Source of the DNA: an uncultured Pelagibacteraceae bacterium
GTDB lineage: Bacteria; Pseudomonadota; Alphaproteobacteria; Pelagibacterales; Pelagibacteraceae
Assembly: GCA_902587295.1 (NCBI GenBank)
Contig: CACIKS010000005.1
Location: 1-51,881 of the forward strand
Length of the DNA: 51,881 bases
Direction of reading: 5' to 3'
The notes under the pieces were generated by a model. It made no database searches, was not told where the DNA came from, and saw only the letters and a list, made by a program, of their open reading frames with translations. How positions within the stretch are numbered: position 1 is the stretch's first letter; every line of letters starts with the position of its first letter. This document shows positions 1 through 51,881 of this stretch, in pieces. The position numbers and the translations under genes are program-made.

Positions 1-1
1 T

Positions 2-808
2 ATGGATCTTTCAATAGTCATACCTGTATATAACAGTGAAAATATAATTGAGAATTTAATTAAAAAAATAATAAAGTCGATTAAAGAATTAAAAACAGTA
101 ACTTCGTACGAAATATTGTTAATTAATGATTTTAGTCCAGATAATAGCTGGGGTAAAATTTCCTTACTTTCAAAACAATTTTCTGAGGTTAAAGGAATTG
201 ATCTCTCAGCAAATTTTGGTCAACACAACGCTATTATGTGCGGTCTCAGAGAGAGTAAAGGAGAGATAACAATTACTATGGATGATGATTTGCAACATCC
301 ACCGGAGTCTATAAAAGATCTTATAACAAAATTGGAACAAGGATTTGATGTTTGCTACACAAATTACCTAAACAGAAAACATCCTATGTGGAAAAAATTT
401 GTTAGTTGGTCCAATAATTTAGTTTCAAGTTACCTTCTAAACAAGCCATATTACATATATCTTTCATCATTCAGAGGATTTAAAAAAAAAATTGTAAAAA
501 AAATAATTCATTATGAAAAAAGCGATGTTTATTTAGATGGTTTAATTTTACAAGCTACAAGAAATATAGCTATGATATCTGTTCCACATAGCCAGAGACC
601 TCAAGGCCAAAGCAATTATAATTTAAAAAAATTACTCTCGCTGTGGTCAAATATGGCAGTAAATTTTCCAGTTTTTCCACTAAGAATATCAACAATTTTA
701 GGTTTGACTATAAAGTTTTTTATTTTGTTTATAAGAAAAATTTTATTTTTAGGAAAACAATCAAATAAAATACAATATTCAATCGCAAAAAAAACATACC
801 AAGACTAA
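2..808 (+). CDS. Family 2 glycosyltransferase (DPM1/ArnC-like), C-terminally shortened
   Basis: A GT-A fold glycosyltransferase that probably moves a sugar from a nucleotide donor to a polyprenyl phosphate at the inner membrane. The N-terminus carries the GT2 opening MDLSIVIPVYNSE, the acidic metal/nucleotide motif DDDLQHPPES lies near residues 94-103, and a QRPQGQSNY segment near 199 is typical of the dolichol-phosphate-mannose synthase-like group. Relatives of this type usually run about 310-330 residues and end in two membrane helices followed by a short tail with a PQY-type motif. This protein has 268 residues, only one hydrophobic helix (about 224-246) and a tail containing IQYSIAKK. An internal in-frame deletion of the second helix would explain this. 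The start is the first ATG, two bases into the window, so an earlier start is possible. A hairpin terminator follows. Confidence 0.8.
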   Translation: MDLSIVIPVYNSENIIENLIKKIIKSIKELKTVTSYEILLINDFSPDNSWGKISLLSKQFSEVKGIDLSANFGQHNAIMCGLRESKGEITITMDDDLQHPPESIKDLITKLEQGFDVCYTNYLNRKHPMWKKFVSWSNNLVSSYLLNKPYYIYLSSFRGFKKKIVKKIIHYEKSDVYLDGLILQATRNIAMISVPHSQRPQGQSNYNLKKLLSLWSNMAVNFPVFPLRISTILGLTIKFFILFIRKILFLGKQSNKIQYSIAKKTYQD

Positions 809-816
809 ATATGTAA

Positions 817-852
817 AAAAAAACCCCCGTAGAACGGGGGCTCAATTTTTTT
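817..852 (+). terminator. Rho-independent terminator after the glycosyltransferase
   Basis: A perfect 6-bp GC stem (CCCCCG at 824-829 with CGGGGG at 835-840) encloses a 5-nt loop and is followed by a T-run at 846-852. An A-run precedes it, so it could also work on the other strand. It is one of only two clear hairpin terminators in the window. Confidence 0.85.
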
Positions 853-917
853 AATAATATGAATAAAATTACATTCGCATTCATTTGACGTCAGTACTCA
901 CTTATTTAAGAAGTTCA

Positions 918-947
918 TTGCAAAATTCATTGAAGAAACGGTCTAAT
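918..947 (+). promoter_or_regulatory. Possible sigma-70 promoter and tandem 12-nt repeat in the leader of the secreted protein
   Basis: TTGCAA at 918-923 and TCTAAT at 942-947 are 18 nt apart, acceptable -35 and -10 matches. They sit in a 150-nt leader that also holds TTCATTG three times (914-920, 926-932, 971-977), the first two as adjacent 12-nt units. A small hairpin (ACTTC 969-973 with GAAGT 979-983) overlaps the third copy. The promoter call rests on weak hexamers only. Confidence 0.3.
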
Positions 948-1001
948 TCAAAAGCAATTCAAAAGATGACTTCATTGAGAAGTGGGGTTAAACTGGATTT
1001 A

Positions 1002-1598
1002 ATGAAAAAACTACCTACTTACTTGTTTTTAGTTTTCTTTAGTTTCTCAGCACCTTCTTTTGCCGAGGATATATCCGAATATCAAATTGAGGGAATTAGT
1101 ATAGGTGATAGTTTATTAAATCATCTTTCCAAGGAAAAAATAATAACTGAAATAGAAATTAACAAATCTACATACAATTATTTAAATGATGATTTTGGAG
1201 AAGTATATTTATTTGGTAATTTTGATACTTATGATCGTTTGTCATTTTTTGTAAAACCAAAAGACAAACATTACACTATTTATTCTATTGCAGGAGCAAT
1301 CACATATGACGATAAATTAGAACAGTGTTTTGCAAAACAAAAAGAAATCGAAAAAGAATTTTCTTCAACATATAAAAATGTTAAAAAAAGAAAATACTCT
1401 ACAAAATTTGACTGGGATCCTACAGGTGAGAGCGTTTCCCATAATATCCGATTTGCTTTCGATTCAGGTGATTATTTTGAGATTAATTGTACAAAATATA
1501 AAAAAAGTTTAAAAATTGAAAATAATTGGGCAGATGCTCTTCAAGTGTCAGTAAATAAAAAAGAAATCAGTGATTGGTTTAGTAACCCTATATTTTAG
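1002..1598 (+). CDS. Secreted or periplasmic protein of unknown function
   Basis: I do not recognise a family. The product from the ATG at 1002 has 198 residues and opens with a typical signal peptide: a Lys pair, a hydrophobic core (YLFLVFFSF) and a probable cleavage site after APSFA. The mature part begins with acidic residues, is rich in Asp, Lys and aromatic residues, and has two Cys (in EQCFAKQ and INCTKY) that could form a disulfide. The reading frame is open upstream to a TTG at 885, which would add 39 basic, Ser-rich residues in front of the signal peptide. I prefer 1002 because it gives a normal export signal. The gene stands alone between two hairpin terminators, so it is probably transcribed by itself. 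Confidence 0.6.
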   Translation: MKKLPTYLFLVFFSFSAPSFAEDISEYQIEGISIGDSLLNHLSKEKIITEIEINKSTYNYLNDDFGEVYLFGNFDTYDRLSFFVKPKDKHYTIYSIAGAITYDDKLEQCFAKQKEIEKEFSSTYKNVKKRKYSTKFDWDPTGESVSHNIRFAFDSGDYFEINCTKYKKSLKIENNWADALQVSVNKKEISDWFSNPIF

Positions 1599-1628
1599 CA
1601 ATGGTGCAGTAATATTTTCTGTGAACAA

Positions 1629-1668
1629 AAAACCCCCGAAACTTTCATTCCGAGGGTTCTAATTTTGT
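1629..1668. terminator. Hairpin terminator between the secreted-protein gene and groEL, probably bidirectional
   Basis: AACCCCCG (1631-1638) pairs with CGAGGGTT (1651-1658) with one C-A mismatch around a 12-nt loop. An A-run lies on the left and a T-rich stretch on the right. It separates two convergent genes and is the only hairpin I found at a convergent junction in this window. Confidence 0.7.
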
Positions 1669-1708
1669 TTAATTTCTGTATTTAGAGTGTTCTCTGATTG
1701 GTAAGGAA

Positions 1709-3361
<1,653 letters not shown>

Positions 3362-3387
3362 TTATGTATCTCCTTTGAATAATTTAT

Positions 3388-3678
3388 TTACTTTTTTGAA
3401 ACTCCCATAATATCAGCTTCTTTCATTATGCTATATTCTTTACCATCTATTTTTACTTCTGTACCAGACCATTTTCCAAATAGAACTCGATCTCCAATTT
3501 TAACATCCATTTTTATAATTTTTCCATCTTCGGTTTTTGCTCCTGGACCAACAGCTACCACTTCACCTTCCTGCGGTTTTTCTTTAGCAGTGTCAGGGAT
3601 AATTATACCACCCTTAGTTTTTTCTTCACTATCAAGCACCTTAATTAACACCCTATCGTGTAATGGTCTAAATTTCAT
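3388..3678 (-). CDS. groES: Co-chaperonin GroES (10 kDa)
   Basis: The 96-residue lid of the GroEL chamber. It opens with [13 protein letters not shown] and carries the mobile-loop region ([18 protein letters not shown], about 18-35) that docks on GroEL, then the conserved VVAVGPG turn. A strong Shine-Dalgarno (AAAGGAG, complement of 3684-3690) precedes the ATG. It is the first gene of the groES-groEL operon, and a heat-shock-like promoter lies just upstream. Confidence 0.99.
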
Positions 3679-3708
3679 GAAAACTCCTTTAATTTATAAT
3701 ATGGTGAA

Positions 3709-3736
3709 ATATGGTATGTATTTAGAATTTTGCAAG
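3709..3736 (-). promoter_or_regulatory. groES: Candidate heat-shock (sigma-32/RpoH) promoter of groES-groEL
   Basis: Reading the minus strand, CTTGCAA (complement of 3730-3736) is followed 15 nt later by CCATAT (complement of 3709-3714). This resembles the RpoH pattern CTTGAAA with a CCCCATnT-type -10, about 30 nt before the groES start codon. No CIRCE element (TTAGCACTC with its inverted copy) is visible, so HrcA control looks unlikely. The interval also carries the start region of the divergent HAD gene. Confidence 0.45.
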
Positions 3737-3779
3737 AGTATGATAATAAAAAATTTACCTAAAAAAGCTTGAATTTCCT

Positions 3780-4592
3780 ATGAAAATTAAAAAATTAGAG
3801 CATCTTTCTGAAATTTTTCAAGATTATGATGCTTTTATAATTGATTTGTGGGGGGTTATGCATAATGGGGTTCAATTAAATGACTCAGCAATTAACGCAG
3901 TAAAAGAGCTCGAAGAAAGTGGAAAAAAAATTGTTTTTCTTTCTAACGCTCCTCGTCCATCTTTAAAAGTTGTGCAATTTTTAAAAAAAATGAAAATGGA
4001 TGAAAAATTACTTAAAAACGTTTTAACTTCGGGAGAGGCTGCAATGAATTCGTTGAAGAAAAATAAATTTGGAAAAAAATTTTATCATCTTGGTCCTGAA
4101 AGAGATGATTCATTATTTTCAGATATAAAAATGAATAAAACTACAATTGAAAAATGTGATTTTATTCTTTGCACAGGACTATTTGACGATGAAGATGAAA
4201 ATTTAAAATATTATGAAAATTTATTAAAAAAATTTAAAGATAAAAAACTAGTTTGTACTAATCCTGACTTAATTGTTTATAGAGGAGGTAAGCAAGAATA
4301 CTGCGCAGGTAAAATAGCTGAAATTTTTGAAAATTTAGGCGGAAACGTAGTTTATTTCGGCAAACCTCATAAAGAAATATATCTTTCTTGTTTAAAAACA
4401 GGTCAAAGAACTTTAGTCATAGGAGATAATCTTAAAACTGATATCAAAGGTGCTAACAATATGAATTTAGACTCGGTATTTATAACAAACGGCGTACATC
4501 AATCTAAAATAAATAATATTGAGTCCTTGGACAAACTACTTTTAGAACATAATGTTTCAGCTAAATATTTTCAAAAGGAACTTACTTGGTAA
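3780..4592 (+). CDS. HAD-superfamily class IIA hydrolase (TIGR01459-like)
   Basis: A 270-residue cytosolic phosphatase of the NagD-like branch. Motif I is IIDLWGVMHNG with nucleophile Asp22. The second acidic position common in HAD enzymes is Trp here, as I recall for this subfamily. Motif II is FLSNAPRPS, the Lys motif is FGKPHKEIY, and motif IV is VIGDNLKTDIKGA with two Asp for magnesium. The gene ends exactly one base before the ATG of ribF, so the two are probably translated together. That context suggests a flavin-related phosphate ester as substrate, but nothing in the sequence proves it. Confidence 0.85.
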   Translation: MKIKKLEHLSEIFQDYDAFIIDLWGVMHNGVQLNDSAINAVKELEESGKKIVFLSNAPRPSLKVVQFLKKMKMDEKLLKNVLTSGEAAMNSLKKNKFGKKFYHLGPERDDSLFSDIKMNKTTIEKCDFILCTGLFDDEDENLKYYENLLKKFKDKKLVCTNPDLIVYRGGKQEYCAGKIAEIFENLGGNVVYFGKPHKEIYLSCLKTGQRTLVIGDNLKTDIKGANNMNLDSVFITNGVHQSKINNIESLDKLLLEHNVSAKYFQKELTW

Positions 4593-5513
4593 ATGAAAAT
4601 TTATAAAAATTTTAATATTTCAAAAAAGTTTAAAAATTCCGCAATTGCAATAGGTAACTTTGATGGTTTTCATTTAGGACATCAAAAAGTAATAAATAAG
4701 GGAAAATATATTGCAAAGAAAAATAAACTTAAATTTGGTTTGTTAGTTTTTCACCCTTTGCCAGTGATGTTTTTTAGTAAAAAGCTAAAAAATTATAGGA
4801 TAGATTCTTTAAAGCAAAAAATTGAGTCTTCAAAGAAATTTGGAGTCGATTTTCTAATTATAAAAAAATTTGATAAAAATTTTTCAAAAATAAGTGCAGA
4901 AAATTTTATCGAAGCAGTTTTATATAGAAAATTAATGGTTAAATTAATTTTTATAAGTAAAAATTTTAAATTTGGAAAAAATAGAACAGGAGATATAAAG
5001 TTACTCAAAAAAAAACAAAATTATTTAAATTATAAAACTAAAACTATTGCTCCTTTAAATAAAAAGAATAAAATAATTTCATCTACATTAATTAGAAAAA
5101 ATATTAAAAAAGGGAGAATTGATTTTGCAAACAAGATGCTCGGTAGGTATTGGACAATTGAAGGTAAGGTTAAAAGAGGAGAGAAAAGAGGAAGAAGAAT
5201 TGGTTTTCCTACTTGCAATTTAGATTTAGGAAATTACATTATTCCAAAAATCGGCGTTTATTCCTCAATAGTTAATGTGAACAATAAGTTTAAAAAAAAA
5301 GCTATTGTAAATATAGGTTATAAGCCAACTTTTGGAAAAAATAAACTTTTATTAGAGGCTCATATTTTTGGTTTGAAAAAAAATTTATATGATAAAAGTA
5401 TAAAAATAATGTTAACTAGATTTATTAGAAAAGAAAAAAAATTTAAAAACATAATTCAATTAAAAAAACAGATTAAAAAAGACATTAGAGATGTAAAAAA
5501 AGTAAATGGCTGA
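4593..5513 (+). CDS. ribF: Bifunctional riboflavin kinase / FAD synthetase
   Basis: Makes FMN from riboflavin and then FAD from FMN, using ATP. The 306-residue protein has the N-terminal nucleotidyltransferase domain with [10 protein letters not shown] at 21-30 and the [13 protein letters not shown] segment near 165. The C-terminal kinase domain follows, with [12 protein letters not shown] near 206 that binds ATP and magnesium. It is very Lys-rich, as expected at this base composition. It starts immediately after the stop of the HAD gene and overlaps ileS by 8 nt. The order ribF-ileS-lspA is widespread in proteobacteria. Confidence 0.97.
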
Positions 5514-8227
5514 AAATAATTTAAATCTTCCAAAAACTGCTTTCTCTATGAAAGCAAATTTACCATCCAAAGAACCACAAATACTAGAGTCCTGGGACAA
5601 AAATAAACTTTATGAAAAATTAAGAAAAAAATCAGCAGGAAAAAAGAAGTTCGTTCTTCACGACGGACCACCTTATGCAAATGGTCATATTCATATGGGC
5701 ACAGCACTAAATAAAATACTTAAAGATATCGTAACAAAATTTCATCAGATGAGTGATCAGGACTCGATATATGTTCCAGGCTGGGACTGTCACGGACTAC
5801 CAATAGAATGGAAGATTGAGGAAGAGTATAAAAAAAAAGAAAAAAAACAAAGATGAAGTTCCAACTAAAGAGTTTAGAAAGGAATGCAGAGAATTTGCAG
5901 AGAAATGGATTGGAATTCATAAAAAGGAATTTAAAAGATTAGGTGTAATAGGGGACTGGGAAAATTACTATTCTACTATGAGTTTTGATGCAGAAGCCCA
6001 AATCGTTAGAGAATTAGGAAAGTTTCTTTTAGAGGGAAGTCTTTATAGAGGATTTAAACCTGTTTTGTGGTCAACTGTGGAAAAAACTGCACTAGCTGAT
6101 GCTGAAGTAGAATATAAAGATCATAAGTCGAATACAATATATTCAACTTTTCAGGTAAATAAAACGGACAAAGATTTTTTACAGAATACATCAATCGTAA
6201 TATGGACAACTACTCCTTGGACCATACCTGCAAATAAAGCATTAGCATACAATAAAGATATTAATTACTCAGTCCTAGAACTTGATGACAAGAAAATTGT
6301 TGTAGCGGAAAAACTAATTAATTCTGTAATAAAAGACTGTGGATTAAGTAAATTTAAAATTATTAAATCTTTTAAAGGTGAAGTATTTAAAAATACTATT
6401 TGCTCGCATCCCTTTAAAAATTTGGGATATAATTTTGAAGTTCCAATGTTGGAAGCAAATTTTGTAACCTTAGAACAAGGTACTGGAATAGTTCATTGTG
6501 CACCTAGTCATGGTCCTGATGATTTTAATTTGTGCTTAAAAAATGGTATGAAAGCTATCGAAACCGTTAACAATGATGGAAAGTATACAAAAAATATAGC
6601 TGTGTTTGAGGGTATACACGTTTTTAAGGCTGATGAAGTTATTATTAAAAATTTGCAAGAACAAAAAAATCTTTTAGGAAGCGGGACATTGGTACATAGC
6701 TACCCACATTCATGGAGATCCAAAGCCCCCCTTGTGCACAGAGCTACTCCTCAATGGTTTATTTCAATGGAGAGTCACAAGCTTAGAAAAAAAGCTTTAG
6801 AATCTATTGATAATACAATTTTCTACCCTGAAAAGGGAAAAGAACGAATCAGAGCAATGATTGAAAGTCGACCTGACTGGTGCATTTCAAGACAAAGGTC
6901 CTGGGGGGTTCCGTTACCTATTTTTGTAAACAAAAAAACAAATGAACCTCTTAAGGACCCTGAGGTAGTAGAAAATATTGCTAAAATTTATGAGAAAGAA
7001 GGATCAGACTGTTGGTTTTATGATGATCCACAAAGATTTTTGGGAAAAAAATATAAAAAAGAGGATTATATTAAATCAACAGACATAGTGGAAGTTTGGT
7101 TTGACAGCGGTTCAACACATTCTTTTGTTTTGGAAAAAAGAAAAGATTTAAAATGGCCAGCATCAATGTATTTAGAAGGATCTGACCAGCATAGAGGATG
7201 GTTTCATTCATCGCTTCTGGAGTCTTGCGGAACAAGAGGCCGTGCACCATTTGAAAGTATTTTATCACACGGGTTTGTAGTAGATGGAAAAGGTATGAAA
7301 ATGTCAAAATCTTCAGGAAATATAATTTCCCCAGATGAAATTTTAAAAAAATATGGAGCTGATATTCTAAGATTATGGGTAGCTTCTTCTGATTATGCCG
7401 AAGATTTAAGAATTGATCTTTCAATATTAGATCAACACGCAGAATCTTACAGAAAAATAAGAAACACCTTCAGATTTATATTAGGTAATTTGAGGGATGA
7501 ATATAAATCAAAAGATTTCAAAAAAATTAATTATAAAGAACTACCTGAACTTGAGCAATTAATTTTACATAAACTATATCTTTTAAATAATGAAATCAAA
7601 AATAATTTAAAAAAATATAATTTTCACAAACTTCAAAAACATCTTTTAAATTTTTGTTCTTTAGATCTTTCCTCTTTCTATTTTGACATAAGAAAGGATA
7701 TTTTGTACTGCGATGATTTAAATTCAAAAAAAAGAAAATTTTGTGTAGATTTATTAAATATAATATTAGAGTGTTTAATAAAATGGTATGCTCCAGTTCT
7801 TTCGTTTACAACAGAAGAAATTAACGAATTAGCTCAAAAAAATAAAAAAACAAGTATTCACGAGGAAAATTTTCCTGAAATTCCTAAATCTTGGGAAAAC
7901 AAAAAACTATTTGAAAAATGGGAAAAACTTTTAAAAGTTAGACAGCAAGTTAATGTTGCTATCGAAGAAAAAAGATCTGAAAAAATAATTGGATCTAGTC
8001 TAGAGGCCGATGTAGAGATCGAATTACCAAAAACTGAATTTGATCTTTTAAAAGGAATAGATGCTCAAGAACTATTCATTATATCTAATGTTGTTCAGAA
8101 TTTATCTAAAAAAAATGAAATATTGGTAAGTGTTAAAAAAGCAAAAGGCACAAAATGCTCTAGATGTTGGAAGATTGTCCAAGAAGTTAAAGATGGAAAA
8201 TGTTCACGATGTTTGAAAATAAAATAA
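5506..8227 (+). CDS. ileS: Isoleucyl-tRNA synthetase, reading frame broken by a one-base shift in an A-run
   Basis: Charges tRNA-Ile and edits valine. The gene is read in two frames. The first part (5506-5856) carries the HIGH-type motif in [14 protein letters not shown] and ends at a TGA after [12 protein letters not shown]. The second part continues in the next frame to 8227 with the editing domain ([11 protein letters not shown]), [13 protein letters not shown], the KMSKS motif ([11 protein letters not shown]) and a C-terminal zinc finger with two CxxC pairs (CSRCWK, CSRCLK). The switch lies at 5830-5847. Removing one A restores a continuous protein of about 906 residues with no other defect. 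Because the enzyme is essential, a homopolymer sequencing error is most likely, and slippage on the A-run is the alternative. It overlaps ribF at the start and lspA at the end. Confidence 0.93.
5830..5847 (+). other. ileS: A9-G-A8 slippery run at the ileS frame break
   Basis: Nine A at 5830-5838, one G, then eight A at 5840-5847. This is where the two ileS reading frames meet. The downstream frame needs one base fewer than is present. Runs of this length are prone to base-calling error and also to RNA polymerase slippage. Confidence 0.85.
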
Positions 8228-8694
8228 ATTTAAAAAAAATTGATATCTATAGCCTTGTATTGGTGATTATAGGTTTTGCAGCAGACAGATTTTCAAAAGA
8301 ATACATTATTAATCTTATACAGACCCAAGATCGAGAGGTGTTTGTAAATGATTATTTGAACTTAACTTTAAATTGGAATACTGGAATCGCATTTGGATTA
8401 CTCAGTTTAGATACTAATTTTTTGTATCATTCAATATCTGCCTTAATTTTGTTAATAATTGCATATCTAGTGTATTTAATGGTTACATCAGATAATATAT
8501 CAAAAATCTTTATTTCACTCATCATTGGTGGAGCGTTAGGTAATCTTTATGATAGAATTACCTATTATGCAGTACCAGATTTTATTGACTTCCATTTTGA
8601 AAATTTTCACTGGTTTACGTTTAATGTTGCTGATGTATTAATAACTATTGGTATTTTCGGCATTATATTTAAAGAATTTATAATAAGGAAATAA
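8209..8694 (+). CDS. lspA: Lipoprotein signal peptidase (signal peptidase II)
   Basis: An inner-membrane aspartyl protease that removes signal peptides from diacylglyceryl-modified lipoproteins. The 161-residue product has four hydrophobic helices and the family motifs [22 protein letters not shown] and [11 protein letters not shown]. The conserved Asp residues in the last two are the expected catalytic pair. I chose the ATG at 8209 ([10 protein letters not shown]). An ATG 9 nt upstream at 8200 is also in frame. Either start lies inside the last codons of ileS, so translation is probably coupled. The next gene encodes a lipoprotein that needs this enzyme. Confidence 0.95.
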
Positions 8695-8701
8695 TTTACT
8701 A

Positions 8702-9001
8702 ATGATAAATCTAACAAAATTTTTTATTTTATTTTTATTAGTTTGCTTAATACAAGGATGCGGCGATTTTAGAAAAATTATGACAGGTCAAAAAATTGAA
8801 AGCACAGACGAATTTTTAGTGAAAAAAAAAGACCCCTTAATTCTTCCACCTAAATATGATGAACTACCTAAGCCTAACAGTAATTCAAATAATTCAAAAA
8901 ATAGTTCAATACAATCAATTTTAAATTCTCAAAATACTACAGAAAATCCAAAAGCAAAATCTGATCTAGAGAGAATGATTTTAAAAGAATTAAAAAAATA
9001 A
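8702..9001 (+). CDS. bamF: BamF-like lipoprotein (DUF3035)
   Basis: A 99-residue lipoprotein. Residues 1-20 form a signal peptide ending in the lipobox LIQGC, so Cys20 would be lipidated. The mature part carries the short DUF3035 pattern DEFLVKKKDPLILPPKYDELPKP. After that comes a Ser/Asn-rich linker and a charged helical end. In Caulobacter this family is a subunit of the outer-membrane beta-barrel assembly complex. The placement right after lspA matches the usual alphaproteobacterial order. It is shorter than many relatives and the Asn/Ser linker looks low-complexity. Confidence 0.78.
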   Translation: MINLTKFFILFLLVCLIQGCGDFRKIMTGQKIESTDEFLVKKKDPLILPPKYDELPKPNSNSNNSKNSSIQSILNSQNTTENPKAKSDLERMILKELKK

Positions 9002-9008
9002 AAATTAA

Positions 9009-10124
9009 ATGATGTCCCCTAAAAAGATTTTAGAAGATATAAAACAAAACAATAATCAATTATTCAGATCTTTTCTTCCATCATCAGACACCAACTTTAA
9101 TGAATTTAAAAATTTTAAAAAATTTAAAACTGTTATTATTATTGGTATGGGCGGCTCTATACTTAGTTCTAAAGCTGTTTATTCATTTTTAAAACATAAA
9201 ATAAAGAAAGATTTTGTTTTTATAGATAATCTTGATCAATCTTTTTTAGAAAAAGTTAAAAAGAAATATAACTTTTCAAAAACACTTTTTTTAATAATCT
9301 CTAAGTCCGGCAATACTACAGAAACAATTATAAATTCTTCTTATTTTAAAGCATATTTAAAAAAAAAAAATACTATAATTTTATCAGAGAACAAAAATAA
9401 TATCTTACGAGAATTTGCTAGAAGAAAAAAGTTAAAATTCATAAAACATAATCCTAATATTGGAGGGAGATTTTCTGTTTTTTCAAATGTAGGAATGTTA
9501 CCTGCGTATCTTATGGGTTTAAAAATAAAAAAATTCAAGAAAGAAACAGTAAAGTTTTTAAAAAACAACAAAATGCTCAACAATTCCTTAAAACAATTTA
9601 AAAAATTAAATTTTAAAAAAAACAAAATTTTAATTCTTTTCAATTACGTTCCTGAATTAAATGATTTTTTGTCTTGGTGTCAGCAACTTATGGCAGAAAG
9701 CTTGGGAAAAAATGGAAAGGGTTTTTTACCAGTGATCTCTAATGCGCCAAAAGACCATCATAGTTTACTTCAATTATATTTGGACGGCCCGAAAGATAAA
9801 GTTTTTTATATTTTTTACTCTAAAGCGGATAAAAATTTAAAATTAAATTACAACTTTTTCGGAAATAAACTAAATTATTTAAATAACAAAAAATATAATA
9901 CAATTAAATTATCGCAAAAAAAAGCATTTGCTGAAGTTTTAAAAAAAAATAAAATCACATTCAGGGAAATATCAATTAAAAAATTTGATGAAAGTACATT
10001 AGGAAAGCTTTTTTTTCTATTCATTTTTGAAACAATAGCTCTTGCAAAAATAATGAAAGTAAATCCTTTTGATCAGCCATCAGTTGAAAAAGTTAAAATT
10101 ATCACAAAAAAAATTTTATCTTAA
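9009..10124 (+). CDS. pgi: Glucose-6-phosphate isomerase, short form
   Basis: Interconverts glucose-6-phosphate and fructose-6-phosphate. Two SIS-type sugar phosphate domains are visible: IIIGMGGSILSSKA near 44-57 and SKSGNTTETI near 99-108. The PGI block GGRFSVFSNVGMLP lies near 152-165, a conserved His in KDHHSLLQLY near 249, and the C-terminal FDQPSVEKVK supplies the Lys expected to assist catalysis. At 371 residues it is far shorter than the roughly 550-residue E. coli enzyme. Translation could begin at the first or second of two adjacent Met codons. It is the last gene of the ribF-ileS operon and overlaps the convergent rsmD by 9 nt. Confidence 0.88.
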   Translation: MMSPKKILEDIKQNNNQLFRSFLPSSDTNFNEFKNFKKFKTVIIIGMGGSILSSKAVYSFLKHKIKKDFVFIDNLDQSFLEKVKKKYNFSKTLFLIISKSGNTTETIINSSYFKAYLKKKNTIILSENKNNILREFARRKKLKFIKHNPNIGGRFSVFSNVGMLPAYLMGLKIKKFKKETVKFLKNNKMLNNSLKQFKKLNFKKNKILILFNYVPELNDFLSWCQQLMAESLGKNGKGFLPVISNAPKDHHSLLQLYLDGPKDKVFYIFYSKADKNLKLNYNFFGNKLNYLNNKKYNTIKLSQKKAFAEVLKKNKITFREISIKKFDESTLGKLFFLFIFETIALAKIMKVNPFDQPSVEKVKIITKKILS

Positions 10125-10685
10125 AAACAATTTACAAAAAAAAATTTCTGAACGTCCGTAAATTCTATTTTCGATAATTTTAAAAAATTTTTTAAAATCT
10201 TCCTTAGAATTTTTTTCTCTATGAAGTAAAATAATATGATCTTTGCTTAAACAGTTTAGTTTTTTTAACAATTTTATTGCATCAATATAACCTTTATCTT
10301 TATATGGTGGATCAAAAAAAGCTAAATCAATATTTTCAACAAAATTATAATTTTTCAAAAATTTTAAAACATCAGTTTTTATTATTGTTGCTTGATTTTT
10401 CAATGTTAAAATATCTATATTTTTTTCTAAATTACTTAATGCATTTAAATTTTTTTCTACGAAAATCACGTGAGATGCTTTTCTGGATAAGCATTCAAGA
10501 CCAAATGATCCAGTCCCGGCATAAAAGTCTATAATTTTTGAATTTTCGATTTTAAAATTGATTTTACTAGAGTGTTTTAAAATATTAAAAATACTTTCTC
10601 TTACACTGTCTTTTAAAGGCCTTGTCTCAGTATTTTTATGAAAATTAATTTTTTTATTTTTAAATTTACCACTAATTATTCTCAT
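10116..10685 (-). CDS. rsmD: 16S rRNA (guanine(966)-N2)-methyltransferase
   Basis: Methylates G966 of 16S rRNA during small-subunit assembly. The 189-residue protein opens with MRIISGKFKNKKI and then TRPLKDSVRESIFNIL. It has the SAM-binding loop DFYAGTGSFGLECLSR near 52-67 and the catalytic DPPY motif near 125-128. It overlaps the end of purD by 14 nt and the end of pgi by 9 nt. Confidence 0.95.
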   Translation of the reverse strand: MRIISGKFKNKKINFHKNTETRPLKDSVRESIFNILKHSSKINFKIENSKIIDFYAGTGSFGLECLSRKASHVIFVEKNLNALSNLEKNIDILTLKNQATIIKTDVLKFLKNYNFVENIDLAFFDPPYKDKGYIDAIKLLKKLNCLSKDHIILLHREKNSKEDFKKFFKIIENRIYGRSEIFFCKLFLR

Positions 10686-11949
10686 CGTCTTTTATTACTT
10701 TCCACCCTATGTCTTTTCTAAAAAAACCATCTTTCCAATTTATTTTTTCCAAAATTTCAAGAGAATTTTCCCTTGCACTTGATAATTTTTCATCAGCACA
10801 AGTAATATTTAAAACTCTACCACCTTTCGAAAAAGTTTTTTCATTTTTTTTATATGTACCCGCGTGAAAAATTTGTTTTTTTTTGTTTAATAAAATTTTG
10901 TTCAAGTTTTTTATTTCACTATCTTTAATATATTTTTCGGGATATCCTTTTGCACATAAAACAATCGTAATACAATTATCGTTTTTCCACTCTATTTTTA
11001 AATTCTGCATTGAATTTTTTGTTGCTAAATCAACAATCTCAACTAAATCTGTTTTTAATCTCATCATCAAAACTTGACATTCCGGATCACCCATTCTGAT
11101 GTTATATTCAATTAAATAAGGTTCTCCATCATTAATCATCAAACCAGCATATAAAAAACCAGTATAAGGGTTTCCTAAATTTTTCATTGAAATTAATGTA
11201 GGTTCTATTATTTTTTTTCTAATTTTTTTATCAAGTTCTTTAGTAAGAAGTTTCGATGGCGAATATGCTCCCATACCACCAGTATTTGGTCCGGTGTCTC
11301 TCTCTCCGACTCTTTTATGATCTTGCGCAGATCCAAAAAAATGATAAGAATTTTCATCCACTATTACAAAATAGCTCAACTCTTCTCCTTTTAAAAATTT
11401 TTCAAGAACAACTTTTTTAGAGGACTCAAATTTTCCATCAAGAATTTCTATTATCTTTTTTTTTGCCTCCTCAATTGATTTACATATCGATACACCTTTG
11501 CCTGCCGCTAAACCATCAGCCTTAACAACTATTGGGATTCCAATTTGTTTAATAAAGTTTTCTGCTTCGTTGAAATTTTCGAACACACCATATTCAGCAG
11601 TAGGTATATTATTCTTTTTACACATTTCTTTCATAAATGATTTCGAACCTTCTAATTGAGAGGCTAATTGGTTTGGTCCAAAGACTTTAATAGACCTTTT
11701 TTTAAGATAATTAACAATTCCATCTACTAAGGGCTGTTCAGGGCCAACTAAAACTATATCAATTTCTTTTCTTTTAATTATTTTATAAACTGCCTCAAAA
11801 TCAGAAATATTTTCATCAATATTTTCAGCTATTTTTTCTGTTCCAGCATTTCCGGGTATACAAATTAGTCTTCCAATCCTTTTCGATTGACTTAATTTAT
11901 AACAAATCGCATGTTCTCGACCACCACTTCCTATAACTGCAAAATTCAT
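10672..11949 (-). CDS. purD: Phosphoribosylamine-glycine ligase (GAR synthetase)
   Basis: Second step of purine synthesis: joins glycine to 5-phosphoribosylamine with ATP. The 425-residue ATP-grasp enzyme starts with MNFAVIGSGGREHA, the family N-terminus. Six extra in-frame residues upstream (from 11967) do not fit the family, so I start at 11949. Further motifs are VKADGLAAGKGVSI, the metal-site region RVGERDTGPNTGGMGAYSP, and EYNIRMGDPECQ. The gene heads a two-gene unit with rsmD and is divergent from the DUF2093 gene 31 nt away. Confidence 0.97.
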   Translation of the reverse strand: MNFAVIGSGGREHAICYKLSQSKRIGRLICIPGNAGTEKIAENIDENISDFEAVYKIIKRKEIDIVLVGPEQPLVDGIVNYLKKRSIKVFGPNQLASQLEGSKSFMKEMCKKNNIPTAEYGVFENFNEAENFIKQIGIPIVVKADGLAAGKGVSICKSIEEAKKKIIEILDGKFESSKKVVLEKFLKGEELSYFVIVDENSYHFFGSAQDHKRVGERDTGPNTGGMGAYSPSKLLTKELDKKIRKKIIEPTLISMKNLGNPYTGFLYAGLMINDGEPYLIEYNIRMGDPECQVLMMRLKTDLVEIVDLATKNSMQNLKIEWKNDNCITIVLCAKGYPEKYIKDSEIKNLNKILLNKKKQIFHAGTYKKNEKTFSKGGRVLNITCADEKLSSARENSLEILEKINWKDGFFRKDIGWKVIKDDENN

Positions 11950-11980
11950 ATATTGTAGATTTCTCAAGATTTAAACTAAC

Positions 11981-12181
11981 ATGAACAGAATTAAAGCAAA
12001 ACTTAAATATAAACAAAATGGTTTTGATATTGTTGAAAAGGGTGACTATGTAGTGTGTGCTGTTTCTGGTAAGAATATTCTTCTTAATGATTTAATGTAT
12101 TGGAATGTAGAATTGCAAGAAGCATATTTTTCACCTCTTGAAGCAAAAATTAGATTTGAACAAATAAAAAATAATAAGTAA
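11981..12181 (+). CDS. DUF2093 protein
   Basis: A 66-residue soluble protein of unknown function. It matches my recollection of the alphaproteobacterial DUF2093 pattern: GDYVVCAVSGKNILLNDLMYWNVELQEAYFSPLEA, centred on a single Cys. The CAVSG segment recalls a half zinc-ribbon, but only one Cys is present. It is a single-gene unit squeezed between divergent purD and convergent lpxL, whose stop codon begins on the very next base. Confidence 0.8.
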   Translation: MNRIKAKLKYKQNGFDIVEKGDYVVCAVSGKNILLNDLMYWNVELQEAYFSPLEAKIRFEQIKNNK

Positions 12182-13057
12182 TTACTTCCATCTATTATGT
12201 GTCCATATCCATTGCGTTGGATTTTTTAATAGCATTTTTTCTATAACTTTATTAATTTGAATAGTTATTTTTTTTTTATCTTCATCTAAATTTTTGGTTT
12301 TATTCACTTCAATTGGTTGTGATACTTCCATAAAAAAAGTATTATCTTGTCTTCTTTCCAAGTAAATTGGAACAATATTTAGATTAAATTTTAAAGCTAA
12401 TTGAGCAGGTATAGTAGTTGTATGAGCAGGGATATTAAAGAACGGATATCTTTCTGACTCCCCCACTCGTTGATCAACCATAAGCGCTATACTATTGTTT
12501 TGTTTTACGAAATTAACAATTTCTCTTGTCCCCCCCAATCCTTTCTTTATTTGATTTTTACAAATATATTTTTTTCTGAGGTAAACCATAAAGGGATTCA
12601 AAAATATGTTATTTAAAGGTCTATAAATTGCTGCTAAATCTATACCTCTTTTTTCAAGTTCCATAGCCATCAATTCGTAGTTTGCAAAGTGTCCAGAGAC
12701 AAATATTACTGGTTTATTTTTTTTTAAGATTTCATCAAGTATATTTTCGCCAGAAATTTTAATGTGATTATCTGAGAACTTGTCTAAACGAAATTTATTT
12801 AAATAAATATACTCGGCAAACACAAATCCATAGTTTTTCCACATTAATTCAATTATATTTTCAATTTCTTTTGTTGAAGGATTTTTGAATACTTTTAAGA
12901 TATTATTTTCTACAGTTTTTTTCTTTTTAAATAAAAAACCTAATCTATTTAATAAAAAAGAAGAAATTTTTCTCGCATAATTTATGCCTACAATTCTAAA
13001 TAGTAAAAATAAAATATAAATTAAAATAGCTTCAAAAAAATATTTAATTATTTTCAT
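12182..13057 (-). CDS. lpxL: Lipid A biosynthesis acyltransferase (LpxL/HtrB family)
   Basis: Transfers a fatty acyl chain to the Kdo-lipid A precursor on the inner face of the inner membrane. The 291-residue protein has an N-terminal membrane anchor (about 8-26) and the catalytic H(x4)E-type motif in VSGHFANYELMA near 118-129. An acceptor-site Arg-containing segment (IYRPLNN) and MVDQRVGESERYPFF near 193 follow. It overlaps lpxK by 14 nt and closes the ubiA-msbA-waaA-lpxK-lpxL run. Whether it adds the first or second secondary acyl chain cannot be told from sequence. Confidence 0.88.
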   Translation of the reverse strand: MKIIKYFFEAILIYILFLLFRIVGINYARKISSFLLNRLGFLFKKKKTVENNILKVFKNPSTKEIENIIELMWKNYGFVFAEYIYLNKFRLDKFSDNHIKISGENILDEILKKNKPVIFVSGHFANYELMAMELEKRGIDLAAIYRPLNNIFLNPFMVYLRKKYICKNQIKKGLGGTREIVNFVKQNNSIALMVDQRVGESERYPFFNIPAHTTTIPAQLALKFNLNIVPIYLERRQDNTFFMEVSQPIEVNKTKNLDEDKKKITIQINKVIEKMLLKNPTQWIWTHNRWK

Positions 13058-13982
13058 TCAAAATTTTTTTCAATGTTTTAACAAAATTAAATTCATCATC
13101 TATTTTTGTCTCTAAGTATATTACACCAAACCTTCTTCGATTGAACGGGCTTATTCTTAAGAAATCCTTCTCTGTAGTTATCAATTTTGCATTGTATTTT
13201 TTTTCTAAATCCGTCAGTTTTTCAAAATCTTTCTCTGAATAACTATAATGATCTGGAAAACTAATTTCTTTTACTACGTTTAATCTATTTAATTTTAATA
13301 AGTCAAAAAAGTTCTCTGGATTTCCTATGCCAGCAAAAGCAATAAGTTTTTTATTTTTAAATTCATTTAAATTTTTGGGAATATAATTAAAATAAAAAAA
13401 CTTTAATTTTTCATTATATTTTTTTAATTTTTGCTCAAACTGAAAATTTTTTCTACCATTTATTAAAATTATATGACAATCTTTTAAAGACGAAATATCT
13501 TCCCTTAGTGGTCCAGAAGGTAAAATTTGACCATTACCAATTTGTTGACGATCATTGAAACAAATAATATTTAAATTTTTTTTTATAGTTAAGTCTTGAA
13601 ATCCATCATCCAAAATTAAAAGATTGAATTTTTTATCAATAGCTTTTTCTATTGATAAATATCTATCTTTATCCGATATAACTTTACAATATTTTTTCAA
13701 CATTTCATTCTCATCTATTTGATTTTTATATTTTTTTTTAATTACAACTGGTTTCATATCATCCTTAAAAATATTAAATATTTTAATTGAAATGGGTGTT
13801 TTACCTGTTCCGCCTAAATAGATGTTACCAACACATATAATAGGTTTAGAAAAAGATTTTTTTTTAATAAAAGATTTTCTTACTCTAAAAACAATTTGAT
13901 AAAGTAAAGATATCGGCCAAAGTATAATCGAAGGCAAAGTCAAATATTCTTTGTCCCAGAATTGAGGTTTTTTTAATTTCAT
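13044..13982 (-). CDS. lpxK: Tetraacyldisaccharide 4'-kinase
   Basis: Phosphorylates the 4' position of the lipid A disaccharide, using ATP at the inner membrane. The 312-residue protein has the family Walker A segment CVGNIYLGGTGKTP near 50-63 and the LILDDGFQDLTIKK block near 124-137. The region GQILPSGPLRE near 149-159 is also characteristic. An N-terminal hydrophobic helix (about 16-32) anchors it. It overlaps waaA by 4 nt and lpxL by 14 nt, so the three are probably translated together. Confidence 0.95.
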   Translation of the reverse strand: MKLKKPQFWDKEYLTLPSIILWPISLLYQIVFRVRKSFIKKKSFSKPIICVGNIYLGGTGKTPISIKIFNIFKDDMKPVVIKKKYKNQIDENEMLKKYCKVISDKDRYLSIEKAIDKKFNLLILDDGFQDLTIKKNLNIICFNDRQQIGNGQILPSGPLREDISSLKDCHIILINGRKNFQFEQKLKKYNEKLKFFYFNYIPKNLNEFKNKKLIAFAGIGNPENFFDLLKLNRLNVVKEISFPDHYSYSEKDFEKLTDLEKKYNAKLITTEKDFLRISPFNRRRFGVIYLETKIDDEFNFVKTLKKILNENN

Positions 13983-15247
13983 TTAATAAATTTATTATAC
14001 TCTTGAATTACTTGGTTAAAAATTTTCATACCATAGTTATTTAAATCATTAATACTTTCTGGGTCTTTTTTATAATTTGAATTAAAATTTTTTTCCAATT
14101 TTTCAGCTAATATTTCAGGACTATTTACCATTTCAGAGAATTTTTTCTTGTTTAAATAATCATAAATCTCTTTAAAGTTATAAACGTATGGTCCGTGATA
14201 AATGAAACAACCCATTTTTGCAGCTTCTATTGGATTTTGCCCGCCTACTTTTTTTAATTTTTCAATTAATGACTTTCCAATAAATATATGTTTTATTTTT
14301 GCTAAATATTTTGAAACAGAACCATAATAATTCACCAGAATAACTTCAGCAGATTTATCTATGCTGTCTCTTTCGTTTTTAATTTGAACTTGTAGTCCCA
14401 TTTTTTTTAGATTTCGATAAATTTTATTAATTCTGTGAATATGTCTAGGCAGTATAATAGTTATAGTATTTTTATTATTTTTTTTTAATATTTTATGAAC
14501 ATCAGCACAAAAAATTTCTTCATTATGATGTGTGCTTAAAGCACACCATATTTCTTTATTGTCAAAAAAATTAAATTTTTCACTAGCAAATTCATTTGAA
14601 TTATTGATCGAAGAACAAAATTTTATATTTCCAAAGTATTTTATATTCTTAGCTCCTAAGTCCTCCAAATATCTTGAAGTTTCATTACTTGATGAAAAGC
14701 ATATAGAAAATGTTTCAAATAATTGTTTCGCAAAATTATTTAAAATTTTCCACCTTTTAAAACTTTTTTCTGTAATTCTAGCGTTTAAAAGGATAAAAGG
14801 AATTCCATTTTTTTTTATTTTAAAAATAAAATTAGGCCAAATTTCAGAGTCCACAAAGGAGGCGATATTTGGTTTCCAATTATTCAAAAAACTTTGAGTT
14901 AAAAAAATCGAGTCGTAGGGTAAAAATTGATGAAAAATTTTTTTATTTTCTTTAAATTTTTTTTTAAGTTGTCTATATGAACTTAAAGTAGTTGTAGTGA
15001 TCAAAAAATTACAATTTTTTTCTTCTTTCAAAAAAAAATTTATAATAGGGAGAATACTGTTTAATTCTCCGATACTGGCAGCGTGAAACCAAAATAAAAA
15101 ACCATCAGGTCTTCTTATTTTATTTGGTAAAATTTTTTCTTTAAACTTTGATTTGTCTTCTTTATCAAAAAAAATTCTTAAAATTATCAGAACAACAAAT
15201 GGTATATAAAAAATTTCAACCATTAGTCTGTACAAAAACTTTACCAT
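13979..15247 (-). CDS. waaA: 3-deoxy-D-manno-octulosonic acid (Kdo) transferase
   Basis: Attaches Kdo to lipid IV-A, the base of the LPS core. The 422-residue GT30 enzyme has an N-terminal membrane anchor, the acceptor-site motif WFHAASIGELNSILPII near 53-69 with the catalytic Glu, and FVDSEIWPNFI near 130. The C-terminal Rossmann part has GGQNPIEAAKMGC near 338 that binds CMP-Kdo. It lies 3 nt after msbA and overlaps lpxK, consistent with one lipid A operon. Confidence 0.95.
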   Translation of the reverse strand: MVKFLYRLMVEIFYIPFVVLIILRIFFDKEDKSKFKEKILPNKIRRPDGFLFWFHAASIGELNSILPIINFFLKEEKNCNFLITTTTLSSYRQLKKKFKENKKIFHQFLPYDSIFLTQSFLNNWKPNIASFVDSEIWPNFIFKIKKNGIPFILLNARITEKSFKRWKILNNFAKQLFETFSICFSSSNETSRYLEDLGAKNIKYFGNIKFCSSINNSNEFASEKFNFFDNKEIWCALSTHHNEEIFCADVHKILKKNNKNTITIILPRHIHRINKIYRNLKKMGLQVQIKNERDSIDKSAEVILVNYYGSVSKYLAKIKHIFIGKSLIEKLKKVGGQNPIEAAKMGCFIYHGPYVYNFKEIYDYLNKKKFSEMVNSPEILAEKLEKNFNSNYKKDPESINDLNNYGMKIFNQVIQEYNKFIK

Positions 15248-15250
15248 ATT

Positions 15251-16993
15251 TTAAATAACTTGCTTATTATATAGGTTTTTATATTCTTTTGAATTTTCTA
15301 AAAGCTCAGTATGCTTGCCTGATCCAACAATATTTCCATCTTTCATAACTATAATATTATCAGCTTTCTTTATTGTAGATAATCTATGTGCAATTACCAA
15401 AGTTGTTTTATTTTTTGTTAGATTAAATATTGCGTTCTGAACTTTCGACTCCGAATCAGCATCCAAAGAAGATGTTGCTTCGTCTAACAAAATAATTGGA
15501 GCATTTTTAAGTATTGCTCTTGCGATCGACAATCTTTGTTTTTGTCCGCCAGAAAGTCTTGTGCCGTTTTCACCAATAACTGTATTATATTTCTCTGGTA
15601 ATTCATTTATAAAATCTCTTGCTGCTGCTAATTCACAAGCATTTTTAATATCATCTTCAGTAGCATCGACTTTTGCATACTTAATATTATTTTTAACACT
15701 ATCATCGAAAAGTATTACGTCTTGACTTACTAAAGAAATTTTATTTCTAAGCGAATAAAGCGAAATTTCATCTGTTTTTTGATCGTCAATAAATATTTCA
15801 CCACTTTGTTGTTGATAAAATCTAGGAATAAGATTCATTATAGTGCTTTTCCCAGCTCCACTGTGACCAACTAGTGCAGTAATTTTTCCACCTTCAACAT
15901 TTAAATTTATATTTTTTATGGCGCTATCTTTTCCAGTTTTGTATTGAAAAGATATATTTTTAAATTTTATATTACCATTTTTTATTTTAAGACTTGGAAA
16001 TTTTTCTTCATTTTTAATTTGTATCTTTTCATCTATCATTCCAAAAATTCTCTCTGCAGCAGCAGTTCCTTGATAAACTAGCATATTCATTGTCGCTAAG
16101 GATCTGATTGGTTGATAAGCAAGCATCATTGCTGCTAAAAAAGAAAAAAAATTATTTATTCCTATTTCACCCCTATGAATTAAAGCTCCAGCAAAATATA
16201 TAAACCCAGCAATCATAAAACCAGTTAATATTTCCATTATAGGAGTTGCTCTAATTAAAATTTTATGAAGTTTAATTTGTTTATCCGTAACATCTTTTAT
16301 AGACTCTTTAGACCTCTCTTTCTCAGCATCCTCTCTTTGGTATATTTTAATAATTTTAGATGCTTTTAAAATTTCAGATAAAAAAGTTGAAAAATCACCA
16401 ATAGATTGGGCACCAGCAGTTGTTGCCTTGCCCATTCTTTTTCCCAAGGATTTTGCAAAAAAAGCGGCCAAAGGCATCATAAGTATTGAAAATAATGCTA
16501 ATTTCCAATTTTGATAAAACATCAAAGCTACCAAAGTTACTAACGTAAAAGTATCCTTCATTATATTTAAAACACCTGTGCTAACTAAAGCCTGAATTTG
16601 TCCTACATCATATAAAAAACTAGAGATGTATCTTCCAGAATGTTTAGACTCTAAACTTTGGGTGTCCGAAATTAATATGTGTTGGGCCATTTGATTTTGT
16701 ATTTCTTGAATAATTCTAGCACCAACAACTATCATAGTTGACCTTGCAAAATATAAGGAAGCACCTTTTGCAGCGAAAACAAAAACTATTAGGAAAGGAA
16801 TAATAATTGCATAAGTTTTATTTCCATCGATGAAAATTCTTTTAATTGCAGGATCTAGTAACCAAGCAGTAGCTGATGTACTAGCCGCGACTACTAAAGA
16901 AAGAACCAAAGCTAATAATATTTGTTTTAATCGCTTTTGAACATAATTTTTATATAATCTTTTAATATAAAATGAGATTTTATTAATTTTCAT
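15251..16993 (-). CDS. msbA: Lipid A export ABC transporter (MsbA-like)
   Basis: A 580-residue half-transporter with fused membrane and ATPase domains that probably flips lipid A across the inner membrane as a homodimer. Six membrane helices occupy about residues 20-310. The nucleotide-binding domain has Walker A GHSGAGKST, the Q-loop SLVSQDVILF, signature LSGGQKQR, Walker B IILLDEATSSLD and the switch His in VIAHRLST. Export of another lipid cannot be excluded, but the position between ubiA and waaA-lpxK-lpxL supports lipid A. Confidence 0.92.
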   Translation of the reverse strand: MKINKISFYIKRLYKNYVQKRLKQILLALVLSLVVAASTSATAWLLDPAIKRIFIDGNKTYAIIIPFLIVFVFAAKGASLYFARSTMIVVGARIIQEIQNQMAQHILISDTQSLESKHSGRYISSFLYDVGQIQALVSTGVLNIMKDTFTLVTLVALMFYQNWKLALFSILMMPLAAFFAKSLGKRMGKATTAGAQSIGDFSTFLSEILKASKIIKIYQREDAEKERSKESIKDVTDKQIKLHKILIRATPIMEILTGFMIAGFIYFAGALIHRGEIGINNFFSFLAAMMLAYQPIRSLATMNMLVYQGTAAAERIFGMIDEKIQIKNEEKFPSLKIKNGNIKFKNISFQYKTGKDSAIKNINLNVEGGKITALVGHSGAGKSTIMNLIPRFYQQQSGEIFIDDQKTDEISLYSLRNKISLVSQDVILFDDSVKNNIKYAKVDATEDDIKNACELAAARDFINELPEKYNTVIGENGTRLSGGQKQRLSIARAILKNAPIILLDEATSSLDADSESKVQNAIFNLTKNKTTLVIAHRLSTIKKADNIIVMKDGNIVGSGKHTELLENSKEYKNLYNKQVI

Positions 16994-16997
16994 TTTT

Positions 16998-17858
16998 TTA
17001 AATAGTTAAAAAATAAATAGCTAGAAAAACTGTTAATCCAGATATGTTATTAATTTTAAATGCCTTCAAACACGAGGCAGGGTCTTTGGTATTATAAATT
17101 TTTATTTGGTAAAATAATGTAAACATAAATAATAAAAAAAATATAAAATAATAATCTATTTTTAAGTTTATTATCACAAGGAAAATCAGAAAAGAACTTA
17201 TGGAATAACAAATACCTAAAAATAAATTAAGGTTATTCCTAAACTTTATTGATGTAGATTTTACCCCAATCAATTCATCATCCGATCTATCTTGCAATCC
17301 ATAAATCGTGTCATAACCTAGTGTCCAAAATATGGCTCCACAATAAAGAAGAATTGGAAAATATGAGATTTCATTTGTTATAGACGTCCAAGCCATAATT
17401 ATCCCCCAATTAAAAGTAAAGCCCAGAAATAATTGTGGCCAATAAGTAAATCTTTTCATAAAAGGATAGCTAAAAGCAAAAATCATTGAAAAAATTCCTA
17501 AATATATAGTTAAGAGATTGAATTGTATTAAAACAACAAAAGCTAATGAGCATAATATTAAAACATAAGTCCAGGCTAATTTTTTACTGAGAGATCCAGA
17601 TGCAATTGGCCTTCTTTTAGTTCTTAAAACCTTTTTATCTATATTTTCGTCTACTATATCATTCACTATACATCCAGCACTTCTCATTAAAACAGATCCA
17701 AAAAAGAAAAGTATAAGGTGTTGAAGAAAAACATTTATATTCTGATTAAAATAGTAAGCTAGTGATAAACCCCACGTGCAAGGCCAAAATAGCAATAAAA
17801 AACCAATAGGCTTATTTAATCTTGTAACATTTATGAAATTTTGAAAGTGTAAGGACAT
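16998..17858 (-). CDS. ubiA: 4-hydroxybenzoate polyprenyltransferase
   Basis: Joins a polyprenyl chain to 4-hydroxybenzoate, the committed membrane step of ubiquinone synthesis. The 286-residue protein is strongly hydrophobic with about eight helices. It shows both Asp-rich magnesium motifs: NDIVDENIDKKVLRTKRRP near 66-84 and YDTIYGLQDRSDDE near 181-194. It precedes msbA by 4 nt on the minus strand and is divergent from the DUF2721 gene. Ubiquinone would feed the respiratory chain that ends in the cytochrome oxidase encoded nearby. Confidence 0.95.
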   Translation of the reverse strand: MSLHFQNFINVTRLNKPIGFLLLFWPCTWGLSLAYYFNQNINVFLQHLILFFFGSVLMRSAGCIVNDIVDENIDKKVLRTKRRPIASGSLSKKLAWTYVLILCSLAFVVLIQFNLLTIYLGIFSMIFAFSYPFMKRFTYWPQLFLGFTFNWGIIMAWTSITNEISYFPILLYCGAIFWTLGYDTIYGLQDRSDDELIGVKSTSIKFRNNLNLFLGICYSISSFLIFLVIINLKIDYYFIFFLLFMFTLFYQIKIYNTKDPASCLKAFKINNISGLTVFLAIYFLTI

Positions 17859-17909
17859 TATTAGTTCTTGTAAATATCAAACACTAAATACATAATCAAT
17901 CAATTCAAT

Positions 17910-18314
17910 ATGAACATAGATTACACAGTTACAGCATTAATGTTTCCTGCTATTCCGCTTATTATGACAGTCTATAGTAACAGATTTCATACACTGAGTG
18001 CATTGATAAGAAAGCTTCATGACGAATATGTTTTTGAAAAACATATTCCACCTGAATGGGAAAAACAACTTATTAACTTAAGCCACAGAATAAATTATTT
18101 AAAATATGCAATTGGTTCAGCAAGCTTAGGATTCTTATTTAATATGGTTACTGTATTGTGTTTGTATTTAGATACAATTCTTACTGCCAGACTAATTTTT
18201 GCTGGTTGCTGTATATCTATGATTATTTCTATACTTTTGTTTTTGTTAGAAATTTTTCTATCAACAAATGCGTTAAAATTACATTTGTCAGATATGAAAA
18301 TAAATGAGAAATAA
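17910..18314 (+). CDS. DUF2721 membrane protein
   Basis: A 134-residue inner-membrane protein that fits the DUF2721 pattern: an N-terminal hydrophobic segment (ALMFPAIPLIMTVYSNRF), a helix with LSALIRKLHDEY, then two hydrophobic helices at about 64-86 and 92-117. No catalytic motif is visible and the function is unknown. It starts a short plus-strand group of small membrane proteins divergent from ubiA. Confidence 0.75.
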   Translation: MNIDYTVTALMFPAIPLIMTVYSNRFHTLSALIRKLHDEYVFEKHIPPEWEKQLINLSHRINYLKYAIGSASLGFLFNMVTVLCLYLDTILTARLIFAGCCISMIISILLFLLEIFLSTNALKLHLSDMKINEK

Positions 18315-18319
18315 CGTAT

Positions 18320-18421
18320 ATGAAAATTAATGCAATAAGAGCTTTTATAATAGCATCTATAGTGATCATTTTATTGTATGCACTTGGCTTATTTTTACCT
18401 ATAATATTAGTTTCAAATTAA
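18320..18421 (+). CDS. Possible 33-residue single-span membrane protein
   Basis: A short ORF from the ATG at 18320 to a TAA at 18419-18421, encoding MKINAIRAF followed by a hydrophobic stretch of about 20 residues and ending LVSN. It fills almost exactly the gap between the DUF2721 gene (5 nt before) and the next membrane protein (2 nt after), which fits an operon member. No strong Shine-Dalgarno is seen, and a random AT-rich ORF remains possible. Confidence 0.4.
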   Translation: MKINAIRAFIIASIVIILLYALGLFLPIILVSN

Positions 18422-18423
18422 TT

Positions 18424-18615
18424 ATGTTTAGTAAACCGATTATTTTAATAATTGTATTAATTCTTTTATTAGTATTTTATCTTGTCATTAGATTAGGAGC
18501 CGGAAAAAAAAAAGAAATAGATGATTCTCAAAGACTAACCAAATATCTTTTTGGCGTAAGGATACTAATACTTATTTTGGCAGTTGTTGGTTTAATTCTT
18601 TGGTTTTTGCTTTAA
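18424..18615 (+). CDS. Small two-span membrane protein of unknown function
   Basis: I do not recognise this 63-residue protein. It has two hydrophobic helices (about 5-24 and 45-63) joined by a charged loop, GKKKEIDDSQRLTKYLFG. The positive loop suggests both ends face the periplasm. Its last 24 nt overlap the end of the convergent DUF1289 gene. It lies two bases after the 33-residue ORF. Confidence 0.6.
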   Translation: MFSKPIILIIVLILLLVFYLVIRLGAGKKKEIDDSQRLTKYLFGVRILILILAVVGLILWFLL

Positions 18616-18864
18616 ATTTTTAGAATAGACTAACTTTCCAAATTCTAGCTTTTCCTTATAAGACTTTTCGAAAGTTTTAATTTGAGAGTCACTCATTCTA
18701 CTTAAAAGAACATTTAAATTTTCTTTCTTCCACTTATTTTGTGTATCTGGATTTTTCCAGATTTTTTTTTCTTCATTGGTTCTTGCACAACCAAAACAAT
18801 AACCAGTATTTGGATCATTTTTACAAATACTAATACATGGGCTTATTATTTTTTCATTATTCAT
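18592..18864 (-). CDS. DUF1289 Cys-motif protein
   Basis: A 90-residue protein with the DUF1289 signature SPCISICKNDPNTGYCFGCART, four Cys spaced as in a small metal-binding knuckle, followed by EEKKIW. Members are short cytosolic proteins often annotated as Fe-S or zinc proteins of unknown role. It overlaps the end of the upstream quinone oxidoreductase gene by 8 nt, so the two are probably co-translated. The tail after residue 50 is Lys-rich and less conserved. Confidence 0.85.
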   Translation of the reverse strand: MNNEKIISPCISICKNDPNTGYCFGCARTNEEKKIWKNPDTQNKWKKENLNVLLSRMSDSQIKTFEKSYKEKLEFGKLVYSKNLKQKPKN

Positions 18865-19837
18865 TTGGTATCAACAAAGCTGGACCAATAATCTTTCTTG
18901 CCTCAAGGTCCTCGTGCGCCTTTCTTGCATCTGATAAGTCATATTCCTTAAAAATTTTTACTTTTATTTTTCCAAATTTAATTTGTTTAAAAAGTAAATC
19001 TGCTCCCTCTATAAGCTGGTTTCTCTCAGCAGCATAATTTGCAAGACCAGGTCTTGTAAAATAAAGGCTTTTCGCGGCTATATATTTTTTAACATCTATT
19101 GGTTTTAATGCTCCTGAAGAATTTCCAAAAGAAACCATCATACCCATAGGTTTTAAACAATTAATAGATTTTTCAAAAGTCTCCTGTCCAACGCCATCAT
19201 AAACAACATTGATACCTTTATTCTCTGTTATCTCTAAAACTTTCTTATCAAAACTTTCTTTGTTATAATTTATAACAAAATCGCAACCATTTTCCTTAGC
19301 AATATTAATTTTACTATCTGATCCCACAGTACCAATAACCTTACAACCAACACTTTTAGCCCATTGACAAAAAATTTGACCAACACCTCCAGCTGCCGCA
19401 TGAAATAAAATTGTTTCAGAGGCGCTTACTTTATAGGTCTTCATCAAAAGGTAATGAGCTGTTAAACCTTTAGTCATTATGCTCGCACCAATCTTATGAG
19501 TTATCCCCTCTGGTAGTTTCACCGCAATCTTTTCAGGTATAATTCTTTCAGTAGAATATGAACCTAAAGGAGTAGATGCATAAACAATGTTATCTCCTTT
19601 ATTAAAATTTTTAACTTCTGACCCAATTTCTTCCACAACACCAGCTCCTTCCATTCCCAAACCAGAGGGGAGTTTAATTGGGTAAAGGCCAGATCGGTGA
19701 TATGTATCAATAAAATTTAAACCAACAGCTAAATTTTTAATTCTGATGTCGTTTGGTCCAAGAGAATTAATTTCTGTATTTTTAAATTCTAAAACTTCTG
19801 GACCACCGTGATTATTAATTACAATTGATTTTGGCAT
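18857..19837 (-). CDS. NADPH:quinone oxidoreductase (zinc-free MDR family)
   Basis: A 326-residue medium-chain reductase of the QOR group that probably reduces quinones or enones with NADPH. The N-terminal GroES-like domain contains GLNFIDTYHRSGLYP and GMEGAGVVEEIG. The Rossmann domain shows LFHAAAGGVGQIFCQWAK near 143-160. The catalytic zinc ligands of alcohol dehydrogenases are missing, as usual for this branch. The start overlaps the stop of the pirin gene by one base (TAATG), so the two are coupled. Confidence 0.87.
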   Translation of the reverse strand: MPKSIVINNHGGPEVLEFKNTEINSLGPNDIRIKNLAVGLNFIDTYHRSGLYPIKLPSGLGMEGAGVVEEIGSEVKNFNKGDNIVYASTPLGSYSTERIIPEKIAVKLPEGITHKIGASIMTKGLTAHYLLMKTYKVSASETILFHAAAGGVGQIFCQWAKSVGCKVIGTVGSDSKINIAKENGCDFVINYNKESFDKKVLEITENKGINVVYDGVGQETFEKSINCLKPMGMMVSFGNSSGALKPIDVKKYIAAKSLYFTRPGLANYAAERNQLIEGADLLFKQIKFGKIKVKIFKEYDLSDARKAHEDLEARKIIGPALLIPNE

Positions 19838-20679
19838 TAATATTTTGCAAAGGTTCCATTTTTATAATCCTCAATAGCTTGTATTACTTCTTCTTTCGTA
19901 TTCATAACGAATGGTCCCCCTCTTGCTATTGGTTCCCCAATAGGTTTTCCAGCAATAAATAGAAACTCACTTTTCTTATTGGCAATAACATCCAGATAAT
20001 TACCTTTATTTAATAGTATTAAATTTGAATTTTCTGTTTTTTTATGTTTTTTAGTACCAACTTTTATCTCACCATTTAAAAGGTAAATAAAAGCATTATG
20101 TTTATCAGAGATATTAATTTTAAATTTTTTATCTTTATTTAAAATTATATGCAAATAAATTGGATCAATGTTGTGGTGTTTTTCGGCACCTTCGTAATTT
20201 TCAAATTTACCTGCAATTACTTTCACAATTTTTTCATGATCTCTGTAAGTCGCAACCTCATTACTTTTAATATAGTGATATTCTGGTTTATTCATTTTTA
20301 ATTTGGCAGGCATATTTATCCAAAGCTGAAAACCAAGTAATTTTCCATCTGACATAGCTGGCATTTCAGAATGGATAATTCCTCTTCCAGTTTTCATCCA
20401 TTGTATATCTCCTGGACTCATTTTACCCTTTGAACCAATGCTATCTTGATGTTCAAATTGACCTTTAAGCATATAAGTGACAGTTTCAATTCCCCTATGC
20501 GGATGCGCTGGGAAACCTGCAACATAATCATCTTTGCTTTCAGACCCAAACTCATCTAACATTAAAAAAGGGTCAATATAGTCTGCCTCAGGCGTCCCAA
20601 TACTTCTCTTTAGTTTTACGCCAGCACCATCAGATGTTTCTATTGCTTTAATAATTTTTTTAATTTCTATCAAAGACAT
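19837..20679 (-). CDS. Pirin family protein
   Basis: A 280-residue bicupin. The N-terminal cupin has the metal-site pattern PHRGIETVTYMLKG near 58-71, then GRGIIHSEMP near 98-107, giving the three His and one Glu that bind iron in pirins. Some bacterial pirins open the ring of quercetin and others act as redox sensors, and the role here is not known. It is the first gene of a three-gene minus-strand unit (pirin, quinone oxidoreductase, DUF1289) and divergent from rsmE across 49 nt. Confidence 0.9.
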   Translation of the reverse strand: MSLIEIKKIIKAIETSDGAGVKLKRSIGTPEADYIDPFLMLDEFGSESKDDYVAGFPAHPHRGIETVTYMLKGQFEHQDSIGSKGKMSPGDIQWMKTGRGIIHSEMPAMSDGKLLGFQLWINMPAKLKMNKPEYHYIKSNEVATYRDHEKIVKVIAGKFENYEGAEKHHNIDPIYLHIILNKDKKFKINISDKHNAFIYLLNGEIKVGTKKHKKTENSNLILLNKGNYLDVIANKKSEFLFIAGKPIGEPIARGGPFVMNTKEEVIQAIEDYKNGTFAKY

Positions 20680-20728
20680 TTAAATAGACTATCACAAAAT
20701 AATATTTAAAATAGTTCTTTTTGATCGC

Positions 20729-21448
20729 ATGAATTCAAAAGTAAGATTACATTTTTCCAATAAATTAGCATCTGGAATGGTATTAAAACTTTCAGAAAGT
20801 CAATCACATTATTTAAAAAATGTTGTGAGATTAAAAAATGGTGACAAAATTTCTCTATTTAATTCAGCAGATGGTGAATGGAATGCAAAAATTCTTAATC
20901 AAAGAAATGATTTTACAGAAATTAAAGTTGAAAAATTATATAGAAAACAAAAACAAGAGAATAATCTATGGTTAGCATTCTCGCCAATTAAAAAAATTGC
21001 ACAAGATTTAATTTTACAAAAAGCCACAGAACTAGGAATACAAAAATTTATCCCACTTATTTGTGAAAGAAGTATAGTAAGAGAAATTAATATTATTAGA
21101 GCAAAAAAAATTATAATTGAAGCAAGCGAACAATCTAACAGAATTTCGGTACCTGAATTCTCTAAAATTCAAGATTTAAAAAGTTTTATTCATACATTCC
21201 CAGAAAATGGTAGAATTATTTTTTGTGATATAAACAGCTCTTCCAATAATTTAAAAAATATTTTATCAAAAAAGAATCCAACCTGTATATTAATTGGGCC
21301 AGAAGGAGATTTTTCTGAAAAAGAGAGACAATTATTGGTTGATAACAAAAAAACCTTATCGTTCTCATTAGCGGATAATATTTTAAGGTCTGAGACAGCT
21401 GCGATCGCAGCTATTACAATTTTAAGTTATCATTTAAACCAAAGGTAA
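20729..21448 (+). CDS. rsmE: 16S rRNA (uracil(1498)-N3)-methyltransferase
   Basis: Methylates U1498 in the decoding region of 16S rRNA. The 239-residue protein has a PUA-like N-terminal part with SHYLKNVVRLKNGD, and the C-terminal SPOUT knot with ILIGPEGDFSEKE near 191-203 and LADNILRSETAAIAA near 215-229 that bind S-adenosylmethionine. It appears to be a single-gene unit before the oxidase operon. Confidence 0.95.
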   Translation: MNSKVRLHFSNKLASGMVLKLSESQSHYLKNVVRLKNGDKISLFNSADGEWNAKILNQRNDFTEIKVEKLYRKQKQENNLWLAFSPIKKIAQDLILQKATELGIQKFIPLICERSIVREINIIRAKKIIIEASEQSNRISVPEFSKIQDLKSFIHTFPENGRIIFCDINSSSNNLKNILSKKNPTCILIGPEGDFSEKERQLLVDNKKTLSFSLADNILRSETAAIAAITILSYHLNQR

Positions 21449-21550
21449 TTTTTCCTTTAAATTTAGGCAGTATTTAGCCTTGCAAAAATGTCGCAAAAAC
21501 TTATTAAGAATGCATAAAGTGATTATATATAGTAAGTAAATATAGTTGTT
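21449..21550 (+). promoter_or_regulatory. Leader of the cytochrome oxidase operon, with a weak promoter candidate
   Basis: This 102-nt gap is one of the longest intergenic stretches here. TTGCAA at 21480-21485 and ATTAAG at 21503-21508 lie 17 nt apart. TATATA near 21525 is an alternative -10. A 4-bp AGGC/GCCT hairpin precedes them, too small to call a terminator. No known operator is recognised. Confidence 0.3.
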
Positions 21551-21811
21551 ATGAGTACATCTTATGCATTACTGTTAGGCCTGGTCATCTTTTTGATCTT
21601 ATTCATTTATTTTGTATTCTTCTCAGTTTCTTTGAGGTTAGAGAAAAATGAAAATAAAGCTGAGATTGGGGTAAAAAGAAAATCTGTTCCATTTAGATGG
21701 AAAGATTTGGTTGACCCAAAAAATAAGAAAATGGGTTTTATTGATCTTGGAAATCACATACTTATAGCAGGAATAATTTTGATAGGAATTTTTATTATAA
21801 CAAACGCATAA
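21551..21811 (+). CDS. Small membrane protein at the head of the oxidase operon
   Basis: I do not recognise this 86-residue protein. It has two hydrophobic helices (about 4-27 and 68-85) joined by a basic cytoplasmic-looking loop with VKRKSVPFRWKDLVDPKNKK. It ends one base before coxB, so it is very probably expressed with the oxidase. It could be an accessory or assembly subunit. No copper- or heme-binding motif is visible. Confidence 0.7.
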   Translation: MSTSYALLLGLVIFLILFIYFVFFSVSLRLEKNENKAEIGVKRKSVPFRWKDLVDPKNKKMGFIDLGNHILIAGIILIGIFIITNA

Positions 21812-21812
21812 A

Positions 21813-22646
21813 ATGATAGTCGCACTAAGTATATTTTTAATTACAGTTGGATCAATAGCATTTCATTTTTGGTCTCCTTGGTGGTGGACGGAAGTAGCAT
21901 CAAACTGGGGAAATATGGATGATACAATAATTTTAACTTTTTGGATTACAGGTTTTGTTTTTGTAGCCATATGTTTTTTTGTTGCCTATTGTGTTTGGAA
22001 ATTTAGTTATAATAAAGATAGAAGAGCAGAATATAAACCAGAAGACAAAAAATTAGAAAGCAGATTAACCTGGGCAACAGCTATCGGGGTTGCAGCTTTA
22101 TTAGCACCTGGACTAGTTGTGTGGAACCAATATGTAACCGTGCCTGAGAACGCCTACAAAGTCGAAGTTTTTGCATATCAGTGGGGTTGGAAATATAGAC
22201 TTCCAGGTGATGACGGTATTCTTGGAAAAACAGATATTAAATATATAACCGATGAAAATCCATTCGGACTAATTATTGAAGACACAAACGGTAAGGATGA
22301 CCTTTTAGTTGACGCACAAGAACTTCATCTTTTGATTGATCGTCCGGTAAAATTTGAATTAAGAACCATCGATGTTTTACACAATTTTTATGTACCCCAA
22401 TTTAGAGGAAAGATGGATATGGTTCCGGGTATCGTAACATACTATTGGCTCACGCCGACAAGAACGGGTGATTTTGAGGTTTTGTGTGCGGAGTATTGTG
22501 GGTCGGGGCATTACGCTATGAGAGGTAGAGTAATAGTAGATGAAGAACAAGATTATAAAAAATGGGAAGCAAAACAAATAACTTTCGAAAAAATGTTAGC
22601 AAAAAATCAAAAAAAACGACAATTTGCAACTAGTAAAAAAGGATAA
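21813..22646 (+). CDS. coxB: Cytochrome c oxidase subunit II
   Basis: Accepts electrons from cytochrome c at its binuclear CuA site and passes them to subunit I. The 277-residue protein has an N-terminal hydrophobic stretch and two further helices (about 40-63 and 88-106), then a periplasmic cupredoxin domain. The aromatic YQWGWKY lies near 122-128. The CuA ligands are all present: His in VLHNFY and CxxxCxxxHxxM in CAEYCGSGHYAM near 222-233. This separates it from quinol oxidases, which lack CuA. No heme c domain is fused. It follows the small membrane gene by one base and precedes coxA by 25 nt. Confidence 0.96.
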   Translation: MIVALSIFLITVGSIAFHFWSPWWWTEVASNWGNMDDTIILTFWITGFVFVAICFFVAYCVWKFSYNKDRRAEYKPEDKKLESRLTWATAIGVAALLAPGLVVWNQYVTVPENAYKVEVFAYQWGWKYRLPGDDGILGKTDIKYITDENPFGLIIEDTNGKDDLLVDAQELHLLIDRPVKFELRTIDVLHNFYVPQFRGKMDMVPGIVTYYWLTPTRTGDFEVLCAEYCGSGHYAMRGRVIVDEEQDYKKWEAKQITFEKMLAKNQKKRQFATSKKG

Positions 22647-22671
22647 ATAAACTATATAGGTAAATTAAAAT

Positions 22672-24501
22672 ATGTCAGATGAATACGAACATAAATTAGA
22701 AGCAAAATCAGACTACGCTACCGATGCGTCTTCAGTCCCTTCAACTGATATAGACTCAGTTCCAAAGGCAGAACTTCCAGATCAGGAGCTCTATCACTCT
22801 CATAGTTGGTGGACAACATATGTTTTTTCACAAGACGCAAAATATATTGGTATTCAGTATGCTCTAACAGCTGTAGGAACAGGTCTCTTAGGATTAGTTT
22901 TATCTTGGTTAATGAGAATTCAATTAGCTTTTCCTGGTTTAGGGTGGTTAGACCCAGCAGCATATTACCAGTTTGTGACAATGCACGGAATGATAATGGT
23001 TGTTTATCTACTAACCGCATTATTCTTAGGAGGTTTTGGAAATTTATTGATCCCTTTAATGTGTGGCGCCAGGGATATGGCTTTCCCATACGTAAATATG
23101 CTTAGTTATTGGGCATTCGTTGTTGCTGTTGTGGTTTTATTAGCAAGTTTTTTTGTTCCAGGAGGTCCCACAGGAGCTGGATGGACCCTCTATCCACCAC
23201 AAGCTATTACTGCAGGAACACCCGGAAGTGATATGGGTATAATTTTAATGTTAATTTCATTAATACTTTTTGTTGCTGGTTTCACAATGGGAGGACTAAA
23301 TTATATTATTACAGTTTTACAATTAAGAGCTCGAGGTATGACACTTATGAGATTACCTCTTACAATTTGGGGAATATTTACAGCAACTGTTCTTGCGATG
23401 TTTGCTTTTCCAGCTTTACTAGTAGGTTGTTTGATGATGACACTAGATAGTTTGCTCGGAACAAGTTTTTTTATGCCCGCGATGGTTTCTTTAGGTGAGA
23501 CATTAACTCACGAGGGAGGAAGCCCAATTTTATTTCAACATTTATTTTGGTTTTTTGGTCATCCGGAAGTTTATATAGTAGCTCTACCTGCATTTGGTAT
23601 AGTGTCTGACTTACTTTCAGTGCATTCTAGAAAAACAATTTTTGGATATAGAATGATGGTATGGGCAATAGTTGGAATTGGTGCTTTGAGCTTTTTTGTT
23701 TGGGCACACCATATGTATGTAAGTGGTATGAACCCTTGGTTTGGCTTCTTTTTTGCAACAACAACATTAATTATTGCAGTTCCTACAGCCATAAAGGTTT
23801 ATAACTGGATTTTAACTCTTTGGAGAGGAAACATACAACTTTCGTTACCGATGTTATTTTCTTTGGGTTTTATTGTTACTTTTTTAAATGGAGGACTTAC
23901 AGGATTATTCTTAGGCAATGTAACTGTTGATGTTCCTTTATCTGATACTTATTTTGTAGTTGCACATTTTCATATGGTTATGGGTATCGCACCTATACTT
24001 GTGATTTTTGGTGCAATTTATCATTGGTACCCTTTAATAACTGGAAGAATGATGAACGAGACACTCGGAAAAATCCATTTTTGGATCACATTCATAGGAT
24101 CATATGCAATTTATTTTCCAATGCATTACCAAGGCTTTGTTGGTGTCCCGAGAAGATATTTTGAAATCTATGATAGTCCATATATCGATACTTCTACACT
24201 TCTTTTAAATAAGTTTATAACAATTGCAGTTCTAATTGTCGGTGCAGCACAATTATTATTTTTATACAACTTAATTACTAGTGCTCGGTTAGGAAAAAAA
24301 TCAGAAAAGAATCCTTGGAAAGCAAATTCGCTGGAATGGCAAACACCTCAGATGCCACCTGAACATGGTAACTGGGGCAAAGAACTTCCTAAAGTTTATA
24401 GATGGCCTTACGATTTTAGCGTTCCTGGAGCTAAAGAAGATTATATTCCACAAAACCAACCTCCAAGTGAGATAATAGGAGCGAAAGTTGAGAAAACGTG
24501 A
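22672..24501 (+). CDS. coxA: Cytochrome c oxidase subunit I (heme-copper catalytic subunit)
   Basis: Reduces oxygen to water and pumps protons. The 609-residue protein has a polar N-terminal extension of about 50 residues and then 12 helices. Visible ligands and channels include the heme a His in FVTMHGMIMV, HPEVY with the D-channel Glu and the cross-linked Tyr, the two CuB His in WAHHMY, the K-channel Lys in AVPTAIK, and the heme a3/heme a His in VAHFHMVMG. The HPEVY Glu places it in the A1 type of heme-copper oxidase. Its GTGA end overlaps the start of the next gene. Confidence 0.98.
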   Translation: MSDEYEHKLEAKSDYATDASSVPSTDIDSVPKAELPDQELYHSHSWWTTYVFSQDAKYIGIQYALTAVGTGLLGLVLSWLMRIQLAFPGLGWLDPAAYYQFVTMHGMIMVVYLLTALFLGGFGNLLIPLMCGARDMAFPYVNMLSYWAFVVAVVVLLASFFVPGGPTGAGWTLYPPQAITAGTPGSDMGIILMLISLILFVAGFTMGGLNYIITVLQLRARGMTLMRLPLTIWGIFTATVLAMFAFPALLVGCLMMTLDSLLGTSFFMPAMVSLGETLTHEGGSPILFQHLFWFFGHPEVYIVALPAFGIVSDLLSVHSRKTIFGYRMMVWAIVGIGALSFFVWAHHMYVSGMNPWFGFFFATTTLIIAVPTAIKVYNWILTLWRGNIQLSLPMLFSLGFIVTFLNGGLTGLFLGNVTVDVPLSDTYFVVAHFHMVMGIAPILVIFGAIYHWYPLITGRMMNETLGKIHFWITFIGSYAIYFPMHYQGFVGVPRRYFEIYDSPYIDTSTLLLNKFITIAVLIVGAAQLLFLYNLITSARLGKKSEKNPWKANSLEWQTPQMPPEHGNWGKELPKVYRWPYDFSVPGAKEDYIPQNQPPSEIIGAKVEKT

Positions 24502-25130
24502 CCAAAAAAAAAAGCATTTTTCAATTACTAACTGAAAAGCCCTGGGAAAAAGATCAAATACAGGCAGACAATGAGCACCAAGGTCAAACAGTCAATTTAA
24601 GCAAACAGAAGTTAGGTTTAAGAACATTAATGGCTGCCAGCACGGTTCTCTTCTCACTTTTTATAGTAGCATATTCTGATCGTATGCTTATCAGCGATTG
24701 GAAAAATATGCCTGAACCATGGTTGTTGTGGCTAAATACAGTTATTTTAGTAATAAGCAGCATTGTTTTCCATATGACTACGAAATATGCTGAAAACGAT
24801 GTTTTTGATAAAACAAAAAATGGTTTATATTTTGTTGGTTTCCTTGCTTATTCTTTTCTAATTGGTCAACTTATAGTTTGGTATCAACTTATGAATACTG
24901 GATACTATGCTACCACTAATGTCGCTAACGCTTTCTTTTATTTATTTACAACAATTCATGGTCTTCACATAGTTGGAGGTATTTATTTTTGGGGCAAAAC
25001 TACTTCCAAATTTATTAAAAGGTCTCATAAAAAAGAAGAAATAAATAATTTAATTGATACTTGTGCTGTATATTGGCACTTTTTATTAGCTGTATGGATT
25101 GTTCTTTTTGGATTAATGTTATCAAGTTAA
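24498..25130 (+). CDS. Cytochrome c oxidase subunit III-like protein, first copy
   Basis: A 210-residue COX3-family protein with five helices, from the GTG at 24498 that overlaps the coxA stop (GTGA). Recognisable parts are the last-helix pattern YLFTTIHGLHIVGGIYF and CAVYWHFLLAVWIVLF. It diverges strongly from the second copy that follows 15 nt later. Bradyrhizobium coxMNOP, as I recall it, likewise has two subunit III genes after subunits II and I, so the arrangement matches that alternative oxidase type. Confidence 0.85.
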   Translation: MTKKKSIFQLLTEKPWEKDQIQADNEHQGQTVNLSKQKLGLRTLMAASTVLFSLFIVAYSDRMLISDWKNMPEPWLLWLNTVILVISSIVFHMTTKYAENDVFDKTKNGLYFVGFLAYSFLIGQLIVWYQLMNTGYYATTNVANAFFYLFTTIHGLHIVGGIYFWGKTTSKFIKRSHKKEEINNLIDTCAVYWHFLLAVWIVLFGLMLSS

Positions 25131-25145
25131 GGAATTAAAAAAAAT

Positions 25146-25850
25146 ATGTCCGACTCGTCATTTGAAAATCTTCCTAAGGGCTGGAAAAGCGTTCCTAGCG
25201 ATTTAGGGTCAGATCAAACAGCATTTAAAGGTGTTCAATGGGGTAAGGCAATGATGTGGATTTTCCTATTGAGTGATACATTTATTTTTAGTTGTTTTTT
25301 AATTTCCTATATGAAGGGCAGAGCATCAACCGTGGTTGATTGGCCGAACACAAGTGAGGTTTTCTCACTTGATTTTATGGGAGTACCTGTTCCATTACTT
25401 TTAATTGCAATAATGACTTTTGTGCTTATTACAAGTAGCGGAACTATGGCCTTAGCTGTGAAGTATGGGTATGAAAAAAATAAAAAAATGTGCGGTTGGT
25501 TTATTTTTGCAACAGCGATTGGCGGATTAACATTTGTAGGGATGCAAGCTTACGAGTGGTCGAAATTAATACATGAAGGAGTGAGACCTTGGTCAAACCC
25601 TTTTGGTGCGGGTCAATTTGGTTCATATTTTTTTATGATAACAGGTTTCCACGGAACACACGTATCTATAGGTGTAATATTTCTATTCATATTTGCCAGA
25701 AAAGTATTTAGGGGAGATTTTGATACTGGAAGGCGAGGTTTTTTCACCACAATGAAGTCTGACTACGTTTCTATCGAAATATTAGGGCTTTATTGGCACT
25801 TTGTGGATTTAGTTTGGGTTTTTATTTTTGCTTTCTTTTATCTCTGGTAA
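25146..25850 (+). CDS. Cytochrome c oxidase subunit III, second copy
   Basis: A 234-residue COX3 protein with about five helices. Family marks include KAMMWIFLLSDTFIFSCFL, FVGMQAYEWSKLI, SYFFMITGFHGTHVSIG near 161-177 and LGLYWHFVDLVWVFIF near the end. Subunit III stabilises subunit I and shapes proton uptake. It looks closer to canonical subunit III than the preceding copy. The gap to the subunit IV gene is 9 nt. Confidence 0.92.
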   Translation: MSDSSFENLPKGWKSVPSDLGSDQTAFKGVQWGKAMMWIFLLSDTFIFSCFLISYMKGRASTVVDWPNTSEVFSLDFMGVPVPLLLIAIMTFVLITSSGTMALAVKYGYEKNKKMCGWFIFATAIGGLTFVGMQAYEWSKLIHEGVRPWSNPFGAGQFGSYFFMITGFHGTHVSIGVIFLFIFARKVFRGDFDTGRRGFFTTMKSDYVSIEILGLYWHFVDLVWVFIFAFFYLW

Positions 25851-25859
25851 GATAATAAT

Positions 25860-26210
25860 ATGAACGAAAAAACTGAATTAGATAAAGATAAACAAAAATC
25901 ATCAACTACACATAAGATAGGTATTTATCTGTGGATTTGGGGACTATTATTTGTTTTGAGTTTTTTTTCCTATATGGTTGACTGGTACCAGTTTCAAGGT
26001 TTGCTTCGATGGTCACTGATTTTATTTTTTATGTTTTTGAAAGCAGGTTTAATTATGGCTTTCTTTATGCATCTTTTTTGGGAACGTTATGCTTTAGTTA
26101 ATATTTTACTATGGCCTATGACAGCAATAGCTTGTTTTGTAGGCTTAATGGTTGCAGAAGGAAAGTATACTGTTTTTACAAGACTAGTTTATTTTGTTCT
26201 AGGAGAATAA
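25860..26210 (+). CDS. Cytochrome c oxidase subunit IV family protein
   Basis: A 116-residue protein with three hydrophobic helices and the conserved IMAFFMHLFWER segment of bacterial subunit IV (CyoD/COX4_pro group) near 65-76. The N-terminus is polar and lysine-rich. It is the last structural gene of the oxidase and sits 18 nt before heme O synthase. Confidence 0.88.
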   Translation: MNEKTELDKDKQKSSTTHKIGIYLWIWGLLFVLSFFSYMVDWYQFQGLLRWSLILFFMFLKAGLIMAFFMHLFWERYALVNILLWPMTAIACFVGLMVAEGKYTVFTRLVYFVLGE

Positions 26211-26228
26211 CTCAAGGTAGGATCTAAA

Positions 26229-27143
26229 TTGTTAAATACTCACACAAAAACTAGAGAATTTAAGTTTGACTTAGCTCATTATGTGAGGGCTTTATTTGAA
26301 TTAATGAAACCAAGAGTAATGTCTCTTGCTATTTTTACTTGTATAGTTGGTTTTCTAATTGCTCCCTATAAAAGTGTTGATTACTGGTATGCGATATTAT
26401 CTATCGCTGCAGTTGCTCTAGGCTCTGGGGCCGCAGGATCTTTGAATTGCTGGTACGAAGCTGATGTGGATAAGCTTATGTCTAGAACCTGTCTAAGACC
26501 AATCCCAACAGGAAAGTTGACCAAAAAAGAAGCTCTTATATTTGGAGTAATATCCTCCTTCGTTTCAGTGGGAGCTTTATTTCTTTTCTCAAATATAATG
26601 GCAGCTTCTTTGCTCGCCTTAACAATTCTATTTTATGTTTTTGTTTACACTATTTGGCTTAAAAGAAAGACACCTCAAAATATTGTTATTGGAGGGGCCT
26701 CAGGCGCTTTACCACCAGTGATAGGATGGTCAATAGCAACAGGGGGTGTATCAATTGAACCTATTATCTTATTTCTAATTATTTTTATGTGGACACCCTC
26801 ACATTTTTGGGCCTTAAGCCTATTCAAGTCTGAAGACTATAAAAAAGCAAAAATTCCAATGTTACCAGTCACATCAGGTGTAGAGGCAACTAAAAAAAAT
26901 ATTCTATTATATTCAATATTACTTTTTCCAGTAGCAGTTGCTCCATATTATTTAGAATTTTTAGGCATTATATATTTACTTTTTTCATTTCCTTTAAGCT
27001 CATATTATATTTTTATATCCTTGAAACTTTATAGATCAAAAGATTCTAAAGAAGAGAAAAGTTTATCAAAACAATTATTTGCCTTTTCAATTCTTTATCT
27101 TTTCGCAATTTTCATATCAATACTAGTGGATAAATTTGCTTAA
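26229..27143 (+). CDS. ctaB: Heme O synthase (protoheme IX farnesyltransferase)
   Basis: Adds a farnesyl group to heme b, giving heme O for the oxidase. The 304-residue UbiA-family protein has about eight helices, the first Asp motif NCWYEADVDKLMSRTCLRPIP near 73-93 and the second region KSEDYKKAKIPMLPV near 198-212. The start is a TTG at 26229 with an AGGA-type site just upstream. The next ATG is too far inside. It overlaps the next gene by 8 nt. Confidence 0.95.
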   Translation: MLNTHTKTREFKFDLAHYVRALFELMKPRVMSLAIFTCIVGFLIAPYKSVDYWYAILSIAAVALGSGAAGSLNCWYEADVDKLMSRTCLRPIPTGKLTKKEALIFGVISSFVSVGALFLFSNIMAASLLALTILFYVFVYTIWLKRKTPQNIVIGGASGALPPVIGWSIATGGVSIEPIILFLIIFMWTPSHFWALSLFKSEDYKKAKIPMLPVTSGVEATKKNILLYSILLFPVAVAPYYLEFLGIIYLLFSFPLSSYYIFISLKLYRSKDSKEEKSLSKQLFAFSILYLFAIFISILVDKFA

Positions 27144-27570
27144 AAATAAAAAATTAATTTTTATAATAAGTTTTCTATTTTTAATTATTTTAACTTCAAT
27201 TTTCTTTTACGGAAATAAAGAGAATAATCATCAGGGAATTTCAACTAAATTAATAACAAGTGTTCATAAAGATTTACCTCTTGAATTTAAATCAGATAAA
27301 AATCTTATCATTTTAAAACCTGGGGAAGTAAAAACTATAAATTACTATGTAAAAAATTTAAGCGAAAAAAACATATCAGCAACCGCAACTTTTCAGGTTT
27401 ATCCGTCCGAATTAAAAGATTATATAACTAAAATGAACTGTTTTTGTTATGAGAAACAAACTTTAAAAGCAGGTGAAAAAGAAAAATACGCGCTAGTTTT
27501 ATTAGTTGACCCTAAAGTGACAAAGAATATAAAACAAGCTATAATTCAATTTATATTTTTTAAAAAATAA
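27136..27570 (+). CDS. ctaG: CtaG/Cox11 copper-delivery protein for cytochrome oxidase
   Basis: Delivers copper to the CuB site of subunit I. The 144-residue protein has one N-terminal membrane anchor (about 6-25) and a periplasmic Ig-like domain. It contains LPLEFKSDKN, the NLSEKNISATATFQVYP block and the signature MNCFCYEKQTLKAGE near 95-109 with the CxC copper site. Translation starts at a TTG inside the last codons of ctaB. The stop TAA shares its last A with the start of a 57-residue ORF, so the three are tightly coupled. Confidence 0.93.
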   Translation: MLKNKKLIFIISFLFLIILTSIFFYGNKENNHQGISTKLITSVHKDLPLEFKSDKNLIILKPGEVKTINYYVKNLSEKNISATATFQVYPSELKDYITKMNCFCYEKQTLKAGEKEKYALVLLVDPKVTKNIKQAIIQFIFFKK

Positions 27571-27743
27571 TGATTATAAATATATCAAATTCTGAATTTC
27601 AAAGATTGTGTGCAGTTTGTATATCTGAAACTTCAGGTGGCCAAAATGCTTTACTTATTATCGTTCTTTCACTTACTCTTTTGGGATTGTTAAACTCTTC
27701 TTGGAAAAAATATTTTAAAAAAGAACAAAAATCATCTAGCTAG
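27570..27743 (+). CDS. Small single-span membrane protein with a CxxC motif, in the oxidase operon
   Basis: A 57-residue ORF whose ATG overlaps the ctaG stop (TAATG) and whose TAG overlaps the GTG start of thrC (TAGTG). It reads MIINISNSEFQRLCAVCISE, then a polar SGGQN turn, a hydrophobic helix (about 27-43) and a basic tail KKYFKKEQKSSS. The positive tail should stay in the cytoplasm, which puts the CAVC pair (Cys14, Cys17) in the periplasm. Position and motif suggest a small assembly factor or copper/thiol protein. The family is not known to me. Confidence 0.6.
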   Translation: MIINISNSEFQRLCAVCISETSGGQNALLIIVLSLTLLGLLNSSWKKYFKKEQKSSS

Positions 27744-29119
27744 TGGAATATATCAGCACAAGGAATAAAAATCTAAAATACAACTTTAAAGATATTTTTT
27801 TAAGAGGGCTAGCTCCTGACGGGGGACTTTTTATTCCCAAACAAATAAAAAAATATAATGAAGATGAAATTAAAAAATTGAGTGTCTTGAATTATACTGA
27901 CCTTGCAACAGAAATAATATTTAATTTTTGCTCGTCAAGTTTAGAAAAAAATAAACTTAAAAATCTTATTAAAAAATCATACAAAAACTTTTCAACAGAA
28001 GAAGTTATTAAACTTAAAAAGTTTGGAAGTTTAAATTTAATAGAACTTTATCATGGACCTACATTAGCATTTAAGGATATTGCGATGCAAGTTCTTGGAA
28101 ATATGTATGAAGAATTTAATATTTCCTCAAACAACAAAGTAAATATTATAGTGGCTACATCTGGCGATACTGGTTCAGCAGCTATAGCTGCATTAAATGA
28201 TAGAAAAAATATAAATGTATTTGTTTTGCATCCCTATAAAAAAATTTCAAATATACAAAGAAAAATAATGACAACTATTGGGTCCAATAATGTTTACAAC
28301 ATTGCAATCAAAGGAACATTTGATGATTGTCAAAAACTTGTAAAAGAAATGTTTTCTGAAAATTCCTTTAGAGAAAAAATTAATATGTCGGGTGTAAATT
28401 CTATAAATTGGGCGAGAATAATTTGTCAGATAGTTTATTATTTTTATTCTTACTTTAAATTTCAAAATAAAAAAGTTAGTTTTGCAGTTCCAACTGGTAA
28501 TTTTGGTGATGTTTTTGCAGGATATGTAGCTAAAAAAATGGGATTACCAATTGAAAAATTAATAGTAGCAACTAATGAAAATGATATTTTAGAAAGAGTT
28601 ATTAATACTGGTGAATATAAACCAACTAAAGTAAAACCATCGTTATCACCAAGTATGGATGTTCAAATATCAAGTAATTTTGAAAGATTACTTTTTGATG
28701 TACTTAATGAAGATGATAAACAAGTATCAATTTTTATGAATGATTTGAAATCCAAAGGTTTATTTTTGTTAAACAAAGAACAGATAGCTAGCATAAAAAA
28801 AGATTTCAATGCTAAAAAAGTAAATGACAAAGAAACTATTGAAATAATCAAAAAATTTTCTAAAGAATACAATTTTGTTATAGACCCACACACAGCAACT
28901 GCAGTTGGTGCCTCCAAAGATATAAAAGATGGTTCTGAAATTTTAATTTTGGGCACGGCTCATCCTTATAAATTTTTAGAAACAATTAAAATGGCAACTT
29001 CACAGGAGGTTGAGATCCCAAAACAGATAGCACATTTGATGAATAAAAAAGAAAATTATGATATTTTGGAAAACAACATAAATGATGTAAAAAATTATAT
29101 ATTGGGCAAAATATTATGA
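27743..29119 (+). CDS. thrC: Threonine synthase
   Basis: Converts O-phosphohomoserine to threonine with pyridoxal phosphate. The 458-residue protein opens with MEYISTRNKN from a GTG at 27743. The PLP lysine is in GPTLAFKDIAMQ near 109-121. ATSGDTGSAAIAAL near 138-151 and AVPTGNFGDVFAGYVAKKMG near 247-266 bind the phosphate. This is the long threonine synthase type with an N-terminal extension. Homoserine kinase (thrB) is nearby on the other strand, giving the last two steps of threonine synthesis. Expression is probably coupled to the oxidase genes. Confidence 0.97.
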   Translation: MEYISTRNKNLKYNFKDIFLRGLAPDGGLFIPKQIKKYNEDEIKKLSVLNYTDLATEIIFNFCSSSLEKNKLKNLIKKSYKNFSTEEVIKLKKFGSLNLIELYHGPTLAFKDIAMQVLGNMYEEFNISSNNKVNIIVATSGDTGSAAIAALNDRKNINVFVLHPYKKISNIQRKIMTTIGSNNVYNIAIKGTFDDCQKLVKEMFSENSFREKINMSGVNSINWARIICQIVYYFYSYFKFQNKKVSFAVPTGNFGDVFAGYVAKKMGLPIEKLIVATNENDILERVINTGEYKPTKVKPSLSPSMDVQISSNFERLLFDVLNEDDKQVSIFMNDLKSKGLFLLNKEQIASIKKDFNAKKVNDKETIEIIKKFSKEYNFVIDPHTATAVGASKDIKDGSEILILGTAHPYKFLETIKMATSQEVEIPKQIAHLMNKKENYDILENNINDVKNYILGKIL

Positions 29120-29604
29120 AATTAAAACCTGGTGACGAATTACCTCACAATGATTTTTTTTATTTAGATGATTCAAATGAAGTAAAAAAAATTTCAACTA
29201 ATGATTTATTCAAATCTGAAAAAATAATAATTTTAGGAATGCCTGGAGCTTTTACCAAAACCTGTTCAGCAACTCATTTACCAGGGTATATTAAAAACTA
29301 TCATCTCGCAAAAAAAAAGGGAATCACAAAAATAATTTGTTTAGCAGTCAATGATCCAAACGTAATGAAAGCTTGGGGTCAAAATCAAAATGTAGGAAAT
29401 AAAATAATTATGGTGGGAGACCCTTTTTGCAAATTTACTAAAGCTATTGGAGCTGAAGTAGATAAATCAGCAAAAGGTTTAGGAGTAAGATCAAATAGAT
29501 ATACTATGCTATTGGAAGATGGAATTGTAAAAAAAATCGAGGAAGAGAAAGAAACTGCAACTTGTGAATTATCTGCAGCAGAAAATTTTTTAAATAAAAT
29601 TTAA
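29116..29604 (+). CDS. Peroxiredoxin (Prx5/AhpC-like redoxin)
   Basis: A 162-residue thiol peroxidase that reduces hydrogen peroxide or organic peroxides. The Prx5 signature GMPGAFTKTCSATHLPGY lies near 41-58, with peroxidatic Cys50. A second Cys in TATCELSAAE near residue 150 could be the resolving thiol. The start overlaps the thrC stop (ATGA), so it belongs to the same transcript. Its end abuts the stop of the convergent rhodanese gene. Confidence 0.92.
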   Translation: MKLKPGDELPHNDFFYLDDSNEVKKISTNDLFKSEKIIILGMPGAFTKTCSATHLPGYIKNYHLAKKKGITKIICLAVNDPNVMKAWGQNQNVGNKIIMVGDPFCKFTKAIGAEVDKSAKGLGVRSNRYTMLLEDGIVKKIEEEKETATCELSAAENFLNKI

Positions 29605-29985
29605 TTATTTAGTTGGAAGTTGATTATTTTTCCAACCAATTTTTTCTCCACCGTCCCCTCTAAAACCATCAGAAACATTTAAACATTTAAAACCTTTTTT
29701 TGTTAATAATTCCGCTGCTCTTTGCGATCTATTACCTGATCCACACATTATAAGAATTTTTGAGTTTTTATCAATTTTTAAATCTTCGAATTCTTTCACA
29801 AAATTTTCATTAATAATTCTTCCTTGAAATTGGGATGATAAAAAATATGTTTTAATTCCAATTTTATCACCATCAGGCTTTCCTATTTGATCCCACTCTT
29901 CTTTTGTTCTCACATCCAGCAAAATACTTTCTGGACTCTCTTTTATGAAGTCTCTGATTTTATCGCTTGGAATTTGTTTGATCAT
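29605..29985 (-). CDS. Rhodanese-domain sulfurtransferase-like protein
   Basis: A 126-residue single rhodanese domain. It shows ILLDVRTKEEWDQIGKPDG near 21-39 and the active loop MCGSGNRSQRAAELL near 79-93 with the catalytic Cys. The basic loop is more like bacterial single-domain sulfurtransferases than Cdc25 phosphatases. The physiological acceptor is unknown. It is the last gene of the long minus-strand run that begins at dciA. Confidence 0.9.
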   Translation of the reverse strand: MIKQIPSDKIRDFIKESPESILLDVRTKEEWDQIGKPDGDKIGIKTYFLSSQFQGRIINENFVKEFEDLKIDKNSKILIMCGSGNRSQRAAELLTKKGFKCLNVSDGFRGDGGEKIGWKNNQLPTK

Positions 29986-30414
29986 TTATCTTTTTACAGC
30001 TCTTTGTGCAATTTCATCAACAAGATTATTATAGCTATTTTGAGCGTGACCCTTTACCCATATCCATTTTATAGAATGTTTTGATGATAAATTTTTTAAT
30101 CTTTTCCATAATTCGATATTTTTCACTGGTTTCTTCGAAGCAGTTTTCCACCCATTTTTTTCCCATTTTTTTATCCAAGTTGTTATACCATCTTTTACAT
30201 AAGTGGAGTCAGTGTAAATCATAATTTCAGATTTTTTTTTAAATTTTTGTATTGCCCTAATCGGTGCTAACAATTCCATTTTGTTATTTGTTGTATTTTT
30301 TTCACTACCTGAGATTTCATCTTTGATTTTATCATCTACTAGTATTATTGCAGCCCATCCGCCAGGACCTGGATTTCCTGAGCATGCACCGTCAGTATAT
30401 ATTTTGTATTTCAT
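29986..30414 (-). CDS. rnhA: Ribonuclease HI
   Basis: Cuts the RNA strand of RNA-DNA hybrids. The 142-residue protein carries the four acidic catalytic positions: Asp in YTDGACSGNPGPGGW, Glu in NNKMELLA, Asp in IYTDSTYV, and Asp in NNLVDEIAQ. It lies between thrB (1 nt gap) and the rhodanese gene (no gap). The ispH-thrB-rnhA order is common in alphaproteobacteria. RNase HII is also present in this window. Confidence 0.97.
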   Translation of the reverse strand: MKYKIYTDGACSGNPGPGGWAAIILVDDKIKDEISGSEKNTTNNKMELLAPIRAIQKFKKKSEIMIYTDSTYVKDGITTWIKKWEKNGWKTASKKPVKNIELWKRLKNLSSKHSIKWIWVKGHAQNSYNNLVDEIAQRAVKR

Positions 30415-30415
30415 A

Positions 30416-31384
30416 CTAAATTAAATAATCCTCAAAACTTTTTGCATTTTTATGAAATTCAAGCCTTTTTAAGTATTCTTCAGGATCTTTTATTTTCACA
30501 ACTGCATTATCAACTGTATTAATGTAATCAAAAACTCGTGTTAAAAGAAATCTTAGAGCAGCACCTTGAGATAGGACTTTAATTGCGATTTTTTCATCCT
30601 TGGAAATTTTCCTGACTTCGTTATACCCTTCCATAAGTTTTTTTGCTTTAGTCACGTTAAAACTTAAATTTTGCTTTACTCCTTCAAAACACAGTGCATT
30701 AAAACATATTGCAATTTCAAAAGCATAAAAATCATTACATGAAAAATAAAAATCAATAAACCCAGAAAACTTATTATTTTTGAAAAAAATATTATCACTA
30801 AATAAATCTGCATGAATAATTCCAGAAGGGAGATTTTTTGGCCACTTCCTTTCAATGCTAGATAAATTTGCCTCTATTAAATTTGGAAGTTCAGGGTGAA
30901 TTTTATTGCACTTATCTTTAACTTGCGCAAATATACTTCTCCACGATCCTATTGATAAATCATTTTTTCTCGAAAATTTAAAATTTTTTGTAATTTGATG
31001 AAGTTTAGCTATTTGGTTTCCGACAATTTTGCACTCCGATGGAGATAGATTGTTTTTTGATTTTCCATCCAAAAAACTCACAATCATAAATTTTTTATCA
31101 TTAAAATCTGAGATATAATTATTATCTTTATTTGGTATTGGTTTCGGGGAAATAAAATTATTTTTACTAAGTTCAACCATTAAATTTGAAAAAAAAGGTA
31201 GATCAGTTTTTTTAACTCTTCTCTCATAAATCGTTAAAATATATTTACCTTTTTCAGTTTGAATAGAGTAATTTGTATTCTCAATACCTTCTTTAATTCC
31301 CTCAAAGTTTTTGAGTTTACCTAGTTTATAATTCAATAAAATATTATTAATCTCTTCTTTTTCTAATTTTGTATATACAGCCAT
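30416..31384 (-). CDS. thrB: Homoserine kinase (aminoglycoside-phosphotransferase fold)
   Basis: Phosphorylates homoserine, the substrate step before threonine synthase. The 322-residue protein belongs to the ThrB type with an APH/protein-kinase-like fold found in alphaproteobacteria. It has NTNYSIQTEKGKYILTIYE near 31-49, the catalytic loop SGIIHADLFSDNIFF near 186-200 and the metal site GFIDFYFS near 207-214. It follows ispH with no gap. Confidence 0.93.
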   Translation of the reverse strand: MAVYTKLEKEEINNILLNYKLGKLKNFEGIKEGIENTNYSIQTEKGKYILTIYERRVKKTDLPFFSNLMVELSKNNFISPKPIPNKDNNYISDFNDKKFMIVSFLDGKSKNNLSPSECKIVGNQIAKLHQITKNFKFSRKNDLSIGSWRSIFAQVKDKCNKIHPELPNLIEANLSSIERKWPKNLPSGIIHADLFSDNIFFKNNKFSGFIDFYFSCNDFYAFEIAICFNALCFEGVKQNLSFNVTKAKKLMEGYNEVRKISKDEKIAIKVLSQGAALRFLLTRVFDYINTVDNAVVKIKDPEEYLKRLEFHKNAKSFEDYLI

Positions 31385-32320
31385 TTAATTCAGTTCTTTT
31401 GGCAATTTAAAAACTACTTTTTCTTTTGCTGTTACTACTTCTTCAATAGAAACATTCATACTTTTTTTTATTTCTGAAATAAAATTTTGAACCAACTCTT
31501 CTGGAGCAGAGGCACCTGATGATAAACCAATAGTTTTACAGTTTTTTATTTTATCTAAAGGAGCTTTCTTTCCATAAAAAATTAGCTCGGAATCTTCACA
31601 TCCAGATTTTTTTGCAACCTCTACCAACCTAGCAGAATTTGAAGAATTTCTGCTTCCAATTACAAAAAACATTTCGCAATCAGGAGCAATTTTTTTGACA
31701 GCAGCTTGCCTATTTGTTGTTGCATAACAAATATCTTCTTTAATTGGTCCTTTTATATCTGGAAATTTACGTTTTAGAGCGTCAATAATTTCTTTAGTAT
31801 CATCCACTGACAAAGTAGTTTGAGTTACATAGGCAAGCGGTTTTGAAAATTTTAAATTTTTTACTTCATCAACAGTTTCTATTAATTTAATAGATCCCTC
31901 AGGCAGCTGCCCCATTGTGCCAACAACTTCGGGATGATTTTTGTGCCCTATTAAAATAATATCAAATCCTCTTTTGTGTAATTGTTCAGTTTCTCTGTGG
32001 ACCTTAGAAACAAGCGGACATGTAGCATCGACATAGAATATTTTTTTAAGCTTAGCTTCTTCAGGAACTTTTTTTGGAACACCGTGAGCTGAGAAAATAA
32101 CTGGTCTAGATGTATCAGTAATTTCTGAAATTTCTTCTACAAAAATTGCCCCTAATTTTTTTAATGACTCAACAACATTTTTATTATGAACTATTTCATG
32201 TCTAACATAAACTGGAGAACCATATTTATCTAAAGTTTTTTTCACTATCTCAATAGCTCTATCTACACCAGCACAAAAACCCCTAGGAGCAGCTAAATAA
32301 ATTTTAATTTCATTTTTCAT
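31385..32320 (-). CDS. ispH: 4-hydroxy-3-methylbut-2-enyl diphosphate reductase
   Basis: Last step of the MEP pathway, yielding IPP and DMAPP with an iron-sulfur cluster. The 311-residue protein has the three conserved Cys: PRGFCAGVDRA near 11-21, DATCPLVSKVH near 98-108 and EDICYATTNRQ near 195-205. The EEIVxTAKEKV-like end is also present. It overlaps blh by 11 nt, so the enzyme that supplies isoprenoid precursors is coupled to the carotenoid/retinal genes. Confidence 0.98.
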   Translation of the reverse strand: MKNEIKIYLAAPRGFCAGVDRAIEIVKKTLDKYGSPVYVRHEIVHNKNVVESLKKLGAIFVEEISEITDTSRPVIFSAHGVPKKVPEEAKLKKIFYVDATCPLVSKVHRETEQLHKRGFDIILIGHKNHPEVVGTMGQLPEGSIKLIETVDEVKNLKFSKPLAYVTQTTLSVDDTKEIIDALKRKFPDIKGPIKEDICYATTNRQAAVKKIAPDCEMFFVIGSRNSSNSARLVEVAKKSGCEDSELIFYGKKAPLDKIKNCKTIGLSSGASAPEELVQNFISEIKKSMNVSIEEVVTAKEKVVFKLPKELN

Positions 32321-33245
32321 TAATTTCTAACAAATATTCCAGCAATATATGCGGAAATGTTAACGACGCCAAACCAATAAATATCACTTTAATTATGACA
32401 TCGTTCAAACCGTAGTATTTTGATAAAAAAAAGGCTGCTATTAAATATAAAATTGCAGTCACAACTGTTAAAGGCAAAGCTTTCATAATAAAAATTTTCA
32501 CGCCTTTTGATAAGTTATTTTTATCAAGTTCGTTAGACAAAGATATAATGTGTCTTATTGAGTGAAGAAAACAAAAATAAACTGTAAAAGCAATTATCGG
32601 AGAAAATATATAATTTAAAATTATAATTGATAACATATCTAAAAATATAATCTCGAAGTCTTCAAATTTATTTTTATAAGCGAAATATAAATAGCCCATA
32701 AAGCTCAAAAATAGACAAATATTAATAATCCAATGTTCTAATTCTATAAAGGTCAAAAAAACTTTACTTAGCATTAAAGTTTCAAAAATTTTTAATGTTT
32801 CATCGAAATGAAAAAAAAGTGGTGCAAAAATTATTAATGATCCTTTAATTAAATAAAAAACTTGATCTAAAAAAGAGTTTCCTTTGTGTAAAAACGAAGT
32901 GTCCTCAAGCCCAAAATGATAAGATGCAACAAGTAAAAAGGCCAATAAAGTGAAGGTAGTATATAAACTCCAAATAAAAATTACTAATGCAGAAATCAAT
33001 ATGTAAATTGCAAAAAAAATAGCTTTATTTTTAATCTTATAAATTGTGAGTAATTTATTTGACTTATAGTTATCTAATGCTCCATGTGAAATTCCAATTG
33101 ATAAAATTAAAAATAAACAAACAAATAAAATACTTAATTCATTCAAAACTGAAAAAAAATTTTTACCAAGCAAAGCAACAATTGATAGTCCAACAGTTAA
33201 TAATGCAAAGTAGAATGTATGTTTACCGTATATTTTTTTTATCAT
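32310..33245 (-). CDS. blh: Beta-carotene 15,15'-dioxygenase, Brp/Blh family
   Basis: Cleaves beta-carotene into two retinal molecules, the chromophore of proteorhodopsin. The 311-residue integral membrane protein has about eight helices. The His residues expected to hold the iron appear in GISHGALDN near 51-59, ASYHFGLED near 107-115, FLHSIRHII near 227-235 and FPHILLEYL near the end. It directly follows crtY (1 nt gap). It is the gene that diverts carotenoid to retinal and strongly implies a microbial rhodopsin elsewhere in the genome. Confidence 0.92.
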   Translation of the reverse strand: MIKKIYGKHTFYFALLTVGLSIVALLGKNFFSVLNELSILFVCLFLILSIGISHGALDNYKSNKLLTIYKIKNKAIFFAIYILISALVIFIWSLYTTFTLLAFLLVASYHFGLEDTSFLHKGNSFLDQVFYLIKGSLIIFAPLFFHFDETLKIFETLMLSKVFLTFIELEHWIINICLFLSFMGYLYFAYKNKFEDFEIIFLDMLSIIILNYIFSPIIAFTVYFCFLHSIRHIISLSNELDKNNLSKGVKIFIMKALPLTVVTAILYLIAAFFLSKYYGLNDVIIKVIFIGLASLTFPHILLEYLLEINEK

Positions 33246-33246
33246 T

Positions 33247-34311
33247 TTAATTAAAAATAGATTTTATAAATATCCATTTTGGCATTTTTAAAATTATCGA
33301 AAAATCCTCAAAAACATTGCTTTTGTTTGATAAAAATTTAATAGCAGTGCTGTATGAGCCACTAAATATTTTTGAAAATATATTTGGCATTTTTTCAGGA
33401 TATTTACTTAAAACTTTTAAAAAAATTTCGTCTAAAAATCTATATTTTTTTCCAATATTGTAAAGTTGCGTCTTTTGAATATTTTCAATATTTTTGCGAA
33501 TATATTTTGAATGTTCTTGAATATTCAAAAAGGTATAACCCGTACTAAGTCTTGTCATTCCACCAGCAGTTCCAATATTAATTTTATTATTTTCTTTTTT
33601 ATTGATTGGATAAAAAAGTGGGATAGCACCTTCCTCTATATAATTTATTTTATAGTCTTTAATACCTATATTATTTAGATAAATTTTTATTTGAGTGTCA
33701 TAATCTTTTAAAGAATCATTTTTTTTGGATAACCATGTAGTTTCAATCATTGCTTTATTTTTACTAAAAGGCAAAACATAAAAGAAATGAACGCTGCCTC
33801 TCTGTTCGCAGTTAAAATCCATTAAAATTACAGTTTCTTCGTTGAAGCAAGCTTCTTTTGTTTGAATTTCTATGCCATAAAAGTGTTGCCAAAGATTAGA
33901 ATCACTTTCTTTTTTAAGAGATGGCAGGCTATTAAATATAAAAGAGTTGGTAGTATCTAAGTCCTTAATATTTTTAAAAAATTTTATATTTTTATTTTTT
34001 TTTAATTGTGTGTTTATTTTTTCATAAAAAAGTCCACTATCTATACTCACATATGGAAATTTATCGCATTTAATAATTTTTGATTCAGAATTGGTTTTTA
34101 TTGAAAACTCATTCCATTCTTTTTTAATACAATCATCAAAATTGTGTTGATTAACTTTCCAAAAGGACCAGGTTTTATCCCTTTTATAATTATCTCTAGT
34201 TTCAATAATCGCAAGCGTTTTGTCATCAAGCTTATTATAAATATCAAGCTCATAAGCCAAAGATAAGCCAGCACAACCACCACCAATTATTACATAATCA
34301 TATTCTTTCAT
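33247..34311 (-). CDS. crtY: Lycopene beta-cyclase
   Basis: Closes both ends of lycopene to make beta-carotene. The 354-residue protein has the N-terminal dinucleotide fold DYVIIGGGCAGLSLAYEL near 4-21, a DKTWSFW segment near 45-51 typical of CrtY, and GTAGGMTRLSTGYTFLNIQ near 249-267. It overlaps crtB by 14 nt. Sequence is highly adapted to AT-rich codon use, as for its neighbours, so recent transfer is not evident from composition. Confidence 0.92.
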   Translation of the reverse strand: MKEYDYVIIGGGCAGLSLAYELDIYNKLDDKTLAIIETRDNYKRDKTWSFWKVNQHNFDDCIKKEWNEFSIKTNSESKIIKCDKFPYVSIDSGLFYEKINTQLKKNKNIKFFKNIKDLDTTNSFIFNSLPSLKKESDSNLWQHFYGIEIQTKEACFNEETVILMDFNCEQRGSVHFFYVLPFSKNKAMIETTWLSKKNDSLKDYDTQIKIYLNNIGIKDYKINYIEEGAIPLFYPINKKENNKINIGTAGGMTRLSTGYTFLNIQEHSKYIRKNIENIQKTQLYNIGKKYRFLDEIFLKVLSKYPEKMPNIFSKIFSGSYSTAIKFLSNKSNVFEDFSIILKMPKWIFIKSIFN

Positions 34312-35161
34312 TCAAACCTATATCTTCATTAATCAAATTATATTCTAGTTCCTTCTCATATTTTTTTTTCTTAGTAAAAAAAAGTATTATCAAATCTTTC
34401 AAAGAAAATAATGTTTGGATTATTTTACCAAAGTTGGAAACATAAATTTTTCCAGCTTTTCGATAGCTTTCTATATTTTTTTTTTCTAAAATTTTTTTTC
34501 CTATTTGTCTATAAACTCTTCTAGCAACAATTATTGAAAAACGACTATTTAGAGGTATATCTTTAATTCCAACAAAGGAGCTATCATAAAAGGATTCGGC
34601 TTTTAATATTATATTTTTGATACTTTTAAAAACATCATTTGAACTTTTGATTAAATATATTCTATTTTTTTTTTCATCTTCAACTACGTCTCTAGCAATA
34701 TTTGTTAATTGCATTGCAATTCCCAAGTCAATCGCTCTATGCAATGAATCTTTTTTTTCAATACCAAATATTTTCGCCATCATCAAACCAACTGTTCCTG
34801 CTACTCTATAGGAATAAACTAAAAGTTCTTTTTCTGTTTTTATTCTCACTTCTTTTTTTAGATCAGAATTAACTCCGTCAAATAAATCATCAACTATTTT
34901 TTTTGAAATATTTATTTCATTCATTAAATCCCACATGTTTTTTATTATAATGTTATTTGTGTTTTTTTGTTCAAATTTTTTTTTAAATTCTTCAAGTTCT
35001 TTTTTTTTAATTTCCAGATCTTTACTTTGGTCAGCAATATTATCTATTGTCCTACAAAAATCGTATAATACAGAACATTTAAAATAAATTTTTTTGGGCA
35101 AAAAGAAACCAGACCAATTAAATGATTTTGCATAAATAGATAAATAATTTTTTGTAGTCAT
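34298..35161 (-). CDS. crtB: Phytoene synthase
   Basis: Condenses two geranylgeranyl diphosphates to phytoene. The 287-residue protein has the two Asp-rich magnesium motifs: DFCRTIDNIADQS near 31-43 and TNIARDVVEDEKKNR near 148-162. It begins on the last base of the crtI stop. The GGPP synthase (crtE) that would feed it is not in this window. Confidence 0.94.
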   Translation of the reverse strand: MTTKNYLSIYAKSFNWSGFFLPKKIYFKCSVLYDFCRTIDNIADQSKDLEIKKKELEEFKKKFEQKNTNNIIIKNMWDLMNEINISKKIVDDLFDGVNSDLKKEVRIKTEKELLVYSYRVAGTVGLMMAKIFGIEKKDSLHRAIDLGIAMQLTNIARDVVEDEKKNRIYLIKSSNDVFKSIKNIILKAESFYDSSFVGIKDIPLNSRFSIIVARRVYRQIGKKILEKKNIESYRKAGKIYVSNFGKIIQTLFSLKDLIILFFTKKKKYEKELEYNLINEDIGLNERI

Positions 35162-36627
35162 TATAAAATTTTATCTAAAACTTTGGCTGAAGAAATTACT
35201 CCAGGCATACCAGCACCTGGATGTGTTCCGGCTCCAACAAAATATAAATTTTCAAAAACTTCTGATTGATTATGAAATCTAAAATAAGCAGATTGTGAGA
35301 ATTTTGGTTGTATAGAAAATCCTGAGCCATGTAATGTAGCAAGATCTTTCTCAAAATAATCTGGGGTTAGGTAAAAATCGTTCACAACATTTTCTTTTAT
35401 ACCTGGAAGAACTGATTTATCCATTTTATCCAAAACTAAATTTTTAAATTTATCTCCCTCGTTTGACCAATTAATCTTTGATAAATTATTAGGAACTGGA
35501 ACAAGAACATAAAAAGCATCTTGACCATCGGGTGCCATATTCGGATCGGTTGCAGATGGTCTATGTAAGTAGTAACTAATGTCATCTGAAAGGACTTTCT
35601 TTTCAAATATTTTTTGTAAATGTTCTTCGTAAGATTTACCAAAATAAATTGTGTGATGAGCGATATTCTTGTATTGTTTTTTTGATCCAAAATAATAAAC
35701 AAAAAGTCCCATCGAATAGTCCATTCTTTTCATTTTTTCTTTAAATAAAAAATTATAATTATTCTTGGATTTAATTAAATTTTTGTAAACATTTGGCGGA
35801 TCAGAGTTGCAGACTACATAATCACAATTAATAATCTTAGATTTATTAACTTTCACGGCCTTAATATCTTTATTATTAGAAACTATTTCAGTTACTTCTG
35901 CATTTTTAATAATTTCAACACCTTCCTCCTGCATTAATTTTTCAAGCGCTTTTACAACATTTCCTGTTCCACCCATCGAATAGTGAATTCCCCATTTTTT
36001 TTCTAAAAATAAAATAAGCGCATATATAGAGGTAGTAGTGAAGGGGTTCCCACCCACCAATAAAGGATGCATACTAAAAACTCTTCTTAATTTTTCGTTT
36101 GATATATAGCTAGAAACCAAACTGTAAACAGATTTATAACTTTTTAAATTTAATAAAGCTGGAATTTGTTTGATCATAAAATAAAAATTATTAAAAGGTT
36201 TGTCAGATAGATCAGTAAAACCTTTGTCAAAAATTTTCTCTGTAAATTTTACTAATTTATTATATCCATCATAATCTTTTTCTGAGAATTTTTTTATCTC
36301 TTTCTCCATTGATTTTTCGTTACCTGAGTAGTCAAAAGTTTCACCATCACTAAAAACAAATCGATACCATAAATCTAAAGGAACTATTTTTACATAATCA
36401 GATATTTTTTTATTAAATAATAAAAATAATTCTTCAAAAAGATAAGGAGCGGTTATAACAGTAGGACCACCATCATAAGTAAAACTTCCTTTTTTGAATA
36501 CTCTTGCTCTTCCACCTAAATCAGGATGCTTTTCAACCAAAGTAACATCGTAACCCTTTGCTTTTAATCTAAGGGCTGAAGCTAGTCCGCCGAATCCTGA
36601 TCCTACAACTATAACCTTTTTCGTCAT
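35161..36627 (-). CDS. crtI: Phytoene desaturase (bacterial CrtI type)
   Basis: Introduces four double bonds into phytoene to form lycopene, using FAD. The 488-residue protein opens with the FAD fold VVGSGFGGLASALRLKAKGY near 6-25 followed by EKHPDLGGRARVF. It closes with the carotenoid desaturase signature GAGTHPGAGMPGVISSAKVL near 466-485. It starts 14 nt after the stop of atpF on the same strand, which is the junction between the ATP synthase and retinal modules. Confidence 0.96.
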   Translation of the reverse strand: MTKKVIVVGSGFGGLASALRLKAKGYDVTLVEKHPDLGGRARVFKKGSFTYDGGPTVITAPYLFEELFLLFNKKISDYVKIVPLDLWYRFVFSDGETFDYSGNEKSMEKEIKKFSEKDYDGYNKLVKFTEKIFDKGFTDLSDKPFNNFYFMIKQIPALLNLKSYKSVYSLVSSYISNEKLRRVFSMHPLLVGGNPFTTTSIYALILFLEKKWGIHYSMGGTGNVVKALEKLMQEEGVEIIKNAEVTEIVSNNKDIKAVKVNKSKIINCDYVVCNSDPPNVYKNLIKSKNNYNFLFKEKMKRMDYSMGLFVYYFGSKKQYKNIAHHTIYFGKSYEEHLQKIFEKKVLSDDISYYLHRPSATDPNMAPDGQDAFYVLVPVPNNLSKINWSNEGDKFKNLVLDKMDKSVLPGIKENVVNDFYLTPDYFEKDLATLHGSGFSIQPKFSQSAYFRFHNQSEVFENLYFVGAGTHPGAGMPGVISSAKVLDKIL

Positions 36628-36641
36628 ATTTGGATCTTACT

Positions 36642-37139
36642 CTAGATAGATTTGTTTTTTAAAATCTTTTTTGTCTCTTCAATGCTTGATATATAAATTT
36701 TATCAAGCTTTTTCTTATCAACTGAGTTCTTAATGATTTTTTTTATTGAATGAATCGTAATATCTACTGATAAATTTTTGATATCTTTGATAGCTTGAAC
36801 CTTCATCTGTTTTATTTTGTCTTCAGCTGTCTTTTTTCTATTTTCCAAAACTTGATGAAATTCCTCGTTAATTTTAATAATATTTCTTTCCGACTCTAGT
36901 TTAGCACTTTCTATCAGATTTTTTATCTCCTCTTTTGAATTACTCAATTTGTTATCGTGCTCACTTAATATATTTTTGGCATCATCTTTTAATTTTTCGG
37001 CATTATCTATTTCTTCTTTAATTTTTTTTATACTCTCACTTAATGATCCATCAACTTTTTGTGGAACTTTAAAATAAAATAATACTCCTACAAATATTGC
37101 AAAAGAAACACCAACCCAAAATGTAGCATCTATAATCAT
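36642..37139 (-). CDS. atpF: F0F1 ATP synthase subunit b
   Basis: The peripheral stalk subunit that ties F1 to the membrane a subunit. The 165-residue protein has one N-terminal helix (about 5-24) and then a long charged coiled coil rich in Lys, Glu and Asn. It overlaps the b' gene by 4 nt. It is more divergent than b', but length, topology and position agree. Confidence 0.88.
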   Translation of the reverse strand: MIIDATFWVGVSFAIFVGVLFYFKVPQKVDGSLSESIKKIKEEIDNAEKLKDDAKNILSEHDNKLSNSKEEIKNLIESAKLESERNIIKINEEFHQVLENRKKTAEDKIKQMKVQAIKDIKNLSVDITIHSIKKIIKNSVDKKKLDKIYISSIEETKKILKNKSI

Positions 37140-37708
37140 ATATTTTTATTTTTTTCCTTTAAAGTTTCGGACACAGCAGCTTTGATACTGCTTTTGTTCA
37201 GCTCCTCTCCAAAAATATCTTTAATTACTTCAGATACCATCTCTTCGGAAATGGAGCCAACTTTTTTTAAAGAGTCAGATTTAAACTTTTTAATTTCGTT
37301 ATCAGCATCTTTTGTTTCTTGATCTATTTTTTTTTGGATTTCATCCTTTTTGGTCTGAATATCTTCATTCAACTTTATTCTACTTTCTGAAATAATTTTT
37401 TTTGCGTCATTCTTTGCAACTTGAATCAAGTCTTGATAATTTTTTAATTTTTTTTCAGCTTCTTCTTTAAAGTTTTTTGCCTCTTCTAAATCTTTTCTTA
37501 TTTTGTCTTCCCTCATATCTATATTGCTTTTAATTTTTGGAATAAAAATTTTATCTATTAACAAGTATATAGATGCAAAAATAAGAATTAGCCAAAATGC
37601 TTGTGAAGCCCAATATTCAGGGTCAAGCTGAGGCATACCTGCCTCAGCCGCAATAGTTTGTTTTCCTAATAATAAAAGAAAAACAAAAGTTATCGAAAAC
37701 TTTTTCAT
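37136..37708 (-). CDS. atpG: F0F1 ATP synthase subunit b' (second stalk subunit)
   Basis: Alphaproteobacteria and cyanobacteria build the stalk from b and b'. This 190-residue protein opens with a signal-like hydrophobic stretch ending in IAAEAGMPQLDPEYWASQAFW, typical of alphaproteobacterial b'. A membrane helix at about 35-52 is followed by a coiled coil to the end. The order atpI-atpB-atpE-b'-b is preserved. The symbol atpG is also used for gamma in other genomes, so atpF2 is an alternative. Confidence 0.88.
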   Translation of the reverse strand: MKKFSITFVFLLLLGKQTIAAEAGMPQLDPEYWASQAFWLILIFASIYLLIDKIFIPKIKSNIDMREDKIRKDLEEAKNFKEEAEKKLKNYQDLIQVAKNDAKKIISESRIKLNEDIQTKKDEIQKKIDQETKDADNEIKKFKSDSLKKVGSISEEMVSEVIKDIFGEELNKSSIKAAVSETLKEKNKNI

Positions 37709-37723
37709 ACTTTCTTTCTTTAT

Positions 37724-37951
37724 TTAAAAAGCGAAAAGTATTATTAGCGCAACTACTAGTCCAAAGAGACCAGTTGCTTCTGCTAAAGCAAAACCCAAAA
37801 GTAAATTTGGGAACTGTTTTTGAGCTGCAGATGGATTACGCATAGCTCCAGATAGATAATTTCCGAATATCAATCCGATACCTACACCAGCTCCAGCTAA
37901 AGCAATTGCGGCTAATCCCGCACCGATCATTTTTGCTGCTTCTAGTTCCAT
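37724..37951 (-). CDS. atpE: F0F1 ATP synthase subunit c (proton ring)
   Basis: Forms the rotor ring. The 75-residue hairpin has a Gly-rich first helix (GAGVGIGLIFG), the polar loop RNPSAAQKQ and the carboxylate Glu58 in FALAEATGLF. In sodium-driven rings a Gln in GVGQG and a Ser/Thr after the Glu help bind the ion. Here these positions are Ile25 and Ala59, so proton coupling is expected. The gene has a perfect AGGAGG (complement of 37957-37962), fitting its high copy number in the complex. Confidence 0.98.
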   Translation of the reverse strand: MELEAAKMIGAGLAAIALAGAGVGIGLIFGNYLSGAMRNPSAAQKQFPNLLLGFALAEATGLFGLVVALIILFAF

Positions 37952-37956
37952 TTTTT

Positions 37957-37962
37957 CCTCCT
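37957..37962 (-). promoter_or_regulatory. atpE: Strong Shine-Dalgarno site of atpE
   Basis: AGGAGG on the minus strand, followed by five A and the ATG. It is one of the strongest ribosome binding sites seen in the window, where many genes have none, and probably raises c-subunit output relative to the other F0 subunits. Confidence 0.75.
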
Positions 37963-37968
37963 TTTTTG

Positions 37969-38700
37969 TTAGTGATGTAAATTTAGTGCATCATTCAAAT
38001 ATATGCATGTAAGAATTGCAAAAACATATGCTTGTAAAAACGCAACTAAAATTTCTAAACCCGTTAGGGCAACTGAAAAGCTTAGCGGAAGCCATCCACC
38101 GATCAAACCTAGGCTTACTACAAATCCACCAAATACTTTCAACATCGTATGACCTGCCATCATATTAGCAAACAATCTTACTGATAAACTAACAGGTCTA
38201 CTTAAATATGAAATTATTTCAATAATACTTATGATGGGTAATAAGACAAGTGGGACACCACTTGGCACAAAAATTTTTAAATATTTAAAACCGTGAATAA
38301 TAAAACCAAGCACAGTAACTCCTATAAAAATAAACATTGCGAATGTAAGTGTAACTATTATGTGACTAGTAACAGTAAATGAATAGGGGAGCATACCTAC
38401 CATATTACAAAATAAAATAAATACAAATAAACTGAAAATAAATGGAAAATATGGCTTGGCTTTTTTGCCTGCCGTATCACTAATCATTTTTGAAATAAAA
38501 TTATAAAGCATTTCTGAAATAAGTTGCAGTTTACCAGGTATCATTTTCTTTTCACGAGTTCCAAGAAGCAAAAGTGTAATTATTAAAACAGCACTTATAA
38601 CCATAAAAAGACTTGAATTTGTGAAAGATAAATTTATGCCAGAAATTTCTATTTCAGGACCAATCTTGTGTACTTTGAATTGGTGCATTGGATTTGCCAT
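37969..38700 (-). CDS. atpB: F0F1 ATP synthase subunit a
   Basis: The stator channel through which protons reach the c ring. The 243-residue membrane protein has five to six helices. The essential Arg is in LSVRLFANMMAGH near 173-185. GLEILVAFLQAYVFAILTCIYL near 213-234 is the conserved last helix with the channel Gln. The gap to atpI is 3 nt and to atpE 17 nt. Confidence 0.97.
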   Translation of the reverse strand: MANPMHQFKVHKIGPEIEISGINLSFTNSSLFMVISAVLIITLLLLGTREKKMIPGKLQLISEMLYNFISKMISDTAGKKAKPYFPFIFSLFVFILFCNMVGMLPYSFTVTSHIIVTLTFAMFIFIGVTVLGFIIHGFKYLKIFVPSGVPLVLLPIISIIEIISYLSRPVSLSVRLFANMMAGHTMLKVFGGFVVSLGLIGGWLPLSFSVALTGLEILVAFLQAYVFAILTCIYLNDALNLHH

Positions 38701-38703
38701 AAT

Positions 38704-39003
38704 TTAATCTCCACCTTTTTGCATTCTTTTTGCAGCTCTAATTACATTTGTTATTCCTGCAACGGCTCCAAAAAGAAAAAAAACAATAATCAACAATGGT
38801 TTAGTACCAAACCAACTATCCAAAATAAACCCAATAATTGTCCCAACAACAACTGCAGCAACAAGTTCCGTTCCAAGTTTAAAAGCATTTCCAAGAAAAA
38901 CGCCTTTTTTTTCATTTGTGTCAGAATTTTTATTTTTTAATTTAGATTTTGCAATTTTTAGGCGAGTTTTTAGATCATTTAAATCGCTCATTAATTTAAG
39001 CAA
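38704..39003 (-). CDS. atpI: ATP synthase accessory protein AtpI/AtpZ-like
   Basis: A 99-residue membrane protein with a charged N-terminal part and two helices (about 44-62 and 70-88), including AVVVGTIIGFILDSWFGTKP and FLFGAVAGITNVIRA. The family helps assemble the c ring and may carry magnesium. It overlaps the end of smc by 8 nt and opens the F0 cluster. The F1 genes are not nearby, as is usual in alphaproteobacteria. Confidence 0.88.
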   Translation of the reverse strand: MLKLMSDLNDLKTRLKIAKSKLKNKNSDTNEKKGVFLGNAFKLGTELVAAVVVGTIIGFILDSWFGTKPLLIIVFFLFGAVAGITNVIRAAKRMQKGGD

Positions 39004-41575
39004 CCAACTCCTCGGCTTTTTGTAAATCTACAGCAACGAGTTTACTAATACCTTTCTCAGGCATTGTAACACCATATAATCTGTTCATTTTAGACATAGT
39101 TAAAGCATGATGGCTGATAATTATAAATTTTGTCTTAGTTATAGAAATTAGTTGGTCTAATAGTGAGCAAAATCTTGTAACATTTGCATCATCTAGCGGC
39201 GCATCAACCTCATCTAAAATGCAAATAGGGGAAGGATTTGTTAAAAAAATCGCAAATACTAATGAAATGGCAGTCAGAGCCTGCTCACCTCCCGAAAGAA
39301 GAGTTATAGATTGTAATCTTTTACCAGGTGGTGATACTAGCATTTCCAATCCTGCTTCAAGAGGATCATCTGAGTCAACTAGTTCCAGTTTAGCATTTCC
39401 ACCATTAAAAAGTTTTGTAAAAACTTCATTAAATTTTCTGTTAACTTTATCAAAGGCTTCCAATAGTCTTTCTCGACCTTTTTGATTTAATTCGTTTATA
39501 CTTGTTTTTAATTTAACTATTGCTGATACAAGGTCGGCTCTGTCTTCTTCCATTTTCTTGATTATTTTTTTAAATTTTTCTGTTTCAACATCTGCTCTTA
39601 AGTTAACGGAACCTAAAGACTCTCTATCTTTTTTCATTTTACCTAATTTTATCTCCTGGGATTCAACCGATGGTATTTTTTCAACATTAGCCAAATCGGA
39701 AATAGATAATAAATTATTTACATTCTCAATTTTAATTTCATTTTTAATTAGATATATCAAATCCATTTTTCTCTGGTCTATTCCTTCTATCGTTGCTTCA
39801 AGTCTTGCTTTATTTTCTCTTGAGATTGTAAATTTTTCTTGTACTAATTTTAAATTTTTATTTATAGAGTTATATTTATTTTCAATTTGTTCAATTTCTT
39901 TATCAAACTCTTCATTTTGCCTTTTTGTATTTTCTAGATTTTGAATATTTTGACCCTTGCTAATACCAATTTTTTCTGGATTTTTTTGGTTTTCCTCTAA
40001 TTCAAGTTCTATTTTATTTTTTCTCTCATTTAGATTTAAAACCATTTTCTCTGAATTTGTTTTTAAGTCTCTCCAATTTTCAAGTTCTTGATCGATATTT
40101 TTAATTCTCTCTTTTCTTTTAATTGAATCACCTCTTATCGTTTGATTTTTTCCGTAAGATAATGCATATTTTTCTTGAGAGTTAGTTATATTTAAAATTA
40201 ATTCTTTTATATTTATCCCCAACTCATTTCTATCTATTGTTTCAATATTATCTATTTGTTCTTTTAATAAATTATTTAAATTCTCCAGATTTTTATTGGC
40301 TTCTTGAATGTTTGATCTTTTTAAATTACCTAGTGCAGTATTATTTATTTCTTCAAACCTTTTAAGAATTTTAAGTTGTCCACCCAGGTCTACTGAATCT
40401 AATTTTTTTCCCAAAAATGAATCAAGTTTTATTTGTTTATCTTTTAATTCACTTTTCGAAACATCCAAATCTATTTCGGATCTTTTTTCGATATCAATCA
40501 ATTGTTTTTCTGTTTTTATTAATTCATTTTTTTCTTCTAATATTCTTTTTTCATTTAAAGATGCATCAATTGAAATACTTTTTTCTCTTTCAAGATCCGA
40601 CTCTACAACTTTAATATTGGTTAACAGTTTTGAATTTAAATTTTTTACTCTTTTTTCTTCCTCATTTAAGTTTGCTGTTTCTAAATTAATTTTTTGAATT
40701 CTAGAGAGATTTTCAATTTTTTTGTCTCTCAAAGGCTGTAATTTTTTATTTTCTTCGTTTATCAGATTGTTATTATTATCCATATCAACTCTTATAGTTG
40801 AAATTTCGTCGTCAACTTTTTTTAATTTTTCCTTAACCTCATTAGTTTCCTTTTCTATTTCTTGAAGTTTTAAGTAGTACAGTCCTGCTTCTACTGTTTT
40901 TATTTTTTCAGATATATCTTTATATCTAGTTGCCTCTTCAGCTTGTTTTTTTAAACTGTCTAATTGTTTCTCTTGTTGTTTTTTAAGTTCGTCAGCTCTC
41001 TTTAGATTATTTTCTGCAGCATTTAATCTTGTCTCTGCCTCGTGTCTTCTTATATGTATCCCGGAAATTCCTGCTGCCTCTTCCAATACAGATTTTCTTT
41101 CAACAGGTTTTGCAGTAACAATCATCCCTATTTTTCCTTGACTTATTATTGACGGAGAATGTGCACCAGTAGATAAATCAGCAAAAAAAGTTTGCACATC
41201 TTTTGCCCTTACTTCTTTTTCATTAATAAAATATTTGGATCCTTTGTCTCTTTCTATTCTTCTTTTTATATTAATCTCATCTAATTCAATAAAGCGACCT
41301 TGCCCTTCTTTTTGCGAGTTATCTAAAGTTATAATAACTTCTGAAATATTTTTCGGGGGTTTATTTGAAGTCCCAGAAAATATTACATCTTCCATTCCTG
41401 AACCTCTCATACTTTTTGCAGAAGTTTCACCCATACACCATCTTAATGCTTCAACAATATTTGATTTACCACATCCGTTCGGTCCTACTATTCCAGTTAG
41501 TCCGTTTTGAATCATAAAAGTGGTCTTATCAAAAAAAGACTTAAAACCATTTATTTCTAATTTTTTAAAGTTCAT
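38996..41575 (-). CDS. smc: Chromosome segregation ATPase SMC, unusually short
   Basis: Organises and compacts chromosomes. The N-terminal head has Walker A GPNGCGKSN near 32-40. The C-terminal head has the signature LLSGGEQALTAISL near 760, Walker B CILDEVDAPLDD near 785 and the switch His in IISHHALTMSKM. Between them is a long coiled coil. At 859 residues it is some 300 shorter than typical SMC (about 1150-1190), and I cannot recognise a hinge domain with its Gly-rich dimer motifs in the middle. Both heads look intact, so the gene is not degraded. It lies between the dsbA-like gene and atpI with almost no spacing. A RecN-like identity is unlikely because the head motifs match SMC. Confidence 0.9.
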   Translation of the reverse strand: MNFKKLEINGFKSFFDKTTFMIQNGLTGIVGPNGCGKSNIVEALRWCMGETSAKSMRGSGMEDVIFSGTSNKPPKNISEVIITLDNSQKEGQGRFIELDEINIKRRIERDKGSKYFINEKEVRAKDVQTFFADLSTGAHSPSIISQGKIGMIVTAKPVERKSVLEEAAGISGIHIRRHEAETRLNAAENNLKRADELKKQQEKQLDSLKKQAEEATRYKDISEKIKTVEAGLYYLKLQEIEKETNEVKEKLKKVDDEISTIRVDMDNNNNLINEENKKLQPLRDKKIENLSRIQKINLETANLNEEEKRVKNLNSKLLTNIKVVESDLEREKSISIDASLNEKRILEEKNELIKTEKQLIDIEKRSEIDLDVSKSELKDKQIKLDSFLGKKLDSVDLGGQLKILKRFEEINNTALGNLKRSNIQEANKNLENLNNLLKEQIDNIETIDRNELGINIKELILNITNSQEKYALSYGKNQTIRGDSIKRKERIKNIDQELENWRDLKTNSEKMVLNLNERKNKIELELEENQKNPEKIGISKGQNIQNLENTKRQNEEFDKEIEQIENKYNSINKNLKLVQEKFTISRENKARLEATIEGIDQRKMDLIYLIKNEIKIENVNNLLSISDLANVEKIPSVESQEIKLGKMKKDRESLGSVNLRADVETEKFKKIIKKMEEDRADLVSAIVKLKTSINELNQKGRERLLEAFDKVNRKFNEVFTKLFNGGNAKLELVDSDDPLEAGLEMLVSPPGKRLQSITLLSGGEQALTAISLVFAIFLTNPSPICILDEVDAPLDDANVTRFCSLLDQLISITKTKFIIISHHALTMSKMNRLYGVTMPEKGISKLVAVDLQKAEELVA

Positions 41576-41576
41576 T

Positions 41577-42179
41577 TTAAAAATATTTTTTAATTACTTT
41601 TTTAAAAGATTCGTACTCGTATTTTCCCTCATATATTTTCTCATTTATCAAAATAGTTGGTGTTGAAGTAATAGAGTATTTTTTACTTCCACTAATCCTT
41701 ACATTTAAAATTTCATCTTCTAAATTTTCATTCTCCAAACAACTTTTTATATTAACATCATTCAGATCATAATTCTTTGCCATTTTTATTAGTTTGGAAT
41801 TAATACTGTTAATATCTGATCCAGCTGCCCAAACATCCTGTTTTTTGTAAAGTTCATTTAAAAAATCAATCCTTTTTTTATTATCTTTAATACATCTAAG
41901 AACTTTTTCCGCATTTAGTGCAGCCAAATCCAATGGAAAGCTATGGTGTTCAAATTTTAAAATATTCGTATCAATAAATTCTTCTTTTAAGTTATAAAAA
42001 ATTTTTTTATGAAAATCTGCACAATATGGACAGGTAAGAGAAGAAAAAACTTTTACAATAACTTTCGCATTTTCATTACCTATTGATATAAAATTTTTTT
42101 TCTCTGTTGCAAAATTATCAGTTAAAAATAAAAAAAATGAAAAAAAAACAATATAATAATTTGAAATTTTTCTAAGCAT
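41577..42179 (-). CDS. DsbA-family thiol-disulfide oxidoreductase
   Basis: A periplasmic thioredoxin-fold protein of the DsbA/DsbG-like Thioredoxin_4 group. Starting at 42179 the 200-residue product has a signal peptide (MLRKISNYYIVFFSFFLFL) and the CPYC active site in LTCPYCADFHKK near 43-54. The cis-Pro segment is SITSTPTILINEKIYEG near 170. An upstream start at 42209 would add ten residues before the signal peptide and overlap dciA, so I reject it. The dciA-dsbA-smc order is usual in alphaproteobacteria. Confidence 0.87.
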   Translation of the reverse strand: MLRKISNYYIVFFSFFLFLTDNFATEKKNFISIGNENAKVIVKVFSSLTCPYCADFHKKIFYNLKEEFIDTNILKFEHHSFPLDLAALNAEKVLRCIKDNKKRIDFLNELYKKQDVWAAGSDINSINSKLIKMAKNYDLNDVNIKSCLENENLEDEILNVRISGSKKYSITSTPTILINEKIYEGKYEYESFKKVIKKYF

Positions 42180-42180
42180 T

Positions 42181-42672
42181 TTAATTTTTTTTTCCACTAA
42201 AGACGTCAATTAAATTTTTAAGTTTTTTCTTTAATTCTATGTTATTAAGATTTTCAATTTTTTTGTGATATTTAGATCTTCTCACTTTATTCAAGCTATG
42301 CACTTTTTTAGTCTCAATTTTTTCTTTAATTAAATACAGTCTAATTTCTTTTATATATTGGTATCCGAAAAAGGCATTAATTTTTTCTATTATGTCCTTT
42401 TTGTTGTATTCAATTAACAATTGTTCACCATGTTTTATATTTAAAAATAAAGTTCCATTTTTTAACTCTCTTCCAGTTTTAATTGACTTTGGGTAGCACA
42501 CACTTGATATTTTTTTACCCACAAGCTCTGGCCAATTATTGATTATCGTGGAATAATTGTGGCCACCCTTTCTTAAAATTGTTTTTAATTCGCTGGGAAG
42601 GGTTTTTGACACAGGTCTTAATCCTTGAATAGAATATTTAGTTTTATTAGTATATTTTTTTTTATTATGCAT
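42181..42672 (-). CDS. dciA: DUF721 / DciA-like protein
   Basis: A 163-residue protein with the DUF721 core: IINNWPELVGKKISSVCYPKSI near 43-64, then LFLNIKHGEQLLIEYNKKDIIEKINAFFGYQ near 75-105. In many bacteria DciA loads the replicative helicase DnaB, and alphaproteobacteria lack DnaC, which supports this role. It heads the 16-gene minus-strand run. Its ATG shares the palindrome ATGCAT (42667-42672) with the divergent mutY, so both proteins begin Met-His-Asn. The Lys-rich tail is not recognised. Confidence 0.82.
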   Translation of the reverse strand: MHNKKKYTNKTKYSIQGLRPVSKTLPSELKTILRKGGHNYSTIINNWPELVGKKISSVCYPKSIKTGRELKNGTLFLNIKHGEQLLIEYNKKDIIEKINAFFGYQYIKEIRLYLIKEKIETKKVHSLNKVRRSKYHKKIENLNNIELKKKLKNLIDVFSGKKN

Positions 42673-43668
42673 AACTATAATAATTTATCAAAAAAGATTA
42701 TTTGTTGGTATGATAATAATAAACGTACTTTACCTTGGCGTGTATCATTTAATTCGTCGCAAAAGCTTTATTACAGATTATTAAGCGAATTTATGTTGCA
42801 ACAAACTAAAGTAAATACCGTAATTCCTTATTTCAAAAGGTTTACAAAAAAAATTAAAAATTTAAAGAAACTTTCTACAACCAGAGAAAGAAGGGTTCTT
42901 AAACTTTGGGAGGGTCTTGGTTACTATCGTAGAGCAAAAAATCTTCTTAAAACAGCAAAAATTATTGCAAATGACAAAAAGTTAATCTTACCAAAAAGTT
43001 TGATCGATATAAAAAAACTACCAGGAATTGGTGACTATACTGGAAATGTATTATTGGCTTTAGTTTATAATCAACCTCGACTAGGTATTGATGGAAATGT
43101 CAAAAGAGTTTTATCAAGGATACATAATAAGCAAGAAAAAAAATTAGATTTCAAAGCAATTATCGAGAAAAATAAAAAAGAATTATTTCATCATAATAGA
43201 AATTCAGATTTTGCTGAAGCAGTTATGGAGTTTGGTGCTATAATTTGTAAACCACAGAAGCCACTATGCATCAACTGTCCAATTAAAAAAAATTGCAAAT
43301 TTTATAGATCTAATAACAAGATAAAATTATCTAACTCGATCAAAATTAATAAAAAAAGTTATAATATTTTTTGCTATTTAAATAAAAAAAAACAAATTGG
43401 ATTAAGAAAAAATCTTGGTTTTGGGTTTTTAAGAGAATTCAATTTGCCAATTATTGAAGAAAAATCTACTAGAAAAAAATTAAAAAACTGGAACTTTTTG
43501 TGTAATTATAAAAACTCCATTTCAAACAAAAAAATAGATATTGATTTATATTATAAATTTTCTAAAAAAATTCCGAAAGATTTAAATTGGTTTTCCTTGT
43601 ATACTAAAAAAGAATTTATACCTACTTTTACAAAAAAAATATTTAAACAAGTAGAAAATTTATACTAA
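42667..43668 (+). CDS. mutY: A/G-specific adenine glycosylase
   Basis: Removes adenine mispaired with 8-oxoguanine. The 333-residue protein has the catalytic Glu region LSEFMLQQTKVNTV near 36-49, the helix-hairpin-helix LPGIGDYTGNVLLAL near 116-130, the catalytic Asp in LGIDGNVKRVLSR near 138-150, and the 4Fe-4S ligands CKPQKPLCINCPIKKNC near 197-213. I start at 42667 (MHNYNNLSKK) because it matches the family N-terminus. A longer form from 42625 would reach into dciA. The C-terminal 8-oxoG recognition domain is reduced but present. The TAA overlaps the next start. Confidence 0.95.
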   Translation: MHNYNNLSKKIICWYDNNKRTLPWRVSFNSSQKLYYRLLSEFMLQQTKVNTVIPYFKRFTKKIKNLKKLSTTRERRVLKLWEGLGYYRRAKNLLKTAKIIANDKKLILPKSLIDIKKLPGIGDYTGNVLLALVYNQPRLGIDGNVKRVLSRIHNKQEKKLDFKAIIEKNKKELFHHNRNSDFAEAVMEFGAIICKPQKPLCINCPIKKNCKFYRSNNKIKLSNSIKINKKSYNIFCYLNKKKQIGLRKNLGFGFLREFNLPIIEEKSTRKKLKNWNFLCNYKNSISNKKIDIDLYYKFSKKIPKDLNWFSLYTKKEFIPTFTKKIFKQVENLY

Positions 43669-44804
43669 TGAAAAAAAAGTTAGCAGTAATCGGTTGTGGT
43701 ATTGCAGGTTTAACAGTAGCAAATCTGTTTAAAAATAATTCTAACTTCGATTTAAAGTTATATGAAAGAAAAAAAGAGCTTAGTCTCGAGGAAGGTTATG
43801 GAATTCAACTTTCGCCTAATAGTGTTTCTGTTTTGAATAAAATAAATTTTTCTAACATACAGAATAATAGTTTTTTCAATCCTTCCAAATTAAATTTCTA
43901 TTCTAGTGACAATAAAAAGATTTGCGATTTGAATTTAGAGAGGTTCAATAAGAACTCTTATAAATACACCACTTTAAAAAGATCAACTTTAATTGAATTT
44001 TTAAAAACTGATTTATTTTATAATAATATTAAATTTGGAAAAGAGGTAAAAAGAGTTTCCAAAATTAAAGAAAAATTATTAATAAATTTTAATGACAATA
44101 CTAACGATCTAGTAGATTATTTAATTATTTCAGATGGTATTTTTTCTAAAACAAAATCTATTGTGGAAAGTGTAAATATTCAACCAGTTTACAGCGGATC
44201 AATTGCAGTAAGATCACTAATCAAAGTTCAAGAAGATTTTCCATTTGATAAAAAAAATATATCTTTAATAATGTTGAAAAATGCGCACATAGTAATTTAT
44301 CCAATTAACAAAAAGGGTGAATTGAATTTAGTTTGTATAATAAGACAAAAATTTTCAAAAAAAATAGATGTAAATTTACTAATTAAAACAGAAATAATTT
44401 CTCAAAATAAAAATTTAGAAAATCTATTTAATAACTATTTAGAATTTTGGCCTGTTTATGAGACAAAAAAGCCATATAGATCAACTTATGAAAATTTATT
44501 TTACTTAGGAGATGCTTTTTATACGTTTACCCCAACAATGGCTCAAGGTGCCTCACAATCTATTGAATCGGCTTATGAATTATTCAATTTATTATCAAAC
44601 GATACAAAAGATTTACAAAATGTTTACTTTCAAAAAAGGCTGAATAAAATTAGATTAGTTAATAAGAGATCCAGGTTGAACTACTATTCTTTCCATTTAT
44701 CGAACCCGCTGATGGTTAAAACTAGAAATTTTTTACTTAAAAAATTTATAAAAAGTGAGAAATTTTTAGATAGCTATTTAGGAAATATTTACCAAACAAT
44801 TTAA
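43668..44804 (+). CDS. FAD-dependent monooxygenase (UbiH / salicylate hydroxylase superfamily)
   Basis: A 378-residue group A flavin hydroxylase. It has the FAD fold LAVIGCGIAGLTVANLF near 4-20, GIQLSPNSVSVLNKI near 46-60 as in the salicylate hydroxylase branch, and FYLGDAFYTFTPTMAQGASQSIESA near 277-301. The usual GDAAH motif is changed to GDAFY. A ubiquinone ring hydroxylase role is plausible because ubiA lies in the same window, but an aromatic-substrate or other role is equally open. It begins on the last base of the mutY stop. Its own stop overlaps that of the convergent ccrM. Confidence 0.8.
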   Translation: MKKKLAVIGCGIAGLTVANLFKNNSNFDLKLYERKKELSLEEGYGIQLSPNSVSVLNKINFSNIQNNSFFNPSKLNFYSSDNKKICDLNLERFNKNSYKYTTLKRSTLIEFLKTDLFYNNIKFGKEVKRVSKIKEKLLINFNDNTNDLVDYLIISDGIFSKTKSIVESVNIQPVYSGSIAVRSLIKVQEDFPFDKKNISLIMLKNAHIVIYPINKKGELNLVCIIRQKFSKKIDVNLLIKTEIISQNKNLENLFNNYLEFWPVYETKKPYRSTYENLFYLGDAFYTFTPTMAQGASQSIESAYELFNLLSNDTKDLQNVYFQKRLNKIRLVNKRSRLNYYSFHLSNPLMVKTRNFLLKKFIKSEKFLDSYLGNIYQTI

Positions 44805-45868
44805 AGTGCTGGTCTTAATTTATTTCTTAATTCATCAATAGGTTTTAAACTATTGCCTGATTGATAATGCCAATAAGTCCACCCATTGCAACTTTCAGCA
44901 CCCAAAATCTTCGCTGCAACTTTATGTATAGAACCCTCCGTTTGATGATGCTTTAGGCTTCCATCTATCATTATTTTAGCATTATATTTCTTTTTTTGAT
45001 CAAAAAGTATTGTTCCTGGTTTTATCATCCCCATTTCTATTAAGGATCCAAAAGGTATTCTAGGTTTAGATTTCTTATTTTGAACTATATCTAAAAAATT
45101 ATCTTCAATGACTTTTGTGTTACCAATTCTCTCATTAGCTGAAAGGAAGTATTTTTTATCCTTTTCAATACCAAAATATTTTCTACCTAATTTCTTAGCA
45201 ACAACTGCTGTGGTTCCTGTTCCTAAAAATGGATCAAATATTAAATCTCCTTTATTTGTTGTAGCTAAAATAATTCTGTGTAATAAGGATTCAGGTTTTT
45301 GTGTTGAATGAATTTTCTTACCATTTTTTTTTAATCTTTCTTTTCCATTACAGATGGGAAAAGCCCAATCGGACCTCATTTGTAAATCATCATTAAAACA
45401 TTTTAAGGATTGATAGTTAAATGTGTATTTTGATTTTTTATTTTTTGAGGCCCAAATTAAAGTCTCATGTGCATTTGTAAAACGTGTTCCTTTAAAGTTA
45501 GGCATTGGATTTTTTTTCCTCCAAATAACATCATTTAAAATCCAATAATTAAGATTTTGAATATGATAACCAATTCTAAAAATATTGTGATATGTTCCTA
45601 TTACCCAAATAGAACCATTGTCTTTAAGAACTCTTTTGCATTCTTTTAACCAAATTCTGGAAAAATCATCATAATGTTTGAAGTTTGAAAATTTATCCCA
45701 CTTATCATTTACGCCATTAACTTTAGTATCATCAGGTCTTTTCAATTTTTTTCCGATTTGCATATAGTAAGGAGGATCTGCAAAAATTAAATCAAAAGTT
45801 TTATCAGGAATCTTTTTTAAAATTTCTAAAGAGTCTCCATTTACAATGTCATCAAAAAATTTGGTCAT
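44801..45868 (-). CDS. ccrM: CcrM-type DNA adenine-N6 methyltransferase (GANTC)
   Basis: Methylates the A of GANTC and times the cell cycle in alphaproteobacteria. The 355-residue protein has the DPPY motif near 31-34 before the SAM motif FDPFLGTGTTAVVAKKLGR near 216-234, the beta-class order. The target-recognition region between them contains NYWILNDVIWRKKNPMPNFKGTRF. A C-terminal RAMA-like domain (FGSLIEMGMIKPGTILF onward, then GWTYWHYQSG) matches CcrM. It is not beside a restriction enzyme. Two GANTC sites lie in the 79-nt leader, which fits the autoregulation known in Caulobacter. Confidence 0.95.
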   Translation of the reverse strand: MTKFFDDIVNGDSLEILKKIPDKTFDLIFADPPYYMQIGKKLKRPDDTKVNGVNDKWDKFSNFKHYDDFSRIWLKECKRVLKDNGSIWVIGTYHNIFRIGYHIQNLNYWILNDVIWRKKNPMPNFKGTRFTNAHETLIWASKNKKSKYTFNYQSLKCFNDDLQMRSDWAFPICNGKERLKKNGKKIHSTQKPESLLHRIILATTNKGDLIFDPFLGTGTTAVVAKKLGRKYFGIEKDKKYFLSANERIGNTKVIEDNFLDIVQNKKSKPRIPFGSLIEMGMIKPGTILFDQKKKYNAKIMIDGSLKHHQTEGSIHKVAAKILGAESCNGWTYWHYQSGNSLKPIDELRNKLRPAL

Positions 45869-45947
45869 TTATTGAATTCAACCTTAAATTGAATCAACCG
45901 TCAAATTTTTTTTTAAAAAAAATTGACCTATTATGTGCTGAGGATTC
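45869..45947 (-). promoter_or_regulatory. ccrM: ccrM leader with two GANTC sites
   Basis: GAATC at 45891-45895 and GATTC at 45943-45947, both GANTC and both cognate for the enzyme encoded just downstream. They are 52 nt apart. A TTGACG (complement near 45898-45903) may be the -35 of a promoter that overlaps the nearer site. Confidence 0.45.
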
Positions 45948-46517
45948 TTATTTGAACAATATGTTGTGTACGGGTTTGTAGCTTCTTCTATGATAACTAG
46001 TGACTCCAAATTTTTTTAAAGCACTTAAATGTTGAGAAGTTCCGTACCCAAAGTTTTTATGCCATTTGTATTTCGGGAATTTGCTTCCTAATTTTATCAT
46101 ATACAGATCTCTATAAGCTTTTGCGACTATAGAAGCCGCAGAAATACATTTAATTTTTTGATCTCCTTTTATTACTGTTTTAGAATTTTTTAATTTTTTT
46201 GGTGCATGAGTTCCATCAACCAAAAAAAAATGTGGTTTTTTCTTTAATTTTTTTACAGCTCTTTCCATTGAAAGAAGTGTGGCATTGAAAATATTATATT
46301 TATCAATCTCATCTACAGAAGCAGCCCCAATAGCATACCAGGAATTTTTCTTAATATGTTTAGCAATTTCTATTCTGTTCTTAAAAGAAATAGTTTTAGA
46401 GTCTCTCAAAACTTTTTTACTGATACTTTTTTTTAAAATAAGAGCACAGGAAACAACAGGACCAGCTAGACAACCTCTTCCTACCTCATCTACGCCTGCA
46501 AAAATTTTATTAATCAT
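45948..46517 (-). CDS. rnhB: Ribonuclease HII
   Basis: Cleaves RNA primers and single ribonucleotides in DNA. The 189-residue protein has the signature AGVDEVGRGCLAGPVV near 7-22 with the first catalytic Asp-Glu pair, the FLVDGTHAPKKL block near 97, and IKCISAASIVAKAYRDLYM near 122-140. It overlaps the uracil-DNA glycosylase gene by 8 nt and precedes ccrM by 79 nt. Confidence 0.96.
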   Translation of the reverse strand: MINKIFAGVDEVGRGCLAGPVVSCALILKKSISKKVLRDSKTISFKNRIEIAKHIKKNSWYAIGAASVDEIDKYNIFNATLLSMERAVKKLKKKPHFFLVDGTHAPKKLKNSKTVIKGDQKIKCISAASIVAKAYRDLYMIKLGSKFPKYKWHKNFGYGTSQHLSALKKFGVTSYHRRSYKPVHNILFK

Positions 46518-47235
46518 TTAATTTTATTTTTAACTGGGATATTTTTTTTCTTATCATTTTTAAATCTTCCCAAGCATACTTTTTTTGATCAGGTTGCCTC
46601 ATTAGAAAAGCAGGATGAAATGAAGAAATTACCTCAGGATTTGCATTTCCTATCTTTTTATTAACCCATTTTCCCCTAGCTTTTGAAATTATAATCTCAT
46701 TACCTATTATTGCATTAAGTGCTGTGCTACCAAGCAATAATAAAATTTTTGGATTAATTATTTCTATATGTTTATTTAAGAAAGGAAGGTATCGATTAAT
46801 TTCTACCTCGCTAGGCTTTCTGTTCATTGGAGGTCTAAAATTAACAACATTAGATATATATACATTTTTTCTATTCAACTTTATGGACTCTAACATTTTG
46901 TCCAAAAGCTTTCCCGCTCTACCGACAAATGGTTTGCCTTCTTTATCTTCATTTGCTCCGGGTCCTTCACCTATTATCATAATAGATGAACTAGGGTTAC
47001 CATCTCCAAAAACCATATTTGTCGCATTTTTTTTTAATTCACATTTTTTTATGGAATTTATTTTTTTCTTAAGAATATCAAGGTTTTTTAATTTATCTTT
47101 TGATTGGTAATTCACACTATTTGCAACATCTTTTTTATATCTATTTATAGACATATCATTATATACAGCTTCATTATTTATAAGTTTGTGGTAAAATTTT
47201 GCTTTAGGATTTTTAAAAACAGTTTTGTTTTTCAT
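46510..47235 (-). CDS. Uracil-DNA glycosylase, family 4 type
   Basis: Removes uracil from DNA. The 241-residue protein has an N-terminal Lys-rich extension of about 60 residues. Then come CELKKNATNMVFGDGNP, the catalytic GEGPGANEDKEGKPFVGRAGKLLD near 94-117 and the C-terminal SSFHPAFLMRQPDQKK near 207. GEGPGxxED and SxHP are the family 4 marks, and an iron-sulfur cluster is expected in this family. The first 80 residues are weakly conserved, so the start could be later. The ATG is only 6 nt from that of the divergent TPR gene. Confidence 0.9.
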   Translation of the reverse strand: MKNKTVFKNPKAKFYHKLINNEAVYNDMSINRYKKDVANSVNYQSKDKLKNLDILKKKINSIKKCELKKNATNMVFGDGNPSSSIMIIGEGPGANEDKEGKPFVGRAGKLLDKMLESIKLNRKNVYISNVVNFRPPMNRKPSEVEINRYLPFLNKHIEIINPKILLLLGSTALNAIIGNEIIISKARGKWVNKKIGNANPEVISSFHPAFLMRQPDQKKYAWEDLKMIRKKISQLKIKLND

Positions 47236-47241
47236 ATAAAA

Positions 47242-48942
47242 ATGATTTTTCGATTTTTTAAATTTAATTTAATATTATATACTTTTTTCTTATTAGGTAT
47301 ATCCAATTTATCATACTCTAAAACACCTGAATTCAATTTTGACGCTAAAAATATTTCTAATTATTTTTCTGGCTTAGTATCTTTCGATGATTTTGATTAT
47401 TTTAATTCCAAGAAGTTTTTCAAAACACTGGATAACTTAGAACCAAATAATATGGATTACTCATCAAAATTCATTCAATCTTTAATTAATCTTGGAAAAT
47501 ATAAAGAAGCTTATCGTTATTCAAAAAAACTGGAAAAAAAGGGTCTCTATAACTTTGAAAGTAATCTTTTCCTAGGATTGTATTCTTTTAAAGAAGAAGA
47601 GTATGAAAAATCTCAATTGTATTTTAATAAGTTAAAACCAAATTTTGAGAATCAAGTAATTTTTGATATTCTTAAGGATACAATAGACACCTGGCTTATA
47701 ATTACTAGATCTAAATATAGAGAAGATGAGAATATTATAGATACACTTGAATTAAATTCTACAAACTTAAAAATGATTCAACAAACTTTTGGTTACTGTT
47801 ATCTAAATAAAAGGGAAACTAATTTAAAATTCAAAAAAATTGTAGAAAATAATAAGTCTAATTTTTCAAGATATAATTTCTTTTTTGCAAACTATCTTTA
47901 TAACAATGAAGACAAAGTTGAAGCAAAAAAAATTGTAAACCTAGCATCAAAAAAATATCCAAGAAATCTTTTAATTAATCAATTAAAACAAAATTTAAAT
48001 GGGAAAGGTGAAAATAAAAATAAATTTAATTGCAAAAATAGCACGAATGTTATGGCAGAAATATTTTATGTTTTAGCAAATGCATTATCAACCCAAAATT
48101 TATTTCAACCCTCAAATTTTTATATTAATTTAGCTAAATTTTTAAATCCAAATTTTCCCTCTTATAATTCTTTACTTGCTGAGAATTTTATAGAATTAAA
48201 TAAAAATGTAGAAGCTGAAAAAATTTATAAAAAATTGTCTCAAATTGGCACTATTTATAGATGGCATTCTTCTAAGCAAATTACTGTTATAATGGAGAAC
48301 AACGGTAATAAAAATTCTTTAAATTTCTTATCTAATATTTACAAAAATATAAATCCTGGAATTTATGAAACTTATGACTTTGCGAATTTTTTAAGAAATA
48401 AGGAAAATTATGAAGAATCAATAAAGTTATATTCAGAAATTTTAGAAAAAATTGACAAGGATCATAATCTTTATTCTAAAGTTTTAGAAAGAAGAGGTAC
48501 CGCTTACGAAAGAAACGATAATTGGGAGCTCGCTGAAAAAGATCTTCTTGCATCTTTAGAAATTTTACCCGATGAACCTTATGTTATGAATTATTTGGCA
48601 TACAGTTGGGTTGAAAAAAATAAAAATATTGAGATGGCATTAGATATGCTGAAAAGAGCAAACAATATAAAAAAAAATGATGGTTACATTACCGACTCAC
48701 TTGGTTGGGCGCTTTATAAATTAAAAGATTTCGAGCAGGCAAAAAAATATCTCGAAATGGCAATTATTTTAATGCCTAGAGATCCAGTAATTAATGATCA
48801 TTTCGCTGATTGTTTATGGATGAATAATCATAAATTACAGGCCAGATATTATTGGAATAATGTTTTGAAATCAGAGACTGCAGACGAAGAGTTAAAAATA
48901 AAAGTGGAAAAAAAAATATTATTTGGTCTACAAAATATATAA
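47242..48942 (+). CDS. Exported tetratricopeptide repeat protein
   Basis: A 566-residue protein beginning MIFRFFKFNLILYTFFLLG, a signal peptide or anchor ending near LSYSK. TPR units are scattered through it and clearest at the C-terminus: YESI-type pairs such as AYERNDNWELAEKDLLAS and YITDSLGWALYKLKDFEQA near 445-530. It probably works as a periplasmic scaffold. TPR proteins of this kind lie upstream of ispE in many alphaproteobacteria. A longer frame from 47104 crosses the opposite gene and lacks a sensible start. The gap to ispE is 12 nt. Confidence 0.82.
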   Translation: MIFRFFKFNLILYTFFLLGISNLSYSKTPEFNFDAKNISNYFSGLVSFDDFDYFNSKKFFKTLDNLEPNNMDYSSKFIQSLINLGKYKEAYRYSKKLEKKGLYNFESNLFLGLYSFKEEEYEKSQLYFNKLKPNFENQVIFDILKDTIDTWLIITRSKYREDENIIDTLELNSTNLKMIQQTFGYCYLNKRETNLKFKKIVENNKSNFSRYNFFFANYLYNNEDKVEAKKIVNLASKKYPRNLLINQLKQNLNGKGENKNKFNCKNSTNVMAEIFYVLANALSTQNLFQPSNFYINLAKFLNPNFPSYNSLLAENFIELNKNVEAEKIYKKLSQIGTIYRWHSSKQITVIMENNGNKNSLNFLSNIYKNINPGIYETYDFANFLRNKENYEESIKLYSEILEKIDKDHNLYSKVLERRGTAYERNDNWELAEKDLLASLEILPDEPYVMNYLAYSWVEKNKNIEMALDMLKRANNIKKNDGYITDSLGWALYKLKDFEQAKKYLEMAIILMPRDPVINDHFADCLWMNNHKLQARYYWNNVLKSETADEELKIKVEKKILFGLQNI

Positions 48943-48954
48943 TTTTTATAATAG

Positions 48955-49815
48955 ATGAAGATTAAAGTTTTAAAATCATATGCAAAAGTTAATTTATTTC
49001 TAAAAGTTGGTAAAAAAATAAAAAAAAATAAACTTCATAATATTCAATCATTAACTTTTTTATTAAATATTTTTGATAAAATAATTTTTAAAAAGTCCAA
49101 GAGTTTTAAAGATAGGGTAAAATTCACAGGTGAATTTGATAAAAAAATACATATTAAAAATAATTCAATAATTAAGTCTCTCTCGCTTTTAAGAAAAAGA
49201 TCTTTTATAAATAAAAATAAATTTTTTGATATTATAGTTAAAAAAAATATTCCTACTTTTGCTGGTCTTGGCGGTGGATCAAGTAATGCCGCAACTGTAA
49301 TAAAATATTTTACTAAAAATAAAAATATTTCAAAAGAAGATATAAATTTTTTCTCAGAAGTATTGGGCTCTGATTTAAGACTTTTTTTAGGTAAAAATAA
49401 TATATTTCAAAAGAGTCTATTTAAAATTTCAGAATTTAAACTTAATTACAAATTTTATTTTGTATTAGTATTTCCATATTTAAGTTCATCAACGAAATTA
49501 ATCTATTCCAAAGTTAAGAAATTTGATATCATCAATAATCAAAAAAAAATTGGAAAAAAATCAAAAAATGAATTTATCCAAAGTTTAAAATCAGAAAAAA
49601 ATTCATTAGAAAATATAGTGACACATAAATACCCGGTTATAAGAAAAGTTTTGAGGGAATTAGAACTGCAAAAAAATTGTTGTTTTTCCAGAGTAACTGG
49701 ATCGGGATCAGCTTGTTTTGGCCTATTTTTGAGCAAAAGAGATGCAACTTTAGCCCGTAATAAGATCAAAAGAAGATTTCCAAAATTTTGGTGCATTCTT
49801 TGTACAACTATTTAA
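48955..49815 (+). CDS. ispE: 4-diphosphocytidyl-2-C-methyl-D-erythritol kinase
   Basis: Fourth step of the MEP isoprenoid pathway. The 286-residue GHMP kinase has the substrate motif SYAKVNLFLKVGKK near 8-21, the ATP loop PTFAGLGGGSSNAATVIKYF near 100-119, and the closing SRVTGSGSACFGLF near 245-258. Only 33 nt separate it from the tRNA gene. Together with ispH it shows that the cell makes its isoprenoids by the MEP route. Confidence 0.95.
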   Translation: MKIKVLKSYAKVNLFLKVGKKIKKNKLHNIQSLTFLLNIFDKIIFKKSKSFKDRVKFTGEFDKKIHIKNNSIIKSLSLLRKRSFINKNKFFDIIVKKNIPTFAGLGGGSSNAATVIKYFTKNKNISKEDINFFSEVLGSDLRLFLGKNNIFQKSLFKISEFKLNYKFYFVLVFPYLSSSTKLIYSKVKKFDIINNQKKIGKKSKNEFIQSLKSEKNSLENIVTHKYPVIRKVLRELELQKNCCFSRVTGSGSACFGLFLSKRDATLARNKIKRRFPKFWCILCTTI

Positions 49816-49848
49816 AATTGTTTTTTTGTGATATATGAAAAAATAATT

Positions 49849-49922
49849 TGGGGCGTAGCCAAGCGGTAAGGCAGTGGTTTTTGGTACCACCATCCTAGGT
49901 TCGAATCCTAGCGCCCCAGCCA
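49849..49922 (+). tRNA. tRNA-Gln (anticodon UUG)
   Basis: A full cloverleaf. The acceptor stem TGGGGCG pairs with CGCCCCA, then discriminator G and an encoded CCA at 49920-49922. The D arm includes AAGCGGTAAGG. The anticodon stem GTGGT/ACCAC encloses the loop TTTTGGT with anticodon TTG. The T arm has GGTTCGAATCC. The CCA-adding enzyme gene starts 5 nt after it. Confidence 0.97.
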
Positions 49923-49927
49923 ACAAT

Positions 49928-51172
49928 ATGTTTTTAATAAAAAAAATAAAAAAATTATTGTTTCCGTTTTATAGAGACAAGAATATCAAAGAAATCTTTA
50001 AAATTTTAAATTCTGATAAAAACCATAATGTAAGGTTAGTTGGAGGTTGTGTAAGAAATTATTTAAATGATGAAAAAATTGGAGATATTGACCTTGCAAC
50101 TATATTTACTCCAGGCCAAGTAATAAAAAAATTTACAAACACTAACTTTAAAATTATTAAAACTGGTCTTGATCACGGAACAATCACTTTAAACTCTGGT
50201 GGTAAAAACTTCGAAATAACAACCCTAAGGGAAGATATAAATACAGATGGACGACATGCAGAAGTTTCTTTTTCAAATGATTGGGAAAAAGATTCCCAAA
50301 GAAGAGATTTTACAATTAATGCAATATATATGGATCAAAATGGTAAAATTTTTGACCCTCAAAATGGTTTAAAAGATTTAAAAGAGAAAAAAATTAGATT
50401 TATCGGTAAAACACTTAATAGAATTCAAGAAGATTACTTAAGAATTTTAAGATTTTTAAGGTTTTCAATACAATATAAAGACTTTCAAAAAGATGAACAG
50501 ACTTTCAATATTATTAAAAAAAATCTTACAGGTATTACAAAAATTTCTAAAGAAAGAATCTTTAGTGAATTAAGTAAAATTATAGAGTTAGAAAATATTA
50601 AATATATCTATAACAATAAAGATTTTTATGAAATTTTTAAAATAATTTTTCCTGAATTTAGATATTTTGAGAGAATTAAAAATATGGATGAAAATATTTA
50701 TCAAAAGTATTTAAAAAACGAAAAAAAATTAATTCTTGCTTTATTTCTGATAGATAATAGCGACAATCATATTTATTTTGGTCATAAATACAAAATTTCA
50801 AACCACCTTAAAGAATATCTTGATTTTTTTCACTTGAACTTTACTCAATTAAAAAAAAATAAAATTTTTATTGGAAAAGAGTTAAAGAAGAATGTTTTTT
50901 ATAATGGAAAAAATAAAATAATATCTTTAGCTATATTTGATTTTTTAACCAATAGTAGAAAAAATTCAGAAAATTTGAAAAAATTAATAAATAAAATAAA
51001 TTCAACCAATATTCCTACATTTCCTATTACTGCAAAATATCTTCTTCAAAATGGATTTAAAAGTGGAAGGCAAATTGGTGAGGTTTTAAAAAAAATTGAA
51101 AAACAATGGATTAAAAATGATTTTAATTTAGATAATGAACAATTGAATAATCTAATAAAAAAAGAAATTTAG
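49928..51172 (+). CDS. cca: CCA tRNA nucleotidyltransferase / poly(A) polymerase family protein
   Basis: A class II nucleotidyltransferase that adds or repairs the CCA end of tRNAs. The 414-residue protein from the ATG at 49928 has the active-site block VRLVGGCVRNYLNDEKIGDIDLAT near 36-59 with the catalytic Asp pair in GDIDLA. The B motif RRDFTINAIYMD near 118-129 and EDYLRILRFLRF near 165 follow. An apparently longer frame would begin inside the tRNA and is rejected. Without a tail domain, CCA addition is more likely than poly(A) synthesis. It may be transcribed with the tRNA. Confidence 0.88.
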   Translation: MFLIKKIKKLLFPFYRDKNIKEIFKILNSDKNHNVRLVGGCVRNYLNDEKIGDIDLATIFTPGQVIKKFTNTNFKIIKTGLDHGTITLNSGGKNFEITTLREDINTDGRHAEVSFSNDWEKDSQRRDFTINAIYMDQNGKIFDPQNGLKDLKEKKIRFIGKTLNRIQEDYLRILRFLRFSIQYKDFQKDEQTFNIIKKNLTGITKISKERIFSELSKIIELENIKYIYNNKDFYEIFKIIFPEFRYFERIKNMDENIYQKYLKNEKKLILALFLIDNSDNHIYFGHKYKISNHLKEYLDFFHLNFTQLKKNKIFIGKELKKNVFYNGKNKIISLAIFDFLTNSRKNSENLKKLINKINSTNIPTFPITAKYLLQNGFKSGRQIGEVLKKIEKQWIKNDFNLDNEQLNNLIKKEI

Positions 51173-51173
51173 T

Positions 51174-51650
51174 TTAGATATATTTTATCTCAAGAATTTC
51201 AAAATTTTTTTCTCCTGATGGTGTTTTAACAATTACTAAATCTTTTTTTTCTTTACTAATTAAAGATTTCCCCATTGGCGACTTAAAATAAATTAAATTT
51301 TTTTTAATATCAGCCTCATCTTTACCAACAATTTTAAAGGATTTTATATTTTCATTTTCCATATCTTTTACTGTTACAGTTGAACCAAAAATAATTTTTC
51401 CATTATTATCTATTTTAGTAACATCAATAACATTCGCAGTAGCTATAACGTTGTTAATTTCCAAAACTCTTCCCTCTATATGACCTTGTTGTTCTTTTGC
51501 GGCATGGTACTCTGCATTCTCTTTTAAATCTCCATGAGCTCTAGCCTCTGCAATAGCTGCGACCACTTTTGGTCTTTTATTCTTTTTAAGATCTTCTAAC
51601 TCTTCTTTAAGTTTTTTTAATCCTTCAACTGTTATAGGTTCTGTATCCAT
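51174..51650 (-). CDS. greA: Transcription elongation factor GreA
   Basis: Rescues backtracked RNA polymerase by stimulating RNA cleavage. The 158-residue protein starts at 51650 (MDTEPITVEGLKKLKEELE). It has the N-terminal coiled coil with the acidic tip region AEARAHGDLKENAEYHAAKEQQ near 38-59, and the C-terminal FKBP-like domain with SPMGKSLISKEKKD near 123-136. An upstream start at 51701 would reach into hemF and is not needed. Its stop lies one base from that of the convergent cca. Confidence 0.97.
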   Translation of the reverse strand: MDTEPITVEGLKKLKEELEDLKKNKRPKVVAAIAEARAHGDLKENAEYHAAKEQQGHIEGRVLEINNVIATANVIDVTKIDNNGKIIFGSTVTVKDMENENIKSFKIVGKDEADIKKNLIYFKSPMGKSLISKEKKDLVIVKTPSGEKNFEILEIKYI

Positions 51651-51657
51651 TATCCAT

Positions 51658-51881
51658 TTATTTCCATTTTGCGTTTGGTGGAAGTGACATAAAAATTGCA
51701 TCTAAATTTCCACCAGTATTTAAACCAAATTTTGTTCCCCTATCATACATTAGATTGAACTCTACGTATCTACCTCTCTTTATTAATTGGTTTTCTTTCT
51801 GTTTTTTTGTCCATTTTAAGAAAATTTTCTTGTTAATTATATTTTTTGAAATTTCTAGAAAAGAAATCCCAAGTTCTCTAA
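51658..51881 (-). CDS. hemF: Coproporphyrinogen III oxidase, aerobic (3' end only)
   Basis: The last 74 residues of an oxygen-dependent coproporphyrinogen oxidase, cut off by the window edge. The signature RGRYVEFNLMYDRGTKFGL is followed by NTGGNLDAIFMSLPP and the ending NAKWK. It converts coproporphyrinogen III to protoporphyrinogen IX in heme synthesis. The stop codon is TTA at 51658-51660 on the plus strand. It precedes greA by 7 nt and may share its transcript. Confidence 0.93.
   Translation of the reverse strand, partial: RELGISFLEISKNIINKKIFLKWTKKQKENQLIKRGRYVEFNLMYDRGTKFGLNTGGNLDAIFMSLPPNAKWK

Follow-up and report, generated by a model that had tools for sequence, protein, structure and literature searches.

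The 51,881-nucleotide stretch of DNA analysed here (the window) is a contig from a SAR11 genome of 0.85 Mb and carries on its forward strand an oxidase operon with the gene order coxB–coxA–cox3–cox3–cox4–ctaB–ctaG–ORF57–thrC. From sequence, coxB (21813..22646) encodes oxidase subunit II with the CuA motif CAEYCGSGHYAM, and coxA (22672..24501), identified by sequence and by its relatives, encodes subunit I of an a-III (CoxMNOP-type) oxidase, sharing ~66–75% identity with a-III loci from rhizobia and elsewhere. These are followed by two COX3 homologues, cox3a (24498..25130), the marker of the a-III operon, and cox3b (25146..25850), then by cox4 (25860..26210; PF03626), the haem O synthase gene ctaB (26229..27143; TIGR01473) and a Cox11-type ctaG (27136..27570; PF04442, E 2.6e-27). 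Operon subtype a-III is defined by its COX3 doublet (PMC6431628), and the window operon belongs to it, with both cox3a and cox3b matching PF00510 after coxB–coxA. A published survey records this oxidase subtype from Pelagibacterales of oxygen minimum zones or their vicinity (PMC8879329). Beyond ORF57 the operon runs on into thrC (27743..29119, threonine synthase by profile match), a neighbour outside the oxidase system, and a redoxin gene.

ORF57 (27570..27743, + strand) encodes a 57-residue single-pass membrane protein, MIINISNSEFQRLCAVCISETSGGQNALLIIVLSLTLLGLLNSSWKKYFKKEQKSSS, and sequence, relatives and a codon model all bear on its assignment. Its ATG has one base in common with the TAA of ctaG and its TAG one base in common with the GTG of thrC at 27743, so the base-exact fit between the two genes that the original prediction described was confirmed, as were the coordinates. 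The other features it had named were also found, namely a CAVC pair (C14 and C17; residues 14–17, codons at 27609..27620), one membrane helix after a spacing of 9 residues (residues 27–45, 27648..27704) and a basic tail, KKYFKKEQK. The helix was identified by hydropathy and charge count, and a single-sequence AlphaFold2 model (pTM 0.43) contains only two helices, at residues 7–20 and 24–55. Positive charge behind the helix is present in every member by charge count, and by the positive-inside rule the protein is predicted to lie N-out, with a periplasmic CxxC just above the membrane and KKYFKKEQK in the cytoplasm. No significant match to ORF57 was obtained in Pfam, NCBIfam or PDB sequences. 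It falls outside the Cox11/CtaG family, as neither ORF57 nor any of 19 aligned members matches the PF04442 profile, outside the Sco family (no PF02630 match, only 57 residues, no conserved His) and outside the PCuAC family (no PF04314 match, no conserved Met/His motif).

Homologues were sought in 100 relatives, 30 of them from the same genus; those with names, AAA288-N07 and AAA288-G21 among them, are uncultured Pelagibacteraceae, many being single cells. ORF57 was found in 25 of the 30 same-genus genomes (63–82% identity), in 12 further Pelagibacteraceae genomes (36–57%) and in the complete genome G204, and the carriers together cover 10 genera of Pelagibacteraceae (SAR11). The five same-genus genomes with no strong match (G011, G013, G014, G022 and G027) are not counter-examples because in four of them the oxidase marker cox3a is missing as well, and the contig of the remaining one, G013, stops 12 bases past its cox3b match. 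The motif C-x-[VM]-C is kept in all 49 distinct ORF57 proteins. Residues C14, C17, G23, A27, L38, N42 and K47 are invariant in a 19-row alignment, and the members share both Cys but no conserved His. In a codon model fitted to 25 sequences from the same genus, omega was 0.068 for the whole ORF, 0.030 for residues 14–49 and 0.176 for residues 1–13, rough values given only 55 codons; omega = 1 was rejected in each case (2dlnL of 457, 443 and 41, respectively). Rough as these estimates are, their distance from omega = 1 is very large, and ORF57 is under strong purifying selection. The original prediction had proposed retention of the frame, retention of the Cys pair in close relatives and a dN/dS well below 1 as checks on the gene, and all three were borne out. 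ORF57 is thus a real, previously unnamed gene.

In one single-cell genome (G009, L018 1501–1674) ORF57 is intact but for an in-frame TAA following CAVCI, which is either a sequencing error or a true nonsense mutation. The SAR11 ctaG and ORF57 also occur on a contig labelled Woeseia sp. (L086, CAJWFK010000014.1), which is probably mislabelled or mis-binned SAR11. Weak matches in the sister family f2 (E 0.05–0.2) were set aside as noise, no fetched f2 locus having the oxidase synteny, and so were weak class-wide matches (best 5e-4), the best of which does not include the Cys region.

With presence of the a-III oxidase scored by the cox3a marker, ORF57 was found in every SAR11 genome having this oxidase except G013, where the contig ends, and in none of the SAR11 genomes searched that have the canonical oxidase only. 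G204 (a complete genome) and G055 (a draft) have both oxidases, and in these genomes the a-III operon begins with ORF57, immediately ahead of coxB (ATGA overlap of the ORF57 stop with coxB in G204; 9 nt gap in G055). The a-III operon is reversed in both; in G204 it is flanked by the canonical coxA on one side and the canonical ctaB on the other, and in G055 it adjoins the canonical ctaB. The G204 locus (L155, 21–12541) is a reversed a-III operon set within a canonical coxB–coxA / ctaB–ctaG–cox3–SURF1–thrC operon, and the non-SAR11 genome G350 (L188) has an operon arrangement resembling this nested one. The association with the oxidase is therefore independent of gene order: ORF57 occupies two positions, always with a-III, which ties the gene to this oxidase and not to thrC, from which it lies apart in G055 and G204; an association with thrC is thereby ruled out. 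ORF57 is specific to the a-III oxidase and the linkage is strict. The original prediction had proposed an oxidase assembly factor beside ctaG, and this interpretation is supported in part. Its link to the oxidase has come out stronger than that prediction could know, but the proximity to ctaG did not hold up as an informative fact, given the position upstream of coxB in G055 and G204 and the presence of ORF57 in G056, where there is no ctaG.

G056 is probably a mixed bin, as suggested by its two thrC loci. One of its contigs (G056:C5, L201 576–11569) carries two tandem a-III oxidase operons, and a third a-III operon, with Sco, is found on another (G056:C15, L168). Outside SAR11, ORF57 was not seen beside any of 25 a-III operons, and the a-III oxidase can therefore be built without it. 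In G204 and G055 the sequence GGGGAGG stands ahead of ATG-TGC at the ORF57 start, and the protein probably begins Met-Cys-Ala-Val-Cys in these genomes. Such a start would reduce the core of ORF57 to CxxC, helix and basic tail, and residues 1–13 of the window protein would be a lineage-specific, less constrained addition.

The CtaG protein itself is altered in ORF57 carriers. Canonical SAR11 and ten other proteobacterial genomes that were read have a CtaG with PLYxxFCxxTGxGG and CFCF. In every a-III-only SAR11 carrier with a readable ctaG, PLYxxFCxxTGxGG is lost and the CFC pair kept, the window CtaG lacking this motif and its third Cys and retaining CFCY. In Cox11 the third Cys lies directly above the membrane and shares in the handover of copper to subunit I (PMC9232578). 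The CtaG proteins with two Cys fall into one clade, and so represent a single evolutionary event whose correlation with ORF57 counts once. Relaxed selection could explain the change, though the intact CFC pair argues for continued copper binding. Cox11-type CtaG is absent from seven non-SAR11 a-III-only genomes (G361, G383, G435, G507, G602, G678 and G703), whose oxidase must therefore obtain CuB another way; no Caa3-type CtaG was recognised among the multi-helix ORFs listed at 11 a-III loci, which were read without a profile search. Together with G056, these seven genomes indicate that the a-III oxidase is not strictly CtaG-dependent, and they weaken the idea of a strict partnership between ORF57 and CtaG.

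Profile searches found neither Sco (PF02630) nor PCuAC (PF04314) in 15 of 15 ORF57 carriers, G056 being set aside as the only carrier with both. SURF1 and canonical Cox3 are likewise absent from the carriers, except for G055 and G204. SAR11 genomes with the canonical oxidase are mostly without Sco too, so that the loss of Sco by itself did not require ORF57.

On balance, these features make it somewhat probable that ORF57 is a small copper/thiol assembly factor dedicated to the SAR11 a-III (CoxMNOP-type, double-COX3) oxidase; a copper or thiol role of some kind is likely, as we infer from the sequence. In the membrane the protein would have a periplasmic N-terminus and a cytoplasmic lysine-rich end, holding the CxxC just over the outer membrane face, near where the copper sites of the apo-oxidase face. 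Its thiols may act in the loading of CuB and/or CuA, either through Cu(I) binding or by holding cysteines in the reduced state, and its partner would be a CtaG without the membrane-proximal transfer cysteine in cells without Sco and PCuAC. In SAR11, where Sco has mostly been lost, part of the copper/thiol work of the a-III oxidase may have passed to a new CxxC microprotein.

Several known systems resemble ORF57 in part. The membrane-proximal Cys segment of Cox11/CtaG (PF04442) likewise has its cysteine next to a single helix and close over the outer face of the membrane, its gene is adjacent, and the function of Cox11 is copper loading of subunit I; ORF57 differs in being a separate protein of opposite orientation, with the motif before the helix, a CxxC in place of a single Cys, no beta domain and no sequence similarity. 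Sco and PCuAC are periplasmic copper/thiol factors for oxidases, and Sco, like ORF57, combines a Cys pair with one membrane anchor, but ORF57 has no thioredoxin or cupredoxin fold and no conserved His or Met, and its motif is CxxC, not CxxxC. In mitochondria the small cysteine proteins Cox19, PET191 and COA6 tune Cox11 and Sco in their redox or copper state (PMC9232578); these are soluble twin-CX9C proteins, unlike the bitopic ORF57 with its one CxxC. Single-helix microproteins also occur in oxidase operons, among them aa3 subunit IV and a CoxF-like small ORF in the ctaB–ctaG gap of canonical SAR11 operons. The latter has no Cys, carries its charges at the opposite end and is unrelated in sequence, and a relocated CoxF is accordingly ruled out as the origin of ORF57.

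A narrower form of the assembly-factor reading, overlapping with it in probability, has ORF57 standing in for Sco/PCuAC at CuA and not acting as a CuB factor; it would reduce the two CuA cysteines of CoxB or bring Cu(I) to them. The coupling to coxB in G204 and G055, the lack of Sco and PCuAC in carriers, and the Sco gene near three marine operons among the 25 non-SAR11 a-III operons and near the ORF57-less a-III locus of G056 all favour it. It is nevertheless improbable, since Pelagibacter-like SAR11 have a canonical CuA oxidase without Sco, PCuAC or ORF57, and in most carriers ORF57 adjoins ctaG, far from coxB. The two Cys of ORF57 are predicted to lie at a height similar to that of the lost CtaG Cys, with the opposite chain direction, which suggests a division of labour between the proteins. 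We tentatively offer, as a possibility we consider rather unlikely, that this amounts to a split Cox11: the two-Cys CtaG head would bind Cu(I) and the CxxC microprotein would pass it on, giving the membrane-proximal thiol of CtaG in trans and, in SAR11 lineages reliant on a-III, taking the place of Sco as well as of the third cysteine of Cox11.

ORF57 might also belong to the a-III oxidase itself as a small structural subunit, comparable to the single-helix aa3 subunit IV, its Cys pair forming a structural disulfide or contact. It does have a single helix, translational coupling to oxidase genes and a strongly conserved helix and tail, and its weak PDB profile matches include aa3 subunit IV (E about 2). 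These matches are not significant, however, and invariance is confined largely to the Cys pair together with a small number of Gly, Ala, Leu, Asn and Lys residues, in contrast to the Cys-free aa3 subunit IV; outside SAR11 the same oxidase occurs without ORF57, making a structural role doubtful. The charges of subunit IV lie at the end opposite to those of ORF57, and the two are unrelated in sequence. That ORF57 is a general thiol or copper-stress membrane protein and a bystander in the operon is very unlikely: small CxxC membrane proteins can have many redox roles and the operon does continue into thrC and the redoxin gene, but ORF57 is absent from the searched SAR11 genomes that have no a-III oxidase, and it has followed this oxidase to its second location.

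SAR11 cells rank among Earth's most abundant, and the assembly-factor reading makes ORF57 a genus-spanning candidate, with two invariant cysteines, for the loading of copper into their oxidase without Sco and PCuAC. The CtaG of the carriers, for its part, represents a natural experiment on the third cysteine of Cox11, which is poorly understood in copper transfer.
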